Below are positions 1 through 64,000 of a stretch of 64,000 bases of DNA, in pieces. Below the pieces are notes generated by a model. That model was not told the origin of the DNA. It did no database searches and worked only from the letters and a program-made list of their open reading frames with translations. A program made the position numbers and the translations under genes. The DNA is from Ruania zhangjianzhongii. Its GTDB lineage: Bacteria > Actinomycetota > Actinomycetes > Actinomycetales > Beutenbergiaceae. The stretch covers positions 4,516,882-4,580,881 of the forward strand of contig NZ_CP042828.1 in NCBI RefSeq assembly GCF_008000995.1. The letters are read 5' to 3'. Each line of letters opens with the position of its first letter. Position 1 is the stretch's first letter.

Positions 1-196
1 CCCGCCACGGCCGCACGATGACCAGCAGCACCAGGGCCCCGGCGAGGCCGCGCCCCCAGGCGACCGTCGGTGCGGGCAGATACTGGTAGAGCCCGACCGC
101 GAGCGCGGCGCCGAGGTACTGGGAGAAGCCGGCGACGAGGAACAGCGCAGGTGCGGGCACCCGGTCCAGGCGGCCGGGGTTGGCAGCGGTGGACAT
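1..196 (-). CDS. EamA/DMT-family transporter, N-terminal part (runs off left edge)
   Basis: This is the first 65 codons of a gene that continues beyond the window. It starts [10 protein letters not shown] and then shows a hydrophobic helix (ALFLVAGFSQYLGAALAVGL), a short loop, and the start of a second helix (LAGALVLLVIV). The pattern of a small residue-rich first helix followed by a TVAWGRGLAG segment resembles EamA/RhtA-type drug/metabolite transporters of the inner membrane. Its ATG overlaps the stop of the upstream EEP-family gene (TGATG), so the two are probably translationally coupled. The substrate cannot be guessed from this fragment. Confidence 0.6.
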   Translation of the reverse strand, partial: MSTAANPGRLDRVPAPALFLVAGFSQYLGAALAVGLYQYLPAPTVAWGRGLAGALVLLVIVRPWR

Positions 197-930
197 CACC
201 GCACCTCGGCGGCCAGGCCGCGGTGGTCCGAGACCGGTAGCGGGAGGCTGCGGGCACCCACGAGGGTTCGTGCCCCGCGGCCCGGGGTGAGCAGGAGGTG
301 GTCGATCTGCCGGTCCGGGCTGTGCACCGGGAAGGTGAGGGCTTCAGCGCGGTGCCAGCCGCGGGTCACCGAGCGCACCAGCGGCGGTCGGAGGTTGAGG
401 TCGCCGGCCAGCAGCGCCGGGGCGCCGAGCCTGGTGACCGAGGCGCGGACGCGGCGCAGTTGCGCCAGGGCGACACCGGGCAGGGTGGACAGGTGGGTGC
501 ACGCCACCGTGAGCGGGCCGTGCGGAGCGGCCAGCACTGCCGCCAGCAGCACCCGCGGTTCGTCCCGCGCCGGGACGGGCAGCGGGCGCACGAACCAGGC
601 GAGCACCGGGTAGCGGGAGGCGATCGCCACCCCATAGGCGGGCCCCTGGTGCTCGCCGGAGCGAGCGGGTGCCCGGCGTGCGGCACGCACGTCCCCCTCG
701 ATCGCGGCAGCGAACCGCAGATGCGGCAGGCCGAGCGCGTCAGCCACGGTCCGGGCCTGGTCGATGTCACCGCTGCGCGGCTGGCCGCGGTCGACCTCTT
801 GCAGGGCGACCACGTCGGGGGCCTCGGCGCGGGCCGAGGCGAGGGTGCCGGCGAGCTCGTCCGCGGTCGCCACGGTCCCGGTGGCGCCGAGCACCCCGTG
901 CTGCAGGTTGAGGGTGAGGAGCCGGGTCAC
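196..930 (-). CDS. endonuclease/exonuclease/phosphatase (EEP) family protein
   Basis: This 244-residue protein has the EEP metal-dependent phosphodiesterase/phosphatase signatures in order: LNLQHG at residues 7-12, the metal-binding Glu45 in ALQEVD, GDLNL at 176-180, and the C-terminal SDH at 234-236. There is no signal peptide, so it should act in the cytoplasm. The family includes nucleases, sphingomyelinases and sugar-phosphate phosphatases, and nothing here chooses among them. It overlaps msrB upstream by 4 bp (ATGA) and the EamA gene downstream, forming a tight msrB-EEP-transporter operon. Confidence 0.8.
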
Positions 931-1349
931 TCGGCCTCGGCGGCCTCAGCGGCCTCGAAGCTCAGGGAGAGGGAGTTCATGCAGTAGCGGTCCCCGGTGG
1001 GGGTTTGCGGAGCGTCGTCGAAGACGTGGCCCAGGTGCGAGCCGCAGCGGCGGCAGCGCACCTCGGTGCGGACGGTGCCCAGGCTGCGGTCCTCGAGCAG
1101 CTCGACGGCGTCGGACTCGGTGGGCTGATAGAAGCTCGGCCAGCCGCAGTGCGCCTCAAACTTGGTGGTGGAGCGGAACAGCTCCGCACCGCAGGCTCGG
1201 CAGTGGTACACACCCACCCGGTCCTCGCCCAGCAGCTCTCCGGTCCCCGGACGTTCGGTGCCGGCCTGCCGCAGTACCTGGAACTCCTGCGGGCTCAGCT
1301 CGGCCCGCCACTCTTCGTCAGACTTGGTGACCTCATACATACCTGCCAT
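927..1349 (-). CDS. msrB: peptide-methionine (R)-S-oxide reductase MsrB
   Basis: MsrB reduces methionine-R-sulfoxide in oxidised proteins. The 140-residue product has two zinc-binding CxxC pairs (Cys50/53 and Cys99/102), the HCGWPSF motif at 68-74, GHVFDD at 107-112 and the catalytic Cys123 in RYCMNSL. The start is taken at MAGMYEV because the longer upstream reading is low-complexity; ATG at 1340 is an alternative. The C-terminus ends in an acidic/Ala run. It is the first gene of the msrB-EEP-transporter operon and is divergent from surE, so 1350-1564 should hold both promoters. Confidence 0.92.
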
Positions 1350-1564
1350 TGTCTCCCGGCAGCCGGGCGGCGTCCATGTGGGGAGCTGACCGGGCGCGAG
1401 GGTGGCCTGAGGGTCACGATCCGGGCGATTCGCAACCCTCAGGCCACCGTCGCAACGGCTCTCACGACCCCCGGGTACGGACCGGTGCGCTGGGCGGGCA
1501 GAATAGGGGCAGGCCCGTGCTGCGGCGCGGGCACCGACCAACCGTGACAAGGAGCCCACACCCT

Positions 1565-2338
1565 ATGCGGGTACTCATCACCAACGACGACGGTATCGAC
1601 TCCCCCGGCCTGACCGTGCTGGCGCATGTCGCCGCCGATGCCGGCCACGAGGTGGTGGTTGCGGCGCCGAACATCGAGTACTCCGGCTTCTCCGCCGGGC
1701 TGCGCGGCGAGCATGTCGACGGCGTTCTGACCGTCTCCGAGGGACGCCCACCTGGCCTGCGGGCCGGCATCGAGTCGATGGCGGTGCACGCCAGCCCGGC
1801 GCTGATCGCCTACGCCGCAGGTGCCGGGGACCTCGGACCGCGCCCGGATGTGCTGCTGTCCGGGATCAACCTGGGCCCGAACGTGGGCCCGGCGATCATG
1901 CACTCCGGCACGGTGGGCGCGGCGATTTCCGCGTCCGCACAGGGCATCCCAGCGATGGCCACCTCGATCACCACGCACTCCCCACAGCACTGGGAGACTG
2001 CCTCGGCAGTGCTGCAGCGCACGTTCGACTGGCTGGTCAGTCACCCACAGGACCACCGCGTGCTGAACGTGAACGTGCCGGATATTCCACTGCCGGAGCT
2101 GAAGGGGCTGCGCACCGCTCACCCGGCACGGTTCACTGCGGTGAGCGACGAACGCCAGATGCAGGTCCGCCGTCTGCTGTTCGAGCCGTTCGTCAGCGAG
2201 AACGTGACCTTCGAGGCAGATTCGGACGCCGGGCTGCTCGCGGCCGGATGGGCGACGGTCAGTCTGGTCGCCGCGCATGTGCACGACGGCGAATCGGCGT
2301 CCTTGCCGGCTTTGAGCTTCGAAGAAGGAGCCCAGTGA
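1565..2338 (+). CDS. surE: 5'/3'-nucleotidase SurE
   Basis: SurE dephosphorylates nucleoside 5'/3'-monophosphates and is linked to stress and stationary survival. The 257-residue product has the metal-binding NDDG (Asp8, Asp9), Ser40, SGIN at 99-102 and the SGTVGAA loop at 114-120, which are the family active-site elements. ATG at 1565 follows an AAGGAG ribosome site at about 1549-1554. Its TGA overlaps the galE ATG (TGATG), so the two genes are coupled. Confidence 0.9.
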   Translation: MRVLITNDDGIDSPGLTVLAHVAADAGHEVVVAAPNIEYSGFSAGLRGEHVDGVLTVSEGRPPGLRAGIESMAVHASPALIAYAAGAGDLGPRPDVLLSGINLGPNVGPAIMHSGTVGAAISASAQGIPAMATSITTHSPQHWETASAVLQRTFDWLVSHPQDHRVLNVNVPDIPLPELKGLRTAHPARFTAVSDERQMQVRRLLFEPFVSENVTFEADSDAGLLAAGWATVSLVAAHVHDGESASLPALSFEEGAQ

Positions 2339-3303
2339 TGACCTGGATGGTGACCGGCGGGGCGGGCTACATCGGCGCCCACGTGGTGCGGGCGTTCCAG
2401 GCCGCCGGGATCGACGTGGTGGTCGTGGACGACCTGTCCAGCGGTCATCCGGAGTTCCTTCTCGACGGCGTTCCGTTCGTGGAGTGCTCCATCCTCGACA
2501 CCGAGGCGCTCACCCGGGCGATGACCGAGCATGCCTGCGTCGGCGTGGTGCACGTGGCAGCGTTCAAGTATGCCGGCCAGAGCGTGAAGCGCCCGCTGCA
2601 CACCTACGCCCAGAACGTCACCGGCACGCTGAGCGTGCTGCAGGCGATGGCCGCCGCGCGGGTGGAGGCGATCGTGTTCTCCTCCTCGGCGGCGACCTAT
2701 GGCACGCCCGATGTGGACCTGGTCACCGAAGGCACTGCCACATCGCCGGAGTCCCCGTACGGGGAGTCGAAGTTGATCGGCGAGTGGCTGCTTGCCGACC
2801 AGCACCGGGCCACCGGGTTGCGGCACACCTCGCTGCGCTACTTCAACGTGGTGGGATCGGGGTCGCCGGAGCTGCCGGACACCTCCCCGCACAACCTGTT
2901 CCCGCTGGTGCTGGACGCGCTCGTCGAGGGACGCACACCGAAGATCTTCGGTGCGGACTATCCGACCCCGGACGGCACCTGCGTGCGTGACTACATCCAT
3001 GTGGCCGACCTGGCCGATGCGCATGTGGCCGCCGCGCGGGCGCTGGCTCAGGGCCGTGCTCTGCAGCCGGTGTACAACCTGGGAAGCGGGGACGGGGTGA
3101 GCGTGCGGCAGATCATGGACACGATTGCCGCGGTGACTCAGATCGCCTTTACCCCGGAGATCGATGCGCGCCGACCGGGTGATCCCGCGCGAATCGTCGC
3201 CTCCGGCGAAGCGGCCACCCGGGACCTGGGCTGGCAGATGACGCACAGCCTGGAGGAGATGGTGGCCAGCGCCTGGCAGGCCCGGCAAGCACAATCGGGT
3301 TGA
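2338..3303 (+). CDS. galE: UDP-glucose 4-epimerase (GalE-type SDR)
   Basis: GalE interconverts UDP-glucose and UDP-galactose using tightly bound NAD. The 321-residue extended SDR has the Rossmann GGAGYIG at 7-13, an SSSAATYG segment carrying the catalytic Ser near 116-117, and the Tyr141-x3-Lys145 pair. It has the length expected of the family. The start overlaps the surE stop. A UDP-sugar epimerase with a slightly different substrate cannot be excluded. Confidence 0.88.
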   Translation: MTWMVTGGAGYIGAHVVRAFQAAGIDVVVVDDLSSGHPEFLLDGVPFVECSILDTEALTRAMTEHACVGVVHVAAFKYAGQSVKRPLHTYAQNVTGTLSVLQAMAAARVEAIVFSSSAATYGTPDVDLVTEGTATSPESPYGESKLIGEWLLADQHRATGLRHTSLRYFNVVGSGSPELPDTSPHNLFPLVLDALVEGRTPKIFGADYPTPDGTCVRDYIHVADLADAHVAAARALAQGRALQPVYNLGSGDGVSVRQIMDTIAAVTQIAFTPEIDARRPGDPARIVASGEAATRDLGWQMTHSLEEMVASAWQARQAQSG

Positions 3304-3409
3304 ATCGATGCACTCGTTACCCGGCGCAGGGGCTCGTGCTCGCGGGTATCGCCTCAGTGCGGGAAGTATCGAACCGCCTCGCCCGGCTGAAGCCAGCAGA
3401 CGGCGGCGG

Positions 3410-3760
3410 TCAGCCCCAGCCGAGCTCGTGCAGGCGCGCGTCGTCGATACCGAAGTGGTGCGCGATCTCGTGGATCACGGTGATCGCCACCTCCTCGGCC
3501 ACCTCGTCGCGGCTCTCGCAGATCCGCAGCGTGGGGTTCTTGAAGATGGTGATCCGGTCCGGCAGCGACCCGGCAGCCCACCACTCGCCGCGCTCGGTGA
3601 GCGGAGTGCCCTCGTAGAGCCCTAACAGGTCCGCCGCCTCAGCCTCCGGCGGCGGTTCGTCCTCCACCAGGATCACCACGTTGTCGATGTGCCGGGCCAG
3701 CTCGTCCGGGATCAGGTCTAGACCGTCGCCGACGGCGCCCTCGAACTCTTCCTGCGACAT
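3410..3760 (-). CDS. metallopeptidase family protein (minimal zincin)
   Basis: This is a 116-residue protein with an HEIAHHFGIDD motif (His97, Glu98, His101), the zinc-binding and catalytic signature of small one-domain zincins of the PF06262 type. The N-terminal half is acidic and begins MSQEEFEGAV. The ATG at 3760 is preceded by AGGGGTG on the coding strand. There is no signal peptide. Substrates are unknown for this family. It is transcribed towards galE and away from the tRNA cluster. Confidence 0.8.
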   Translation of the reverse strand: MSQEEFEGAVGDGLDLIPDELARHIDNVVILVEDEPPPEAEAADLLGLYEGTPLTERGEWWAAGSLPDRITIFKNPTLRICESRDEVAEEVAITVIHEIAHHFGIDDARLHELGWG

Positions 3761-3958
3761 CTCGATCACCCCTGTAGTGTCGCAGCGAGACGGGCACGGT
3801 GGCCACGGCGGGTGGGTGTGCTGCGACTGCGACCAGTGAGCCCACCGGCGCGGAGCACACCAGGTGCGCCAGGTCACAGGGAAGCGTTTTGCTCCCCAGG
3901 TCTCCGGTGTCGTATGCTTTCCGAGGTCTTGGGCGTCACGGACGTCCCGGGCAGCCGG

Positions 3959-4031
3959 GCCCCCATCGTCTAGCGGCCTAGGACCCCGCCCTTTCACGGC
4001 GGTAGCACGGGTTCGAATCCCGTTGGGGGTG
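3959..4031 (+). tRNA. tRNA-Glu (anticodon TTC)
   Basis: The 73-nt sequence folds as a cloverleaf with acceptor arms GCCCCCA and TGGGGGT, an anticodon stem with loop CTTTCAC (TTC), and the T-arm GGGTTCGAATCCC. The first acceptor pair is G-U, and the discriminator is G. CCA is not encoded. It is the first of three tRNAs in a row. Confidence 0.95.
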
Positions 4032-4081
4032 CGAACCACCACGACAACAAAATATGGCTGGCATGATGTCAGCAACACATT

Positions 4082-4155
4082 GGCCCCGTAGCTCAGTTGG
4101 TTAGAGCGCCGCCCTGTCACGGCGGAGGCCGCCGGTTCAAGTCCGGTCGGGGTCG
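4082..4155 (+). tRNA. tRNA-Asp (anticodon GTC)
   Basis: The 74-nt cloverleaf has acceptor arms GGCCCCG and CGGGGTC, D-arm GCTCAGTTGGTTAGAGC, anticodon loop with GTC, and T-arm CCGGTTCAAGTCCGG. CCA is not encoded. It lies 50 bp after tRNA-Glu and is followed by a hairpin. Confidence 0.95.
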
Positions 4156-4162
4156 CGAACAG

Positions 4163-4190
4163 TCGCCCGGTCACCACCATGACCGGGCGA
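4163..4190 (+). terminator. stem-loop after tRNA-Asp
   Basis: TCGCCCGGTCA at 4163-4173 pairs perfectly with TGACCGGGCGA at 4180-4190 around a 6-nt loop. It is followed by TTGTG rather than a full U-tract. It may end or process the Glu-Asp transcript before tRNA-Phe. Confidence 0.6.
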
Positions 4191-4199
4191 TTGTGTCAA

Positions 4200-4275
4200 G
4201 GCTCTGTAGCTCAGTTGGTAGAGCGTTCGACTGAAAATCGAAAGGTCACCGGATCGACGCCGGTCGGAGCCACCA
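4200..4275 (+). tRNA. tRNA-Phe (anticodon GAA), CCA encoded
   Basis: The 76-nt cloverleaf has acceptor arms GGCTCTG and CGGAGCC, the anticodon GAA in loop CTGAAAA, and T-arm CCGGATCGACGCCGG. The 3' CCA is encoded at 4273-4275, unlike the two preceding tRNAs. Confidence 0.95.
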
Positions 4276-4278
4276 GGA

Positions 4279-4304
4279 GGAACCCGCACCACGGTGCGGG
4301 TTCC
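4279..4304 (+). terminator. GC-rich stem-loop after tRNA-Phe
   Basis: GGAACCCGCACC at 4279-4290 is mirrored by GGTGCGGGTTCC at 4293-4304. The stem is perfect, with a tight loop, and is followed by CTCGTG. It is the likely end of the tRNA cluster transcript, although there is no U-tract. Confidence 0.65.
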
Positions 4305-4581
4305 CTCGTGTCAGGGGTCGGTGCCGCTTGGCTGCTCCCGGCCTGACATTTAGGCAATCCTGCAGCCAATCGGACGCAGCACCGTACGCAAGCGTCGTCT
4401 AGTCGACGCGTGGCAGGTGGATCGCGACCTCGCGATACTTGGGACCTGCCCAGCGGCAGTTTGGTCAGCATGTCCCGATACTCGCTCTCCCGAGCTAACG
4501 ACGCTTGACGCTGCGGGTCCAAGCGAACCGGTCCAGCGGGCCCACGGACCATTGGTCAGATCTCAGAAGCGCGAGTATCGT
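4305..4581. other. non-coding stretch between tRNA cluster and Fic gene
   Basis: I see no convincing gene here. The only open frame (minus strand, into the tRNA genes) is compositionally random. The right end should contain the promoter of the Fic gene. Confidence 0.5.
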
Positions 4582-4612
4582 GGATTATGAGTATCTGCGT
4601 TATTCATAATCC
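4582..4612. promoter_or_regulatory. AT-rich palindrome in front of the Fic gene (candidate operator)
   Basis: GGATTATGA at 4582-4590 is the exact reverse complement of TCATAATCC at 4604-4612, with a 13-nt spacer that has two more symmetric pairs. It is much more AT-rich than its surroundings. It ends at the GGAGGG ribosome-site-like sequence (4613-4618) of the Fic gene. A binding site for the Fic protein's own winged-helix domain is a plausible inference. Confidence 0.5.
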
Positions 4613-4635
4613 GGAGGGAACGGACTACGACTTCC

Positions 4636-5787
4636 GTGGAGCACGGCTGGGAGGACGTCACCTGGCACCCCACGTCCGGCACACCCAGGCCGGCGTTCTA
4701 CCGTGCCGCGGTCCCGGCGTCCATCGCCGCGCTCACCCCCGAGACCGCACTGGATGCACGCACTGCGGCGGCAACGGCAACCACCGAACTGAGCCGCTTC
4801 GATGCCGAGCTGGGTCATCGCGTGGCATCCTTCGCACCTGTCCTACTCCGGTCGGAGTCGGCGTCGTCCTCGCAGATCGAGAACCTCACCGCGAGCGCGC
4901 GCGCGATATTCAGTGCCGAGCTAGGCGCACGCCGCAGCCAGAATGCCCTGCTAGTCGCTGCAAACACCTCCGCCCTGACTGCGGCGCTCGCGCTGGTGGA
5001 CGACATCTCTCCCGCCTCGATCCTGGAGATGCACCGCGCACTCATGGCCGGACAGTCGCGACACACACCGGGTAGATGGCGCGAAGAAGCTGTCTGGATC
5101 GGCTCACGCACCGACAGTCCGAGCGGCGCCGAGTTCGTGGCACCGGTCCATGAACGCATCCCGGATCTCATCGCCGATCTCTGCGTGTTCACAGCCCGGG
5201 AGGACGTCCCCCCGTTGATCAGTGTCGCCGTGGCGCACGCTCAGTTCGAGACGATCCACCCTTTCAGCGACGGAAACGGGCGCACTGGCAGGGCGCTCGC
5301 TCAGACAATGCTGCGACAGCAGGGGGTGACCCGCAACGTCGCGGTGCCGGTCTCGGCAGGCCTGCTTGCCGACGTGGACGGCTACCACCAGGCGCTCACG
5401 GCGTACCGCACCGGTGACCCCTCCCCCATCGTGCTGGCGTTCGCCGAAGCCTCGTTGCGAGCAGTGCGGAACGCCCGCAGGTTGGTCGCCGACATCGACC
5501 GGATCACGGATGGCTGGCGTTCGCGGCTGACAGTACGGCGCTCCAGCAACGCGTGGCGGCTCCTGGACGTTGTCGCACGCCGGCCGGTGCTGGATGCCGT
5601 GACCGCCGCCCGCGAGCTAGGAGTGCGGCAGCCGAACATCTACCCACCGCTGCGCGCACTCGTGGAGGCCGGAATCCTGACCTCCAGGGCCGAGCATCGC
5701 CTCGGACCGTTCTGGCGCAGCACCGAAGTCCTTGCAGCGATCGACGCCTTCGCCGAACGCGCCGGCAGGCGCGAAGAACCGCGGTGA
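4636..5787 (+). CDS. Fic family protein with inhibitory helix and C-terminal winged helix
   Basis: Fic proteins transfer AMP (or another nucleotide moiety) from a nucleotide to a target protein hydroxyl. This 383-residue protein has an N-terminal helical domain with the inhibitory motif Ser78-x3-Glu82-Asn83, then the complete catalytic loop HPFSDGNGRTGR beginning at His208, then a winged-helix-like C-terminus at about 310-370 (region of TAARELGVRQPNIYPPLRAL). Presence of the inhibitory motif in the same chain predicts a self-restrained (class II) enzyme. The start is the GTG at 4636; the GGAGGG at 4613-4618 is rather far (17 nt). No separate antitoxin gene is adjacent. Confidence 0.85.
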   Translation: MEHGWEDVTWHPTSGTPRPAFYRAAVPASIAALTPETALDARTAAATATTELSRFDAELGHRVASFAPVLLRSESASSSQIENLTASARAIFSAELGARRSQNALLVAANTSALTAALALVDDISPASILEMHRALMAGQSRHTPGRWREEAVWIGSRTDSPSGAEFVAPVHERIPDLIADLCVFTAREDVPPLISVAVAHAQFETIHPFSDGNGRTGRALAQTMLRQQGVTRNVAVPVSAGLLADVDGYHQALTAYRTGDPSPIVLAFAEASLRAVRNARRLVADIDRITDGWRSRLTVRRSSNAWRLLDVVARRPVLDAVTAARELGVRQPNIYPPLRALVEAGILTSRAEHRLGPFWRSTEVLAAIDAFAERAGRREEPR

Positions 5788-5811
5788 GCCGATAAGTTCG
5801 CCCGCCCGCGC

Positions 5812-6228
5812 TCAGTCCGCGCGCTCCCACACCGGCGCCACGCCGGCATCGAGCACCTGGTAGTCCGGCGCCTCGCGCAGCGCCCGCTCTGCGCCGCCAG
5901 GACTGTAGATCGCGAGCAGCCGGAGCTGGCGCCACCCGGTGTTGAACGTGGAGTGCTCGGTGCCACGGGGAATGTAGATGCTGTCCCCGGCCTTGACCGG
6001 GAACTCACCCGAGTCGCCGACGGTCTGCACCCCCTCCCCCTCGATCACGTGCAGCACCTCGTCCGACTCCGGGTGGGTGTGCACGTCATGGCCCTTGGTC
6101 GGGTTGATCACCACCTCACCGACGGTGACCGGCGCGCCGGGAAACTGCGCCGCCGTCACGCCCCACTTGATCGACCCCCACCCAAACGTCTCGGTGGTCA
6201 GGTCCTGCTGGCTGGTGTGCGTCGTCAT
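5812..6228 (-). CDS. cupin-domain protein
   Basis: This 138-residue single-domain cupin has motif 1 with His50, His52 and Glu57 (HTHPESDE) and motif 2 with His92 (GDSIYIPRGTEHSTFN), so it should bind a metal. It is the last gene of the operon with the TIM-barrel protein (9-bp gap) and the Tm-1-like protein, which suggests an isomerase, decarboxylase or sensor role in the same pathway. The reaction is unknown. Confidence 0.8.
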   Translation of the reverse strand: MTTHTSQQDLTTETFGWGSIKWGVTAAQFPGAPVTVGEVVINPTKGHDVHTHPESDEVLHVIEGEGVQTVGDSGEFPVKAGDSIYIPRGTEHSTFNTGWRQLRLLAIYSPGGAERALREAPDYQVLDAGVAPVWERAD

Positions 6229-6237
6229 CGTCTGCTC

Positions 6238-7071
6238 CTACTCCCGGCCACCGAAGGTGACCGCCTTGAACGCTTGCGTCTGTTCCCGGATCGCCACCTC
6301 GGTGGGCAGGCGTTCGATCGAGCTCGCGCCGAAGAACCCGACCACACCCTCGGTGCGCTCCAGCACGTACTGGGCGTCTTCCGGCTCGGCGATCGGGCCG
6401 CCATGGCAGAGCACCAGGATGTCCGGGTTCTCCTCGACGGCAGCATCGCGCATCGCCTGGACCCGCTGCACGCACTCGTCCAGGGTCAGCGACGTACTGG
6501 CACCGATCGAGCCCTTGGTGGTCAGCCCCATGTGCGGGACGAGCACATCGGCACCGGCGCCCGCCATCGCCCGCGCCTGGTCGGCGTCGAACACATACGG
6601 GGTGGTGAGCAGGTCACGCTCGTGGGCGGCTCGGATCATGTCCACCTCGAGCCCGTAGCCCATCCCGGTCTCCTCCAGGTTGGCCCGGAACACCCCGTCG
6701 ATCAGGCCGACGGTCGGGAAGTTCTGCACCCCGGCGAACCCGGCCTCCTTGACCTGGTCGAGGAAACGGCCCATCACCCGGAACGGGTCGGTGCCGTTCA
6801 CGCCGGCGAGCACCGGGGTGTCGGTGACCACCGGGAGCACCTCGTTGGCCATCTCCATCACGATCGCGTTCGCATCCCCGTAGGCCAACAGCCCGGCGAG
6901 GGAGCCGCGGCCGGCCATCCGGTAGCGGCCGGAGTTGTAGATGATGATCAGGTCGATGCCACCCGCCTCAGCGGACTTCGCCGAGATCCCGGTCCCGGCG
7001 CCGCCGCCGATGATCGGCCGGCCGGCGGCCACGGTCTCGGCCAGTCGGGCCAGTGCCGTGCTGCGATCCAT
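6238..7071 (-). CDS. phosphoenolpyruvate hydrolase family protein (TIM-barrel, Tm-1 C-terminal-like)
   Basis: This 277-residue protein matches the PEP-hydrolase-like TIM-barrel family (PF09370), with the N-terminal [11 protein letters not shown], an [17 protein letters not shown] segment and a C-terminal [11 protein letters not shown]. In the plant virus-resistance protein Tm-1 this barrel is fused behind a UPF0261 domain; here the two are separate adjacent genes. The enzymatic reaction is not established. The preceding Tm-1-like gene ends 38 bp upstream, so they are very likely co-transcribed. Confidence 0.82.
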
Positions 7072-7109
7072 GTCCTCCTCCTTCGTTCGCGGGCAGTCTG
7101 CGCCGCTGG

Positions 7110-8333
7110 TCAGTGCGTCTCGGTGATCAGGGCGTGCAGCCGCTGTGCGGCGTCCCGCCCGAAACCGGGGTCATTGAGGTTACGGTCGGATTCGATGATC
7201 TCCACCTCGGAGCCGGCCAGCGCCGCCCGGACCGCCGCGAACAGCGCCTCGTCCGCCTCCGGGTCGTGGAACGGCTGGTCGCGGGCGTCGATGCCGCTCA
7301 GGCCGCGCAGCGGGAGCACGACGGCGGTCGGCCCAGTGGCCGCGGCAAGTTTCGCGCCGATGCGCTTGCCCAGCTCCGTGTTCTCTTCCGCCGTGGTGCG
7401 CATCAGCGTCACGGTCGGGTTGTGCACCACGAAGGTGCGGCCGTCGAAGCGCTCCGGAACCAGCTCCCGGGGGCCGAAGTTGACCATGTCCAGGGCGCCG
7501 AGGGAGACGACCTGCGGGATACCCGCCGCACCGGCGGCCTCCAGACGGTGCGGTCCGGCGCTGAGCACCCCACCGACCAGATCATCGGCAAGCTCGGTCG
7601 TGGTCAGGTCGAGCACACCGACCAGGCGCCCATCGGCGGCGAGCTTCTCCAGCGCGCGCCCACCGGCCCCGGTGGCGTGGAAGACCAGGGCCTCGTAGCC
7701 GAGGTCGGTCAGCGCGGCGCGGGCCTCGTCCACGGCCGGGGTGGTCAGCCCGAACATGGACAACCCGACGAGCGGCTTGTGCTCGCCCTCCCCCTGGTGC
7801 CGCCGAGTCACCTCGGCCCCGGCCATCGCAGCGATCGCCGCCGCGGCGTTCCCGAACACCTGCGCGGAGACGGAGTTGATCCCGGCGACGTCGACCACGG
7901 AGTACATCATCGTGACGTCGGACTCGCCCACGTACGGGGCGACGTCACCGGCGGCCATCGTGGAGACCAGGAGCTTGGGTACACCGACCGGCAGTGCCCG
8001 CATTGCCCGGGACGCGACTGAGGAGCCGCCGGACCCGCCCACGGCGAGCGCGCCGTCGATCTTCCCCTCCTCGAACAGGCGGAGCAGCACCACAGCAGCG
8101 CCGTCGGCCATCGCGTCCATCGCGGCGCCGCGGTCGCCGGTCTCGCGGAGCCGGGCGAGGTCGTGGCCGCCGGCGGCCGCCACCTCGGCGGCGGTGACGT
8201 CCGCGGCCGCATCGGAGAGCGGTCCCACATCGATCGTCAGCACCTGCGCGCCGTGGCTGCGCACCTGCTCGGCCAGCCAGGCGTACTCGGTGCCCTTGGT
8301 GTCCATCGTGCCGATCAGGGCGACAGTTGCCAT
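7110..8333 (-). CDS. Tm-1-like ATP-binding domain protein (UPF0261)
   Basis: This 407-residue protein begins [20 protein letters not shown], the characteristic N-terminus of the UPF0261/Tm-1-like ATP-binding family. It has two alpha/beta subdomains, including a [19 protein letters not shown] nucleotide-loop-like region. The start at 8333 is supported by AAGGAGG at 8340-8346. It is the first gene of the three-gene operon with the TIM-barrel protein and the cupin. Function in bacteria is not known; a sugar-acid or glycerate-like substrate would be a guess. Confidence 0.85.
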
Positions 8334-8380
8334 CTCAGCGCCTCCTTCGTGATCCGTGCTCGCGAGTGAACGTCCTGGGG

Positions 8381-8449
8381 GTATACCACCAGCAATCGCA
8401 CGCACCAGCAATCGGATCCGGTCAGGTCAGGTCAGGTCAGGTCAGGTCT
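8381..8449 (-). promoter_or_regulatory. repeat-rich upstream region of the Tm-1-like operon
   Basis: On the coding strand a TATACC box (plus-strand 8381-8386, GGTATA reading across) lies about 50 bp before the start codon. Behind it are two direct copies of CACCAGCAATCG on the plus strand (8387-8398 and 8403-8414, 16-bp period), then five perfect GGTCA units plus one GGTCT (8420-8449). Direct repeats at this position are candidate regulator sites. Confidence 0.45.
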
Positions 8450-8518
8450 GCCGGTGTCATCGGCAGCCCGGGATCGGACCCAGTCTCAGGTCACGACCCC
8501 GGGCACCACTGCCTCAGC

Positions 8519-11500
8519 TCACGGCCAGGGGAACCACGGGAACAGGAGCTTCAGGAGGAAGTCCCAGATCTTCCCGATCAGCTCCAGCACGTAGTCCCAC
8601 AGGTCGTCCCCGGGGCCCGGTTCGCCTCCGCCGTCGGCGATCGTGACCGGCACGCTCACGCTGGTGCCGTTCTCATCGCTGATCGTCAGCTCCACAGAGC
8701 CACTCAGGCCCTCCGGCACCTGCACGCGGACCTGCGCCTGACCGATCTGGTCGGTGCCGTCCACCGGCGTGGCATCCACTGCGGCCGTACCGACCCGCTC
8801 ACCACCGAGGCTCACCGTCACCTCCGAGGGCACCGGCTCATCGGTGGAGAACGCGAGCGAGGACAGGTCCACGGCGATCTCGTCACCGGGCGCATACTCG
8901 CCCGCCGCCTCTGAGACCCAGGTCAGGCCCACGGCCCGCTGGGTGTAGTCCGGCGACGCGCTGCCGAACTCGGCGAGGTAGTCCACCATCGCGGTCAGGT
9001 CGGACTGCCCGGTGTCGGTGGCCGCAGTGCCCTCGGTGAATACGGTGAACGCATCCCCACCCGCGGCGAGGAAGTTGTTCGCCACCACCGTGTAGGCGGT
9101 ATCGGCTTGGACCGGTTCACCGTCCAGGCTGATCGAGGTGACCCGCTCACCCACCGGCGCTTGCGGGTCGAACACGTACTGGAGCCCGGCGGAGACACCC
9201 AGGTGCAGCTTGTCTCCACTCTCGCGCCACTGCTGCTCCAACAGCGCATCCAGCTGGGCGCCGGTGAGCTGCATCGTCACCAGCGTGTTTGCGAAGGGCT
9301 GCACGGCGGCGGCTTCGGCGTAGGTGACCACGCCGTCGTCACCGTAGGCGAGGTCATCCCGCAGGCCACCCGCGTTCATGAACGCGATCTGGGTGTCCGG
9401 GTTGGTGCGCTGTGCGGCCCACAGGTGCACGTCCGCGACGAAGTTGCCCAGGGTGGACTCCCCGCCCCGGTTCTCCCCGGTGGAATCGACCGCGCGGTTG
9501 AAGTCCGCGGTGATCTCACCGAGCGGCTGGCTGCCCAGCTCCTCGGCGGCGGCCACCGCCTCATCGACGATCTCCTGCACCGCCGGATCGCCGGGGCACA
9601 GGGTCTCCCGCGGGATGCCCTCCTCCTCGTCACCGGGCTGCGGCACCAGGTCCACGTTCTCGGCGGCCGAGTCGACCACCTCGCCGGTGGCGGTGTCCAC
9701 GGTCAGGTTGAGGTGGCCGAGCTGCTCGCCATACTGGCCGGTCTGGGTCACCCACATGCCATCGACGTCCTGCACGTAGGCCTGGTGAGTGTGCCCGGAG
9801 ATGATCGCGTCGATCTCCTCGCCGGCACCGGCCACCAGGTCGCCGAACGGGGTGCCGTCCGCAGAGGACAGGTCCGGGGTGGGGGCGCCGTCGTGCGTGA
9901 GCAGCACGATCACCTCGGCCTCACCGTTGGCCTCGTCACCGTCGGAGAGCTGAGCAGCGTACTGGTTCGCCGTCTCGCTCAGGTCGGCAAAGGTGAGCCC
10001 CTCGATCCCGTCCGGGGAGACCAGGCTGGGCATGTCCTCGGTGAGCAGGCCGATGAAGCCCACGCTCACACCGCCGGTCTCGGTGATCCAGTACGGGTCG
10101 AATGCGGGCTCACCGTCGGCGTCCAGGACGTTCGCGCCCAGGTAGGGGAAGTCCACGTAGGGCAGTACGCGATCGGTGACGTCATCCTGCCCCCGGTCGA
10201 ACTCGTGGTTCCCGAACGCCGAGACGTCCAGCTCCATCGCGTTCAGCACGTCCATCGTCGGCACATCCTCGGCCACGAACGAGGTGAACGTGGAGGCTCC
10301 GATGTTGTCACCGGCGGAGACGAACAGCGTGTTCGGGTTCTCCTGCCGGTAGGAGTCCACCGCACAGGAGAGCACCGCAGCGCCGGCCGACTCCCGGTTC
10401 GCCTCGATCCGGCCGTGGAAGTCGTTGATGGACAGGATGTCCACGTCCACCGTCGGCGGCACCTGCTCGGGCACGTCGATCCCGACCAGGATCGGGTCGT
10501 GGTCGGAGGCTCGGAAGACGCTACCGGCCCCGAACAGGTCGCTGGCGAAGTAGTTGTACCGGGAGTACTCGTGCAGCACCGACTCGACCGAGTTGATGTT
10601 CCACACGTCCACCCCGGTCACCCGGTCCGCACCCGCGTCGTTCCCGAACACGTGGTCCAGCGAGCCGACCGCGCCGTCGTAGACGTAGGTGGTCTCCTCG
10701 GTGTTCAGGTTCGTGTACCCGGCCGCCTCCAGGCTGTGCACCGGGTTCTCCTCGGAGTAGGCGTTGAAGTCACCGAGGAGGAAGATGTCCTCGACGCCGG
10801 AGCTTGCCGCCACGCTGTCGGCGAATGCGGTGAGTGCCTCGGCCTGGGCCACACGGTCGGCATCGAAGCAGCCTTCCGGCACCGGGTCGCAGTCCCCGCC
10901 CTTGGACTTGAAGTGGTTCACCACGGCGAGGAACGAATAGTCCGTGCCGACGGCGGTGAACGTCTGCGCCAGCGGTTCGCGTGCGTTGTCGAACGCCGCG
11001 GAGCCGGCCAGCACCATAGAGTCGCCGGCCAGGGAGACCGTGGCCGGGTTGTAGATGAACGCGGTGCGGATCACGTCCTGGTCGGCCAGGTCGGGCAGCT
11101 GCGCCGGAGACGGGGCGAAAGCCCAGCGCTCCTCGCCGGCTGCCTCGTTCAGTGCGTCCACCAGAGTGGCCAGCGCGGCATCCCGGTCCTGGCCGAACTT
11201 CGCGGAGTTCTCGATCTCCTCCAGGGAGACCACGTCCGCGTCCAGGGCGTTGATCGCGGCGACGATCTTGTCCTGCTGGCGTTGCAGGTTGGCCTCGTCC
11301 CAGGCACCGCGCACGTCGCAGCCACCGCTGACTGTCAGCGGGTTACCGTCCCGGTCGGTGTACGCCTGGCAGCCGGGGAGGTCTTCACCGAGGGTGGTGA
11401 AGTAGTTCAGCACGTTGAAGGTCGCCAGGGTGAGGTCGCCGCCCACGTCCTGCGGTGCGGCGTTCGCCTCCCGGGTGTTCCCGCCGGCGAAGGTGACCAG

Positions 11501-13093
11501 GTCGTCGGCATTGCCGGTGACCGGGCTGGTGGGCTGGAAGTTCCACTGGAACCGGTAGTCCACGATCACCGGTTCGTTGAAGGTCACGCCCACCCCGGTC
11601 CGCAGGTCGGGTGCGCCGGTGAGGTAGGGCACCTCGTCGTCGGAGTCGGTCCGCGCGGACTGCCCGTCGTCCAGGGTGACGGCTCGGGCAGCGTTGTCCG
11701 CCACCGCTGCGTCGAACTCCGGGCTGCCCGGCGCTGCGACGTCGGTTGCGGTCACCAACGGCCCGTCCAGACCGAGGCCGATCGACCCGAACGCGCTGTC
11801 ACCCCAGCCACCGAGGGCGTAGGTGTCGGAGACCACATAGTCCCCGGTCGGGGCGGCCAGCATGCCCTCGAACACCTCCCGCTCGGCGTCGGTTGCCGGC
11901 AGACGGAAGTCGGTGAGGGGAACCACCGGGTCGGCGCTCTCGTCCAGAACGGTGGCATCGCCGGCGTCCACGGTCATCTCGGTGAGGCCGTTGTACTCCT
12001 CCGCATAGCCGGTGACCTCGACGTAGTCGCCGATGGCGACATCGCCGACAGTGCCGGGGGAGTAGACGAACAGAGCCTGAGAGGCCGGGTACGACTCGTC
12101 GCCGCCGGTGCCCGCCGTCTGGATGTAGTAGCCGTTGAAGCCACCTGTGGCGTACACACCAGTGACCACGCCACGGGTGGCCACCAGCTGGTCCGCATCG
12201 ATAGGCGTCTCGGCACCTTCGCCCTGGATCTCGGCGATAGTGAGATCGAGCGGCGGCTCGCCGTCGTCGCCGCCACCATCGTCACCACCACCGTCGTCGG
12301 CCGTGTTCAGCACGCCGAACGACGCTTCCGCTGGTCCGGTCCACACGCCGTCGATGCGCTGCAACGACTGACCGATCGGGGTGGAGCTCGCCTCCATCAC
12401 CCCGATATCCGTACTCGCCAGCCCGTCGGCCGGACCGCCGACGGCGGTCATCTCCCCCTCATAGGAGAGGAACTCGACAACCGCACCGTCGGCGTCCACG
12501 AGAGCGACGCCGTCGGGAGCGCCGTTCTGGATGCCGTTCGACGGGTAGTCCACCACCACGACCCCGGCGTCCGGAACAGGAGCGGGCAGCGCGTCGGTAT
12601 CGTACGGCCCGTTGTTGCTGCCGTTGTAGAGGACCACGGTCCAGCCGGTCAGGTCGGTACCTGCCGGAGCCTGGATCTCGATGGCTTCGCCCTCGTCGGT
12701 GCCGACGTTGTCGTAGTGGATCTCGCTGATGAAGGTGTCGCCGTCGGCGATCAGTGTGGGCTGCGCGGTCTGCGCCGGGCCGGACTCCTCGTCCGCGGGC
12801 CGGTCGGCGGATTCTCCTGCTGGGGACTCGTCCTGAGCAGCTTCGTCCTGAGCAGCTTCGTCCTGGGCAGACGCCCCCTGGGCAGCTTCGTCCTGAGCCG
12901 CTTCGCTCTGCGCAGACTCCCCCTGCGCAGCTCCTTCCTGCTGGGCCGACTCCTCGCCGTCGGTGGGCTGCTCCGCGACGTCGTCGTCGGCGAGAGCGGG
13001 GGTGCCGAGACCGACACCCAACAGTGCGGCCGCGGTTACCGCGGCCAGGGGGCGAGCGCACCGCGCCCGGCGTCCCCGTCGTAGCTGAGACAT
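8519..13093 (-). CDS. secreted ExeM/NucH-type endonuclease fused to 5'-nucleotidase
   Basis: The 1524-residue product should be exported and degrade extracellular DNA to nucleosides and phosphate. In order: a signal peptide (about 1-36, ending near TPALADD); a low-complexity Ala/Gln/Asp/Glu linker (about 37-110); a lamin-tail-like region (FISEIHYDNVG); an OB-like region (GVVTGVYATGGFNGYYIQ); an EEP nuclease domain with LATFNVLNY, LEEIENS, GDFNAYSEENP and SDHDPI; a calcineurin-like 5'-nucleotidase domain with INDFHGRIE, GDNIGAST, GNHEFDRG and ISGHTHQAY; the 5'-nucleotidase C-terminal domain (NAGGLRDDL, LAAGGDAFTVF); and an Ig-like region. The protein ends in a Trp/Phe/Pro-rich tail (KIWDFLLKLLFPWFPWP) instead of an LPxTG anchor. 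It is a single gene with its own promoter region. Confidence 0.88.
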   Translation of the reverse strand: MSQLRRGRRARCARPLAAVTAAALLGVGLGTPALADDDVAEQPTDGEESAQQEGAAQGESAQSEAAQDEAAQGASAQDEAAQDEAAQDESPAGESADRPADEESGPAQTAQPTLIADGDTFISEIHYDNVGTDEGEAIEIQAPAGTDLTGWTVVLYNGSNNGPYDTDALPAPVPDAGVVVVDYPSNGIQNGAPDGVALVDADGAVVEFLSYEGEMTAVGGPADGLASTDIGVMEASSTPIGQSLQRIDGVWTGPAEASFGVLNTADDGGGDDGGGDDGEPPLDLTIAEIQGEGAETPIDADQLVATRGVVTGVYATGGFNGYYIQTAGTGGDESYPASQALFVYSPGTVGDVAIGDYVEVTGYAEEYNGLTEMTVDAGDATVLDESADPVVPLTDFRLPATDAEREVFEGMLAAPTGDYVVSDTYALGGWGDSAFGSIGLGLDGPLVTATDVAAPGSPEFDAAVADNAARAVTLDDGQSARTDSDDEVPYLTGAPDLRTGVGVTFNEPVIVDYRFQWNFQPTSPVTGNADDLVTFAGGNTREANAAPQDVGGDLTLATFNVLNYFTTLGEDLPGCQAYTDRDGNPLTVSGGCDVRGAWDEANLQRQQDKIVAAINALDADVVSLEEIENSAKFGQDRDAALATLVDALNEAAGEERWAFAPSPAQLPDLADQDVIRTAFIYNPATVSLAGDSMVLAGSAAFDNAREPLAQTFTAVGTDYSFLAVVNHFKSKGGDCDPVPEGCFDADRVAQAEALTAFADSVAASSGVEDIFLLGDFNAYSEENPVHSLEAAGYTNLNTEETTYVYDGAVGSLDHVFGNDAGADRVTGVDVWNINSVESVLHEYSRYNYFASDLFGAGSVFRASDHDPILVGIDVPEQVPPTVDVDILSINDFHGRIEANRESAGAAVLSCAVDSYRQENPNTLFVSAGDNIGASTFTSFVAEDVPTMDVLNAMELDVSAFGNHEFDRGQDDVTDRVLPYVDFPYLGANVLDADGEPAFDPYWITETGGVSVGFIGLLTEDMPSLVSPDGIEGLTFADLSETANQYAAQLSDGDEANGEAEVIVLLTHDGAPTPDLSSADGTPFGDLVAGAGEEIDAIISGHTHQAYVQDVDGMWVTQTGQYGEQLGHLNLTVDTATGEVVDSAAENVDLVPQPGDEEEGIPRETLCPGDPAVQEIVDEAVAAAEELGSQPLGEITADFNRAVDSTGENRGGESTLGNFVADVHLWAAQRTNPDTQIAFMNAGGLRDDLAYGDDGVVTYAEAAAVQPFANTLVTMQLTGAQLDALLEQQWRESGDKLHLGVSAGLQYVFDPQAPVGERVTSISLDGEPVQADTAYTVVANNFLAAGGDAFTVFTEGTAATDTGQSDLTAMVDYLAEFGSASPDYTQRAVGLTWVSEAAGEYAPGDEIAVDLSSLAFSTDEPVPSEVTVSLGGERVGTAAVDATPVDGTDQIGQAQVRVQVPEGLSGSVELTISDENGTSVSVPVTIADGGGEPGPGDDLWDYVLELIGKIWDFLLKLLFPWFPWP
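12827..12955 (-). repeat. in-frame tandem repeats in the nuclease linker
   Basis: Degenerate 15-bp units (GCAGCTTCGTCCTGA-like on the plus strand) encode repeated AQDEA/AQGES-type peptides just after the signal peptide. Several neighbouring units are identical, so the copy number is likely to vary between strains. Confidence 0.75.
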
Positions 13094-13334
13094 GACCTGA
13101 GACCTTTCTCACATGGTGGGACGTCGCTCACCGTAGTCCTCGCTGACCTCCTCCGGGAGTGCATTTGACGAACGAGAGGAGAATTTCTGCTGATCGTCAA
13201 GTAGTGGCCGAACGCCCTACCTCCGTAGACTGCGTGTTGCCGAACTTCCCGTTGCGCGGTTGGGTGGAGGCATTGCAGGTGTCGGCGGATCAGAGGTCGG
13301 CACGCAGAGGGACATCAGCGAGAGGTGAGACACG

Positions 13335-13742
13335 GTGAGCGAGACGAAGGGCACAGCACCCCGGGAGGCCGAACCTTCGATCGGCACATTGGTGGGCAGG
13401 CTCACCGATTCCCTGTCCAAGCTCCTCCGAGACGAGCTGCAGCTGTTGCAGGCGCAGATCGCCGAGAAGGGTAAGTCGGTAGGCGTCGGTGCCGGCATGT
13501 TCGCTGGCGCTGCCGTGTTCGGCCTGTTCGGGCTCGGCTGGCTCCTCACCGCGGCGATGCTCGGCCTGGCCACTGTGCTGCCGTTCTGGGCTGCCGCGCT
13601 GATCGTGGCCGGCGCTGTGCTCCTGATCGCGGCGATCCTGGCTCTGGTCGGCAAGTCGATGCTGAGCAAGGGTGAGACCCCGCAGCCCAAGGAGAACGTG
13701 ATGAAGGACGTCGACGCGATCAAGCAGGGGGTTTCCAAATGA
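13335..13742 (+). CDS. phage holin family (PF07332-type) membrane protein
   Basis: This 135-residue protein has an N-terminal amphipathic stretch (GRLTDSLSKLLRDELQLLQ), two closely spaced transmembrane helices (about 49-75 and 82-105) and a basic/acidic C-terminus. This is the Phage_holin_3_6/DUF1469 pattern common in actinobacterial chromosomes, where it is paired with DUF3618. It starts at GTG 13335 after AGAGG. The ATGA overlap with the next gene indicates coupling. The family name does not imply a prophage. Its role is presumed to be in the envelope. Confidence 0.8.
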   Translation: MSETKGTAPREAEPSIGTLVGRLTDSLSKLLRDELQLLQAQIAEKGKSVGVGAGMFAGAAVFGLFGLGWLLTAAMLGLATVLPFWAAALIVAGAVLLIAAILALVGKSMLSKGETPQPKENVMKDVDAIKQGVSK

Positions 13743-14035
13743 GCGAAGAAGCGCCGAAGAAGCGCACTGCGGCAGAGATCGAGGCGGACCTGAACCGCAC
13801 CCGCGAGGAACTCACCCGCGCAGTGGACGAGCTGTCCGCCCGAGTGGACCCGCGCCGCCAGGTGGAGGAGATCCGCAACCAGGCTCGAGCGAAGTTCGAG
13901 AAGGCTTCGACCCAGGGCAAGTCGTTCGCCGAAGACGTCAAGGCCGGTAATCCCAAGGCGATCGCGGTTGTCGGCGCAGCCGTTGCGGTGGTCGTAGCGG
14001 TCGGCGCAGCCGTAGTTTCTCGCAAGAAGAAGTGA
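13739..14035 (+). CDS. DUF3618 domain-containing protein
   Basis: This 98-residue protein begins with a charged coiled-coil-like region containing the typical IEADLNRTREELTRAVDELS (about 16-35). It ends with one C-terminal transmembrane helix (AIAVVGAAVAVVVAVGAAVV) and a basic RKKK tail. It overlaps the holin-like gene by 4 bp. It is likely a peripheral or membrane-anchored partner of that protein, with unknown biochemical role. Confidence 0.85.
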   Translation: MSEEAPKKRTAAEIEADLNRTREELTRAVDELSARVDPRRQVEEIRNQARAKFEKASTQGKSFAEDVKAGNPKAIAVVGAAVAVVVAVGAAVVSRKKK

Positions 14036-14209
14036 CGCTGCCCACATCCTGATACGCGGGATCGCTACTTCCCCGTCTCGACGGCGCTTCGAGTTAGCCC
14101 GAAGCGCCCGCTTCGGGGTACGGTTGTCCCACGACAAATGACCAATTCCCGGCGTCGCTACGTCCTCGGACGATGTAGCGCCGGCACCGAAGGTGGAGGG
14201 GGTCACGCC

Positions 14210-14410
14210 ATGGGGCGCGGCCGTCAGAAGGCAAAGCAGACCAAGGTCGCTCGGAAGCTGAAGTACTACAGCCCCGAGACGGACTACACCGCGCTCGAGC
14301 GCGAACTGTCCTCATCGACCCAGACCGACCTCGCGGACCGGTATGACTTACCGTCCGGCGAGGACGTGGACGAGGACGACTGGCACGCGCCGTCATCCCG
14401 CCACGGTTGA
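14210..14410 (+). CDS. DUF3073 domain-containing protein
   Basis: This 66-residue basic-then-acidic protein begins MGRGRQKAKQTKVARKLKY, the conserved DUF3073 N-terminus, and ends in an acidic segment. The ATG at 14210 follows GGTGGAGGGGG. In many actinobacteria this gene converges with purM; here the orientation is kept but a TetR-ABC cassette lies in between. Function is unknown. Confidence 0.88.
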   Translation: MGRGRQKAKQTKVARKLKYYSPETDYTALERELSSSTQTDLADRYDLPSGEDVDEDDWHAPSSRHG

Positions 14411-14675
14411 GTCCCGCGGTCCACGCATCACCCGTCCGCTCCCCCGCCCCGGCACAGCCCGACGGCGGGGGTCGGCGCGGCCTGAGACCTCGCCTCGGGT
14501 AGTGCTGCTCGGGTGCGGCGAGATCCGCCCAGGTGAGTTCTGCCGCCCACAACGCCGGCTGCCCCGCTGAGCACCGCAGGCCGCCCGGGTGAGCACCGCC
14601 GTCGGCTCTAGGCCACCCCCATACCGTCGCCGATGCCGGGCCGCCCCGTGGGGCACTGTCCCGATCCCGGACGAC

Positions 14676-15392
14676 CTAGCGATCTGACCCGATTCCGGCG
14701 AGGAGGCTGTCCACACCCCGCCGGAACGTCTCCTCCACGTCCATCGACTCGCCACCGGTCCGCGACTGCTCCCGCAACAGTGCGCTGAGGTGCGGATGCT
14801 GCTCCGGGTCGGCAAGCGCTGCCACATGGGCGGCGCCGACACTGGGGTCGGTCCGAGCATCCGCCGACTCTTGACTGCCGAAGTTCATCGCCCAGCCAGA
14901 GAGCAGAGCGATGCCGAGCATGCTCGAACCGGCGTCGGCACCTAGCGGAGTCAAGGCTGCAACCATCCGGTCGAGGAGCCGGACGCCGTTGGGCCCTCGC
15001 GCGGGAGTGCTGATGTCGGCCAACCATGGATGCCGGCGGTAGGCCGCCCGGATCTGCTCGAGGATCATCAGGACATCGGTGCGCACATCGCCGGTGATCG
15101 GAGCGAAGACGTACTCGCCGGCGATCCGGTCCGCCATCAGATCTTCGATGTCGGTCTTACCAGTGACGTAGCGGTAGAGCGATGCAGGACCAGTCCCCAA
15201 CGCTGTAGCGACCCCGCGCATCGATAGCTTGTCCAGGCCGTCAGCATCAGCGATCTGGATCGCCGCCTCGCCGATCTCGCTGAACGTGTACCGAGGGCGC
15301 GGACCTGGGCGCCCATCCTGGGCACGGAGCCAGATCGGGGTTGTAGGGCTGTCCACGGCCTCATCATGCATCATCTCGGGCCGCACAGCCAT
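14676..15392 (-). CDS. TetR/AcrR family transcriptional regulator
   Basis: The protein has an N-terminal helix-turn-helix (YTFSEIGEAAIQIADADG to LSMRGVATALGTGPASLYRYV) and a TetR_C-type ligand domain. I place the start at 15392 (MAVRPEM, 238 residues) because a start at 15419 would put the 15395-15413 palindrome inside the coding sequence; 15374 is also possible. It is divergent from a DrrAB-type exporter and most likely represses it, and itself, until the exporter substrate binds. Confidence 0.85.
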   Translation of the reverse strand: MAVRPEMMHDEAVDSPTTPIWLRAQDGRPGPRPRYTFSEIGEAAIQIADADGLDKLSMRGVATALGTGPASLYRYVTGKTDIEDLMADRIAGEYVFAPITGDVRTDVLMILEQIRAAYRRHPWLADISTPARGPNGVRLLDRMVAALTPLGADAGSSMLGIALLSGWAMNFGSQESADARTDPSVGAAHVAALADPEQHPHLSALLREQSRTGGESMDVEETFRRGVDSLLAGIGSDR

Positions 15393-15394
15393 AG

Positions 15395-15413
15395 TTGCGA
15401 ACGATGTTCGCAA
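15395..15413. promoter_or_regulatory. TetR operator O1 between regulator and exporter
   Basis: TTGCGAACGATGTTCGCAA is a perfect palindrome with 8-bp arms around GAT. It lies between the divergent TetR and ABC genes, where a TetR dimer would block both promoters. Binding by this regulator is inferred from position and symmetry. Confidence 0.75.
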
Positions 15414-15430
15414 TGCCATACGCTCACCTC

Positions 15431-16444
15431 ATGAGAACTGAGAACAGTATTCGCAGATCGTCTGTGGCGCAGCCGATCGTTGAGCTGGACGGCGTCACCA
15501 AGTCGTTCGGCCCGCACCGCGCCATCGACCGGCTGGCGCTGACCATCGCTCGTGGTGAGGTCCACGCGCTGCTCGGCCCGAACGGGTCCGGCAAGAGCAC
15601 TACCGTTCGGATGATCGCCACGTTGCTGCGCCCCGACGCAGGTACGGTCCGGATCCTCGGGTACGACACCGTCCGGGATGCGGCGGCCGTCAAGAAGCAC
15701 CTTGGCCTGGTCGGCCAGTTTGCGGCCCTCGACCTACGGCTGACCGGACTGGAGAACCTCACGATGTTCGGTGCACTGGCCGGCCTCTCCCGTCGACAGG
15801 CCCGCGAGCGGGCGCACGAGCTGCTCGACCGGTTCGGGCTCGCCGAAGCAGGACACCGGCTGGTCTCAGGCTGGTCGGGTGGGATGCGACGTCGCCTGGA
15901 CATCGTCGCTGCCGTGGTGGTGACGCCATCGGTCCTGCTCCTGGACGAACCGACGACTGCCCTCGACCCGGTCAGCCGGATGGTCGTCTACGACATGGTG
16001 CGAACGATGGCCCAGGAGGGGACGGCGGTCGTCTTGACGACCCAGTACCTGGACGAAGCGGACCAGCTCGCCGACCGGGTGACCATCCTCGAGCACGGTC
16101 GCACTGTCGTCGAGGGTTCACCCACCGACATCAAGCGCACTGTCGGCGAGGGCATCACCGTCACCGTCGATGACCGCGACGCGGACCGGACCGCGCCCAC
16201 TACCGCAGCCCTGGGCCTGCGCACGGCCGACCGCGAACCGGGTGAGACCGCCGGCACGGCTCGGCTCACCCTAGTCGCCGAGGACGAACGACACCGGCCC
16301 ACCCTTGCCGCCGTGCTCCGGGCGCTCGACGACGCAGGCATCGGCGTCGACGACATCGGGCGCCGGCATCCCACGCTCGACGAGGCATTCCTCGCACTGA
16401 CCGGAACACCACATAACGACGACCACCAGGAGGCACTCCGATGA
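15431..16444 (+). CDS. ABC exporter ATP-binding protein (DrrA family)
   Basis: This 337-residue ATPase has Walker A GPNGSGKST (49-57), signature region SGWSGGMRRR (146-155) and Walker B VLLLDEP (168-174). It also has the C-terminal extension typical of daunorubicin-resistance DrrA-like ATPases. The start at 15431 (MRTENSIRR) follows a CACCTC spacer with no strong ribosome site. It overlaps the permease gene by 4 bp (ATGA). With the permease it should pump a hydrophobic drug-like compound out of the cell under TetR control. Confidence 0.9.
   Translation: MRTENSIRRSSVAQPIVELDGVTKSFGPHRAIDRLALTIARGEVHALLGPNGSGKSTTVRMIATLLRPDAGTVRILGYDTVRDAAAVKKHLGLVGQFAALDLRLTGLENLTMFGALAGLSRRQARERAHELLDRFGLAEAGHRLVSGWSGGMRRRLDIVAAVVVTPSVLLLDEPTTALDPVSRMVVYDMVRTMAQEGTAVVLTTQYLDEADQLADRVTILEHGRTVVEGSPTDIKRTVGEGITVTVDDRDADRTAPTTAALGLRTADREPGETAGTARLTLVAEDERHRPTLAAVLRALDDAGIGVDDIGRRHPTLDEAFLALTGTPHNDDHQEALR
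15439..15455. promoter_or_regulatory. second, degenerate TetR operator O2 inside the exporter start
   Basis: TGAGAACAGTATTCGCA matches the 17-bp core of O1 (TGCGAACGATGTTCGCA) at 13 positions. Its centre is about 43 bp from that of O1 (about four helical turns), and it lies within the first codons of the ABC ATPase gene. Confidence 0.5.
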
Positions 16445-17208
16445 CACCAGGGCGGGTCACCCTCACGCGCAATCTGCTCGTCTACCGGCACCAGCCCGCA
16501 CTCCTGGCGGTCACCCTCGCCGCGCCACTGGGCATGATGGTGCTGTTCGGCTTCGTCTTCGGCGGATCACTGTCCGGCGGCGAAGGCGAGGCCTATCGCG
16601 CGTTCATGGTGCCGGGGATGTTCGTCCTGGTAGCGGCGATGGGCGTGATCGCCACGGCGTCGACGGCGAACGCGGACCTCCGTGCCGGGATCACCGACCG
16701 GTTCCGGTCGCTCCCCATCTCCTCGGTGGCGGTCCCCCATGGGCTGGCACTCGCCGAGACCATCGCCGGTACCGTCTCGCTCGCCCTGATGGGCGGAGTC
16801 GGACTGCTGGCCGGCTGGCGCATCGAGGGCGGGGCCACCGATGCCGCCCTTGCCCTCCTCATCCTGATCGCTGCCCGCTGGGCACTGAGCTGGCTCGGGA
16901 TCGCGATCGGCGTGACGGTGCGCAACGAGCAGATGCTGCAGCAGATCGCACCTCTGATCTTCGGTCTGGTCATGCTCTCCAACGTGTTCGTCCCGACCCA
17001 GACGATGCCGGTGATCCTCCGCCAGATCGCCGAGTGGAACCCGGTCAGCTCCTTCGTCGAGGCCGTCCGGCAGCTATTCGGCAACGCGGTCCCCCTCCCT
17101 GCCGACGCCGCGTTGCCCCTGCAGCATCCAGTCGCCACCAGTCTGGTCTGGCTGGGCGTGCTGACGCTGCTCTCGGTGCCCATCGTGGTCCGCAGCTACC
17201 GCTCCTGA
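16441..17208 (+). CDS. ABC-2 type exporter permease (DrrB family)
   Basis: This 255-residue integral membrane protein has six predicted helices. It has the ABC-2 family features: an ADLRAGITDRFRSLPIS coupling segment and a conserved late segment IFGLVMLSNVFVPTQTMP followed by WNPVSSFVEAVRQLFG. It is the translationally coupled partner of the preceding ATPase. Confidence 0.9.
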   Translation: MTPGRVTLTRNLLVYRHQPALLAVTLAAPLGMMVLFGFVFGGSLSGGEGEAYRAFMVPGMFVLVAAMGVIATASTANADLRAGITDRFRSLPISSVAVPHGLALAETIAGTVSLALMGGVGLLAGWRIEGGATDAALALLILIAARWALSWLGIAIGVTVRNEQMLQQIAPLIFGLVMLSNVFVPTQTMPVILRQIAEWNPVSSFVEAVRQLFGNAVPLPADAALPLQHPVATSLVWLGVLTLLSVPIVVRSYRS

Positions 17209-17262
17209 GAGCGGTGGCACCGGTACGGAAACGCGACCGCTTCGAGGGTCAGAGCCGCGACT

Positions 17263-17355
17263 GGGTGAGCTGCGCGGTCGCGAGCGCAACCGACCAGGGC
17301 AAGCTACGCCGTCGCGAGCGCAACCGACCAGGGTGGGCTACGACGTCGGCGACTG
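17263..17355. repeat. 34-bp tandem repeat between drrB-like gene and purM
   Basis: Two near-identical 34-bp units start at 17263 and 17297; their shared 23-bp core (GTCGCGAGCGCAACCGACCA plus GGG) begins at 17277 and 17311. A third, diverged unit follows, containing GGGCTACGACGTCGGCGA. The core GAGCTRCGCSGTCG resembles sequences at 29770-29910 and 37211. It lies between convergent genes. Confidence 0.7.
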
Positions 17356-17388
17356 ACGCCGCCCCGGTGAGTGACGCCGTCGGCGCCC

Positions 17389-18525
17389 TCAGTGCGTGCG
17401 GTACTCGCCGAGAAGGCGCACGGCGCCGCCGTGGACGCCCTTAGTGCCGGAGACCAGCTGAGCGTCCGCGCTCTCCTCGACTTCGGCCGCGGCACGCACG
17501 ACGCCGAGCTCCCAGGCGGGCAGACCCCGGTCCGCGCAGGTGGCCAAGGTCGCGTCCAGGCCATCGCCATCGCCATCGACTACAGCCACCATGCCCACAC
17601 CCAGGTTGAGGGTGTTCTGCAGGTCGGTCCAGGGCACTGCGCCGAGGCGGCGGACCAGGTCGAACACCGGCGGCACGGTCCAGGAGTCGCGGTGGACGTC
17701 GGCGACCAGCCCGGCGGGCAGGACCCGGGCAAGATTGGCCGCCAGGCCGCCGCCGGTCACATGGGTGAACGCATGCACCCCGGCTCGTTCGTCGCGCGCT
17801 AGGGCAAGACAGTCCGCGGCGTACACCCGGGTGGGCTCGAGCAGTTCCTCGCCCAGGGTGCGGCCGAGCTCATCCACCTGCCGGTCGAGCTGCCAGCCGG
17901 CGACCTCGATCACCCGGCGCACCAGCGAATAGCCGTTGGAGTGCAGCCCACTCGCGCCCAGGGCCACCAGCACATCGCCCGGCCGCACCCGGTCCGGGCC
18001 GAGAAGATCATCGGCCTCGACCACACCAGTGGCCGCGCCGGCGACGTCGTACTCCCCGGGAGCAAGCAGACCTGGGTGCTCGGCGGTCTCTCCACCCACC
18101 AGCGCGGTGCCGGCCACCTGACAGGCGGCAGCGATGCCGCGGACGATGTCGGCGATCCGTTCCGGGACCACCGATCCACACGCGATGTAGTCGGTCATCA
18201 CCAGCGGTTCGGCGCCGACCACCACGATGTCGTCGACCACCATGCCCACCAGGTCGAAGCCGATGGTGTCGTGGATGTCCAGGGCCTGCGCGATCGCCAC
18301 CTTGGTGCCTACGCCGTCGGTGGAGCTGGCCAGCAGCGGGCGCCGGTAACGGGTCAGTGCCGAGGCGTCGTACAGGCCGGCGAAGCCGCCGACACCGCCG
18401 AGCACCTGAGGGCCGTGGGTGGCGCGGACGGCGTCTTTCATCAGCTCGACCGCCCGGTCGCCGGCCTCGGTGTCGACGCCGGCTGAGGCGTAAGTGATCG
18501 CAGGTGTCGCAGTGGGTTCGGTCAT
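17389..18525 (-). CDS. purM: phosphoribosylformylglycinamidine cyclo-ligase (AIR synthetase)
   Basis: PurM closes the imidazole ring of purines with ATP. The 378-residue product carries the family landmarks YASAGVD, GGFAGLYD, LLASSTDGVGTK (substrate/ATP loop), DLVGMVVDDIVVVGAEPL, ALVGGETAEHPG and the glycine-rich HVTGGGLAANLARVLP. The ATG at 18525 overlaps the purF stop by 4 bp, as in most actinobacteria. The C-terminus is somewhat longer than in E. coli PurM. Confidence 0.95.
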   Translation of the reverse strand: MTEPTATPAITYASAGVDTEAGDRAVELMKDAVRATHGPQVLGGVGGFAGLYDASALTRYRRPLLASSTDGVGTKVAIAQALDIHDTIGFDLVGMVVDDIVVVGAEPLVMTDYIACGSVVPERIADIVRGIAAACQVAGTALVGGETAEHPGLLAPGEYDVAGAATGVVEADDLLGPDRVRPGDVLVALGASGLHSNGYSLVRRVIEVAGWQLDRQVDELGRTLGEELLEPTRVYAADCLALARDERAGVHAFTHVTGGGLAANLARVLPAGLVADVHRDSWTVPPVFDLVRRLGAVPWTDLQNTLNLGVGMVAVVDGDGDGLDATLATCADRGLPAWELGVVRAAAEVEESADAQLVSGTKGVHGGAVRLLGEYRTH

Positions 18526-20063
18526 GGGTGCTGCAGCGCTCCAGCTCCGCCCGGGGTCACGGACAACGAGTGCAGGCCGTCCTCGGGTGCCCCGAGCGGC
18601 AGGTCGGCGTGGCCGGCCAGATCGCCGGCCTGATCGGGTTCCACCGGGACCGGGTAGCTGCCGGTGAAGCAGGCGGCGCACAGCCGGTCGGCGGGCTGTG
18701 CGGTGGCAGCGATCATTCCGTCGGTGGAGATGTAGCCAAGGGAGTCCGCCCCCAGACCGTGGCCGATCGCCTCCACGGTCAGGCCATTGGCGATCAGCTC
18801 GGCGCGGGTGGCGAAGTCGATGCCGTAGAAGCACGGCCACTTCACCGGTGGGGAGGAGATGCGCACGTGCACCTCGGCAGCACCGGCCTCGCGCAGCATC
18901 CGGATGAGCGCACGCTGGGTGTTGCCGCGCACGATCGAGTCGTCCACCACCACCAGTCGCTTGCCCCGGATCACCTCGCGCAGCGGATTGAGCTTGAGCC
19001 GGATGCCGAGCTGGCGGATGGTCTGGCTCGGCTGGATGAAGGTGCGGCCCACGTAGGCGTTCTTGGTCAGCCCCTGGGCGAACGGGATCCCGGACTCGGT
19101 GGCGTAGCCGATCGCGGCCGGTGTGCCGGACTCCGGCACCGGAATCACCAGGTCCGCCTCCGCCGAGTGCTCGCGGGCCAGTGCGCGGCCCATCTCTACC
19201 CGAGCGGCGTTCACCGAGCGGCCGGCGATGGTGGTGTCCGGGCGGGCGAGGTAGACGTACTCGAACACACAGCCCTTCGGCTTGGCCTCGGCGAAGCGCT
19301 GGGAGTGCAGGCCGTCGGCGTCGATCACCAGCAGCTCACCAGGTTCGACCTCCCGAACGAACGCGGCACCCACGATGTCCAGGGCCGCGGTCTCCGACGC
19401 CACCACCCAGCCGCGCTCCAGACGGCCGAGCACCAACGGGCGGATACCCTGCGGGTCGCGTGCGGCGTAGAGGGTGTCCTCCGTCATGAACGCCAGCGAG
19501 AAGGCGCCGCGCAGCCGGGGGAGCACGTCCAGGGCGGTCTGGGTCAGGCTGTGCTCGGCATCGCCATGCAGCAGGGCGGTGAGCACCGTGGTGTCCGAGG
19601 CGCAATCGACGCCGTCGTCGGGCAGATCGATGCCGTAACGCTCGGCGACCAGCCGGGTGAGCGCCCGGGTGTTGGTCAGGTTGCCATTGTGGCCCAGCGC
19701 GAGGGTGCCGGAGGCGGTCGGGCCGAGCGTGGGCTGAGCGTTCTCCCAGGTGCGCGCGCCGGTGGTGGCGTAGCGCGTGTGACCCAGGGCGATGTGCCCG
19801 GTCAGCGTGCTCAGCGCCATGTCGTCGAATACCTGGGACACCAGGCCCATGTCCTTGTAGACGAGGATCTGTGCGCCGTTGCTGGTAGCGATACCGGCAG
19901 ACTCCTGGCCCCGGTGCTGTAGTGCGTAGAGCCCGAAGTAGGTCAGTTTGGCGACCTCTTCACCGGGGGCCCAGACGCCGAACACACCGCAGGCGTCCTG
20001 GGGGGCCTTCTCGCCGGGGAGGATGTCGTGCGTGAGCTGACCGTCACCGCGTACCACGCCCAT
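18522..20063 (-). CDS. purF: amidophosphoribosyltransferase
   Basis: PurF makes phosphoribosylamine from PRPP and glutamine, the first committed purine step. The 513-residue product has a 24-residue propeptide before the nucleophile Cys25 (DACGVFG) and the glutaminase loop YFGLYALQHRGQESAGIA. It has the PRPP motif RLVVVDDSIVRGNT and Cys residues in KWPCFYG and LCAACFTG expected for the 4Fe-4S Bacillus-type enzyme. The start at 20063 (MGVVRGDGQL) fits the usual propeptide length; an upstream extension is Gly/Arg-rich and unlikely. Confidence 0.95.
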   Translation of the reverse strand: MGVVRGDGQLTHDILPGEKAPQDACGVFGVWAPGEEVAKLTYFGLYALQHRGQESAGIATSNGAQILVYKDMGLVSQVFDDMALSTLTGHIALGHTRYATTGARTWENAQPTLGPTASGTLALGHNGNLTNTRALTRLVAERYGIDLPDDGVDCASDTTVLTALLHGDAEHSLTQTALDVLPRLRGAFSLAFMTEDTLYAARDPQGIRPLVLGRLERGWVVASETAALDIVGAAFVREVEPGELLVIDADGLHSQRFAEAKPKGCVFEYVYLARPDTTIAGRSVNAARVEMGRALAREHSAEADLVIPVPESGTPAAIGYATESGIPFAQGLTKNAYVGRTFIQPSQTIRQLGIRLKLNPLREVIRGKRLVVVDDSIVRGNTQRALIRMLREAGAAEVHVRISSPPVKWPCFYGIDFATRAELIANGLTVEAIGHGLGADSLGYISTDGMIAATAQPADRLCAACFTGSYPVPVEPDQAGDLAGHADLPLGAPEDGLHSLSVTPGGAGALQHP

Positions 20064-20165
20064 ATCGTCCCACACCGCGCGGCGCCCGCCGTACCCGCCT
20101 CCCGCTGCGCCCTCCGCGCCCCGCGCCACTCCCCCACACCGGCCGATCCCTGCCCCTCCCCGGGT

Positions 20166-20232
20166 CATCGGAGGTACCCCCGGCGATCGGAGGGAATCTC
20201 TACCCTCACTCCGATCCCGCAAACTACCTCCG
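20166..20232. repeat. palindromic element, left copy (purF leader side)
   Basis: The element begins CATCGGAGGTACCCCCGG and ends TACCTCCGTT. Inside it, GATCGGAG (20185-20192) pairs with CTCCGATC (20209-20216). It is related to the larger palindrome at 21337-21407 on the other side of the AbiEi-like gene. On the minus strand it would be part of the purF leader, so a structural role there is also possible. Confidence 0.55.
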
Positions 20233-20330
20233 TTCGCTGCACCGACGGACTTGCCGTCCCGTTGCCACTGTTTCCACAGCCCGCCGGCGCACGGAATCCG
20301 CGATTGGTAGGGACGTGATGGCCTCGGGCG

Positions 20331-21323
20331 ATGCCATCCTCATCTCTACCTCCACCGCCCGACCTCCCCTTCGGACCTGATGGCCTCGTGACCCATGCGG
20401 CAGCCGCCACGCTGGGACGCCGCGAGCTACTTCGCAGCCTTCATGGTCAGGGGCACCTCGAACGCGTCGCCCGGGGTGCGTACCGGCAGCCGCTGGATAG
20501 GACCCGGCCCGCCATGGAACGCGCGGCGCTGGCCTACCTCCATCTCGTGTTGGCGGCCTCACGGCGGCTACTCCATCCGGTCTTCACCGGATACTCGGCC
20601 GCCGCTCTGTACCGACTGCCTATCGTCGGGCGCTGGCCCCGCGACGTCTACGTGTTGGGCACGGGTGCGCACGGGTCCCGTCGCCCTGGTGTCGTGACGG
20701 TCGGTCAACGACAACAGCTCGAGGTCGTCGAGCGCGACGGCCGGCTAGTCACGTCGGTGGAGCACACCCTGATCCAGCTCTCGCGGATGGCACCCCTGGG
20801 CACCGCACTAGTGGCTACCGACGCTGCCCTGCGTGATCTTCCCTATGTCGGCTGCGAACCACTGACCACACTGGAACGCCTCTGCACGGCTCACGAGGCA
20901 CTGCGCCCGTATCGCGGGTCCGGTCGCGTGCAGGCTGTGCTCTCGCGGGCGACATCCCTGGCTGACGGGCCGCTTGAAAGCGCGAGCCGACTGGTCATCG
21001 AGGAACTGGGGTTCGCGGCACCGGTATTGCAGCGTGGCTTGTGGCTGCCGGTTTCGGGCCAAGATGTCTATCTGGACTTCTACTGGGAAGAGGAGCGGAT
21101 AGCCGGCGAGGCCGACGGCTACGGCAAGTACCTCGGGCCCGGTGGGCCGGGTGTAGCAGCCAGCACGGTCATCGCCGAGAAGCAGCGCGAAGATGAGCTC
21201 CGGGAACAGGTCGCCGGGGTGCTGAGGTGGGACTGGCAAGACATGTGGCGCCGCCAACCGCTGGAGCGGAAGCTCCTCCGAGCCGGCATTCCTCGCCCTC
21301 GACGTTCGTCACGACTGCTGTAA
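20331..21323 (+). CDS. AbiEi antitoxin-like domain protein with C-terminal nuclease-like domain
   Basis: The 330-residue protein has an N-terminal winged-helix region like type IV AbiEi antitoxins (GLVTHAAAATLGRRELLRSL, then ERVARGAYRQP). A C-terminal domain resembles DUF559/very-short-patch-type PD-(D/E)xK nucleases (DVYLDFYWEEERIAGEADGYGKY, then EKQREDELRE). No AbiEii nucleotidyltransferase toxin is adjacent, so it is an orphan. It sits alone between two related palindromic elements and opposite to its neighbours, in an otherwise conserved purine neighbourhood, which suggests insertion. Function is unknown; regulation or defence is inference. Confidence 0.7.
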   Translation: MPSSSLPPPPDLPFGPDGLVTHAAAATLGRRELLRSLHGQGHLERVARGAYRQPLDRTRPAMERAALAYLHLVLAASRRLLHPVFTGYSAAALYRLPIVGRWPRDVYVLGTGAHGSRRPGVVTVGQRQQLEVVERDGRLVTSVEHTLIQLSRMAPLGTALVATDAALRDLPYVGCEPLTTLERLCTAHEALRPYRGSGRVQAVLSRATSLADGPLESASRLVIEELGFAAPVLQRGLWLPVSGQDVYLDFYWEEERIAGEADGYGKYLGPGGPGVAASTVIAEKQREDELREQVAGVLRWDWQDMWRRQPLERKLLRAGIPRPRRSSRLL

Positions 21324-21336
21324 CGGCACCCTCAAC

Positions 21337-21407
21337 CATCGGAGGTAACTTCCGGGGATGGAGGCAAGGTGCAAGCTGCCTCCATCCCCGGAGGTTGCCC
21401 TCCGATG
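21337..21407. repeat. long palindrome, right copy (also a possible terminator)
   Basis: The left arm at 21337-21366 and right arm at 21377-21407 are almost perfect reverse complements of about 30 bp each, with a 10-nt loop. They begin CATCGGAGGTAAC and end TTGCCCTCCGATG. It would form a very stable hairpin after the AbiEi-like gene. The left arm is clearly related to 20166-20196. Confidence 0.8.
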
Positions 21408-21410
21408 AGT

Positions 21411-21453
21411 GGTGGCTGGTGGGTGGTGGGTGGTGGGTGGTGGGATGCTGGCG
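21411..21453. repeat. GGTGGGT tandem repeat
   Basis: About five imperfect 7-bp units of G/T-only sequence (GGTGGGT) directly follow the long palindrome. G-rich tracts of this kind can adopt non-B structures. Confidence 0.7.
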
Positions 21454-21463
21454 GGTGCACCGG

Positions 21464-21533
21464 GCACCGCGCACCGCGCACCGCGCACCAGGCACCAGGC
21501 ACCAGGCACCAGGCACCAGGCACCAGGCACCAG
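21464..21533. repeat. GCACC(GC/AG) tandem repeat, ten 7-bp units
   Basis: Three GCACCGC units (21464-21484) are followed by seven perfect GCACCAG units (21485-21533). The array ends 2 bp from the stop codon of the RNB gene. Perfect identity indicates recent expansion or ongoing slippage. Confidence 0.9.
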
Positions 21534-21535
21534 GC

Positions 21536-23005
21536 TCAGTAGGCGAACTCGACCCGGCGCTCGTCCACATCCGCGCGCGAAAGCCGCACGGTGACCTTCT
21601 CCCCGAGCGGCAGGCCCACCCCGCGGACCCGGGCCCGGATCGCAGGCTCCGCGATCAGGATGGTGCCGCGGATCTCCACACCCTCATCGTCGCCAGAATC
21701 GTCCCCACGCGGGTCATCCACATCCACTACCACACCGGAGAACTTCTGCCCGATCCGCCCACGCAGCATGATCGCCTCGAGCAGGTCCACACAGTGCCGC
21801 TCGTACTCGGACGAGCGGCGGCGCGCACGGTCCATGATCCCGGGCAGATCCGGCAGCGCAGTGCGCACCCAGTCGGGCACCTCCTCGCCGGCGGTCTCGG
21901 CCAAGCAGATCTCCAGCCCGTACCGGTCCACCAGCCGGCGCAGCGGCGCGGTCACGTGCGCATACTCGGCAGCGATCGCGGAGTGCGGGGACGCAGGCGG
22001 GAGGTCGCCGTCGAACGTCAGATAGCCGGAGCCGCGGAACAGCGCCGTCGCCTCGTGGAAGAACGCCGCATGCTCCGGAATCGTGGCGTCAAGGCCGGCG
22101 AGCACCTCGCCGTAGCTGGCGTCGGCGGGCCAGTCGATATCGAGCCCGTGCGCAGCACGTCGCACCCGGTTGATATCGCGCTGCTGCGCCGGTTGCAGCG
22201 TGCGCAGCACGCCGATCCGCGCCGTGCGCATCAGCTGAGCCGCCGCGATCCCGGTGAGCAGGGAGATCTGCGCGTTCCAGTCCTCCACCGGCAAGTTGGC
22301 CCGGTAGACCAGCCGGTACCCGTCGTCGTCGGAGGCCACCTCCTGCTCGGGGATCTCCAACGAAGCCCCACCGCGGGCAATCTCCAGCCGGGCGCGCAGC
22401 ATCCCGATCTCCGGCAGCAGGGAGAGCGACTCCCCCGCCTCGCCGGCATCGATGCGCTGCTGCACCTGCTCGTAGGTGAGCTGCTCCCGACTGCGCACCA
22501 GCGCCCGGCGCACCCCCGCCTCGCGAATCTCGCCCTCCGCATCCAGGCGGATCGTCCACAGGCACGCCGGCCGGGACTGCTCCGGCAACAGGCTCGCGGC
22601 CCCCTCGGAGAGCACCGCCGGGTGCAGCGTGATCGAGGTGTCCGGGCCGTAGAAGGTGACGCCGCGGTCGGCGAGTGCAATATCCAGTGCTCCGCCGGCC
22701 TGCACGAACGAGGCCGGGTCGGCAATCGCATAGTGCACCAGGTAGCCGTCGCCGTCCCGCTCCAAGTACATCGCCTGGTCCAGGTCCTTGGCCCCCGGCG
22801 GATCGACGGTGACCAGTGGCAGTGCGGTGGCATCTTCGGTGGCGGCCGCGGCCTGATCGGCTGCCCGCTCCGCCTCGGCCAGCGCCTCGGGTGGGAACTC
22901 ACCGGGGACATCGAGCTCGGTCCGCAGCTCCGCCAGCAGCGGCGCGGCGATCTTTGCCGCAGCATTGACCAGCCGCAGGTGGCGCTGCGGTGTCGCGTCG
23001 TTCAT
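21536..23005 (-). CDS. RNB-domain ribonuclease (RNase II/R family, short form)
   Basis: The 489-residue protein hydrolyses RNA 3' to 5' by analogy to RNase II. The active-site motif is VDPPGAKDLDQAM, with Asp68, Asp74 and Asp76 conserved but Gln77 where E. coli RNase II has a fourth Asp. The late conserved region SPHSAIAAEYAHVTAPLRRLVDRYG is present. N-terminal cold-shock domains are absent, and only a short S1-like C-terminus (LGEKVTVRLSRADVDERRV) remains. The start at 23005 follows AAAGGGA; its ATG overlaps the stop of the preceding membrane-protein gene. Confidence 0.88.
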   Translation of the reverse strand: MNDATPQRHLRLVNAAAKIAAPLLAELRTELDVPGEFPPEALAEAERAADQAAAATEDATALPLVTVDPPGAKDLDQAMYLERDGDGYLVHYAIADPASFVQAGGALDIALADRGVTFYGPDTSITLHPAVLSEGAASLLPEQSRPACLWTIRLDAEGEIREAGVRRALVRSREQLTYEQVQQRIDAGEAGESLSLLPEIGMLRARLEIARGGASLEIPEQEVASDDDGYRLVYRANLPVEDWNAQISLLTGIAAAQLMRTARIGVLRTLQPAQQRDINRVRRAAHGLDIDWPADASYGEVLAGLDATIPEHAAFFHEATALFRGSGYLTFDGDLPPASPHSAIAAEYAHVTAPLRRLVDRYGLEICLAETAGEEVPDWVRTALPDLPGIMDRARRRSSEYERHCVDLLEAIMLRGRIGQKFSGVVVDVDDPRGDDSGDDEGVEIRGTILIAEPAIRARVRGVGLPLGEKVTVRLSRADVDERRVEFAY

Positions 23006-23565
23006 CGACGTCCCTTTCCGGTCCGCTTCGTCCGGGGCGGCACCCGCGCGGCCCGGTCGGTAAGCATGGCGACGGCGCAGCTCACCAGGATCAGGAACGG
23101 CACCAGGATCGTCACCAGCAGCAAGAAAAGCCCCCAGGGGCTGACACCGCTCTGCTCCGCCGCTACCGGGGTGTAGTCCGCAAGCAGGGCAGCCACCGCC
23201 GATACGAGCAGTCCCACCAGGGCACCGAACACAACGAACCTTTTGTACCGAGGCGCCCGGCGCACGCGCGAGCGGTCGGCGAGACCGGTGACCTCCGACT
23301 CGCCGACCACTGTGCCACCAGCAGCGAGGATCGGTCCGTCCGGATCGGGGCCCGCGCCGGCGGCACCCTCCCGATCGGCGTCCGGGCCAGAAGTAGCGTC
23401 CGGGTCGGGCTCCGCGGGGGGCGCCACGTCGACGGCGGGGTCGGCGGTAGTGGCCCCCGCCGAGTGGGCCCCCGCCGAGTGGGGCGTCGCCGGGTCCGGC
23501 TCCGCCACTGCGGGCTCTGCGGGGGATGCACCGGAGTCCGCGCCACCGCCGTGCTTGATGCTCAT
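23002..23565 (-). CDS. hypothetical membrane protein, two C-terminal helices
   Basis: I do not recognise this 187-residue protein. Residues 1-100 are a Pro/Ala/Asp-rich, probably disordered segment. Two transmembrane helices follow (FVVFGALVGLLVSAVAALLA and WGLFLLLVTILVPFLILVSC), and the C-terminus is strongly basic. It is coupled to the RNB gene by a 4-bp overlap and follows the SCP-fold gene by 9 bp, so the three form one operon. Confidence 0.65.
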   Translation of the reverse strand: MSIKHGGGADSGASPAEPAVAEPDPATPHSAGAHSAGATTADPAVDVAPPAEPDPDATSGPDADREGAAGAGPDPDGPILAAGGTVVGESEVTGLADRSRVRRAPRYKRFVVFGALVGLLVSAVAALLADYTPVAAEQSGVSPWGLFLLLVTILVPFLILVSCAVAMLTDRAARVPPRTKRTGKGRR

Positions 23566-23574
23566 GGTTCGACG

Positions 23575-23934
23575 CTAGCGGACGAACAGGGGCAGCACTG
23601 CATCCAGGTCGGCCCGCTGCCCGGACGCCGTGACCGCACCGGCGGCAACGGCGTCGGCCCAGGTGAGCTGCCCAGTGACCAGCTGCAGCCACGTCTGCTG
23701 GTCGGTCTCCACCACGTTCGGTGGGGTACCCCGGGTGTGCCGCGGCCCCTCGATCACCTGCACCACCCCGGCCGGCGGCACCCGCACCTCCACCGAGGTC
23801 CCGGGCACTCGCTCGCCGAGCTCCTCCAAGGCGTACCGGACGGCGGTGCGCACCTGGGCGGGCTGCGCCCGCCCCGCCCGCCACTCGGCCAAGGTGCGCG
23901 CACCTTCGTCAAGGTCGATCCGCCGTCGTGCCAT
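23575..23934 (-). CDS. sterol carrier family protein (SCP-like, Rv0807-type)
   Basis: The 119-residue protein begins [20 protein letters not shown]. Its second half, with [21 protein letters not shown] and [19 protein letters not shown], matches the bacterial SCP-orthologue family usually found beside purF. The fold is a small hydrophobic-ligand or nucleotide-pocket module. No catalytic activity is established. The start at 23934 is chosen on family length. Confidence 0.75.
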
Positions 23935-24072
23935 ACCGCCGAAGATACCGCGCCTGGCCGCGGCACGATCCGCCGTCGATACCGGTGGCTGAGGTCTCCA
24001 TCCACTCCCCCTCGCCCCAATCGGGCTCGCCCGTGTACACTCATTCCCAGGTTGCAGTGAACGAACGTCGAA

Positions 24073-24103
24073 CGCCCCAGACCTGAAGGCTGGGGCGTTT
24101 CTC
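24073..24103 (+). terminator. terminator-like hairpin in the cold-shock mRNA leader
   Basis: CGCCCCAG (24073-24080) pairs with CTGGGGCG (24090-24097), followed by TTTCTCTT. No plus-strand gene ends here, and a TACACT box lies at 24036-24041. The hairpin therefore appears to sit in the 5' leader of the downstream csp gene, where it could act as an attenuator or temperature-sensitive structure. Confidence 0.5.
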
Positions 24104-24179
24104 TTCACCGGATGAAGTCGACGGACACCGTGGCTTCCCAGCGCGAGAATCGGGCTGGATTTTCTGTGAAGGACATCGC

Positions 24180-24383
24180 ATGACCGTAGGTACCGTGAAG
24201 TGGTTCAACTCCGAGAAGGGCTTTGGCTTCATCGCCCCCGAGGACGGCAGCGCCGACGTGTTCGCGCACTACTCGGCAATCGTGGCCGATGGCTACCGTT
24301 CGCTGGAGGAGAACCAGCGTGTGGAGTTCGAGGTGACGCAGGGCCCGAAGGGTCCGCAGGCCTCCAACATCCGCGCTCTCTGA
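24180..24383 (+). CDS. cold-shock protein (CspA family)
   Basis: This 67-residue single cold-shock domain has RNP1 KGFGFI and RNP2 VFAHY flanked by the usual [14 protein letters not shown] start and GPQASNI end. It should bind single-stranded RNA and DNA and melt mRNA structure. It has a leader of more than 100 nt, a common feature of regulated csp genes, and a strong terminator follows. Confidence 0.95.
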
Positions 24384-24400
24384 GCCAGCTCGACTGAGCC

Positions 24401-24440
24401 ACGCGTGCCGGTGGCCCCTCTGGGGGTCGCCGGCACGCGT
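24401..24440. terminator. bidirectional terminator between csp and malic enzyme
   Basis: ACGCGTGCCGG and the complementary CCGGCACGCGT bracket a GGCCCC/GGGGTC inner stem around TCTG, giving an 18-bp stem with two wobble or mismatched positions. It lies between convergent genes, so it can serve both. Confidence 0.75.
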
Positions 24441-24466
24441 CGTTAACGCCCCGGCCGATCGCGCAG

Positions 24467-24512
24467 GTACCGCTCACGCCTCGGGCATCATGGTGCCGTA
24501 CCGCTCACGCCT
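24467..24512. repeat. 15-bp direct repeat
   Basis: GTACCGCTCACGCCT occurs at 24467-24481 and 24498-24512 in the spacer after the csp terminator. No function is apparent. Confidence 0.7.
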
Positions 24513-24597
24513 GCGCCCGATCGCGCACTCACCGCAGACTCTGGTCCGGTGCCACGCACATACGGGCCCGGTACCGCGGAACACCTCGCCGCGTGCG

Positions 24598-26013
24598 TCA
24601 GACCTGGGTCACCGGCGGTCGGGACTCGGCGTCTTGCTCGGCCGCAGCCTGCACCGCCTGCGCGATCTTGGTGTGCAGATTCTGGTTGAACACGCTGGGC
24701 ACGATGTAGGTGGCGTTCAGCTCCTCCGGGGACACCACGTCAGCGAGGGCGTGCGCGGCCGCGAGAAGCATCTCGTCGGTGATCCGGGTGGACCGCCCGT
24801 CCAGCAGACCACGGAAGACGCCGGGGAACGCCAGCACGTTGTTGATCTGGTTGGCGAAGTCGCTGCGCCCGGTGGCCACCACTGCCGCGTGCCGGGTGGC
24901 GATCACCGGATCAATCTCCGGCAGCGGGTTCGCCAGCGCGAAGACGATCGCGTTCGGTGCCATCGAGGCGACGTCGGACTCGGTGAGCAGGTTCGGCGCC
25001 GAGACCCCGACGAATACGTCGGCATCTCGGATCACTTCGTGCAGCGTGCCCTGGTGGGCGTCGCCGTTGGTGCGTTCGGCGATCCAGGAGAGCGACGGGT
25101 CGAGGTTCGGCCGGTCGGTGCGGATCACCCCCTGCACGTCCGCGACCACCACGTTCCGGGCGCCAGCGGCAAGCAGCAGCCGGAGGATGGCGGACCCGGC
25201 GGCACCGGCACCGGACTGCACGATCCGCACCTGTCCGATGTCCTTGCCCACCACCTTGAGTGCGTTCGTCAGCGCGGCCAGGGCCACGATGGCGGTGCCG
25301 TGCTGGTCGTCGTGGAAGACCGGGATGTCCAGCTCGGCGCGGAGCCGGTCCTCCACCTCGAAGCAGCGCGGTGCGGAGATGTCCTCGAGGTTGATGCCCG
25401 CGAACACCGGCGCGATGATCTTCACGGTCCGCACGATCTCGTCCACGTCCTGGGTGTCCAGGCAGATCGGGAAGGCATCGATCCCGGCGAACCGCTTGAA
25501 CAGCGCGGCCTTCCCCTCCATCACCGGCAGCGCCGCGGTCGCGCCGATGTTCCCCAGGCCGAGCACGGCTGACCCGTCCGTGACGACGGCGATCGTGTTG
25601 CGTTTGATGGTCAGTCGCACCGCGTCCTCGGGGTGAGCGGCGAGCTGCTGGCTGACTCGTCCGACGCCCGGGGTGTAGATCAGGGAGAGGTCGTCCCGGT
25701 GTCGGATCTGCATCTTCGGCTGGATCTCGATCTTGCCGCCGAGGTGGGCGAGGAAGGTCCGGTCGGAGACGCGGCCGATCACCACACCGGCGATGGTGCC
25801 GAGCGCATCGACGATCCGCTTGGCGTCATCCTCACCACCGGTGGCGCAGGTGACGTCCACCTGGAGGCGGTCCACCCCGGAGGCGGAGACGTCCACAGCG
25901 GTCACCACACCGCCGGCATGCTCGACCGTGGTGGTGATCGTGCTCACCGCCGACGGCTGCGCCGGCATCTCCAGGCGGACAGTAATCGAGTAACTAACGC
26001 TGGGAGAGCTCAT
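24598..26013 (-). CDS. NAD(P)-dependent malic enzyme with N-terminal ACT domain
   Basis: The enzyme oxidatively decarboxylates malate to pyruvate. The 471-residue product has an ACT-like regulatory domain (about 5-85) with predicted amino-acid or effector binding. It is followed by the malic domain (DDLSLIYTPGVGRVSQQL, VTDGSAVLGLGNIGA, EGKAALFKRFAGIDAFPICL, ISAPRCFEVEDRL, FHDDQHGTAIV) and an NAD-binding domain (VQSGAGAAGSAI). It is a stand-alone gene facing csp. Confidence 0.92.
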   Translation of the reverse strand: MSSPSVSYSITVRLEMPAQPSAVSTITTTVEHAGGVVTAVDVSASGVDRLQVDVTCATGGEDDAKRIVDALGTIAGVVIGRVSDRTFLAHLGGKIEIQPKMQIRHRDDLSLIYTPGVGRVSQQLAAHPEDAVRLTIKRNTIAVVTDGSAVLGLGNIGATAALPVMEGKAALFKRFAGIDAFPICLDTQDVDEIVRTVKIIAPVFAGINLEDISAPRCFEVEDRLRAELDIPVFHDDQHGTAIVALAALTNALKVVGKDIGQVRIVQSGAGAAGSAILRLLLAAGARNVVVADVQGVIRTDRPNLDPSLSWIAERTNGDAHQGTLHEVIRDADVFVGVSAPNLLTESDVASMAPNAIVFALANPLPEIDPVIATRHAAVVATGRSDFANQINNVLAFPGVFRGLLDGRSTRITDEMLLAAAHALADVVSPEELNATYIVPSVFNQNLHTKIAQAVQAAAEQDAESRPPVTQV

Positions 26014-26174
26014 CGCCTACCTTCACTAATTTTCCGGCGGCCCCATCGCGGCCGGTGCCAGCCGGGCTCCCCAGATCACGTACTCATGGCGTACCGATCA
26101 GCCCGGTACTCGCCATGGTAGACCTTGCCTCGGCTGCCGGGGGCCGCAGCGGGGGGTGTGTCCCCGGTGCGACC

Positions 26175-26213
26175 GATCCGCGGCCCGTCCGCGGGCCGTC
26201 CGCGGGCCGGATC
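26175..26213. terminator. GC-rich hairpin downstream of the aldose epimerase
   Basis: GATCCGCGGCCCG and CGGGCCGGATC form the outer arms, and an internal GGCCCG/CGGGCC repeat allows alternative pairings. It lies between the end of the epimerase gene and the start of malic enzyme, both on the minus strand. Confidence 0.45.
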
Positions 26214-26309
26214 CGCCGGGCCCCGAGCGCTCGCGCGCGCGGCACAATCGGCGGTGGAGTCCACCGCGCCGGGAACCGCACTGGCGAGCGTTCGCGATGA
26301 CCGGGCGGG

Positions 26310-27239
26310 TCAGCCCGGCTGACGCACGCTGATCCCCCAGCTTCCGGTGAATTCCTCGCCCGGCTCCAGGGTGATCAGCCCGTCCCCGGAGTTGAAGGCG
26401 TCTACGGCGCAGGTCATCGGCTCCACCGCTACGGAGGTGCGCCGGCCTTCGGAGTCGCTGACCTGGTCGGCGGTGTAGAGCAGCACGAACGGCCAGGACT
26501 CGTCCTGCCAGAGGCTCACCTGCCAGCCATCCTCGCGGTCGAAGACCACGCGGGCCAGGCCGTCGGAGTCTCGCTCCAGGTCGGTGTAGAGGCCGAGGTG
26601 GTGGTTGCCGATCCGGCGGGCGGTGCGGAAGTCGTCATCCTCGTCGACGGCCTTGCGCTCGGTGAGGAACGCGTTCTCGCCGGTGAGGCGGGTAGCCCCC
26701 GGGATGGTGATGTCGCCGGCGTTGATCAGCTCGCGCAGTGAGCCTCCGGCACTCAGGTAGGGATGGGTGCCCGCGCCGAACGGCACCGGTTCGGAAGCGA
26801 GGTTGCGGACGGTGAGGCGCGACCTGAGCCCTTCGACAGTCAGCTGCCAGGAGACCCGCATCTCCAGTGGCCAGGGGTACCCGGGCCGGGCCGGCAGCAC
26901 GGCGCCCAGATCCACCCGGTCGGCATCCTGGTCGAGGACCTGAAACGGCACCCACCGGGCCAGCCCATGGATGGCGGAGTCCGGCTCCGGGTCCTGGATC
27001 GGCAGCACGTGCTCCTCGCCGTCGACGGTGTACTTCCCGCCGCGGATCCGGTTCGGCCACGGCACCAGCCACTGACCGCGGGCACTGGGGCTGACCCGCT
27101 CGGGCCGGTACCCGGCGAGCACGTGCACGCCCTCGACGGTGTAGTTGCGCACCCCGGCGCCGGCCTCGACGATGATCGCCTTCTGGTCTCCGCGGACAAG
27201 GATACGTTCGCCCGCTCCGGGCAGTGCAGTACTGGCCAT
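26310..27239 (-). CDS. aldose 1-epimerase family protein
   Basis: The 309-residue mutarotase-like protein interconverts alpha and beta anomers of hexoses. Recognisable elements are PWPNRIRGGKYTVDG, the catalytic-His region SAIHGLARWVPF, FGAGTHPYL and VAVEPMTCAVDAFN. It lacks a signal peptide. It follows purL in the same orientation but a long stem-loop separates them. The natural substrate is not determined. Confidence 0.88.
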   Translation of the reverse strand: MASTALPGAGERILVRGDQKAIIVEAGAGVRNYTVEGVHVLAGYRPERVSPSARGQWLVPWPNRIRGGKYTVDGEEHVLPIQDPEPDSAIHGLARWVPFQVLDQDADRVDLGAVLPARPGYPWPLEMRVSWQLTVEGLRSRLTVRNLASEPVPFGAGTHPYLSAGGSLRELINAGDITIPGATRLTGENAFLTERKAVDEDDDFRTARRIGNHHLGLYTDLERDSDGLARVVFDREDGWQVSLWQDESWPFVLLYTADQVSDSEGRRTSVAVEPMTCAVDAFNSGDGLITLEPGEEFTGSWGISVRQPG

Positions 27240-27270
27240 CGCCCCAGGCTACGCGCCCGCCCACTTCGCG

Positions 27271-27320
27271 TTGCCGCGTATCGTCTCCTGCTCGGCAGGT
27301 CGAACAACGATACGCGGCAA
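27271..27320 (-). terminator. stem-loop after purL
   Basis: TTGCCGCGTATCGT at 27271-27284 is the exact reverse complement of 27307-27320, and an inner CCTGC/GCAGG stem extends the structure. It starts 14 bp after the purL stop, fitting a terminator. A dyad operator for the epimerase gene is the alternative. Confidence 0.65.
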
Positions 27321-27333
27321 ATCGACGATCCGG

Positions 27334-29643
27334 TCAGCCGAAGATCGCCGGCAGAGCCCCTTCGTGCGCCGTGCGCAGCTCCGCCAGTCCGAGCTCGAAC
27401 GCTCCCGCCAGCTCCAGCCCGTCGCCGCCTGTGGTCCCCAGCAGCAGCACCGGCACCTCGAACTTGCCCGCGAGCTCGGTCACCTCGCCGGCTCGCTCCG
27501 GTGCCACCGCTACCAGGGCGCGCCCTCCGGTCTCGGCGAACAGCGCCGTGGCCAGGTCCACACCATCCCGGGCCAGCACACCGCCCAGATCCACGCTCAC
27601 CCCGACCCCGTGACGCAGCACGGCATCGGCGAGAGACTGCAGCAGCCCGCCGTCGGACAGGTCGTGTGCGGCCCGCGCAAGACCCGTGCGTCCGGCGCCG
27701 ATGAGTACCTCCGCGAGGTTGCGCTCCGCGGTCAGGTCCGCCACCGGTGGCCGCCCGCCCAGGTGGTCGTGCCTCACCTGTGCCCAGACCGAGCCGGAGA
27801 GGTCCTCGGCCGTTGCCCCGAGCAGGAACACCTCGAGGCCATCAGCGTCCCAGGCCGACGGCGTCACCCGAGCGACGTCGTCGAGCACACCGAGCACGCC
27901 CACCACCGGGGTCGGGTTGATCGAGGCGTCGATGTGCCCCACGCCCACCTCTCCGGCCAGGGTGGAGTTGTACAGGGACACGTTCCCGCCGGTCACCGGC
28001 ACCCCGAGCTCGGCGCACGCGTCGGCCAGCCCGGTGATCGCCTGCACCAGCTGCCACATCGCATCCGGGTCCTCCGGCGAGCCGAAGTTCAGGCAGTCGG
28101 TCACCGCCAGCGGCCGGGCGCCCACTGTGGCCACGTTCCGGTAGGCCTCGGCGAGCGCGAGCTGGGCACCCCCATAGGGGTCCAGCTTGGTGAACCGGCC
28201 GTTGGCGTCGGTGGCCAGCGCCACCCCGAGCCCGGAGTTCTCGTCCACCCGGACCACGCCGGCGTCGTCGGGCTGGGACATCGCCGTGTTGCCCTGCACG
28301 TATCGGTCGTACTGGTCGGTGACCCAGGCCTTCGAGGCGAGGTTCGGGGAGGCGAGCAGCGCCAGCGCCTGCTCGCGCACCTGGTCCGGCGAGGTGGGCC
28401 TCGGCAGGTGAGCTGCGTCGTCGGCGTTCAGCGCATCCTGCCAGGCAGGCTTCGCGTACGGGCGGTCATAGACCGGCCCCTCGTGCGCGACGGTACGCGG
28501 GTCCACGTCCACGATCCGGTGCCCGTGGTGGTCGATGGTCAACCGGCCGGTGTCGGTGACCTCCCCGATCACCGCGGTCTCCACGTCCCACTTGGCGGTG
28601 ATGGCGAGGAACTCCTCGAGCCGCTCCGGGGTGACCACCGCCATCATCCGCTCCTGCGACTCGCTCATCAGGATCTCGCCGGCGGTCAGCGTGGGGTCGC
28701 GCAGCAGCACGTTCTCCAGGTCCACGTGCATGCCGCCCTCACCGTTGGAGGCGAGCTCGCTGGTGGCGCAGGAGATCCCGGCGGCGCCGAGGTCCTGGAT
28801 CGCCTCGACCGTGCGTGCGGCGAACAGCTCCAGGCAGCACTCGATCAGCACCTTCTCCATGAACGGGTCGCCGACCTGCACACTGGGCCGCTTGGACGGC
28901 TTGTCCGCGTCGAAGGTCTCGCTCGCCAGGATGGAGGCGCCGCCGATGCCGTCACCGCCGGTGCGGGCGCCGAACAGCACCACCTTGTTGCCCACCCCTT
29001 CGGCGTTGGCGAGGTGGATGTCCTCGTGCCGCAGCACACCCACACAGAGGGCGTTCACCAACGGGTTGCGCTGGTAGGACGGGTCGAACTCCAGCTCGCC
29101 GCCGATGTTCGGTAGGCCGAGGCTGTTGCCATAGCCGCCCACACCGGCGACCACCCCGTGCACCACCCGGGCGGTGTCCGGGTGATCGACCGCACCGAAC
29201 CGGAGCTGATCCATCACTGCCACCGGGCGGGCACCCATCGAGATGATGTCCCGGACGATGCCGCCCACCCCGGTAGCTGCCCCCTGATAGGGCTCCACGA
29301 ACGAGGGGTGGTTGTGCGACTCGACCTTGAAGGTGACCGCCCAGCCGTCGCCGATGTCCACCACGCCGGCGTTCTGCCCGATGCCGACCAGCAGGTGGGC
29401 GCGCATCTCCTCGGTCGTCTTCTCCCCGAACTGGCCGAGGTGGCGTTTGGAGGACTTGTAGGAGCAGTGCTCGGACCACATCACCGAGTACATCGCCAGC
29501 TCGGCGGCGGTGGGCCGGCGGCCGAGGATGCCGGTGATTCGGGTGTACTCGGCCTCGGTCAGGCCGAGCTCCGCGTACGGCAGCTCACCCTCCGGGTTGG
29601 CGGCGGCGGCCGCCACAGTGTCTGGCTGGTGAACGTCGGTCAT
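27334..29643 (-). CDS. purL: phosphoribosylformylglycinamidine synthase subunit PurL
   Basis: PurL converts FGAR to FGAM using ammonia delivered by PurQ, with PurS as the third subunit. The 769-residue length is that of the small PurL. Landmarks are [14 protein letters not shown] near the N-terminus, [61 protein letters not shown], and a second-half [13 protein letters not shown] and TGGNVSLYN. The start at 29643 gives the family-typical N-terminus. The reading frame continues upstream only through the tandem repeats. Confidence 0.95.
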
Positions 29644-29769
29644 GACAGACCCCCGGGGCGGCGGCGAGTGGGCACGGCCCACAGGGTACCCGCCCGGGGC
29701 GGGCCGCCAGGTGGGTGGCCCAGCGTTCGGACTGCCGCGAGCGCGCTGCCTCACCTGGAGGTCCGGCGC

Positions 29770-29910
29770 GACGGCGCAGCCCGCCTGGGTCTCGACTCTC
29801 ACCATGGCCCCGCTCCCGGACGACGGCGCAGCCCGCCTGGGTCTCGACTCCCACCATGGCCCCGCTCCCGGACGACGGCGCAGCCCGCCTGGGTCTCGAC
29901 TCTCACCTTC
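29770..29910. repeat. 52-bp tandem repeat, 2.7 copies, upstream of purL
   Basis: Units begin at 29770, 29822 and 29874 and are nearly identical; each contains GACGGCGCAGCCCGCCTGGG and TCTCGACTC. The array lies between the divergent purL and thioesterase genes. Its reverse complement contains GGGCTGCGCCGTCG, like the repeats at 17263-17355. Confidence 0.9.
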
Positions 29911-29962
29911 GCCGGTGGTGGCCACTTCCGGGCCATGGGCCGGCCCGGGAGACAATGCCGCA

Positions 29963-30787
29963 GTGAGCAACTCACCTGTACCTAGCTACTTCCTGCCCGC
30001 CGGCCCGGACCGGTACACACCCACGGAGCACGTGGAGGGGGCATGGAGCGACCGGGAGCAGCACGTCAGCCCGCTGGCGGGTCTGCTGGTGCACCACATG
30101 GAGTCCTACCGGCAGCAGCCTGGCCGCTCCGATGGCAAAGCGCTGAGCCGGGTCACGTTCGACATCCTCGGCCCGATCGCGCGGGCGGAGATCGCGCTGG
30201 AGACTGCGGTGCTGCGGCCGGGCCGCTCGGTGGAACTGATGCAGACCACCGCCACGATCGAGGGACGACCCACGCTCACCGCCCGCGGCTGGTACCTCTC
30301 CGCCTCCGACACCGCGGCAGTGGCCGGCACCGATCTGCCGGCTCTGCCGGATCCGGACACGTTCGAGCCGTTCGCGATGAGCGACACCTGGCCAGGGGGC
30401 TTTGTCCGCAGCGTCACCGCTCGGTCCGCCGCAGCGCCGAGGCCCGGCCGGGCCACGGTGTGGGTGAGCACCGACATCGCGCTGGTCGGCGGCGAGCAGG
30501 TCGGCGGCGAGCAGGTCGGCGGCGAGCAGGTCGGCGCCCTGGCTGCGTATATCGGGCTGATCGACGCAGCAAACGGGGTGGCCGTGCGGCAGCAGCCGAC
30601 CGAGTGGCTGTTTCCGAACGTTGACCTGAGCGTGCACCTGTTCCGGCAGCCGGTCGGGCCCTGGGTGGGACTGGACACCACGGTGAGCTTCGGCCCAGCC
30701 GGGCACGGCTTGACCAGCAGCGTGCTGCACGACGTCGGCGGCCCGATCGGCACCGCCGCGCAGTCATTGCTGCTGCGCGAACGCTGA
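29963..30787 (+). CDS. acyl-CoA thioesterase-like protein (double hot-dog)
   Basis: This 274-residue protein looks like a TesB/4HBT_3-type tandem hot-dog fold, with [20 protein letters not shown] in the first half, [11 protein letters not shown] centrally, and [36 protein letters not shown] in the second half. It would hydrolyse acyl-CoA thioesters. I use the GTG at 29963 ([10 protein letters not shown]), because upstream sequence in frame is the tandem repeat. A 15-bp in-frame triplication (VGGEQ x3) sits in the linker before the second domain. Confidence 0.8.
30485..30529 (+). repeat. three perfect 15-bp units inside the thioesterase gene
   Basis: GTCGGCGGCGAGCAG is repeated exactly three times in frame, encoding VGGEQ each time. 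Confidence 0.95.
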
Positions 30788-30842
30788 GGCCAGCGGCTCA
30801 GCGTCATGCAACAGCGGGCACCGGTAACCGCTATTGCATGAC
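30781..30842 (+). terminator. two consecutive stem-loops at the thioesterase end
   Basis: ACGCTGAG (30781-30788) pairs with CTCAGCGT (30797-30804), overlapping the stop codon. GTCATGCAA (30803-30811) pairs with TTGCATGAC (30834-30842), extended inward by AGCGG/CCGCT. The second is the stronger and the better terminator candidate. Confidence 0.6.
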
Positions 30843-31102
30843 CTTCGCGAGGTTGACCGGCGAGGTTGACCGGCCGGAACCGGCTCCGCCGCGCGAACGT
30901 CTTCTCACTGACCCAGGTCTGCGCCCCCAATCTCCAGCATCCTGGACAACTGCCGGGATTCCCGTTCTGCACGGATGCGCATATCGGGCGGGAAGTATTG
31001 CAGCGCATTCCCCTGGTGAACAGACTGTCCGGCGTGAGTCTGGCCGCAGCGTCGCACATGACGCGGCGCCGTCCGTGCAGCACTGACCGGAAAGACACCT
31101 CA
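30843..31102. other. long leader of the metallophosphoesterase gene
   Basis: This stretch has no convincing gene. It contains a 13-bp direct repeat (CGAGGTTGACCGG at 30848-30860 and 30861-30873), which could be a regulator site. The rest is unremarkable sequence leading to the Tat-substrate gene. Confidence 0.45.
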
Positions 31103-33319
31103 ATGACCGACGCCGTCACCCTCAATCGCCGCCAACTGCTTGCCCTGACGCCGCTGCCTCTGGTGGCCGCCATCCCCAGCTTCGCGACCCTGCCGGCGCA
31201 CGCGGCCGAACCACCCGGCGGAGGGCAAGTCATCGCGTTCATCACCGATGTGCACGTCAATCCCGAGGACCAGGTGAAGACCTCCCGTGCCCGCGCTTGT
31301 GCCGACGCCCTGGTCGAGCTCGATCCTGATCTGGTCATCCACAGCGGAGACCTCACCGATCACGGCAGCGCACTGGCGCTGCGGACCTGGATGGAGATGT
31401 TCCCGCCGGCGTTCCGCGAGCGGATCCACCACGTGCCCGGTAACCACGAGACCCATTGGAACAACGATGCCTACGAGGCCTTCGAGGCCGAGATCGGGCC
31501 GCTCCAGTACTCGGTCGACCTCGGCGACATCCACATCGTCCTCAACAACAGCTCCATCCCCGCGCATGGTGTCGCCGACTACGACGACCAGCAGATCGCC
31601 TGGCTGCGCCGGGACCTCGCCCAGGCCGCCGGCCGGCCCATCCTGGCTGTGGGCCACCATGTACTTGCCCTGACGCCGAACCAGATTCGCAACGCTGACA
31701 AGGTGCTGGACGTCCTCACCGAGGCCGGCGCCCACGCCTACCTGTGCGGACACATCCACAGCGAACGCAACAACGTGGTCAACGGGCTGACCGAACTCAC
31801 CGGCGTCTCGAACGGCAACGAGCCCGGCTACTACCTCCTCACCCGCAAGACCACTGAGGACAGCGATGTGCTCGAGGTGGAACGGGTCGACATCGCCGAC
31901 CCCACCGACCCCGAGGTCGAGCCGGGCCGGCACCCACTGCCCGCGATCGACCTGGCACCGACCGACCGCAACCGACTCCAGCCCACTCGGGCCGAAGCAC
32001 GTATCACCGCTGACGGGCTGAAGGTCGACGTCGAGCTGCGTGACGATGTGCAGGTGGAGAAGGTCGAGGCTGCGGTGATGGGCCCGAAGCTGGCCAGCGG
32101 CACCGTCGACAACTTCGAGCCGCTGACTGCCGACGGGAACACCTGGTCGGTCACACTCGACCTCACCGAGGTCCCACCGGGCCAGAACCGCGCCTTCATC
32201 CGCGTCACCGCTCCCGGCGGTACGTCGCCGGTGGGCGGGAACCTGTGGCACTCCACTCTGCATTTCGAGCTGGAGGGGTTCATCCCGGACTGGACCTTCA
32301 GACTCCGCGGCAGCACAACGGCCGCCCTGATCTCGGACGACGATCGGGTGATCACTGCCACCACCGCTGGCCACGTCTGGGCGATGCGCAGCGAGGGTCG
32401 CCGCGTCCGGCCGGTCTGGCGTGCCCACATCGGCCCCGTGCACACCGACCCGGTCGCTCTCGCCGATCGAGGCCAGATCTTCTATCCCTCCTCCGACCAC
32501 CGCATCTACGCACTGAACTCCACCACCGGTGAACTCCTCTGGCAGAGCGACCTGGGCGCGCCGGTGACGTCGGACCTGGACGTGGCCACCATCGACGGCG
32601 ACCAGGTCATCCTCGCGGTCGCGGTCAATGCCCTGTACTGCCTCAACGCCGACGACGGCTCCATCCGGTGGCGCCAGCAGCTGACCGGGATCAGTGGCGG
32701 TCCGGCTACCTGTGACGGTGAGCAGATCTATCTCGGCGTCGGCGACGGAACGACCCAGGCTTTCGATGCTCGCACGGGCGAGCCGCGGTGGAGCATCGAG
32801 CACGCCGACGGCGCGGTCGACGACTACGCCAAGCTCACCGATGGGCCCTGGGAGGCGCGCCGTCTGCTGCTACCGGACAGCGCGCTCCTGGCCTACAGCA
32901 AGGACTCGATGCGGGCGGTCAGGCGCAGCAACGGTCAGCTGCTCTGGGAACGCGAGGGTTCGTTCAGCGTCTGCCCGGCAGCCCGGATGTGGGGCGGTCA
33001 GATACTGTCCGTCAGCAACAACGGCACCGTGCGCCTGCTCGACCCCACGACTGGCGACGCGGACCTGGAGGTGGAGACAGTGCCCTACATCAAGAATGCG
33101 GACTACCTGATCCGAGACTCCACCGTGATCATCACCAGCGTTGGCGGACTGGTCGCCACCGTCGACCTGGAGAGCGGAGCCAGCGAAGTCCTCGGACAGA
33201 TGGCTCCCGACTACGTCATGTCCACACCGGTCCTCTCCCCGGACGAGAGCCACTACATCGTGGCCACGATGAACGGTGACCTGCGCAGTTACCCGCTGCC
33301 GGGAAGGAATGGAAGGTAG
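31103..33319 (+). CDS. Tat-exported metallophosphoesterase with C-terminal PQQ-type beta-propeller
   Basis: The 738-residue protein starts with a twin-arginine signal (NRRQLLAL, Arg9-Arg10, then a hydrophobic stretch ending AHAAEPP), so it should be folded before export. A calcineurin-like phosphoesterase domain follows, with metal ligands Asp49/His51 (ITDVHVN), Asp83 (SGDLTDHG), Asn114/His115 (GNHETH), GHHV and CGHIHS. After a beta-sandwich spacer, residues from about 400 to the end form blades with PQQ/WD-like repeats (YALNSTTGELLWQSDLG, YCLNADDGSIRWRQQL, FDARTGEPRWSIEH). The ATG at 31103 is chosen on the signal peptide. GDPD follows after 2 bp. Confidence 0.88.
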   Translation: MTDAVTLNRRQLLALTPLPLVAAIPSFATLPAHAAEPPGGGQVIAFITDVHVNPEDQVKTSRARACADALVELDPDLVIHSGDLTDHGSALALRTWMEMFPPAFRERIHHVPGNHETHWNNDAYEAFEAEIGPLQYSVDLGDIHIVLNNSSIPAHGVADYDDQQIAWLRRDLAQAAGRPILAVGHHVLALTPNQIRNADKVLDVLTEAGAHAYLCGHIHSERNNVVNGLTELTGVSNGNEPGYYLLTRKTTEDSDVLEVERVDIADPTDPEVEPGRHPLPAIDLAPTDRNRLQPTRAEARITADGLKVDVELRDDVQVEKVEAAVMGPKLASGTVDNFEPLTADGNTWSVTLDLTEVPPGQNRAFIRVTAPGGTSPVGGNLWHSTLHFELEGFIPDWTFRLRGSTTAALISDDDRVITATTAGHVWAMRSEGRRVRPVWRAHIGPVHTDPVALADRGQIFYPSSDHRIYALNSTTGELLWQSDLGAPVTSDLDVATIDGDQVILAVAVNALYCLNADDGSIRWRQQLTGISGGPATCDGEQIYLGVGDGTTQAFDARTGEPRWSIEHADGAVDDYAKLTDGPWEARRLLLPDSALLAYSKDSMRAVRRSNGQLLWEREGSFSVCPAARMWGGQILSVSNNGTVRLLDPTTGDADLEVETVPYIKNADYLIRDSTVIITSVGGLVATVDLESGASEVLGQMAPDYVMSTPVLSPDESHYIVATMNGDLRSYPLPGRNGR

Positions 33320-33321
33320 GA

Positions 33322-34062
33322 ATGTCCCTACTGATCGTCGGTCATCGCGGGGCGATGGCCCATCAGCCCGAGAACAGCCTTGAGTCCTACGCCCTGGCCG
33401 AGGAAATCGGCGTGGACGAGATCGAGCTGGATGTGCGGCTGAGCAAGGATCACCAGCTCTTCCTGCTGCACGATCCCACCTTGGACCGCACGGCCGGGGA
33501 CGACTCTGCCCGCGGCCTGGGGCCGGCAGCCGAACTGACGTTGGCCGAACTGCAGGGTGCGGTACTCGACTCCGGCCGCGGCGTGGTCAGCCTGGCGGAG
33601 ATGTATGGCGCCACCTCCACTGCCATTCAGCTGGAGGTGAAGGACCCGGCGACCGTGCCGTTCCTTGCGGACTTCTTCGCCGAACGGCCGGCCGATGCCG
33701 CTCGCACGATCCTCACCGGGTTCAACGCTGACGCGCTCCACCACGCGGCAGAGGTGATGGCACAGATTCCTCGCTGCATCATCGTGAAGACGATCGCCGA
33801 TGCGGAGAAGTTCGACGGCGGTTGGCAGGGTCTGGTCGATCACACCGGCTCGACCCGATTGGCCTGCGGATTCGCCGGGCTGGACCTGCCGCTGGTTCAG
33901 GCGATCCATGACCGTGGCCTGGAGTTGCACGTGTGGCCGTTACGCACGCTGGAGGACATGCGCGCAGCCATCCGCCTGGGCGTCGACGGCACCACCTCCG
34001 ATGATCCGGCACAGGCTCAGCAGTGGTACCGCCAGTCGCTCGCGGAGGAGGGCGGCGCCTGA
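33322..34062 (+). CDS. glycerophosphodiester phosphodiesterase family protein
   Basis: GDPD hydrolyses glycerophosphodiesters to glycerol-3-phosphate and an alcohol. The 246-residue protein has His8-Arg9 (GHRG), Glu17-Asn18 (PENS), Glu35 and Asp37 (EIELDVR) and His50-Asp51 (LLHDPTLDRT), the full metal and catalytic set. No signal peptide is present. It is co-transcribed with the exported phosphoesterase, suggesting a joint role in using phosphodiesters from outside or from the envelope. Confidence 0.9.
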   Translation: MSLLIVGHRGAMAHQPENSLESYALAEEIGVDEIELDVRLSKDHQLFLLHDPTLDRTAGDDSARGLGPAAELTLAELQGAVLDSGRGVVSLAEMYGATSTAIQLEVKDPATVPFLADFFAERPADAARTILTGFNADALHHAAEVMAQIPRCIIVKTIADAEKFDGGWQGLVDHTGSTRLACGFAGLDLPLVQAIHDRGLELHVWPLRTLEDMRAAIRLGVDGTTSDDPAQAQQWYRQSLAEEGGA

Positions 34063-34100
34063 CTCGACCGAGGCCGACCAGCGATCACCCGGGGTTTGGC

Positions 34101-34270
34101 TCAGTGGGGCGCCAGCGCCAGGCCAAGCCCCGCGGTGGAGACGATGACGGGGATCTGGTCGAAGGATCCGATCACCAGATGGGCGTGCGGGATGAGTTCC
34201 TCGCGGGTGCAGGTACCGACCACCCCGACGGCCCGGCAGTCAGCACTGCGCGCGGAGCACGCCGATGACC
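34101..34270 (-). pseudogene. possible HAD-family hydrolase remnant (C-terminal fragment)
   Basis: One minus-strand frame reads CRAVGVVGTCTREELIPHAH followed by LVIGSFDQIP, which looks like the C-terminal end of a HAD-type phosphatase. No upstream part with the DxD motif is found in any frame, so it would be a decayed fragment. The assignment rests on a short stretch only. Alternatively this 365-bp gap is simply non-coding. Confidence 0.35.
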
Positions 34271-34427
34271 GTCGGCTGGCGTGTGCAGGCGCGCCGGACC
34301 GGGTGAAGGGGCCATCGGGGATGGAGCGACCGTGTCTGCATCGTCGACACGAGGGGCGTACCGTGCTCCTTATGCACCAGTCCGGCTCCATCTCCCGTGA
34401 ACGGCGTCGCATCCGGTGGAGGTCGTC

Positions 34428-34934
34428 ATGACGATCACGCGTGACCACCCCTGGGTGGGCGAGCCGCAGGAGAACCCCCTCGTGGTGGGGATCGAGGCCG
34501 ACCAGGATCCCCGCGTGCTGCACCGGGCCCGGTCGCTCGCCGAGCAGCTCCGGACCGGGATGCTGTGCGTGTGGGTGGACCCGGGCCACGTGGTCGCCTC
34601 GGCAGAGATGGCCGGGGCGGGCACGGTACCGGTTGCACCCGACCAGGACGGGACGGACACCACCGAAGCCGAGGGCGCACTGATCGACCACGTGCAGCGT
34701 CAGCTGGAGGGCCGGGAGGTGTCGTGGCGGTTCGTGTACACGGCCGGCGAGGTGGCCCGGGGCCTGTCCCGGGTGGCTCGCGAGTACCAGGCGCCGATGA
34801 TGGTGGTCGGTAGCCGCCGCCCCGGGTTCGCCGGGTGGATGAACGAGCTGATCGGCGGTTCCGTCGGCGGTCACCTGGCCCACACCCAGGACATCCCGGT
34901 GCTGGTAGTTCCCCTCCCCGCTCCGCGCGACTGA
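34428..34934 (+). CDS. universal stress protein family
   Basis: This 168-residue protein has a UspA-like alpha/beta fold, with an N-terminal PLVVGIEADQDP strand, a middle TAGEVARGLSRVAREYQAPMM helix, and the ATP-loop-like VVGSRRPGFAGWMNELIGGS VGGHLAHTQDIPVLVVP at the C-terminus (a variant of G-2x-G-9x-G-S). ATG 34428 follows GGTGGAGG. It may bind ATP; its role in stress is known only at family level. Confidence 0.82.
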   Translation: MTITRDHPWVGEPQENPLVVGIEADQDPRVLHRARSLAEQLRTGMLCVWVDPGHVVASAEMAGAGTVPVAPDQDGTDTTEAEGALIDHVQRQLEGREVSWRFVYTAGEVARGLSRVAREYQAPMMVVGSRRPGFAGWMNELIGGSVGGHLAHTQDIPVLVVPLPAPRD

Positions 34935-35097
34935 CCGGCGGCTCACCCGCCGGCCCACCGACGCCGACGCAAACCGGGCGCGGCGGCCGAGGGCGAGTCC
35001 CGCCGTCGGCCATCTCCTAGGCGAAACGCACCTGACCCGAACGCCGCTATGAAACGATGTGAGTGACAATCCAGCGGGGGAACCGAAGGAGGACGGC

Positions 35098-35510
35098 GTG
35101 CCGCCGACAGTGGGCACCGACCACGTAGCGGGGGGAACCTGGAGTTGCTGAAGTTCCCGGACCTGGACGTGCACCTCGGCAGGGAAGCCGGCCAGTTGAT
35201 CGCCGAGCGACCGCCTGCCGAGCGCCCGGACGGTATCTTCGGCGGTAATGACATGCAGGCGATCGAGATCGTCGCCGAGCTGGCGGCCCCGAGGGTGGAC
35301 GTCCCCGGCGAGGTGGCGGTGGTCGGTTACGACGACATCGTGTTCGCCTCGAGCATCGCGCGTCCGCTGACCTCGATCCGGCAAGCCAGCAAGGAGATCG
35401 GCGCTGCGGCGGCCCAGATGCTCGTCGACCGCCTCCACTGCCCTGACGAGCCGGCTCAACAGCTGTTGTTCCAACCAGAACTCCGAGTGCGGACTAGCAC
35501 GCGGGGCTGA
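35098..35510 (+). pseudogene. truncated LacI-family regulator (C-terminal remnant)
   Basis: A GTG at 35098 behind AAGGAGG reads PPTVGTDHVAGG, the hallmark of the LacI ligand domain, but this frame stops after 17 codons. From about 35145 another frame continues with REAGQLIAERPPAERPDGIF, GNDMQAIEIVAEL, VAVVGYDDIVFASSIARPLTSIRQ and ends normally. The DNA-binding domain and most of the first subdomain are missing, and the two pieces are out of frame. The gene is therefore dead, probably by internal deletion plus frameshift. Confidence 0.8.
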
Positions 35511-35560
35511 ACCCACCGCGGAACCGACGGCCGCGGGACTCACGACCGAAGGAGCAGGAC

Positions 35561-35980
35561 ATGGCCGAATCAGACAACCCAGCGGGCAAGGTCATCGACG
35601 CGGCCCGGGACGCGCTCACCGTGCGCCGCGTGTTCGGGGAAGCCTACGAGGCCGATGGCGCCACAGTGATCCCGGTGGCGCGGGTGCTCGGCGGTGCCGG
35701 GATGGGGTACGGCTCCGGGATGGGCCGGGACCCGCGAGCGGAGAGCGACGGCCCGAATGCCGAAGGCACCGGCGGCGGTGGCACGTTCGGTGCGTGCGCC
35801 CAGCCGGCCGGGGTATTCGTGATCCGCGGCGGAGAAGTCACCTGGAAGCCAGCACTGGACCTGAACGTGGCGATCCTCGGCGGCCAACTGCTCGGTGGCG
35901 TGATCGCCATCGCTGTTGCCTGCACGGCCCGGGTGCGGGCAAAGTCTCAGGCTCAGTCAGCGCGGTGGCGGCGGGGCTGA
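35561..35980 (+). CDS. GerW (YtfJ) family protein
   Basis: The 139-residue protein shows the GerW/YtfJ pattern VRRVFGEAYEADGATVIPVA, a glycine-rich GGAGMGYGSGMG, then GVFVIRGGEVTWKP and a late hydrophobic segment ending in a basic tail. The family is named for a Bacillus spore protein but is common in non-sporulating actinobacteria, so no sporulation is implied. It starts at ATG 35561 after AAGGAG. Confidence 0.85.
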   Translation: MAESDNPAGKVIDAARDALTVRRVFGEAYEADGATVIPVARVLGGAGMGYGSGMGRDPRAESDGPNAEGTGGGGTFGACAQPAGVFVIRGGEVTWKPALDLNVAILGGQLLGGVIAIAVACTARVRAKSQAQSARWRRG

Positions 35981-35991
35981 GCCTGCCCGAG

Positions 35992-36019
35992 TGACCCAAC
36001 GCGGCTGACCCAACGCGGC
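35992..36019. repeat. 14-bp tandem duplication
   Basis: TGACCCAACGCGGC occurs twice back to back just after the GerW-like gene. Confidence 0.9.
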
Positions 36020-36050
36020 TGAGCCGGCACCACGAATCCGACGCCGCGGC

Positions 36051-36100
36051 CTCGTGAGTGAAGGTGCTGGGGTCATCGCCCCAGTAATTTCACCCGCGAG
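36051..36100. terminator. bidirectional terminator between GerW-like and SGNH genes
   Basis: A nested imperfect palindrome has CTGGGG (36067-36072) pairing with CCCCAG (36079-36084), plus outer GTGA/TCAC and CTCG/CGAG pairs. It lies between convergent genes. Confidence 0.6.
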
Positions 36101-36134
36101 CCCGGATCGAGCAAGCCGTACCAGCCCGGCTGGA

Positions 36135-37181
36135 TCAGGCCGCGAGCGCGCCGAGACGCTCAGCCAACCGGGTCCCCATCAGCCGGTAGCCCTCCGCGCC
36201 CGGGTGCAGACCGTCAGCCAGCAGGTGCGCCTCGTCCACATCGAGCACGCCCAGCCCGTCCACGAGGTGCAGGTGCTCATCGTCCTCGCTGAGCACGGCC
36301 ACCACGTCCGCCAAGGCTTCCCGCATGGTCTCGAGGTTCAGGCCGACGGCGTTATCCGTGGTCTCCCGGTCCGGTGAGCCGATCGGGGTGATCACAGCGA
36401 TCGGCACCCCAGGGTGGGAGTCCCGGACCCGCTCGATGAACCCGGAGGCCTGTGCCGCAAAGGTGCGTTCGCTGAACGTGGCGGCGTTGTGGATGTTGAT
36501 CCCGAGGCACAGCGAGATGACGTCGGCCTCGAGGGACTCCAGCGCCCGCTCCACGATCGGGTCGAGCTGACACTGGCCGGACAGGCCGAGGCAGGTCAGG
36601 TCCCAGCCGCGCGTCGTGGCGGCGATCGCCGGCCACGTCTCGCTGGGGCCAGCTGCCAGTCGGCACTGGCTGATCGACGAGCCGTAGGTGACCCATCGGG
36701 GCCGGGCCGGGAGGGGCTCGATCGTGGTGCCGCCGCTCAGTTCCAGCATGCCGACGGTGGTGCGGCCCACCTGAGGCAGCCAGATCCGTACCTCGTGCAG
36801 CCCTTCGGGCAGGTCCCAGGTGAGCGTGTGGCTGCCATCGGTGAGCTGTCGGCGATCGACGAGCTCGCCATCGACGGTCAGGTCCAGAGTGCCCGGGCTG
36901 TCGTAGCTGAAGGTCAGCGGCAGTCGCAGGGCAGCAGCATCGGTGATCAGTTCCACCCGCACCCCGGCGGCCATCTGCGCCATCTCGACCAGCGCCGGCG
37001 CGTGCGCGCGACGGGCCCGCTCCGGTGGCAGCCGCCAGGGCTGGTACAACTCGCCTGCCGGCACCCAGGTGTAGGCGCCACGCCAGAATGGCGAGTCGGC
37101 GGCCGGCTCCAGGTGGGTGCTGGCCGGCGCAGTGCTGGCCGGCGCAGTGTTCGTGGTGGTCTCCAGGGCCGCTTCGCTCAC
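36135..37181 (-). CDS. SGNH/GDSL hydrolase with N-terminal beta-sandwich
   Basis: The 348-residue protein has an N-terminal jelly-roll-like region (about 45-165, with GTLDLTVDGELVDRRQL and WDLPEGLHEVRIWLP) and a C-terminal SGNH domain. The SGNH motifs are the nucleophile Ser in VTYGSSISQ, Gly in LGLSGQ, Asn in LGINI, and Asp/His in LLADGLHPGAEGY. This architecture resembles carbohydrate esterases that remove acyl groups from sugars. No signal peptide is seen; the N-terminus is Ala/Thr-rich with duplicated TAPAS. Confidence 0.85.
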   Translation of the reverse strand: MSEAALETTTNTAPASTAPASTHLEPAADSPFWRGAYTWVPAGELYQPWRLPPERARRAHAPALVEMAQMAAGVRVELITDAAALRLPLTFSYDSPGTLDLTVDGELVDRRQLTDGSHTLTWDLPEGLHEVRIWLPQVGRTTVGMLELSGGTTIEPLPARPRWVTYGSSISQCRLAAGPSETWPAIAATTRGWDLTCLGLSGQCQLDPIVERALESLEADVISLCLGINIHNAATFSERTFAAQASGFIERVRDSHPGVPIAVITPIGSPDRETTDNAVGLNLETMREALADVVAVLSEDDEHLHLVDGLGVLDVDEAHLLADGLHPGAEGYRLMGTRLAERLGALAA

Positions 37182-37194
37182 GGAGGCAGCGTAC

Positions 37195-37232
37195 TGGTGA
37201 CGCGACTACGCCTGGTGAGCTACGCCGTCGCC
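37195..37232. repeat. dispersed copy of the GAGCTACGCCGTCG motif
   Basis: GGTGAGCTACGCCGTCGCC appears at the 3' end of the aminotransferase gene and matches the core of the tandem units at 17263-17355. It is partly coding (last codons). Confidence 0.5.
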
Positions 37233-38414
37233 GGCTTGAAACGCCTGGATCCGCTCGACGGCGGCGCGCACGGCTGCAGCGCCCGCACCGAAGGAGAGCC
37301 GGACGAACCGGCTCCCGCCGACGGGATCGAAGTCCAGGCCGGGGACCAGCGCGACCCCCTGTTCCTCCAGCAGCGCTCGACACCAGGCCACCGAGTCGGC
37401 ATAGCGGCCGAGCGCCGGGCCGAGGTCGGCGTAGAGATAGAAGGCCCCGTCGGCCGGCGCGATCGGCCCCCAGCCCAGGGAAGGGACCAGGTCCAGGAGC
37501 AGGGCGCGGGTGCGCGCGAACTCCGCCACCCGGGCGTCGGCAGTGGCGTAGGAGTCGTCGGTGAACGCGGCGAGAGCCGCGCGGGCGGCGGGCACCGGCG
37601 GGCAGAGGGCCAGGTTCCCGGCCAGGGCGTCGACGGCGGCGCGCAGGTCGGCGGGCATCAGCATCCAGCCCAGCCGCCATCCGGTCATTCCCCAGTACTT
37701 GGAGAACGAGGACACCACCACGCCGGTCCGGCTGGACTCCCAGGCGCTCACTCCACGGGCATCGGTGGCCCGCGGGTCGGCGGGGTAAGTGATGCCGTGG
37801 TAGATCTCGTCGCTGACCAGCCGGACGTCGTGGACGTCGCACCAGGAAGTCAGGGCGGCGAGGTCCCCGCGCGGGATCATCGTGCCGGTCGGGTTCGCGG
37901 GTGAGGCGAGGACGAGGCCGGCGAGCGGCGCCTCGGCGTGGGCGGCAGCGAGCAGCGCTGGAGTGGGCTGGAACCGCTGCTCCACACCGCAGGGGATGTC
38001 CACCACCTCACAGCCGAGCGCGGTGAGGATGTTCCGGTAGGCGGGGTAGCCGGGGCTGGCCAGGGCAACCCGGTCGCCGGGTTCGAAGGCAGCGAGGAAG
38101 GCGAGCTGGAAGGCGCCGGAGGAACCGGTGGTGATGGCGACGTCGTCCCCGGTCAGGTCGAGGCCGTACCAGCGGGAGTAGTGGTCGGCGACGGCGTCAC
38201 GCAGGGGGCGGGCGCCGAGTGCACTGGAGTAGCCGAGGTCGTTCCCGCGGTGTGCGTCGATCGCCGCGGTCACGACGTCCAGCGGGGCGCCGCCGTCCGG
38301 TTCGCCGGCGCACAGGGAGATCACGTCCCGTCCCTCAGCGCGGAGCTGGGCCACGCGGTCCAAGATGCTCATCACCTGGAACGGTGGGACGGCGGCCCGT
38401 GCGGCGACCTTCAC
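37206..38414 (-). CDS. PLP-dependent aminotransferase (class I/II)
   Basis: The 402-residue enzyme has the fold type I features LCAGEPDGGAPLDVV, SPANPTGTMIPRGDL, SDEIYHGITY and the PLP-lysine motif SFSKYWGMTGWRLGWML. It belongs with aspartate-type aminotransferases and probably transfers amino groups between an amino acid and 2-oxoglutarate. The GTG at 38414 is preceded by AAGGAAGGGG. The upstream in-frame extension is low-complexity. Substrate is undetermined. Confidence 0.9.
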   Translation of the reverse strand: MKVAARAAVPPFQVMSILDRVAQLRAEGRDVISLCAGEPDGGAPLDVVTAAIDAHRGNDLGYSSALGARPLRDAVADHYSRWYGLDLTGDDVAITTGSSGAFQLAFLAAFEPGDRVALASPGYPAYRNILTALGCEVVDIPCGVEQRFQPTPALLAAAHAEAPLAGLVLASPANPTGTMIPRGDLAALTSWCDVHDVRLVSDEIYHGITYPADPRATDARGVSAWESSRTGVVVSSFSKYWGMTGWRLGWMLMPADLRAAVDALAGNLALCPPVPAARAALAAFTDDSYATADARVAEFARTRALLLDLVPSLGWGPIAPADGAFYLYADLGPALGRYADSVAWCRALLEEQGVALVPGLDFDPVGGSRFVRLSFGAGAAAVRAAVERIQAFQAGDGVAHQA

Positions 38415-38554
38415 GAGTGACCCCTTCCTTCGGCTGGCCTGGGGCCGGCGCGACGGCGGTCGTCGGCCTGGCCAGGCATGTTCCTCCAGGGTGGCACAGG
38501 CAGGGACGCGAGCGGTGGTGGTCAGCAGTGGGACGCTGCACCGTGAGGTCAGGC

Positions 38555-40411
38555 TCAGAAGGGTGGTGGTCCGTAGTCGGGTGGGCTGGTGCTGGTGCTG
38601 GGTGGGTCGTTGTCGTTGCCGTTGCCGTTGCCGCTCCTGTTGTCGTTGCCGTTGCCGCTCCTGTTGTCGTTGCCGCGCCTGTTGTCGTTGTCGTTGTCGT
38701 TGGTGGGGGTGCTGTAGCGGGGTTGGTGGGTGGGGTGGGTCAGGGAGGTGGTGGTGCCGTCGGGTTCTCGGCGGTAGCGGTGTCCGGTCGGGGTGGTCCA
38801 TTCGAAGGTGCCGGGTTCGGTTTGGGTGAGGTGGAAGTCGCCGTGGGTCTTGACGGTGTGGTCGCGTGGGCACAGGGGGCCGAGGTTGCTCACTGCGGTG
38901 GTTCCGCCGTGGTCTGGGTTGTCGTGGTTCCACTCCTGGGTGTGGTCGAGTTGGCACTCACTGGCGCGGTGGGAGCAGCCGGGGCGTGCGCAGGTGCGGT
39001 CCCGGGCCAGGATGTGCTCGACCATCGCTTGGGTCGGGCGGTAGCGGGTGTGTCCGACGTCCAGGACCGCGCCGGTGAGTGGGTCGGTGACGATCCGGAT
39101 CCAGTCCCCACCGGCGGCCAGTGCCCGGGCCGCGAGTGGGCTGATCGGGCCGTAGCCCTCCAGACTCGGCACCTGACCGGGGTGCAGGTGCTGCCCGGGC
39201 AACGGCGGCGGCCAGGCACCGTCATCCTCAACCGGCGGTGCACCGCTCTGATCGCGACTGGCACCGCCACCACCCGCAGTGCCACCACCCGTAGTGCCAC
39301 CACCCGTAGTGCCACCACCCGTAGTGTCGCCACTCGCGGTCCAGCCATCCGGGGTGGCGCCGTTCGTTCCGCTGGTTTGTGCTGGGGGCAGGAGCTGGTC
39401 CAGGGGGATGGTGACTGCGATGGTGGGCCGGTGCCCGTGCTGACTACCCAGGGGCAGGCCCGCGCCAGTCCCACCGAGGCAGCCGGTGGCCAGCCCGTGG
39501 TGGGCGATCCCGGCGAGGGCATCGAAGCGCAACTGGTCCACGCAGCGCCCGTCCCCGGCCGCTTTGGCTGCCCGGGCCGCTGCCTGCAGCGCCACATCCA
39601 GAGCGAGCACATCCGCCGCCGGGCCCTCCAGGCGCATCGAGGCGATCCCGTCCGGGAGCGCCCGCGGGCGCGACACCCGCCGCTGGCTCGCCCGGTACCG
39701 GGCCCGCTCAGCAGCCTCGTCAGCATCAACGGCGACCAGGGCCTTGGCCACATCGGAACGCAACTGAGCCACCGTGCGCTCCGGAGCACGGCCCAGCACC
39801 CGGGACTCGACCGTCGCGGCGACCTCGGCACTGACGTGCTCGAGCCCATCGACGATCACCCGCGCGCGGGCAGCGTCGATCACCCCCCGGGCCAGCGCAT
39901 CACCGGTGGCAAAGAGTGCCTCCTCCAGAGCCTTGCCGCGACGGACCAAGTCCATCCCAGCGCGCACCGTGGTCCGCAACCGCACCGCCAGCTCATCACC
40001 GGCCACATCCCGCTGCGTAGCCTCACGCTGTGCCAAAGCCGCGGGCCGCATCGCCTGCCGACGAGACAGCGCAGCCGCCGCCCGCAACTTGACGGCGTGA
40101 GCAGCCGCCTCCACCCGGTCCGCAGCAGCAGCCGCCTCCACCAGCGTCGCCTCATCCGCCACCTCGGTATCCAGCTGCGACAACAGCGCGAACAACTGCG
40201 AATCCACGCTCCGCCGGGCGAGGCGCTCATCAACCGGAAGTACCTGATGAGCACCGATCAGATCGACCAGCGCCCGCTCGGCGACCGAGTCCGCGAGCCC
40301 GGCAAGACCCCCGGGGGAGATCGCAGCCAGTGGCCGGCACACCTCGACCACCGCCAGAGCGGAAGGCCTACCCCGACGGCCACTGTGGTCGAACGTCTGT
40401 GTCATACCCAT
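38555..40411 (-). CDS. DUF222/HNH endonuclease-like protein (13E12 repeat family)
   Basis: This protein of about 618 residues has an N-terminal DUF222 helical domain and an HNH domain (RTCARPGCSHRASECQLDH, then NLGPLCPRDHTVKTHGDF). Two low-complexity parts are striking: Thr/Gly-rich repeats in the middle (15-bp units at 39267-39326) and an Asn/Asp/Gly-rich tail encoded by hexanucleotide repeats (38596-38705). The family is multicopy in actinobacterial genomes and behaves like a dispersed repeat; its biological role is unproven. ATG 40411 or 40405 may be the start; neither has a ribosome site. Confidence 0.82.
   Translation of the reverse strand: MGMTQTFDHSGRRGRPSALAVVEVCRPLAAISPGGLAGLADSVAERALVDLIGAHQVLPVDERLARRSVDSQLFALLSQLDTEVADEATLVEAAAAADRVEAAAHAVKLRAAAALSRRQAMRPAALAQREATQRDVAGDELAVRLRTTVRAGMDLVRRGKALEEALFATGDALARGVIDAARARVIVDGLEHVSAEVAATVESRVLGRAPERTVAQLRSDVAKALVAVDADEAAERARYRASQRRVSRPRALPDGIASMRLEGPAADVLALDVALQAAARAAKAAGDGRCVDQLRFDALAGIAHHGLATGCLGGTGAGLPLGSQHGHRPTIAVTIPLDQLLPPAQTSGTNGATPDGWTASGDTTGGGTTGGGTTGGGTAGGGGASRDQSGAPPVEDDGAWPPPLPGQHLHPGQVPSLEGYGPISPLAARALAAGGDWIRIVTDPLTGAVLDVGHTRYRPTQAMVEHILARDRTCARPGCSHRASECQLDHTQEWNHDNPDHGGTTAVSNLGPLCPRDHTVKTHGDFHLTQTEPGTFEWTTPTGHRYRREPDGTTTSLTHPTHQPRYSTPTNDNDNDNRRGNDNRSGNGNDNRSGNGNGNDNDPPSTSTSPPDYGPPPF
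38596..38705 (-). repeat. GTTGTC/GTTGCC hexanucleotide repeats in the DUF222 gene tail
   Basis: Long runs of GTTGTCGTTGCC-like units encode an Asn-Asp/Asn-Gly tail. Several 18-24 bp blocks are exact duplicates, so length variation by slippage is likely. Confidence 0.85.
39267..39326 (-). repeat. 15-bp tandem repeats inside the DUF222 gene
   Basis: CCACCACCCGTAGTG (first copy CGCAGTG) is repeated four times in frame, encoding TTGGG-type peptides. Confidence 0.9.
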
Positions 40412-40607
40412 CACGCTATACGCCACCACCGACATCCCACACCCACAGTGGAGTGCCAACGAAAATTGGTGCCACACCACTAACCCGAACAACGACCTTG
40501 GAGAGGGCTGCAGGGGCCAGGAGCACCAGCAGTGAGAGAGGAGCTACGGCGGGCCGAGCATCTGACCATCTCGCCACCCCGAACGACCTGCGCGACTACT
40601 GGTCCAG

Positions 40608-40898
40608 TCACTCTGACGAACTGGGGCCGTCACTCTCCCTCCGCACGGCGCGGCGCACCGCATAGTGGCGAACCACGGCTCGGATGGCGGCAGCGGCCAG
40701 GCACACCAAGCCCAGAACGAACGCCGCGCCGGCGATCAGCGACGTCTCGTCCAGCGTCTGCTGTGCGGCCTCGGAGGTGTGGTCGATGGCGAAGAAGACC
40801 TCCATCGGCGCGAAGATGAGGCCCGCGAGCAGACCGAGGCAGATCAGCGCCAGGCCGAGAGCGGCGAGCGCGTCAGGCTTCTTCTTCGGCGGCTCCAT
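40608..40898 (-). CDS. hypothetical small membrane protein
   Basis: I do not recognise this 96-residue protein. It begins MEPPKKKPDALAALG, and has two predicted helices (LGLALICLGLLAGLIF and LIAGAAFVLGLVCLAAAAI) and an arginine-rich C-terminus ending SDGPSSSE. The start at 40898 is chosen because the protein becomes membrane-like from there; no good ribosome site precedes it. Confidence 0.6.
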   Translation of the reverse strand: MEPPKKKPDALAALGLALICLGLLAGLIFAPMEVFFAIDHTSEAAQQTLDETSLIAGAAFVLGLVCLAAAAIRAVVRHYAVRRAVRRESDGPSSSE

Positions 40899-41036
40899 GG
40901 GTGTCGACCGTAGCCGTATCCCGCCAGTCCTGCGGGAGTTTTCCACAGGGGCATTAGCCGGGCCAGACGCACCCTGGACACCACCCCCTGAGTCCTGCCA
41001 CGCGCTCTCCGCGCCGACCACATCACGACAGTCTGG

Positions 41037-43187
41037 CTAGAACAACGTGGGCTGCAGACCGAGATCGGTGACATCACGAGCGCGCGGCCCCGCCGTCCCC
41101 TCGGCAGGATCTGACCGCAGCGCCCACCGCCCACTGGGCTGCTCGCCGCGCGGGCGGCCCTCGCGGCGCTCCCCCGGTGCGCCGGGCCTTCGCTCCGTGC
41201 CCCGCTCGACGAATCCGTGCTGCCGTCGCAGCCGCCGCACCCGGCCGGCCAGCCACTCCCGGTACTCACCCGAGGCATAGGACCCCCGTCCGTACAGCAC
41301 CTGGTACTTCGGCACCAGCTCGGGATACTCCCGCCCGAGCCAGGCCAGAAACCACTCCCGCGCGCCAGGCCGCAGGTGCAGCGCACCGACCGTCACCCAA
41401 GCACCGCCCGCCTCGGCCACCGCGGCCATCAGAGCGTCCAGATGCTCGGTGGAGTCGGTCAGCCACGGCAGCACCGGCATGGCCATCACCGTGGGCGCGA
41501 GCCCCGCATCGGCGAGCGCCCGGATCAGCCCGAGCCGGGCCGCCGGCTTCGGGGTGCCCGGCTCCACCCGCTGCTGCAGGTCCGGGTCGAGGAAGGCGAG
41601 TGAGACCCCTACGTCCACGTTCACGTGCTCGGCGGCACGCACCAGCAACGGCAGGTCCCGCCGCAGCAGCGGACCCTTGGTCAGGATGGAGAACGGTGTG
41701 CGCGCCTCGGTGAGCGCTTCAATGATCCCGGGCATCAGCTGGTAGCGGCCCTCGGCCCGCATATAGGGGTCAGAGTTGGTACCCAGCGCCACGTGCTCAC
41801 GAGCCCAGGTCGGCCGGGCGAGCTCGGCCCGCAGCACCTCGGCCACGTTGGTCTTTACCACGATCTGGGAGTCGAAGTCCGCTCCGGCGTCGAAGTCCAG
41901 GTATTCGTGCGTCTTCCGCGCGAAGCAGTTGTGACTTACCACTCCGTTGGCAATGAAGTCCCGTGTCCCGGTCGTGATGTCGACCATCTGGGCCTCGGTA
42001 CCCAGGTCCTCGATCTTGACGACGCCGAGGTCTGCTGACGTCTTCACCGCCGAGCCGAGGATGCCAAGCTTGCGGGTAATTGCCGGGCCCACTTGGTGAA
42101 AGAAGCGCCGGTGCACGCTCCGACCACCCGTGACCCTGACACTGGCCACGCCTGACGTGTTCGCAGGTTCACGGACGTTCGGTAGACCCAGGGCGTCCAG
42201 AGCCGACCCGATGTGGGAAAGGATCTCGTGGTCGCTGTTCGAGATTCTCAACACCCCACCGGAGTACGAACCTTCAGCGTCGAAAACGCCGGCCAGAAAT
42301 CCTCGTTGCCACTCATCGGTTGGCCGCTCCGGCCATGTGATGGCTCGGCAAATCGTCGTGTAGTCAGATCGTTTTGACGTGACTAGCGCGTCCATCGGAC
42401 GCCGTGCCGCCGTACCCACCGCATACGGGCGGAGGAATGTAGAAACCCCTTCTTGTTCGAGGTACTGCCGGCTCCGAAGGAGGGCTTCGCCATCGGCGAG
42501 TGCCAGGCGGAAGTGCGTGACCCGATACGGTTTGCCCGATTCCTTCCGCACGTAGGTCTTGTCAAGGAGCATGCCGTCACCGCGGACCATTCCAGCGAGA
42601 TAGCCTCGCCGGTAGACGGAGCCACCTCGAGGGCGTGCATAGTTCACCGCCGCCATGCCGAGACCGAACCCCATCAGCGAATTGCCCGTCGTCAGGTAGG
42701 CCCGCTGACCCTGGCTACGAGGGAGCGGCGCGACATGCTTCCACCCTCGCGCCGTCAGGAAGCGATGATCCCCGCTGGCAACGATCTCGGTTCCATCGCG
42801 AAGGGTAGTCCGGTACGCACGTTTGCGCGTTCGCCAAGCCGCGAGCACCGTCGTCTCGACATACCTGCGGTACGTGCCATCCGGCCGGGTGCCGACCACC
42901 CGGTCCCCGACGTCGATGTCCCTGATCGGCTTCTGCCGCCCATCCGCCATCAGGACCAGGGTGTCCGGGCTCAGGCAGTACACACACTGGTGGAGGCAGC
43001 CGCGGGTCGGGTTGATCGTCCACTCGAACGGCATCGATGAGTTCTTCGGTACCCGGTTGAGGGCGCTCTTGCACAGCACCTCGTGGAAAGTGACGCCGTC
43101 GAACTCCGGTGTGCGCACTGTCCGCACCAAGCCCTTCAGCGGCACCAGGGCTGGGCCCTCCGTCAGCTTCTGCGCATCCCATCGCAT
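41037..43187 (-). CDS. intein-containing Rv2578c-family radical SAM protein
   Basis: The 716-residue precursor consists of a 366-residue radical SAM host protein split by a 350-residue intein. The host has WTINPTRGCLHQCVY before the intein and CFARKTHEYLD after it; splicing restores the CxxxCxxC cluster motif, whose third Cys is the intein +1 residue. Later host motifs are ALGTNSDPYMRAEGRYQLMP and FSILTKGPLLRRDLPLL, as in Rv2578c. The reaction is unknown. The start at 43187 (MRWDAQKL) lies 3 bp from an SOS-box-like palindrome. Without splicing the protein could not bind its 4Fe-4S cluster. Confidence 0.9.
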   Translation of the reverse strand: MRWDAQKLTEGPALVPLKGLVRTVRTPEFDGVTFHEVLCKSALNRVPKNSSMPFEWTINPTRGCLHQCVYCLSPDTLVLMADGRQKPIRDIDVGDRVVGTRPDGTYRRYVETTVLAAWRTRKRAYRTTLRDGTEIVASGDHRFLTARGWKHVAPLPRSQGQRAYLTTGNSLMGFGLGMAAVNYARPRGGSVYRRGYLAGMVRGDGMLLDKTYVRKESGKPYRVTHFRLALADGEALLRSRQYLEQEGVSTFLRPYAVGTAARRPMDALVTSKRSDYTTICRAITWPERPTDEWQRGFLAGVFDAEGSYSGGVLRISNSDHEILSHIGSALDALGLPNVREPANTSGVASVRVTGGRSVHRRFFHQVGPAITRKLGILGSAVKTSADLGVVKIEDLGTEAQMVDITTGTRDFIANGVVSHNCFARKTHEYLDFDAGADFDSQIVVKTNVAEVLRAELARPTWAREHVALGTNSDPYMRAEGRYQLMPGIIEALTEARTPFSILTKGPLLRRDLPLLVRAAEHVNVDVGVSLAFLDPDLQQRVEPGTPKPAARLGLIRALADAGLAPTVMAMPVLPWLTDSTEHLDALMAAVAEAGGAWVTVGALHLRPGAREWFLAWLGREYPELVPKYQVLYGRGSYASGEYREWLAGRVRRLRRQHGFVERGTERRPGAPGERREGRPRGEQPSGRWALRSDPAEGTAGPRARDVTDLGLQPTLF
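41928..42977 (-). mobile_element. LAGLIDADG intein inserted in the radical SAM motif
   Basis: The intein runs from Cys71 to Asn420 of the precursor (350 residues). Block A is CLSPDTLVLMADG; block B has GTEIVASGDHRFLT with His71 of the intein; the C-terminus is VVSHN followed by Cys+1, so all splicing residues are present. Two homing-endonuclease motifs are intact: YLAGMVRGDG (126-135) and FLAGVFDAEG (227-236). The endonuclease may therefore be active. By eye its DNA is less GC-rich than the host gene. Confidence 0.93.
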
Positions 43188-43188
43188 C

Positions 43189-43218
43189 CACTCATTCGAA
43201 CATATATTCGAATGAGTG
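43189..43218. promoter_or_regulatory. SOS-box-like palindrome (candidate LexA site)
   Basis: Twelve-bp perfect arms (CACTCATTCGAA and its reverse complement) flank CATATA. The inner 16-mer TCGAACATATATTCGA differs at one position from the mycobacterial SOS consensus TCGAAC-N4-GTTCGA. It lies immediately upstream of the radical SAM start and also faces no other start, so LexA would control that gene. Confidence 0.75.
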
Positions 43219-43260
43219 TCGAGGTAGCGACACGCCAATCGCCCGGAGGGGCGACCCTGA

Positions 43261-43929
43261 TCAGGGCGAGGGGCGCTCGCCCAGCTGCGCGCCGCCGTCG
43301 GGAATCGCACGCTGTTCGCCAGCCCGGCCCTTCTCCAGCACCTGCCCGATCACACCCCGCGTGTGTGCCTCGCTCAGCCCGAGGTTCGTGCCGATGAACG
43401 CGGCCGCCTCCGCCTGCTGCTGAGCGAACTCCCCCGTGTGCATCCCCACCTTCACCGCAGCGGTCAGGTAGGCCTCCGCGCCTTCGGTCCCGAGCACGGC
43501 ACCTGCCTGCTGTAGTGGCACACCCGCCTGCCCCTGGGGCACACGCATATCGCTGCGCAGACCGTCCGCACCGACGTCCCCTGCCCCGATCCAGTCCAGC
43601 GCGCGCAGCGCTGCCGGGATACCGGGTTCGGGGGTTCGGCTGGCAGCCAGGATCACCGCCATCGCCGCCCGCATCCCGCTGATCAGCGCCTGCTTGCTAG
43701 CCCCCTGGGTCGGGGCACTCAGCACGTCCGGCACGAACTTGGTCTTGCAGGTCTGACACTTCACCACTTCGCCCACCCGGTTCAGCGGGATGATCGGGAT
43801 GAAGAACAGGCTGAAGAACCTCCGTCGGTGCGAATGCACATACTCCCGGTCATCCGCGCACTGCGGGCAGTAGAACACCCCAGTACCGATCTGACCGAAG
43901 GTGAGCACCACCAGGCCGAAGATGATCAT
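43261..43929 (-). CDS. zinc-ribbon and TerB-like protein
   Basis: The 222-residue protein begins with a short hydrophobic segment and a zinc ribbon with Cys21/24 and Cys58/61 (CPQC, CQTC). Between the pairs is RRRFFSLFFIPIIPLNRVGE, a pattern of the zinc-ribbon family. The rest is helical and resembles a TerB-like region (KQALISGMRAAMAVILAA). Function is unknown. Confidence 0.7.
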   Translation of the reverse strand: MIIFGLVVLTFGQIGTGVFYCPQCADDREYVHSHRRRFFSLFFIPIIPLNRVGEVVKCQTCKTKFVPDVLSAPTQGASKQALISGMRAAMAVILAASRTPEPGIPAALRALDWIGAGDVGADGLRSDMRVPQGQAGVPLQQAGAVLGTEGAEAYLTAAVKVGMHTGEFAQQQAEAAAFIGTNLGLSEAHTRGVIGQVLEKGRAGEQRAIPDGGAQLGERPSP

Positions 43930-44056
43930 GCAGTCTCCCAGGGTCGAACCGGGCCAGTCATTGCGCTCCGCATCTTACGGTGGCCGCGAGCCGCCCGGCC
44001 CCGATCCGCCGGGCTGTCGCCTCCGCGCGATCGATGGCGGCAGACCGGGCAACGCG

Positions 44057-44761
44057 TCAGTGCCGGCGGACAAGCACCACCGTGTCGGTCAGTTCGGCCT
44101 GTTCACCGTCCGGGCCAGTGGCTGCGCGGGTGCGCTCCTCGGCGAGCAGCACGGTGTAGTCCTGCTCGGCAAGCGCGAGTTCGGCCACCTCCTGTGCGGG
44201 ACTGAGGAAGTGGTGGGTGCCGGGGTCGAGTCCCTTCGCCCACGGCGGCGGGGCAGCGTGGGCGACGATGAGCAGGTGCCCGCCGGTGGCCACTGCTCCG
44301 GCGGCGCGGCGGAGCACCTCGACGCGGGGGAAGTCCAGCGGGGACTGCATGAAGGAGGCGCTGACCAGGTCGTAGTGTCCGTCCGGGACCCAGGCAGCCA
44401 GGTCCGCCTGCAGCCACCGGACCAGGGCTGGGTCGAGGCCGCGCTCGGAAGCGGCCCGGGCCGCGCGCTGCAGGGCGGTGCCGGCGATGTCCACCCCGGT
44501 GGTCTGCCAGCCGCGCTCGGCCAACCAGATCGTGTCCGCCCCTTCGCCGCAGCCCAGGTCGAGGGCCCGACCGGGTGGGAGGTCGACGGCGACGGTGGCG
44601 AGCTGGGTGTTCACCCGACCGGACCAGACCGGCTCGGCACCGGCGTAGCGCTCCTCCCAGAACTCGGCCGGGTCCATGGCCATGTCGGCGTGCTGGTGGC
44701 TGTGCTGGTGGTCACCGTTGTACTGGTCACGGCTGTGATCGTCCTCATCGGTGTGGCTCAC
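44057..44761 (-). CDS. class I SAM-dependent methyltransferase with His-rich N-terminus
   Basis: The 234-residue methyltransferase has PAEFWEERYAGAEPVWSGRVN, motif I ALDLGCGEGADTIWL, the motif II region TTGVDIAGTAL and DLVSASFMQSP. I choose GTG 44761 because it adds a His/Asp-rich leader (DHQHSHQHADMAMD region) typical of this subgroup; ATG 44677 or 44683 would remove it. The His-rich part may bind metal. Substrate unknown. Confidence 0.8.
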   Translation of the reverse strand: MSHTDEDDHSRDQYNGDHQHSHQHADMAMDPAEFWEERYAGAEPVWSGRVNTQLATVAVDLPPGRALDLGCGEGADTIWLAERGWQTTGVDIAGTALQRAARAASERGLDPALVRWLQADLAAWVPDGHYDLVSASFMQSPLDFPRVEVLRRAAGAVATGGHLLIVAHAAPPPWAKGLDPGTHHFLSPAQEVAELALAEQDYTVLLAEERTRAATGPDGEQAELTDTVVLVRRH

Positions 44762-44905
44762 CGCTCCAGCGTCCTCACCGCGACCCGCAAACGCAAGCAC
44801 CGGTGCCGATCGGTCATCGACGGGCCCCGGCTGACCGAAGCTGCCCGTCGATGAGGTCACAGTGGTAGCCAGATCGACGAGCAATTTCGGTGGGAGGATG
44901 CCGCC

Positions 44906-45334
44906 ATGCCCACCACCTGGACCGATGTCGACCCGCTCGCCTACCTCGAGACTGTGCAGCCGGAGCGGCGCCGCCATGACGCCCGCGTCCTGCTGACGAT
45001 GATGGAGCGAGTCACCGGTGCGGCGCCACGAATGTTCGGGCCGTCGATCGTCGGCTTCCGCGAGTATTCCTACACCTATGACAGTGGACACTCCGGGCAT
45101 GCGCCGGCGGCCGGTTTTGCGCCGCGAAAGAGCGCCACCGTGGTCTACCTCCCCGATGGGCTCGCCGCTCACGAGGAGGATCTGGCAGCGCTCGGCCCGT
45201 ACCGCGGCGGCGTCGGCTGCCTCTACCTGACCAACCTGGAGCGGGTGGACCTGACAGTGCTGGAACGGATCATCGCGCGCTCCTTCGCCACCGTGACCGC
45301 CGCGGGTTTCGGCCGCCGCGCTGCACAGAGCTGA
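44906..45334 (+). CDS. DUF1801 domain-containing protein
   Basis: This 142-residue protein has the DUF1801 pattern: YLETVQPERRRHDARVLLTM, a middle APRMFGPSIVGFREYSYTYDSG, and CLYLTNLERVDLTVLERIIA near the C-terminus. The fold is shared with small ligand-binding or domain-swapped proteins. The function is unknown. It diverges from the methyltransferase. Confidence 0.82.
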   Translation: MPTTWTDVDPLAYLETVQPERRRHDARVLLTMMERVTGAAPRMFGPSIVGFREYSYTYDSGHSGHAPAAGFAPRKSATVVYLPDGLAAHEEDLAALGPYRGGVGCLYLTNLERVDLTVLERIIARSFATVTAAGFGRRAAQS

Positions 45335-45340
45335 CCGGCC

Positions 45341-46861
45341 TCAGGGACGCGGCGGCTGGTGTCCGAACCGGGTAGGGCGCCAGGGTGAATGCCAGACCTG
45401 TGGATCGACGCGACGCTGCCCGAACCTGGCCGGCGGGACCTCCCGGGCCTCGATCACCGGCCGTTCTTCACCCGCGTCGACTATCCGTTGCAGCAGCCGT
45501 TCCTTGAGCTCACCGGCCAGCGCTCGATGGGAGGGCTGGTCGATCAGATTGTCCAGTTCGTAGGGGTCGTGGCGCAGGTCGTACAGCTCGGCCTCGACGT
45601 AACGGGGGCTCGAGGGGGACGACCACGGGTCGGCGTCCGGCGCTGTGACGTAGTACTTCCACCGCGAGGTGCGCAACGCCCGGCCGACTTCGGACTCGCT
45701 CACCTGGATCAGGACGTCCTTCGGCCGGTTCGCCCCGGTCCGCGCACCAGTACCCAGCAGCGGCAGCAGGGAGTGCCCCTGCATCTGCTCCGGTACCTCG
45801 AGACCTGCGGCCTCCAGCAGAGTGGGAGGCAGATCGATCGTGCTCACCGGGTGTTCGATCCGGCGGCCGCCGTCGAAGCCCGGACCGCGCAGTGCCAGCG
45901 GCACCCGCACGGAGCCGTCATGGCAGGAACGCTTGTACTCGCTGTTCCTGGTCTTGAAGTGGCAACCGTGGTCCGAGGTGTAGACGACGATGGTGTTCTC
46001 CAGGATGCCGATGCTCTCCAGGGCCTCGAGCAGCCTGCCGAACCCTTCGTCGACCCGGCGCACCTGGCCGTAGTAGCCGCCGATGTGGCGGTGCACGGTG
46101 GAGTCGGCGGCCTCGGCCAGCGTGGCCAGATCCGGTGGCAGCCAACGGCCCTGGTAGCGCTCCTCGTAGCCGACGGGTGCTGGGTAGGAGTCGGTCTCGT
46201 TCTGGTGGTGCGGCTCGATCAGGGAGCAGAACAAGTAGAACGGGCGGCGTGCGGCGGCAGGATCAGCGTCGCCGGCAGGATCAGCATGCCCGCCAGCAGG
46301 GTCAGCATGCCCACCAGCAGGGTCAGCATGCCCACCCGCGGGGTCAGCGTGGTCCGCGGCGAATCGGATCGCGGCATCGAACAGCGCATCGGACCGGTAT
46401 CCGGGCAGCAGCACCGGCTCGTTGTCGTCGTCGAACATCACCACGCGGGTGGCGTCGGAGGTGAACTCCAAGATGTTCGCCCCCAGCCAGGATTGGTATC
46501 CGCCCCGCTGCTCCGCCGGCACGGGTTCGGTGTCGGCCAGGTGCCATTTGCCGATATACCCGGTGGCATAGCCTGCGTCGGCGAAGTGGTGCGCCAACGT
46601 CGGAGCGCTCTCGGGCAAGGGGATCCCGTTGCGGAAGCAGCCGGTAGTCGTCGGGTACTGACCGGTCTGCAGTGCCGCCCGGGCCGGAGCACACACGGGC
46701 TGGGGCGTGAATGCCTGTGTGGCGTGAGTCCCCGTGCGCGCGACGCGATCGAACGTGGGGGTGAGATCGAGCGGGTTGCCATGCACTCCGGTGGTGTCCC
46801 AGCGTTGCTGGTCGGTGAAGACCACGATGACGTTCGGCCGCTCGGCCACTGGCTCAGACAT
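45341..46861 (-). CDS. sulfatase-like hydrolase
   Basis: Sulfatases hydrolyse sulfate esters. The 506-residue protein has the metal-binding VVFTDQQRWDT and the formylglycine motif Cys57-x-Pro59-x-Arg61 (VCAPARAALQTG); a maturase would be needed to convert Cys57. Later conserved parts are IVVYTSDHG, KRSCHDGSVRVPLALRGPG and STIDLPPTLLEAAGL. An in-frame repeat (GGHADPA x4) sits at 46260-46352 in a loop. No signal peptide is seen, so it may act on imported sugar. It is the last gene of the LacI-SBP-permease-permease-sulfatase operon, 9 bp after the permease. Confidence 0.88.
   Translation of the reverse strand: MSEPVAERPNVIVVFTDQQRWDTTGVHGNPLDLTPTFDRVARTGTHATQAFTPQPVCAPARAALQTGQYPTTTGCFRNGIPLPESAPTLAHHFADAGYATGYIGKWHLADTEPVPAEQRGGYQSWLGANILEFTSDATRVVMFDDDNEPVLLPGYRSDALFDAAIRFAADHADPAGGHADPAGGHADPAGGHADPAGDADPAAARRPFYLFCSLIEPHHQNETDSYPAPVGYEERYQGRWLPPDLATLAEAADSTVHRHIGGYYGQVRRVDEGFGRLLEALESIGILENTIVVYTSDHGCHFKTRNSEYKRSCHDGSVRVPLALRGPGFDGGRRIEHPVSTIDLPPTLLEAAGLEVPEQMQGHSLLPLLGTGARTGANRPKDVLIQVSESEVGRALRTSRWKYYVTAPDADPWSSPSSPRYVEAELYDLRHDPYELDNLIDQPSHRALAGELKERLLQRIVDAGEERPVIEAREVPPARFGQRRVDPQVWHSPWRPTRFGHQPPRP
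46260..46352 (-). repeat. 21-bp in-frame tandem repeats in the sulfatase gene
   Basis: Units such as GGGTCAGCATGCCCACCAGC recur with a 21-bp period (46278, 46299, 46320, 46341) and encode AGGHADP repeats. Such a repeat is not expected inside a sulfatase core. Confidence 0.88.
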
Positions 46862-46870
46862 TCAACTCCT

Positions 46871-47698
46871 CTACTTGATCCCGCTCAACGTGATACCACG
46901 GACGAAGTATCGCTGGGTGAGCAGGAAGATCGCCGCTGTGGGCAGGAACAGCAGCACAGATCCGGCTGCGGTCAGGTGCCAGAGCGTGAAGTACTCCTGG
47001 TTGAACAGCGTCAGCCCAACCGGGATGGTGCGCATCTCCTCGGTAGTGGTGGCGATCAACGGCCAGAGAAACTCGTTCCACTGGAACACGAACGTGAACA
47101 ACCCGAGCACCGCCAACGCCGGCTTGACCTGGGGCAGTATCACCTGAGCGTAGATACGCAGCTCGGATGCGCCGTCGATCCGGGCCGCCTGGATCAGGTC
47201 ATCGGGGATCGGCTGGATGAACTGACGCATCAGGAAGATCCCGAACGCATCCATCAGGAACGGAACGATCAGGCCCTGGTGGGTATTGATCCAGCCGATG
47301 TTCGACATCATCGTGTACAGCGGGATCATCCTGACGAACAGCGGCACCATCAGCGTCATCAGCAGCATCAGGAACAACGTGTTCTTCAGCGGGAACCGGA
47401 ACTTCGCGAACACGTAGCCGACCAACGGATCGAAGATCAGGTGCGCCAGCGTGATCCCGCCGGCCACGATCAGGCTGTTCGCGATGAAGTGGCCGAACGG
47501 CGCCCGCTCGAACAGCTCGGCGTAGTTCCCCCACTGCAGCGCTTCCGGCCAGAGGACCGGGTCGGCGGACATCGTCTCGGCCTCGGTCTGCAGGGACAGC
47601 GAGAGCATGTAGAGCAGCGGCACTACCGTGATCAGCGCGGCGATGGTCAGCACCACATAGCAGGCGATCCGACTGGCCGGGGTCATCCGTTGCAGCAT
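46871..47698 (-). CDS. carbohydrate ABC importer permease (MalG type)
   Basis: This 275-residue membrane protein has six helices and the EAA loop QAARIDGASELRIYAQVILP. A long conserved segment QTEAETMSADPVLWPEALQW follows the first helix, as in MalG-type permeases. The start overlaps the stop of the preceding permease (TGATG). No ATPase gene is in this operon, so a shared MsiK-like ATPase elsewhere probably energises it. Confidence 0.92.
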   Translation of the reverse strand: MLQRMTPASRIACYVVLTIAALITVVPLLYMLSLSLQTEAETMSADPVLWPEALQWGNYAELFERAPFGHFIANSLIVAGGITLAHLIFDPLVGYVFAKFRFPLKNTLFLMLLMTLMVPLFVRMIPLYTMMSNIGWINTHQGLIVPFLMDAFGIFLMRQFIQPIPDDLIQAARIDGASELRIYAQVILPQVKPALAVLGLFTFVFQWNEFLWPLIATTTEEMRTIPVGLTLFNQEYFTLWHLTAAGSVLLFLPTAAIFLLTQRYFVRGITLSGIK

Positions 47699-48654
47699 CA
47701 GTAGCTGACCTCCCCGCGGCGGCCGGCGCGCAGCTGCAGCACGGTGAACACGATGATCACCAGCAGCAGAAGGAAGGACAGCGCCGAGGCATACCCGAAG
47801 TCCCGCGAGCTGAACGCCACGTTGAAGACGTGGAAGATGTACAGGTCCGTCTCCGCGGCCGGCCCACCGCCGGTGATGATGTAGGCCTGCGCGAACGCCT
47901 GTAGCCCGCTGATCACCGACATCACCGAGACGAACACCGTCGTCGGTGCCAGGAGCGGCAGCGTGATCCGCCAGAACCGTTGCGACGCGTTGGCGCCGTC
48001 GATCGTGGCCGCCTCGTGGTACATGTCCGGGATCCCCTGCAATCCCGCTAGGAACAGCACCATCGTGTAGCCGACGTTCATCCACAGAGTCACTGCGATG
48101 ATCGTGACCAGCGGCTGGGTGGTGAGCCACGTCTGGGTCGGTAACCCGAGCGTGTCCAGCAACCGGTTCAGGATGCCCAGCTGCGGGTCCAGGATGTTGC
48201 GCCAGAGTAGTCCGACGATCGCGACCGACGTCAGGTACGGCACCAGCAGCGCCGCCCGGTAGATCACTCGGCCGGTCAACGGCTTGTCCACCAACAGCGC
48301 GAGGGCCAGCCCGAGGACGATCGCTCCTAGCGTGGTACCCGCACCGAAGATCAGTGTCACCGCGAACGAGTTGTGCACCGCCGGGTCGGCGAAGGCGCGC
48401 AGGAAGTTGTCCAGTCCGGCGAAGACGTCCGCCTGCGGACCGGTGTGGAAGGAGTTGCTCAGGATGTTGAGGATCGGGCCGTAGTACATCAGGGCGAAGA
48501 AGGCGAAGGCCGGGAGCAGGAAGAGGTACGCGGTGATCGCGTACCTCGCAGTCATCGTCATCCGACGGCGAGGGGAACCCGGATCTTTCGGTGCCGAGGC
48601 GGCCTTCCCCTGGGAATCGACGCGAGCGCCGGTGAGCGTTCCAGGTCGGGTCAT
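47698..48654 (-). CDS. sugar ABC importer permease (MalF type)
   Basis: The 318-residue membrane protein has six helices, an EAA-like loop EAATIDGANASQRFWRITLP, and a characteristic first periplasmic segment SNSFHTGPQADVFAGLDNF. The N-terminus carries about 35 cytoplasmic residues. It lies 3 bp after the substrate-binding protein gene. Confidence 0.92.
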   Translation of the reverse strand: MTRPGTLTGARVDSQGKAASAPKDPGSPRRRMTMTARYAITAYLFLLPAFAFFALMYYGPILNILSNSFHTGPQADVFAGLDNFLRAFADPAVHNSFAVTLIFGAGTTLGAIVLGLALALLVDKPLTGRVIYRAALLVPYLTSVAIVGLLWRNILDPQLGILNRLLDTLGLPTQTWLTTQPLVTIIAVTLWMNVGYTMVLFLAGLQGIPDMYHEAATIDGANASQRFWRITLPLLAPTTVFVSVMSVISGLQAFAQAYIITGGGPAAETDLYIFHVFNVAFSSRDFGYASALSFLLLLVIIVFTVLQLRAGRRGEVSY

Positions 48655-48657
48655 GGC

Positions 48658-49947
48658 TCAGCCCGCCAGGACTTGCTCCCCCGCAGAGACGAACGTGGCG
48701 ACCGCGTCCTCAGCGGGGGTGTTGTTGATGACCACGTCCTGGTAGAGCGTCTTGAACAGCTCGCTGATCTCGCCGCTCTTCCCGGTCAGCCGTAGCTGGG
48801 TGGAGTAGTCCCGGGCGTAGCCGAAGGCATCGGCGAAAGCGGTCAGTCGCTCGTCGCTCTGCACCGCCTCGGACTCCGCCCAGGACTTGCGCGGCATCAG
48901 CATTCCGGTCTCCTCGGTGACCCGCTGCTCGAGTTCCAGGGAGGTGATGGTCTTGATCAGCTCCCAGGCCAGATCGGGGTGGGGAGACTGGGCGGGGATG
49001 AACATGCTGCTGCCGGCCTGCACGCAGGCCTGCTCGACGTTGCGCAGCGCCGGGGCGATCCCCATGTCCAGGTCCGGACTGGACTCATCGATCGGCATCA
49101 GGTCCCACGGGCCGGTCAGGATGATCGCAGCGCGCTCGGCGGAGAAGAGCTTCTGCGGGCCGGAGTAGTCGGTTCCCGGAGTCGGTACCGGTGCCACGCC
49201 GTGCTTGTGCACCAGATCTGCCTGGAACTGCAGCGCCTCGATCGCCTTGTCCCGCGGCGTCAGCAACTCGTGGGAATCCGGGTCGTAGAACTGCACGCCG
49301 TTCTGCAGCAGCCAGGACCACGCGTAACTGTGGTCCTGATTCAGCGCGATACCGTGCACGCTGTCCGTGGTGAGCTCCTGCGCTGCGGCAAGCAGGTCGT
49401 CCCAGGTCTCCGGAAAATCCATACCGGCGGCGTCGAACATCGTCTTGTTATAGAACGGCAGCACACAGGTCAGGTGCAGCTGGATACCATAGGTCTCGCC
49501 CTCGTAGGACACCCGGTCGAGCGTGGTCTCCTGCCAGTCGTCCGGATAGCCCATATCAGCGCCGTCGGCATCGATGTACGGCTGCAGCGACAGCGCGTCG
49601 CCGCTGATCGCGAACTCCTGCGCCCAGCTGGCGTCCTCGACCAGGTCCGGAGCATTGCCGGAGGCGAAGTCCGAGAGCAGCCGAGTTCGCAGGTCCGGCC
49701 ACTGATACTTCTGGAAGTTCATGGCGAGGTCGTTCGCTTCGCCGAACTCTGTCAGCACCTCCTCATAGGCGGGGTAACCGTGTCCGGCGTTCCAGTAGAC
49801 GGTAAAGGTGTCACCAGAGCCGCCGGAGCCGTCTGGCTGTTCTGGTGCACCGGCACCGCAGCCAGCGGCGAGACTTCCGGTCAGCCCTGCGGCCCCGGTG
49901 GCACCGCCCCAGCGGAGAAGCTGTCGACGAGTGGGTTGTGCGGCCAT
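48658..49947 (-). CDS. extracellular sugar-binding lipoprotein
   Basis: The 429-residue protein begins with a Tat-like TRRQLLRWGG and a lipobox LAAGC (Cys30), so it is probably an exported lipoprotein. The mature part is a type 1 extracellular solute-binding fold: VYWNAGHGYPAYEEV, FNQDH-like middle, and FSAERAAIILTGPWDLMPIDES. It delivers the sugar to the two permeases. It follows the LacI gene by 34 bp in the same orientation. Confidence 0.9.
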   Translation of the reverse strand: MAAQPTRRQLLRWGGATGAAGLTGSLAAGCGAGAPEQPDGSGGSGDTFTVYWNAGHGYPAYEEVLTEFGEANDLAMNFQKYQWPDLRTRLLSDFASGNAPDLVEDASWAQEFAISGDALSLQPYIDADGADMGYPDDWQETTLDRVSYEGETYGIQLHLTCVLPFYNKTMFDAAGMDFPETWDDLLAAAQELTTDSVHGIALNQDHSYAWSWLLQNGVQFYDPDSHELLTPRDKAIEALQFQADLVHKHGVAPVPTPGTDYSGPQKLFSAERAAIILTGPWDLMPIDESSPDLDMGIAPALRNVEQACVQAGSSMFIPAQSPHPDLAWELIKTITSLELEQRVTEETGMLMPRKSWAESEAVQSDERLTAFADAFGYARDYSTQLRLTGKSGEISELFKTLYQDVVINNTPAEDAVATFVSAGEQVLAG

Positions 49948-49981
49948 GCTCGTTCTCCTTTCGCGACGTCGCGAACGCGGG

Positions 49982-51013
49982 TCAGGTCGACTCGCGCGAG
50001 ATGAATACCCACGGTTCGGTGATCTCCCGTGCAGGCAGGTCGCCGGAGGACAGCACCCGATCGAACAACAGGCGCGCCACCTCGGTGAAGTCCTCGGTCG
50101 TGGGCGGACCGACGGTGCTCAGCTGGGGACGCATGATCTCGGCCTCGGGAAGATTGCCGCAGCCGATCACCGCCACGTCCTCGGGTACGCGGAGCCCGGC
50201 GTCCCGGGCCGCCCAGATGGCACTGATCGCTGACCGTCCGGAAGCGGAGAAGATCGCGTCCGGCGGGTCCTGTCGTTGCAGCAGCTCGGTGGCAGCGTGA
50301 TAGCCGCTGACGCGGTCGTTCGCGCCGTCGACGACGAGGCTTTCGTCCACGGGGAGGCCGTACCGCTTCAGAGCGTCCCGGTAGGCGTGCTGCCGCTCGG
50401 AGTAGTTGCGCTCACCCGGTGCCGGGCTCTCGCCGTGGTGCCCGATGTAGGCGATTCGACGGCGCCCGGTCGCCAACAGGTGGTCCATCGCCTCGGCGCA
50501 GCCGTCCCGTTCCGGGGCGCGGACGACGTCGAACCCGGCGGGTCGCACCGTGTTGTTCATCACCACCAGTGGCAGTCCGCCACGAGCCAGCTCGAACAGG
50601 GACTCCTCACTGAACCGGAAGGTCTGCGACGGTGCGATCACAGCCCCGTCCGCCACGCGCTGCTGCAGCAACCTGGTGGTCTTCGCACTCTGCTCGTCCG
50701 AGCCGACCACCATCGTGATCAGCCCATAGCCGGCTTCGTCGGCCGCGCTGTGCAGGTCACGGGCTAGCTGGTCGATCACCGGGACACCGATCGAATCCAC
50801 CACCAGGCACACCTGGCTCGTCTTCTGCAGTCGCAATGTCTGCGCGGCGCGGTTCGGTGTGTAGCCGAGCTGACGCGCCGCCGAGAGGACCTTCTCCCGA
50901 GTGGCTGAGGGGATCCGATCCACCATGCGCCCGTTCATCACGTACGACACCGTCGCCACCGACACGCCGGCCAGGGCGGCGACGTCTCGTGAGGTCCAGC
51001 GTCGGCGACTCAT
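49982..51013 (-). CDS. LacI family transcriptional regulator
   Basis: The 343-residue regulator has the N-terminal HTH TSRDVAALAGVSVATVSYVM and a hinge LGYTPNRAAQTLR. The ligand domain contains GLPLVVMNN, RRRIAYIGHH and VPEDVAVIGCG. The start at 51013 coincides with the expected transcription start, so the mRNA is likely leaderless. It is the first gene of the sulfatase/sugar-import operon and probably represses its own transcription until sugar is present. Confidence 0.9.
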   Translation of the reverse strand: MSRRRWTSRDVAALAGVSVATVSYVMNGRMVDRIPSATREKVLSAARQLGYTPNRAAQTLRLQKTSQVCLVVDSIGVPVIDQLARDLHSAADEAGYGLITMVVGSDEQSAKTTRLLQQRVADGAVIAPSQTFRFSEESLFELARGGLPLVVMNNTVRPAGFDVVRAPERDGCAEAMDHLLATGRRRIAYIGHHGESPAPGERNYSERQHAYRDALKRYGLPVDESLVVDGANDRVSGYHAATELLQRQDPPDAIFSASGRSAISAIWAARDAGLRVPEDVAVIGCGNLPEAEIMRPQLSTVGPPTTEDFTEVARLLFDRVLSSGDLPAREITEPWVFISREST

Positions 51014-51098
51014 GTTTAAACCATAAAGCAGGTCGTGACCCTGGTCAAGAAATCGCTTGGTATTACAGCATTCCGTGGATGATCTCACCCGTTTAAAC
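51014..51098 (-). promoter_or_regulatory. promoter and twin GTTTAAAC operators of the LacI operon
   Basis: On the minus strand a -35 TTGACC (51043-51048) and a -10 TATGGT (51020-51025) are separated by exactly 17 bp, and the start codon follows the -10 after 6 bp. The palindrome GTTTAAAC occurs at 51014-51021, overlapping the -10, and again at 51091-51098, 77 bp away. Together they fit looping or simple autorepression. Confidence 0.65.
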
Positions 51099-51175
51099 GA
51101 CCTGGTCGGTAAACGCTGCCCACCCGGGCGAGGAGAGCTCACCGGAGAAGGCACCGGGAGTGGGACGATGGCGGG

Positions 51176-52096
51176 ATGACCACCGCTCACGACAGCCCGC
51201 CCTGGCGCTCCCTGGTCGGAGAAGTTCCCGGCGTCGCCGAGATTCCACCGGCGGAGAGTCCGGCGATGGGCGAGCGCGTGAAGGCGTTGCGGACCCGGCC
51301 CCGGCCCAAGGGCGCGCCACCACCCAGCCGGGAGGACCTGCTCGCCTCGATCGAGACTGTCGCGGCCGGGCCGGCGAAGCGAAAGATCGGGCGGGCGCGT
51401 GCGGCGGACAGCGCGCGGCGGGCGAAGGCCGTCAAGGCGATGCGGCCGCGCTATGCGCAGGTCAAGACGACCGTCGCCGTGCTGCTCACCGCGGCCGGCG
51501 TCGTGCTGTTCCTGCCGGACCCGCTCGGCGCCATGTTCGTGCACCCGGTTCTGACGCTCACCGGCGAGTTCCACACCTACACCGTCGAACTGTACGACGC
51601 CGGCCTGGTCGTCCTTGCCGGCGGGATGCTGGCCGCCGGGGCGATCCTCCACTGGTTGCTGGAGCGACATCGGCCACGGGCACTGCCGTACGTGCCGGGG
51701 ATCTTCATCCCCTACCTACTGTTCGCCATCCCTGCCGCGTCCGGAACCGTGGCTCGCTGGATCGACTTCGACCTGCCCCCTCCGCTGACCACTCTCGGGG
51801 TCTTGCTGGCGGCCGGGGCGACGCTGGCATTCGCGGTGCTGCTGGTGTTCTCGCTACGCAGTCCACGTGCCCTGACGGCGGTGTGGCACGGCAGCGAGCA
51901 GGCACGTGAGCTGGACGGGCTGTTCCGGGCCGACGTGCAGCAGGCGATCCACGAGAACGAGCACGTGCGCCTGGACTCCTACCGCGCCCAGGCCCTGGAA
52001 GGCATCCGGCTGCTGTACGCAGACCGGCTCACCGACGCCGAGGATGCGCTGTGGATGCTCCGGGAGATCTCCCCGACGGCACCTGCGGACAGTTGA
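51176..52096 (+). CDS. hypothetical four-helix membrane protein
   Basis: I do not recognise this 306-residue protein. A basic N-terminal segment (about 1-95) is followed by four predicted helices between about 100 and 230 (TTVAVLLTAAGVVLFLPDPL, LVVLAGGMLAAGAILHWLL, GIFIPYLLFAIPAASGT, LLAAGATLAFAVLLVFSL). A soluble helical C-terminus (ADVQQAIHENEHVRLDSYRA) ends the protein. The start at 51176 follows GCGGG. It stands alone and diverges from the LacI operon. Confidence 0.65.
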   Translation: MTTAHDSPPWRSLVGEVPGVAEIPPAESPAMGERVKALRTRPRPKGAPPPSREDLLASIETVAAGPAKRKIGRARAADSARRAKAVKAMRPRYAQVKTTVAVLLTAAGVVLFLPDPLGAMFVHPVLTLTGEFHTYTVELYDAGLVVLAGGMLAAGAILHWLLERHRPRALPYVPGIFIPYLLFAIPAASGTVARWIDFDLPPPLTTLGVLLAAGATLAFAVLLVFSLRSPRALTAVWHGSEQARELDGLFRADVQQAIHENEHVRLDSYRAQALEGIRLLYADRLTDAEDALWMLREISPTAPADS

Positions 52097-52106
52097 CCGG
52101 CCATCC

Positions 52107-52880
52107 TCAGGCCCGGCCTGCACTCGCCCGGTTCGCCGCGTGCTCACCGAGCAGCCATTCCGAAGCCCTGTCCAGCCGCAGATCTGTCACTGGTCCCCCT
52201 GCGGTAAGCGCGTCCAGATAGACCCGGTCAGCGGCGAGCCGGCTCACCGGGTCGTCCGCGGTACCGGTCAGCGCAGGGACGCCGTGCCCGGGGATCAGGA
52301 CGCGCGCCTGCGCCACATACGGTGCGAGCCGGTTCAGGCCCGCGCCGTAGGCAGCGATCCCGGTCTCGGAGCAGAGCGGGATCTCCTGCTCCGAGAGCAT
52401 GTCCCCGACGATCAGCACCCTCAGCTCCGGTAACCACAGCCCGCCGTGGCCCGGGGCATGGGCGTGGTGGGCCACCACCTCGGCGACCGGACCCGACCAG
52501 GGCAACCGGACGCCGTCGTAGGCGGTGACCTCACCGGCGTAGGCGCGCAGCTCGGCGGGAACTGTCGACTCCAACGCGATGCGGATCTCGGACAGGTGAG
52601 CTGCTGCGTCGGCGGCCGCCGCGGGGGTGGCAAGCCGCGGCACCTCGCCGAAGCGCGGATGCCAGAGCACATGGTCACGGTGGGCGTGCGTGGCCCAGCC
52701 CAGGTCCACCTGCAGGGCTCGCTCGGCGAGCTCGTCGGCAATGCGTGCCAGTTCGTCGGCGTGCCAAGCAGGATCGACCAGGAGCGTCCGGCGCCCGTCG
52801 GTCACCAGGGTGCTGGTGGTGCACATCGTGGCCGAGGTGAACACGAGCACGCCCGGTGCTACCTCGATCGGGTCGGTCAT
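52107..52880 (-). CDS. MBL-fold metallo-hydrolase
   Basis: The 257-residue protein has the metallo-beta-lactamase motif THAHRDH (His65, His67, Asp69, His70), a later HAPGHGG, the GDML bridging Asp and PGHG. It should bind two metal ions and hydrolyse an ester, thioester or lactone. No signal peptide is present. The substrate is unknown. Confidence 0.85.
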   Translation of the reverse strand: MTDPIEVAPGVLVFTSATMCTTSTLVTDGRRTLLVDPAWHADELARIADELAERALQVDLGWATHAHRDHVLWHPRFGEVPRLATPAAAADAAAHLSEIRIALESTVPAELRAYAGEVTAYDGVRLPWSGPVAEVVAHHAHAPGHGGLWLPELRVLIVGDMLSEQEIPLCSETGIAAYGAGLNRLAPYVAQARVLIPGHGVPALTGTADDPVSRLAADRVYLDALTAGGPVTDLRLDRASEWLLGEHAANRASAGRA

Positions 52881-53009
52881 CCGCTCAGCCTGGCACGGGA
52901 CGGGGCGGCAGAACACCCGATACGTGCGCCCACATTCGTTCCCGAGGAGGATCACCGCGATGCCTGCGGAGGACGCGGCGCTCCGAACGGCCGGGGCAGC
53001 GTAGACATC

Positions 53010-53450
53010 ATGGTGAACACACAGATTCCCTCCCCGGCGACCACCCCACCATCAACCCGCCCGTCGCGCCTGCTTCGGTGGTCCGGCGGTATCGGCAGCG
53101 TGGCACTAGCGGGCCTGAGCATCGCGCACCTGGTCGTCAATTCGATCGGCTTCGCCGCTACCCCGGATGCCGGCTGGCCCCTCTTCCTGCTCTTCGGGAT
53201 CGGGGTGAGCGCGCTGGCAGCAGGGCTCGCGATGCTGACGTGGCGCTACGCGGTCCAGGGACGAGGTCGGCGCGTGGCGCGGGTGTTCGTCGCCCTGGCG
53301 GGGATCATCTGCTGCTACAACGTCGTGACCGTGCTTCAACTCCACCCAGAGGTCATCCTCGTGCCGGCAGGCCCTGGACCTTGGTCGCTGATCGCCGGCC
53401 CCGCACTGTTGTTGACGGCTCTGCTCCCTCGCAGAGAACCCACGCAGTAA
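53010..53450 (+). CDS. hypothetical membrane protein
   Basis: The 146-residue protein has four predicted helices (GSVALAGLSIAHLVVNSIGF, WPLFLLFGIGVSALAAGLAM, VFVALAGIICCYNVVTVLQL, WSLIAGPALLLTALLP) and a Pro/Thr-rich N-terminus. I do not recognise the family. ATG 53010 or GTG 53013 may be the start. It precedes the siderophore-interacting protein but the iron box lies between them. Confidence 0.6.
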   Translation: MVNTQIPSPATTPPSTRPSRLLRWSGGIGSVALAGLSIAHLVVNSIGFAATPDAGWPLFLLFGIGVSALAAGLAMLTWRYAVQGRGRRVARVFVALAGIICCYNVVTVLQLHPEVILVPAGPGPWSLIAGPALLLTALLPRREPTQ

Positions 53451-53455
53451 TTTTG

Positions 53456-53474
53456 TTAGGCTCGGCTTACCTAA
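53456..53474 (+). promoter_or_regulatory. IdeR/DtxR-type iron box
   Basis: TTAGGCTCGGCTTACCTAA matches the 19-bp IdeR/DtxR consensus TTAGGTTAGGCTAACCTAA at 16 positions. It ends 15 bp before the start codon of the siderophore-interacting protein, so iron-loaded IdeR/DtxR would repress it. Confidence 0.85.
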
Positions 53475-53489
53475 TCAAGGAGGTAGCCC

Positions 53490-54329
53490 GTGCCCCGAGG
53501 CGTGGCCCAGCGAGCCGAAGTGGTCAGTACCGAGCGGATCACCCCGCAGATGGTCCGGGTGGTGTTCTCCGGCCCCGATGGAGCACCGCTCGCCGCCGAC
53601 CCGGCCGGCTACACGGACGCCTACGTCAAGGTGCTCCTCCCCCGCCCCGGGAGCGGCGTCGTCGAGCCGTTCGACCTGGACGAAGTGAAGACCCGCGTCC
53701 CGGCTGAGGACTGGCCAGTGATGCGCACCTACACGATCCGCTGGTTCGATCCGCTGACCGGGCGCGCGACGATCGACTTCGTGGTGCACGGCGATGAGGG
53801 CATCGCCGGACCGTGGGCGGACCGGGCCCGGCCCGGCGACCAGGTGCAGTTCCGCGGCCCGGGCGGAGGCTACTCCCCCAATCCGGAGGCTGACTGGCAC
53901 CTGCTGGTCGGCGATGAGAGCGCGCTGCCGGCGATCGCCACCGCTCTGGAGGCGATGCCCGAGGGCGCGCGAGCCCATGCGTTCATCGAAGTGGCCGACC
54001 CGAGCGAGGAGCAGACCTTGCTCACCGAGGCCCGTGCCCAGGTGCAGTGGATCCACCGCAGCGCCAGCGAGTCCGGGCCGGGGGACGACCTGGTCCGCGC
54101 GGTCACCGAGCTGGACTTCCCACCCGGCCGGGTGCACGCATTCGTGCACGGGGACGCGATGACCGTCAAGCCGATTCGTTCCTACCTGCGGTTCACCCAC
54201 CAGGTACCGAAGGAGGACCTGTCCGCGTCCGGCTACTGGCGTCGCGGCAACGACGACGAGCAGTGGCGGGCAGCGAAGAAGCAGTGGAAAGCGGAGGTAG
54301 ACGCCGAGGAGGCGCGCCACTCGGCCTGA
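53490..54329 (+). CDS. siderophore-interacting protein (FAD/NAD(P)H ferric reductase)
   Basis: The enzyme reduces ferric siderophores in the cytoplasm to release iron. The 279-residue protein has the SIP-family FAD domain with MRTYTIRWFDP, DFVVHGDEGIAGPWA and the C-terminal SYLRFTHQVPKEDLSASGYW. The GTG start at 53490 follows AAGGAGG. It is monocistronic, behind an iron box. Confidence 0.92.
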   Translation: MPRGVAQRAEVVSTERITPQMVRVVFSGPDGAPLAADPAGYTDAYVKVLLPRPGSGVVEPFDLDEVKTRVPAEDWPVMRTYTIRWFDPLTGRATIDFVVHGDEGIAGPWADRARPGDQVQFRGPGGGYSPNPEADWHLLVGDESALPAIATALEAMPEGARAHAFIEVADPSEEQTLLTEARAQVQWIHRSASESGPGDDLVRAVTELDFPPGRVHAFVHGDAMTVKPIRSYLRFTHQVPKEDLSASGYWRRGNDDEQWRAAKKQWKAEVDAEEARHSA

Positions 54330-54431
54330 CCTGGCGATCGCGTGCGGCACGCGAGCACCGCGGGTGTGGTTTCCGTCGCTTCAGCGACCTGTAGCGCCGG
54401 TGGCCTGACCAACCAGGCCACCGGCGCCCGC

Positions 54432-56492
54432 TCAGGTGCTCGCCTTGGCCTTCTTCTTCAGGCTCTTCTCGCTGACCGGCGCGTCACCCGAGGCCCGCTC
54501 GCGGCGGTAGTACTCCCGCGCCTCGGCCTGGCGCTCGGCCTCAACCCCGGTGCCGATGGTGGCGCCGATGTGCTTGTCGCTGTACCCGAACGCGTCCACC
54601 AGGCCCACGGCATGGGCGCGCAGCCGCGGAAGCAGCCGGTTGATGTAGCTGGTCACCGTCCGGGCGCGCTGCGCGCTGAGCCGCCCGTTGATCAGGTACC
54701 AGGCGAGGTTCTTCTCGATCGTCACCAGCCCGAACAGGTCTCGCAGCCAGGTCATGACGGCCCGCGTCCCGGGGTCGGTGATCCGCTCCAGCGCCTCGGT
54801 GAACGCCTCCCACTGCAGCAGCTCGGCGTGCGCGCGAGCGGCCTCGATCAGGTCGTGCTGGTGGGAGTTGAACAGCTCGGCCGCAGCCTCGGGCGGCGCC
54901 CCCTTGCCGGCGCGCAGCGCGAGCGCGATCTCCTCCACCATCGACTCCACCCGGTCCTCGAGCAGCTCACGCTGGGCCTCGGGGTCGCGGATCTCGCCGG
55001 CGGAGCGGGCGCGGGAGCCCCAGTCCTGGATCGACTGCGCGGTGCGGCGCAACGGAGTGCGGTGCAGGGTCATGTCCACGGCCCGGTCCGCCACCCAGCG
55101 CACGGCACCGGCCACGTCCATCCGGGCCATCTCCCGGCCGTAGTCGGTGAGCAGCCGCTTGCCCACCAGCTGCAGCAGAACGTTGTTGTCTCCTTCGAAG
55201 GTGACGTACACGTCCATGTCCTGGTGCCAGCCGACGAACTTGTTCTCCGCCATGTACCCCGCGCCACCGCAGGCTTCCCGGGCCATCTGGATGGTCTCTA
55301 GCGCCAACCAGGTACTCATCGGCTTGGATGCCGCCGCCAGAGTCTCCAGATCCTGCCGGTCGCCGTCGTTGTCATGCTCGCCGGAGAACACCTCGTGGAA
55401 CCGCTGGCCGAGCTGGTTGTGCATGAACTGCGCGGCGTAGGTCTTCGCGAGCAGCGGCAGCAGCCGGCGCTGGTGCTGCTGGTAGTCGAGCAGCACGGTC
55501 TCGGTGTTCTCGTCACCCCCGGTGAACTGGCGCCGCTGGTCGCCGTAGCGGATCGCTGTGGCCAGCGCCATCTTGGCTACCACTACGGCGGAGCCACCCA
55601 ACGACACCCGGCCCTGCACCAACGTGCCGAGCATGGTGAAGAACCGCCGCCCGGGGCTGTCGATCGGCGAGGAGTAGGTGCCATCGGCGGCCACGTCCCC
55701 GTACTTGTTCAGCAGATAGCCCCGCGGCACGCGCACGTGGTCGAAGGCGAGCCGGCCGTTGTCCACGCCGTTCAGACCACCCTTGTGGCCGTCGTCCTCG
55801 CCACTGACCCCGGGGAGCCACGGCCCGGCCACACCACCATCGTTCTCCCGGATCGGCACGTAGAAGGCGTGCACGCCATGGTTCACGCCGCCGGTGATCA
55901 GCTGAGCGAAGACCACTGCAGCCACCCCGTGCTGACCGGCGTTGCCGATGTACTCCTTCCACGCCCCACGGAACGGGGTGTGGATCTCGAACTCTTCGGT
56001 CTCCGGGAGATAGGTCGCCGTGGTGCCGAGCTCAGCCACGTCACTGCCGTGCCCGATCTCGGTCATCGCGAAGCACCCGGGAACACTCAGATCCATCGCT
56101 CCGGGAAGGAACTCGTTGTGGTGCGTCTCGGTGCCCAGGTGCAGGATCGCCGCACCGAACAGCCCCCACTGCACACCACCCTTGATCTGCAGCGACGGGT
56201 CGGCGATCGCCAGCTCTTCGAAACCGGAGATGTTGCCACCCGGGTCGTCGGCGCCGCCGAGGTGCTCCGGGAAGGCACGCTGCACCACGCCCAGATCCAC
56301 CAGCTTCTTCGACTGCTGCAGCACGCGCTCGCGCTGCTCGGCCAGGCCCAGCCCGTCCTGCTTGCGCAGGTCCGGGTCGAGGAGCAGGTCGCGCACGCGG
56401 CGCCGATGGTCGGCCCAGCGGCCGTCCACCAGCTTGCCGACGGCGGCAGTATCGATCCGTAGGCCGGTCGCTGACTGCGGGGGGTGAGTCAT
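54432..56492 (-). CDS. acyl-CoA dehydrogenase/oxidase-like protein (FadE5-like position)
   Basis: The 686-residue flavoprotein has an N-terminal helical domain, a TEIGHGSDVAELGTTATY acyl-CoA segment, LGGSAVVVAKMALATAIRYG, and CGGAGYMAENKF followed by YVTFEGDNNVLLQLVGKRLL. The length and extra C-terminal helices are those of acyl-CoA oxidase-type or large FadE proteins. It catalyses the first step of beta-oxidation. It sits beside a TetR regulator and opposite to thiolase, reductase and hydratase genes. Confidence 0.9.
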   Translation of the reverse strand: MTHPPQSATGLRIDTAAVGKLVDGRWADHRRRVRDLLLDPDLRKQDGLGLAEQRERVLQQSKKLVDLGVVQRAFPEHLGGADDPGGNISGFEELAIADPSLQIKGGVQWGLFGAAILHLGTETHHNEFLPGAMDLSVPGCFAMTEIGHGSDVAELGTTATYLPETEEFEIHTPFRGAWKEYIGNAGQHGVAAVVFAQLITGGVNHGVHAFYVPIRENDGGVAGPWLPGVSGEDDGHKGGLNGVDNGRLAFDHVRVPRGYLLNKYGDVAADGTYSSPIDSPGRRFFTMLGTLVQGRVSLGGSAVVVAKMALATAIRYGDQRRQFTGGDENTETVLLDYQQHQRRLLPLLAKTYAAQFMHNQLGQRFHEVFSGEHDNDGDRQDLETLAAASKPMSTWLALETIQMAREACGGAGYMAENKFVGWHQDMDVYVTFEGDNNVLLQLVGKRLLTDYGREMARMDVAGAVRWVADRAVDMTLHRTPLRRTAQSIQDWGSRARSAGEIRDPEAQRELLEDRVESMVEEIALALRAGKGAPPEAAAELFNSHQHDLIEAARAHAELLQWEAFTEALERITDPGTRAVMTWLRDLFGLVTIEKNLAWYLINGRLSAQRARTVTSYINRLLPRLRAHAVGLVDAFGYSDKHIGATIGTGVEAERQAEAREYYRRERASGDAPVSEKSLKKKAKAST

Positions 56493-56498
56493 GGGGAT

Positions 56499-57188
56499 CT
56501 ACCTCTCGTGGGTGGTCGGGGTGGGGACACCGGCGTCGGCGCCGGTCCAGAGCCAATGGGTAATCAGGTCGGCCATCACTTCGGCCGTGGCGTGCTCGTC
56601 GGACTCGGTGGCGATCCAGGACTCGCCTACCCCACGCACGAAACCGACCACGCCGGCCGCCCAGGTCGCGGCCAGATCAACGTTGTCCCCGGCGGCGGCG
56701 AGCGCGTCCGCGAGCGGGACCTGCACGTACCGGGAGATCGCGGTGAGGAACGCGGACAGATCAGCTCCGCCGTCGGCACGGGTGACGAACCGGTAGACGT
56801 TCGAGGACGAGTCCAGCATGTTCACGTAGATCCCGACCATCCCCCGCAGGCGATGGCGCGGGTCGGACTCGGAGTGCGCGGCGGCCTCGAAGGCCTCGGC
56901 CATCTCTTCCAGCACCAGTTCGCTGACTGCCGCCTGCAGCCCGGCCTTGTCCGTGAAGTAGCGGTACACGATCGATTTCGAGGTGCCCATCGCGGCGGCG
57001 AACTCATCCATGGACAGGTCGGGCCCGCTGTGGTGGACGGCCCGGCGTGCCTGCCGGCTCAGCTCCCGGCGACGTTCGGCACGATGTGCCTGCCACCGGC
57101 GGGATCGCCCGTCGATATCGGCATGGTCGGCGCCGTTGGCCGACGCCTCGCCGAGGCCTCCGGCGCGTGCTGTCGTGACCCTGTTCAC
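56499..57188 (-). CDS. TetR/AcrR family transcriptional regulator
   Basis: The 229-residue regulator has a basic N-terminus, then an HTH (DLSMDEFAAAMGTSKSIVYRYF) and a ligand domain. It lies 6 bp upstream of the acyl-CoA dehydrogenase gene in the same direction and divergent from the thiolase gene. It probably represses the whole fatty-acid cluster and responds to an acyl-CoA. Confidence 0.88.
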   Translation of the reverse strand: MNRVTTARAGGLGEASANGADHADIDGRSRRWQAHRAERRRELSRQARRAVHHSGPDLSMDEFAAAMGTSKSIVYRYFTDKAGLQAAVSELVLEEMAEAFEAAAHSESDPRHRLRGMVGIYVNMLDSSSNVYRFVTRADGGADLSAFLTAISRYVQVPLADALAAAGDNVDLAATWAAGVVGFVRGVGESWIATESDEHATAEVMADLITHWLWTGADAGVPTPTTHER

Positions 57189-57194
57189 GAACTC

Positions 57195-57211
57195 AGAGTA
57201 TCAGGTACTCT
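57195..57211. promoter_or_regulatory. candidate TetR operator in front of thiolase
   Basis: AGAGTATCAGGTACTCT has perfect 6-bp arms around TCAGG and lies 6 bp upstream of the TetR start and 43 bp before the thiolase start. Binding by the adjacent TetR protein is inferred. Confidence 0.6.
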
Positions 57212-57254
57212 TGGTCCTAGACACATCGAGGCCCGACCCCCACGTGAGGAACTC

Positions 57255-58607
57255 ATGGCACGCACACCCGCGTCTTCCCAGCGCAGTACGCAGACCAGCC
57301 GGAGGGCCGCCGTCATCGGTGGGAACCGGCTCCCGTTCGGCAAAGCAGGTGGCGCGTACGCCAGTGCCACGAACCTGGACATGCTCACCGCGGCACTGAC
57401 CGGCCTGGTGGCCCGGTACAACCTGCAGGGTGAGCGGATCGGCGATGTCTCCGGCGGTGCCGTGCTGAAGCACTCCCGCGACTTCAATCTCACCCGCGAA
57501 GCGGTGCTCGGCTCCGGTCTGGAGCCCCACACCACCGCCTTCGACGTGCAGCGTGCCTGCGGCACCAGCGTCGAGACGGTCACCGCGATCGCGAACAAGA
57601 TCGCCCTCGGGCAGATCGAGACCGGGATCGCCGCCGGCACCGACTCCACCTCCGATGCACCGATCGTGGTCAGCGACCGGCTGCGCCGCACCCTGATCAA
57701 GCTCTCCCGGGCAAAGACCCTCGGCCAGCGCGCGAAGCTGGTGGGCAGCCTGCGTCCCGGCGACCTCGCCCCGGTCGCACCGAGCGTGAACGAGCCACGC
57801 ACCGGGATGTCGATGGGTGAGCACCAGGCGATCACCACCCGCCGGTGGGGCATCACCCGCGAGGCGCAGGACGAGATCGCACTGGCCTCGCACCAGAACC
57901 TCGCGCGCGCCTATGACGACGGCCTGTTCGACGACCTGATCACCCCCTACCGGGGCCTGACCCGGGACCAGGGCCTGCGCGCGGACACGTCCGCCGAGAA
58001 GCTCGCGAAGCTCTCCCCGGTGTTCGGCAAGGCCACCCCCGGGGCGACGATGACCGCCGGGAACTCCACCCCGCTCTCCGACGGCGCGGCCGCCGTGCTG
58101 CTCGGCACCGACGAGTGGGCCGCCGAGCGGGGGCTGCCGGTGCTTGCGCACGTGGTGGACGCCGAGACCGCTGCCGTGGACTTCGTCCATGGCGCCGAGG
58201 GGCTACTGATGGGCGGGGCGTACGCAGTCCCCCGGCTGCTCGCCCGGCAGAACCTCACCCTGGACGACTTCACCTTCATCGAGATCCACGAAGCGTTCGC
58301 GTCCACCGTGCTGACCACCGCGGCCGCCTGGGCGGACGAGGAGTTCATGCGGTCCAAGGTGGGCCTTCCGGCGCTCGGCGAGATCGACCGGACCCGGCTG
58401 AACGTCGCCGGGTCCTCGCTCGCGGCCGGGCATCCGTTCGCCGCGACCGGCGCCCGGATCGTGGCCACGCTGGCGACCCTGTTGCGCCGGGCCAAGGACG
58501 CCGAGCCCGAGAAGCCGGCACGTGGGCTGATCTCGGTGTGCGCGGCCGGTGGCCAGGCCGTGGCGATGATCCTCGAAGCTCCCGCGAGCAAGGGCGGTGA
58601 CCAGTGA
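57255..58607 (+). CDS. acetyl-CoA C-acyltransferase (thiolase, FadA2-like)
   Basis: The 450-residue thiolase cleaves 3-ketoacyl-CoA. Active residues are visible: Cys102 in QRACGTSVE, His345 in EIHEAFAS, His393 in GHPFAATGA and Cys429 in CAAGGQ. The start at 57255 (MARTPASS) follows GAGGA. Its stop overlaps the next gene by 4 bp. It is the first gene of the thiolase-reductase-hydratase operon. Confidence 0.93.
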   Translation: MARTPASSQRSTQTSRRAAVIGGNRLPFGKAGGAYASATNLDMLTAALTGLVARYNLQGERIGDVSGGAVLKHSRDFNLTREAVLGSGLEPHTTAFDVQRACGTSVETVTAIANKIALGQIETGIAAGTDSTSDAPIVVSDRLRRTLIKLSRAKTLGQRAKLVGSLRPGDLAPVAPSVNEPRTGMSMGEHQAITTRRWGITREAQDEIALASHQNLARAYDDGLFDDLITPYRGLTRDQGLRADTSAEKLAKLSPVFGKATPGATMTAGNSTPLSDGAAAVLLGTDEWAAERGLPVLAHVVDAETAAVDFVHGAEGLLMGGAYAVPRLLARQNLTLDDFTFIEIHEAFASTVLTTAAAWADEEFMRSKVGLPALGEIDRTRLNVAGSSLAAGHPFAATGARIVATLATLLRRAKDAEPEKPARGLISVCAAGGQAVAMILEAPASKGGDQ

Positions 58608-59956
58608 GCGACACCTACCTGAACCTGGTGAACTCCGGGGTCACCCAGCAGATCGCGAAGAAGCTGGGCCTGCCCCGGCCGGCTCCCCTGCGGCGCACCC
58701 GCGCCGGCAGCGTGGACCAGCCGTTGGTACCCGGCCCGGTGTTGCTACTCGGCCGAGGCGCCACCTCGGACGCGCTCGCGGAGTGGCTGCTGTCCTGGGA
58801 CCTGGACGTCCGGCGGAACGCGCCCTCGACGGGCAAAGTCGGTGCCCTCGTGCTCGATCTGACCGAGGTGACCGCACCGGAGCAGCTCTCCGAGCAGGTG
58901 CGCGAGCTCGGCGGCGCACTCCGGTCGCTCGCGCCCAGCGGGCGAGTGATCACCGTCTCCCGGCCCGCGGCGGACACCGATGAACCGGCAGTAGCCGCGG
59001 CCCGCCAGGGCGTGGATGCGCTGCTGCGCTCGCTGGCCAAGGAGCTGCGTGCCGGCGCCACCGGAAACGGCATCGTCCTGGCCGACGGCGTCGGCGCCGA
59101 GGCGATCAGCGCCGGCGGCGCGCTGCGGTTCCTGCTCTCTGCCCGCTCGGCCTTCGTGGCCGGCCAGTTCCTGCAGGTGGGCGGCACCGGCGGCGCGGCC
59201 CCCGCGGACTGGACCCGACCGCTGGCCGAGCGGGTCGTGGTGGTCACCGGCGCCGCCCGGGGCATCGGTGCGGCGATCGCCCGCACGCTGCACCGGGACG
59301 GGGCGCAGGTGATCGGGGTGGACGTGCCCGCGGCCGGCGAACAGCTCGCTGCGGTGATGAACGAGGTGCGGGGCACTGCACTGCAGCTGGACATCACGGC
59401 CGCCGATGCCGCGATGCGAGTCGTGGATCTGGCGACGGCCCGGTACGGCCGGCTGGATGCGGTGGTACACAACGCGGGCATCACCCGGGACAAGCTGCTG
59501 GCGAACATGACCGCCGAGAAGTGGGACGCGGTGATCGCGGTGAACCTCGCCGCCCAGCTGCAGATGAACGAGACGCTGGTGCAGCGCGCCGAGGTGGCCC
59601 CGGACGGGTTGCGACTGGTCTCGCTGTCCTCCACCTCCGGGATCGCCGGCAACCGTGGGCAGACGAACTACTCCTTCACCAAGGGCGGCGTGATCGGGAT
59701 GACCCGTGCGCTGGCACCGCGGATCGCGGCCGGCGGCGGTACCGCGAACGCCGTGGCACCCGGGTTCATCGAGACCGAGATGACCGCGCGGATGCCGGTG
59801 CTCACCCGGCAGGTGGCGCGCCGGCTGAACTCGCTGCAGCAGGGCGGGCAGCCGGTGGATGTCGCCGAGGCGATCGCCTTCCTGCTCTCCCCGCAGGCCG
59901 GGGGGATCAACGGCGAGACGCTCCGGGTGTGCGGGCAGAACATGGTGGGTGCCTGA
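58604..59956 (+). CDS. 3-oxoacyl-ACP/CoA reductase, high-molecular-weight FabG (FabG4-like)
   Basis: The 450-residue protein has a degenerate N-terminal flavodoxin/Rossmann-like domain (about 1-200). A full SDR domain follows, with VTGAARGIGAAIARTL, NAGITRDKLLANM and the catalytic NYSFTKGG Tyr-x3-Lys. This two-domain form is that of the mycobacterial FabG4, which uses CoA-bound substrates. It overlaps both neighbours by a few bp. Confidence 0.92.
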   Translation: MSDTYLNLVNSGVTQQIAKKLGLPRPAPLRRTRAGSVDQPLVPGPVLLLGRGATSDALAEWLLSWDLDVRRNAPSTGKVGALVLDLTEVTAPEQLSEQVRELGGALRSLAPSGRVITVSRPAADTDEPAVAAARQGVDALLRSLAKELRAGATGNGIVLADGVGAEAISAGGALRFLLSARSAFVAGQFLQVGGTGGAAPADWTRPLAERVVVVTGAARGIGAAIARTLHRDGAQVIGVDVPAAGEQLAAVMNEVRGTALQLDITAADAAMRVVDLATARYGRLDAVVHNAGITRDKLLANMTAEKWDAVIAVNLAAQLQMNETLVQRAEVAPDGLRLVSLSSTSGIAGNRGQTNYSFTKGGVIGMTRALAPRIAAGGGTANAVAPGFIETEMTARMPVLTRQVARRLNSLQQGGQPVDVAEAIAFLLSPQAGGINGETLRVCGQNMVGA

Positions 59957-60906
59957 TGGCGGAGGAAACTCTGGATCGGGTGCCCTCCCTCGGCGGGCTG
60001 TATGCGAACGCGCTCGGCCGCTCCGCCCGGCTGATGATTCGCCCGCCGGTGCGGTCGACGGCGTTGCCCGAGGTGGTCTACCGGGTCGCCGGGGTACCGG
60101 TCGACCGCGAGGAGCTGGTGGCCTACCAGCATCTGTTCGGCGATGCGGCCACGGACACGCTGCCCGCCGGTTTCGTGCACGTGCTCGGCTTCCCGGTGGC
60201 GATGGCCGTGATGGCCCGGGAGGACTTCCCGTTGCCGCTGCTGGGCATGGTGCACATCGCGAACCGGGTGGACCAGCATCGGGCGCTGCACACCGAGGAG
60301 CGGCTCACTGTCCGTGCGTGGGCCGAGAATCTCGCCGCGCACCGCAAGGGCACACAGGTGGAGCTGGTGGTGGAGGTCACCGGATCAGCGGTCGACGGCG
60401 TGGCCTGGCGCGGCGTGTCCACCTACCTGGCGAAGGGCAACAGTCTTCCGGGTCTGCCGGCGGCCGCCGAGAGCGCGCCGGTGGGCGCGGCCTGGGGCGA
60501 GGACCTCCCGGAGCCGACCGCGCAGTGGCGGCTGACGGCGGACACCGGCCGGCGCTACGCGCAGGTCTCCGGGGACCGGAACCCGATCCACCTCGGGTCG
60601 GTGCCGGCAAAGCTGTTCGGGTTCAACCGGGCGATCGCGCACGGGATGTACACCGCGGCACGGGCACTGGCGGCATCGGGCATCGGCGGCGCGGAGGTGC
60701 TGACCTGGGAGGTGGCCTTCGGCAAGCCGGTGCTGCTGCCGAGCACCGTGTCCTTCGCCGTGCGGACCGGGGACCCGGGTCCCGGCGGCGCGGGCGCGGG
60801 CGCGGGAGAGGCCGGCGATGGGCGCGCGGTCGAGTACCTGGGCTGGAACCAGCGCTCCGGCGCCCGACACTTCAGCGGCTCGATCACCCGGCACAACGAC
60901 CACTGA
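59956..60906 (+). CDS. MaoC family enoyl hydratase (HtdX-like)
   Basis: The 316-residue hydratase has two hot-dog halves. The second carries the MaoC motif YAQVSGDRNPIHLGSVPAKL, followed by NRAIAHGMYTAARAL. It hydrates or dehydrates acyl chains next to the FabG-type reductase. The ATG overlaps the reductase stop (TGATG). A Gly/Ala-rich loop before the C-terminus is unusual. Confidence 0.9.
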   Translation: MAEETLDRVPSLGGLYANALGRSARLMIRPPVRSTALPEVVYRVAGVPVDREELVAYQHLFGDAATDTLPAGFVHVLGFPVAMAVMAREDFPLPLLGMVHIANRVDQHRALHTEERLTVRAWAENLAAHRKGTQVELVVEVTGSAVDGVAWRGVSTYLAKGNSLPGLPAAAESAPVGAAWGEDLPEPTAQWRLTADTGRRYAQVSGDRNPIHLGSVPAKLFGFNRAIAHGMYTAARALAASGIGGAEVLTWEVAFGKPVLLPSTVSFAVRTGDPGPGGAGAGAGEAGDGRAVEYLGWNQRSGARHFSGSITRHNDH

Positions 60907-60914
60907 CCCGCGGG

Positions 60915-61709
60915 TCAGGGCACGATCGCGACCTCGTCGCCCACGCCGATCGAGCCGCCGCCGCCCACCGGTAGCAGCAGGATGCCGAAGCTCGGCTTCT
61001 TCTTGCCGACCGTGCGGGTCAGGGTGGTCATCACCGGCGCATCGCGCAGGCCGGTCTCCGGGTTGGCGTGCACGGCCAGGCAGCGCACGATCGGCTCGAC
61101 GACGTCGAAGGTGACCGTGCCGATGCGCACCTGCCGGCCGATCAGCTCATCCTCGGCCCAGGCGTCCCACCCGTCGAGGGCGATGTTGGACCGGAACCGG
61201 CGCTCGTCCAGCTCCGTGCCGACCGCCTCAGCCAAGGCCGCCAGACTGGTGCGCGAGTGCACGGAGACGAAGCCGCGGGCACGGTCGGTGAAAGTGGCGG
61301 TCTGCCCGTCCCCGACCACCGACAGAGGCAGCCGTCCTGGCCGGGCGAGCCGGGCGCCGTCGGGCGTGCTGAGCAGGTACTCGGTGACGGCCGAGGCCAG
61401 CTGGCTGCGACCGCCGTCGTCCAGTCCGGCCTGGGCGATCACCTCGCCCCCGGCGCTGAGGCGGACCTGCTCGGCGGTGTAGTCCAGGGTGAGCCGGTTC
61501 AGCGCCGGGTAGTCCCGCACGCACAGGCCACCGCCCTTGGGCCAACGATCCAGACCGTCCTCGTCTTCGGGTTCGGTGGCATCGGCGTGCCGGAAGGCGA
61601 GCACTCGGTCACCGGCGATCCGCCCGCCGGGCTCGACCTGGAGCCGTTCGCGGCGCTCCGGGGCGAAGCCCTTGATCGGGTAGCGATACAGGGCTGCGAC
61701 GTGTGGCAC
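60915..61709 (-). CDS. MOSC domain-containing protein
   Basis: The 264-residue protein begins with the MOSC N-terminal barrel (ALYRYPIKGFAPERRERLQV) and has the MOSC-like VRCLAVHANPETGLRD with a conserved Cys, as in molybdenum-cofactor sulfurase-type proteins. GTG 61709 is preceded by GGAGGG. It may bind a sulfur or molybdopterin species. Confidence 0.85.
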   Translation of the reverse strand: MPHVAALYRYPIKGFAPERRERLQVEPGGRIAGDRVLAFRHADATEPEDEDGLDRWPKGGGLCVRDYPALNRLTLDYTAEQVRLSAGGEVIAQAGLDDGGRSQLASAVTEYLLSTPDGARLARPGRLPLSVVGDGQTATFTDRARGFVSVHSRTSLAALAEAVGTELDERRFRSNIALDGWDAWAEDELIGRQVRIGTVTFDVVEPIVRCLAVHANPETGLRDAPVMTTLTRTVGKKKPSFGILLLPVGGGGSIGVGDEVAIVP

Positions 61710-61729
61710 GGCTTCCCTCCTGCCGGCCG

Positions 61730-62998
61730 CTAGTCGGCGGGCGCCGGCTTCGGTGCCGGCTCTGGCCGCGGTGGTGGTTCTGGCGGTGGTGGTGGCGCAC
61801 TGGGTGGTTTCGCCCGGGTGGCGGGCTTCTTGCCTTGCCGGAGGAACTTCTTCGCGTCCGGGTCGGTGACCAGGAACGCATTGATCCAGCGCGCCTCCGG
61901 GTGAGCGTCCACGAGGAACGCCTTGGCGGCCAGCGTCAGCGGTACGGCGAGGATGGCGCCGAGCGGGCCGACCACCAGCGTCCACAGAGTCAAGGACAGG
62001 AACGAGACCACCGGGCTGAGGCCCACCGCGTCCCCGGTGACCTTCGGCTGGACGATGGTCTGGATGGTGAAGTTGAGCACGCTGTAGACCACGATCACTA
62101 CGAGCATGTCGCTCATTCCGCCGTCCAGCAGCGCCAGCAGCGCCGCCGGCACCAGACCGATCACGAAGCCGACGTTCGGGATGTAGTTGGTGACGAACGC
62201 GAGCAGCCCGAGCACCAGCGCGAGCGGGACACCGATGATGATCAGCGCGATCACGTCCAGCACGGCCACCACCAGACCGAACACGGTGCACACCAGCCAG
62301 TACTTGCGCACCCCGGTGAAGAAGGTCCGCAGCGAGGTGCCGAGCTCCGGCCGGGCGCCGGTGATCAGCGCCCAGCGGGAGGAGACGGCGGTGGTGTCGA
62401 TCGCCAGGAAGAACATCACCACCACGATGATCAGGAACTGCCCGCCGGCCGAGGACATGCTCTCCAGCACAGTGCCGGCGATAGCGGCGACCCGGTTCAG
62501 ATCCACACCCTCGATCAGGCCGGTCAATGCCGTCTCGTCGACGCCGAGGGTGGCGAGCCAGTCGATCACGTCGGTGTACATCTGCTGGAACGCACTGGAG
62601 TACTTCGGCAGCTCGAGCGCCGCCTGGGCGAGGGCCCCGGCGGTGGCCACGAGCAGGATCAGCAACAGCACGTACATGCCGAGCAGCACGACGATCGCGG
62701 CAAGCATCTTCGGTACCCGCCAGCGCACCAGGCGGCGCTGCAGCGGGCGTGCGGTGATCATCAGGGTCAGCGCGAAGAACGCGGGGGTCACGATCGCGGA
62801 GAGCAGGTGCAGTCCCACAGCCGCCACAGTCAGGGCCGCGAGCACGACGGCGGCGCTGACCAGGCTCGGTCGGCTCGCCAACGCAGGTGGTCGGGTGGCG
62901 GCGGACGTGGCCGCCTTGGCGGACCTGGTCGGGTCAGTGGTCCTGGCCGGGCGGGCCGGCTTCGCCGTCGCGGCGCTCTTGCTCTGGGGCTTGCCCAT
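61730..62998 (-). CDS. AI-2E family transporter
   Basis: The 422-residue protein has about eight predicted helices, with the family segment LGLLAFVTNYIPNVGFVIGL and an SVLNFTIQTIVQPKVTGDAV loop. Its N- and C-termini are Ala/Pro/Lys-rich and probably disordered, ending PAPAD. The family name comes from TqsA; no quorum molecule need be involved here. It follows the RNase HI gene. Confidence 0.88.
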   Translation of the reverse strand: MGKPQSKSAATAKPARPARTTDPTRSAKAATSAATRPPALASRPSLVSAAVVLAALTVAAVGLHLLSAIVTPAFFALTLMITARPLQRRLVRWRVPKMLAAIVVLLGMYVLLLILLVATAGALAQAALELPKYSSAFQQMYTDVIDWLATLGVDETALTGLIEGVDLNRVAAIAGTVLESMSSAGGQFLIIVVVMFFLAIDTTAVSSRWALITGARPELGTSLRTFFTGVRKYWLVCTVFGLVVAVLDVIALIIIGVPLALVLGLLAFVTNYIPNVGFVIGLVPAALLALLDGGMSDMLVVIVVYSVLNFTIQTIVQPKVTGDAVGLSPVVSFLSLTLWTLVVGPLGAILAVPLTLAAKAFLVDAHPEARWINAFLVTDPDAKKFLRQGKKPATRAKPPSAPPPPPEPPPRPEPAPKPAPAD

Positions 62999-63025
62999 GG
63001 GGGTCAGTCTGCCATCTGCACGCGC

Positions 63026-63484
63026 TCAGTCCCGAAGGGATTCCACTCCGCGATTCGCCAGCGCGTCCGCATGTTCGTTGCCTTCGTCCCCGGAGTGGCC
63101 CTTCACCCAGACCCACTGCACGTCGTGCCGGGCCACCTGCTCGTCCAGCGCTCGCCACAGGTCCTCGTTCTTCACCGGCTTCTTCGCCGCGGTGCGCCAG
63201 CCGTTCCGCTTCCAGCCGGGCAGCCAGGACTTCATCCCGTTCATCACGTAGGAGGAGTCCACGTGCAGGGTGACCGCGCAGCGGGTGTTCAGCGCGCGCA
63301 GCCCCTCGATCACCGCGGTCAGCTCCATCCGGTTGTTCGTGGTCTGCGCCTCGCCGCCGAACAGTTCCCGCTCGTGCTCGCCGGCGCGCAACCAGGCGCC
63401 CCAGCCGCCGGGGCCGGGATTGCCCTTGCAGGCGCCGTCGGTCCACATCCGCACGACTGGGAGCAGTCCGTCCTCAGTGCTCAT
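63026..63484 (-). CDS. rnhA: ribonuclease HI
   Basis: The enzyme cleaves RNA in RNA-DNA hybrids. The 152-residue product has the full metal site: Asp16 ([13 protein letters not shown]), Glu54 ([11 protein letters not shown]), Asp76 (VDSSYV) and Asp140, with His130 in [13 protein letters not shown]. The start at 63484 gives the canonical length. The purQ end lies 10 bp upstream. Confidence 0.95.
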
Positions 63485-63494
63485 CGCTGCTGGC

Positions 63495-64000
63495 TCAGGC
63501 GTCGGCGAGCAGCGAGGACACCGCGGAGGTGAAGAACCGCAGCCCATCGGTGCTCGGTCCGAAGCCGGCCTCGGTGGCGTGCTCGGGGTGCGGCATCAAG
63601 CCGACGACGTTGCCGCGGGCGTTGGTGATCCCGGCAATGTCTCGGCGGGAGCCGTTCGGGTTGCCGACGTAGCGGAACACCACCCGGCCTTCGCCCTCGA
63701 GCTCGTCCAGGGTGCGTTCGTCGGCGATGAACTGCCCGTCCTGGTTCTTCAACGGGACGGTGATCTCCTCGTCCTGGCCGTATTCGTGGGTCCAGGCGGT
63801 GCGGTTGTTCTCCACCCGGAGCACCTGATCCGTGCAGACGAAGGTGAGCTGGGTGTTCTTGATCATCGCCCCGGCAAGCAGGTGGGTCTCGCAGAGGATC
63901 TGGAAGCCGTTGCAGATCCCCAGCACCGGCAGGCCGGCGTTCGCGGCATCCACCAGGCTGGTCATCACCGGTGCGAACGAGGACAGCGCGCCGGCGCGCA
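63495..64000 (-). CDS. purQ: phosphoribosylformylglycinamidine synthase subunit PurQ (N-terminus beyond right edge)
   Basis: This is the glutaminase subunit supplying ammonia to PurL. The visible part contains [16 protein letters not shown], the nucleophile Cys in LGICNGFQ, and the C-terminal [10 protein letters not shown] with the catalytic His. The frame continues to the window end, so a start within the window is unlikely. It is followed by rnhA, while its partner purL is 34 kb away. Confidence 0.92.

Follow-up and report, generated by a model that had tools for sequence, protein, structure and literature searches.

The window, i.e. the whole stretch of 64,000 nucleotides of Ruania zhangjianzhongii DNA that was analysed, contains on its reverse strand the gene for an intein-containing radical SAM precursor of the Rv2578c family (41040..43187), which comprises 716 aa from an ATG start codon at 43185-43187 and is followed by a stop codon at 41037-41039; the open frame as a whole (41037-43310) amounts to 757 aa when counted from a GTG at 43310. 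The precursor matches the family model NF038136 ('intein-containing Rv2578c family radical SAM protein') over residues 2-660 with 796.8 bits (cut-off 700), the model of the Rv2578c extein family NF038135 with 498.4 bits (cut-off 430) and the Pfam model Radical_SAM with 37.7 bits (cut-off 29.5). That intein-containing Rv2578c proteins are annotated elsewhere, as the preliminary description had noted, is borne out by the first of these matches, and the locus belongs, as a well-formed member, to this already catalogued family and is not a new one: the window protein shares the host family, nothing essential differs, and relatives also carry mini-inteins of 146-196 aa. Downstream of the radical SAM gene, a DUF222 protein is encoded at 38558-40492 of the window on the reverse strand; its match to HNH is weak (21.1 bits, cut-off 21.4).

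The intein (41928..42977, reverse strand) was delimited from its stop-free translation and the family models and has 350 aa, beginning with CLSPDT and ending with VVSHN. It sits between NPTRGCLHQCVY, which is the end of the N-extein (42978..43187), and CFARKTHEYLDF; the C-extein (41040..41927) starts with CFARKTHEYL and according to the family and Pfam models contains the remainder of the radical SAM domain. In the usual naming of intein blocks and splice residues, class 1 inteins are characterised by Cys or Ser at position 1, a His in block B, an Asp in block F, a final His-Asn and a Cys, Ser or Thr at position +1, whereas class 3 inteins lack the Cys1 nucleophile. The translation of the window shows Cys1 (codon 42975-42977), block B as ASGDH with His71 (intein residues 67-71, 42765..42779), the block F Asp and the terminal His349-Asn350 within blocks F and G (MVDITTGTRDFIANGVVSHN, 41928..41987), as well as a Cys at position +1 (codon 41925..41927), all on the reverse strand; a class 3 intein is ruled out by the presence of the Cys1 nucleophile. 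Two LAGLIDADG motifs, GYLAGMVRGDG (intein residues 125-135, 42573..42605) and GFLAGVFDAEG (intein residues 226-236, 42270..42302, the latter also read from the LAGLIDADG_3 match), each contain an acidic residue, and the Pfam model LAGLIDADG_3 scores 32.4 bits (cut-off 22.5), as in LAGLIDADG homing endonucleases. The preliminary description of the 350-residue intein as complete, with every splice residue and two LAGLIDADG motifs in place, is thus exact on translation. The match to intein profiles, on which it had made its claim depend, holds for the four blocks A, B, F and G as well as for TIGR01445 intein_Nterm (30.0 bits, cut-off 24.5) and fails for Pfam Intein_splicing, with 32.4 bits under the gathering cut-off of 35.8, which is a model score and no defining property of class 1 inteins. 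By sequence the closest solved structures are the DnaB and gp41-1 inteins, with weak similarity (best 2.4e-05).

The intein lies precisely within the CxxxCxxC motif, directly before its third Cys, and since the +1 codon reads Cys, the third cluster Cys of the mature protein is also the +1 nucleophile, both as first described. Counted from the translation, the other two cluster Cys codons, -7 and -3, are found at 42996-42998 and 42984-42986 (reverse strand), and the spliced product, read from both extein ends, contains CLHQCVY followed by C, i.e. CxxxCxxC. However, the precursor itself reads C(-7) LHQ C(-3) VY C(1), i.e. CLHQCVYC, with Cys1 of the intein occupying the place of the mature Cys+1. 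The further claim that iron-sulfur assembly is impossible before splicing has therefore to be abandoned in that form, because Cys1 stands, correctly spaced, at the position of the third Cys. As judged from the translation, the intein nucleophile is part of CxxxCxxC and also of a CxxC together with a host cysteine, which makes Cys1 a candidate third cluster ligand in the precursor; splicing should still be required for activity, since the remaining radical SAM domain lies past the intein. The CxxxCxxC spacing at the precursor level and Tyr-1 are present in 47 of 47 Rv2578c inteins tallied, for which the parsing pattern required Cys at the motif places, yet none of 59 Rv2578c loci failed it; with a similar pattern, 77 of 80 named loci could be parsed, two of the three failures being cut by a contig end. 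This precursor-level motif is the mechanistic point worth keeping, as it yields a precise biochemical prediction.

With respect to the distribution of the intein, all eight species of the genus that were examined have the gene, two of them with a full intein (the window species and G410), two with a mini-intein of 172 aa each (G412 and G409) and four without any insert. Because these four congeneric species hold the gene empty at that very codon boundary, a chance insert is no candidate. In the family, 17 of 24 genomes have an Rv2578c-family gene, and in the order the NF038136 cut-off is passed in 23 of 396 genomes. A class-wide draw gave an Rv2578c-family match in 177 of 394 genomes, and among the matches listed the match span indicates an insert in at least 31 places, at least 11 with spans of about 1.8-2.0 kb (full) and at least 20 with about 1.4 kb (mini). 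Named carriers among the best 80 include Promicromonospora, Antribacter, Microbacterium, Cryobacterium, Micromonospora, Lentzea, Blastococcus, Solirubrobacter and others, and all Rv2578c-family inserts that were read share one codon boundary. Cys1, the block B His, the block F Asp, the final His-Asn and the +1 Cys are conserved in 47 of 47 Rv2578c inteins (20 full, 27 mini), and the Cys equivalent to +1 is found in all 12 empty Rv2578c alleles tallied.

In genus g55, a 152-aa mini-intein without endonuclease is present in 12 of 12 species examined, with omega values of 0.285 for the mini-intein and 0.136 for the extein. Its retention without homing may reflect a benefit, or merely the difficulty of an exact deletion inside a catalytic motif. 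In a tree built from the splicing part of 47 inteins, whose branches have weak support, the full and mini states change at least seven times, three of these changes being forced, and a repeated loss of the endonuclease is therefore probable.

Presence or absence of the intein likewise changes often in relation to the host protein. A quick extein tree of 84 proteins, comprising 37 empty, 20 full and 27 mini alleles in a sample weighted towards carriers and selected empty relatives, whose counts therefore are not frequencies, requires at least 21 such changes, of which 15 are forced by well-supported branches. Silent divergence is higher in the intein than in the extein in five of six pairs of full alleles from neighbouring species chosen by the analyst (contradicted by no more than 1 in 1000 bootstraps), with dS values above 1 being near saturation and imprecise: 1.323 [1.02-1.89] vs 0.525 [0.41-0.67] for the window species and G410, 1.094 vs 0.599 for G289/G367, 1.135 vs 0.427 for G662/G724, 1.145 vs 0.651 for G084/G119 and 1.385 vs 0.646 for G106/G382. 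The sole exception, G692/G444 (0.228 vs 0.297), looks vertical. Restricted to the splicing part, the dS between the window species and G410 is 1.035, and the window intein is closer to the mini-intein of G412 than to the full intein of G410, whereas the window extein is closer to that of G410. Comparisons of full with mini alleles are less distinct, with an unclear difference between the window species and G412 (0.700 for the shared intein residues vs 0.883 for the extein) and no clear excess for G410 and G412 (0.997 vs 0.841).

In pairs of mini-inteins, in turn, the intein does not clearly exceed the extein (0.227 vs 0.170 and 0.359 vs 0.307 for intein and extein, respectively), and high intein dS is therefore no inherent property of intein codons. 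Over 66 pairs of mini-inteins from genus g55, the mean dS of intein and extein is 0.330 and 0.342, respectively, with a rank correlation of rho 0.80, which fits a co-inheritance of the mini-inteins with the host gene. For the full inteins, the simplest reading of the divergence data is that neighbouring species acquired them, or had them replaced, separately. Against this reading, third-position differences flanking the site gave no sign of a co-conversion tract beside the intein.

Taken together, the locus very probably carries a class 1 intein with a LAGLIDADG homing endonuclease, placed where inteins of the Rv2578c family usually insert. In favour of this are the intact splice residues, the constant site in the Rv2578c family, and the occurrence of empty, mini and full alleles within one genus. 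Cutting, splicing and the effect on the enzyme we infer from the sequence as follows. The endonuclease would cut intein-less alleles at the DNA encoding CxxC-F-A-R, and repair of the cut allele would copy the intein in; this target would stay stable, because its codons specify the [4Fe-4S] motif. In the precursor, Cys1 is expected to attack the -1/1 bond and the +1 Cys to accept the N-extein, upon which Asn350 would cyclise and the joined CLHQCVYCFARK motif would be restored. The endonuclease may later be deleted, leaving a mini-intein that is inherited vertically. According to PMC12924846, the phage Samy integrates into a gene of the Rv2578c family in Streptomyces ambofaciens ATCC 23877, so that two kinds of mobile element exploit one gene family.

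As to possible vectors, a tblastn search of phage sequences with the window intein gave 119 records, none covering 80% of it and all below 60% identity, and among plasmids two records with 99-100% coverage and 24-30% identity, namely a Streptomyces linear plasmid and CP134701, around whose match no host protein could be named; on these grounds, carriage of the window's very intein by phages or plasmids was rejected. A viral gene named 'radical SAM protein-like' (KX853510, 19211-22480) was likewise discarded, as by eye it appears to be a helicase with an intein and no radical SAM host; its name may derive from intein similarity.

The same Cys is used as an intein site in other radical SAM families. 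In the Streptomyces linear plasmid found by tblastn (L109, 1839-3674), an intein interrupts a DUF5131 frame (PF07505, 320.6 bits) directly ahead of the final Cys in GCDRVSKGCDN|C, and inteins are found at the corresponding place in a DUF5131 protein of a viral contig (L197, 235.6 bits) and in one from another genome of the phylum (L200 in G943), the latter assigned to the family by eye. The plasmid gene is without an annotated gene in the (incomplete) table and adjoins a gene called three-Cys-motif partner TcmP; its best phage matches, in Gordonia phages with about 72-74% identity, span the extein ends only, as if intein-less. Four viral contigs (L111, L112, L195 and L196) have an intein before the same Cys in a radical SAM protein, which in family scans of L111 and L112 gives weak matches to phrog_13321 and, below cut-off, to the PA0069 and Rv2578c models. 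A QueE gene (L201, 713-2665, reverse strand; TIGR03365, 309.2 bits, cut-off 206.1) contains an intein at GCDYRCSW|S...SRN|CDSK, which starts with Ser1 and carries Arg instead of His at the penultimate position, i.e. SRN vs the usual SHN.

Finally, a spore photoproduct lyase-like gene (L205 in G1039, 614-2371) has an intein at GCAMACSY|C, and its two halves score 39.4 and 46.0 bits with PF20903 (cut-off 27) and 133.2 and 239.4 bits with TIGR03886, each below the whole-protein cut-off. It consists of two frames, the first ending in the N-terminal part of the intein with a stop after 1240 and the second starting near an ATG at 1832 with the C-terminal part, with a possible antisense HNH frame between the halves (HNH_2, 19.8 bits, cut-off 21); the arrangement resembles that of a split intein whose two parts flank an endonuclease. 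In its genus, four of nine genomes match the family: this one, two with an intact gene without insert and one with an in-frame TAG.

The relations among the inteins at radical SAM sites are partly resolved by the available trees. In a reduced tree of 37 rows, which has no outgroup able to place the intein of L112 or those of DUF5131, the Rv2578c and viral radical SAM inteins share one side of a branch (100/99.8), whereas in a quick, long-branched tree of 51 rows the DUF5131 inteins group with phage terminase and portal inteins, with L112 on that side too; the host names of the comparison inteins come from record annotation or were read off the flanks rather than assigned by family scans. These trees do not support a single intein clade for all radical SAM sites and give L112 and the DUF5131 inteins no firm place.

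For a base rate with unselected hosts, a search with TIGR01445 at 1e-5 in 198 genomes of the phylum, among them that of the window species, yielded 138 places, of which 11 lie in a radical SAM motif, all of them Rv2578c; this is no gauge of enrichment over other conserved codons, and the model misses some inteins, the QueE intein being below its cut-off and several Rv2578c inteins absent from its list. The 11 places were set apart by overlap with Rv2578c matches, the window's and three more being read, and a six-frame pattern scan of the other 127 junctions gave seven pattern matches, none judged to be a real radical SAM junction. Since all 11 radical SAM places are Rv2578c, other radical SAM hosts are rare.

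MoaA is a radical SAM enzyme as well. According to two reviews (PMC3922620, PMC10663303), splicing of the intein of Pyrococcus abyssi MoaA (Callahan et al. 2011) is controlled by a native disulfide between Cys-3 and Cys1. This intein resembles the window intein in this pair of an N-extein Cys-3 and an intein Cys1, and differs from it in being archaeal and in another host family. Judging from the Cys-3 numbering, it would occupy an equivalent position within its own Cys motif. By this precedent a redox switch on the window enzyme is plausible: oxidation would form a Cys-3/Cys1 disulfide blocking the first splicing step, and reduction would let the oxygen-sensitive enzyme mature when it is able to work. 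The spacing Cys-3/X/Tyr/Cys1 in 47 of 47 Rv2578c inteins is in agreement with such a switch; however, the cluster fixes Cys-3 anyway, so that its conservation is uninformative. Similarly, the endonuclease-free mini-intein under purifying selection in all 12 g55 species might point to a function, but such selection would be seen with any host gene that is of use. Of the two M. smegmatis DnaB inteins, one has a redox-responsive catalytic Cys and is reversibly inhibited by oxidants, also in vivo, as stated in the literature, which assigns DnaBi1 to class 3; the mycobacterial DnaB inteins differ from the window intein in host and site, and DnaBi1 also in class, as Cys1 is present in the window intein. 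Against a switch, furthermore, stand the 37 of 84 relatives in the non-random sample without an intein and the QueE intein with Ser1 at the corresponding place. We consider this regulation possible, if rather unlikely; a regulatory function is not needed for the data, because these 37 sampled relatives do without the intein and most full pairs look mobile. The genome of the window species also encodes a DnaB with two inteins (G000:C2:5012986-5014779), one beginning with Ala after the P-loop GK and the other preceding SIEQD.

A broader proposal is that the codon preceding the third Cys of radical SAM motifs is a recurrent niche for more than one intein lineage, in which the Cys1-containing precursor motif would trap the nucleophile as a disulfide or by metal, gating maturation by redox or iron. 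Hosts in such a niche would be Rv2578c, the viral radical SAM proteins, DUF5131, QueE and the spore photoproduct lyase-like protein, to which MoaA might be added from what the reviews say. No report of a shared third-Cys site was found in a limited, mostly non-subscription literature on inteins in radical SAM proteins, spore photoproduct lyase, 7-carboxy-7-deazaguanine synthase and Rv2578c, DUF5131 being left out; according to PMC5050341, mycobacteriophage inteins generally lie in functional motifs. The intein-containing tetraether lipid synthase Tes (NF045703), likened here by name only, is another curated intein-bearing radical SAM protein. We regard this proposal in its full form as doubtful, with a small chance of being right.

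Still more improbable is a gate by cluster or metal, in which the precursor CxxxCxxC, made up of two host Cys and Cys1, would bind [4Fe-4S] or Zn, sequester the nucleophile and couple splicing to metal status. The motif spacing is intact in 47 of 47 Rv2578c precursors, and zinc inhibits the splicing of other inteins according to a review, but the intein must fold around Cys1, the remaining radical SAM domain lies beyond it, and the Ser1 variant of QueE would be without the third ligand. That gene and intein are a decaying remnant of an unused protein, for which one might cite the Samy-interrupted gene of S. ambofaciens ATCC 23877, where the authors saw no marked harm (PMC12924846), is highly improbable in view of the frame open over 757 aa, the retention of all catalytic residues and an extein omega of 0.08 between the window species and its congener G410.

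The window intein is thus best regarded as a homing element, and as a single locus it is ordinary. The set of loci, in contrast, constitutes a useful natural experiment, with one site being empty, full or mini within one genus, a mini-intein without endonuclease in all examined species of genus g55, and the same Cys used in several families including viral ones; this recurrence of inteins at the third radical SAM Cys is the comparative point worth keeping. On matched species pairs, the question of whether such inteins are selfish or regulatory becomes testable.
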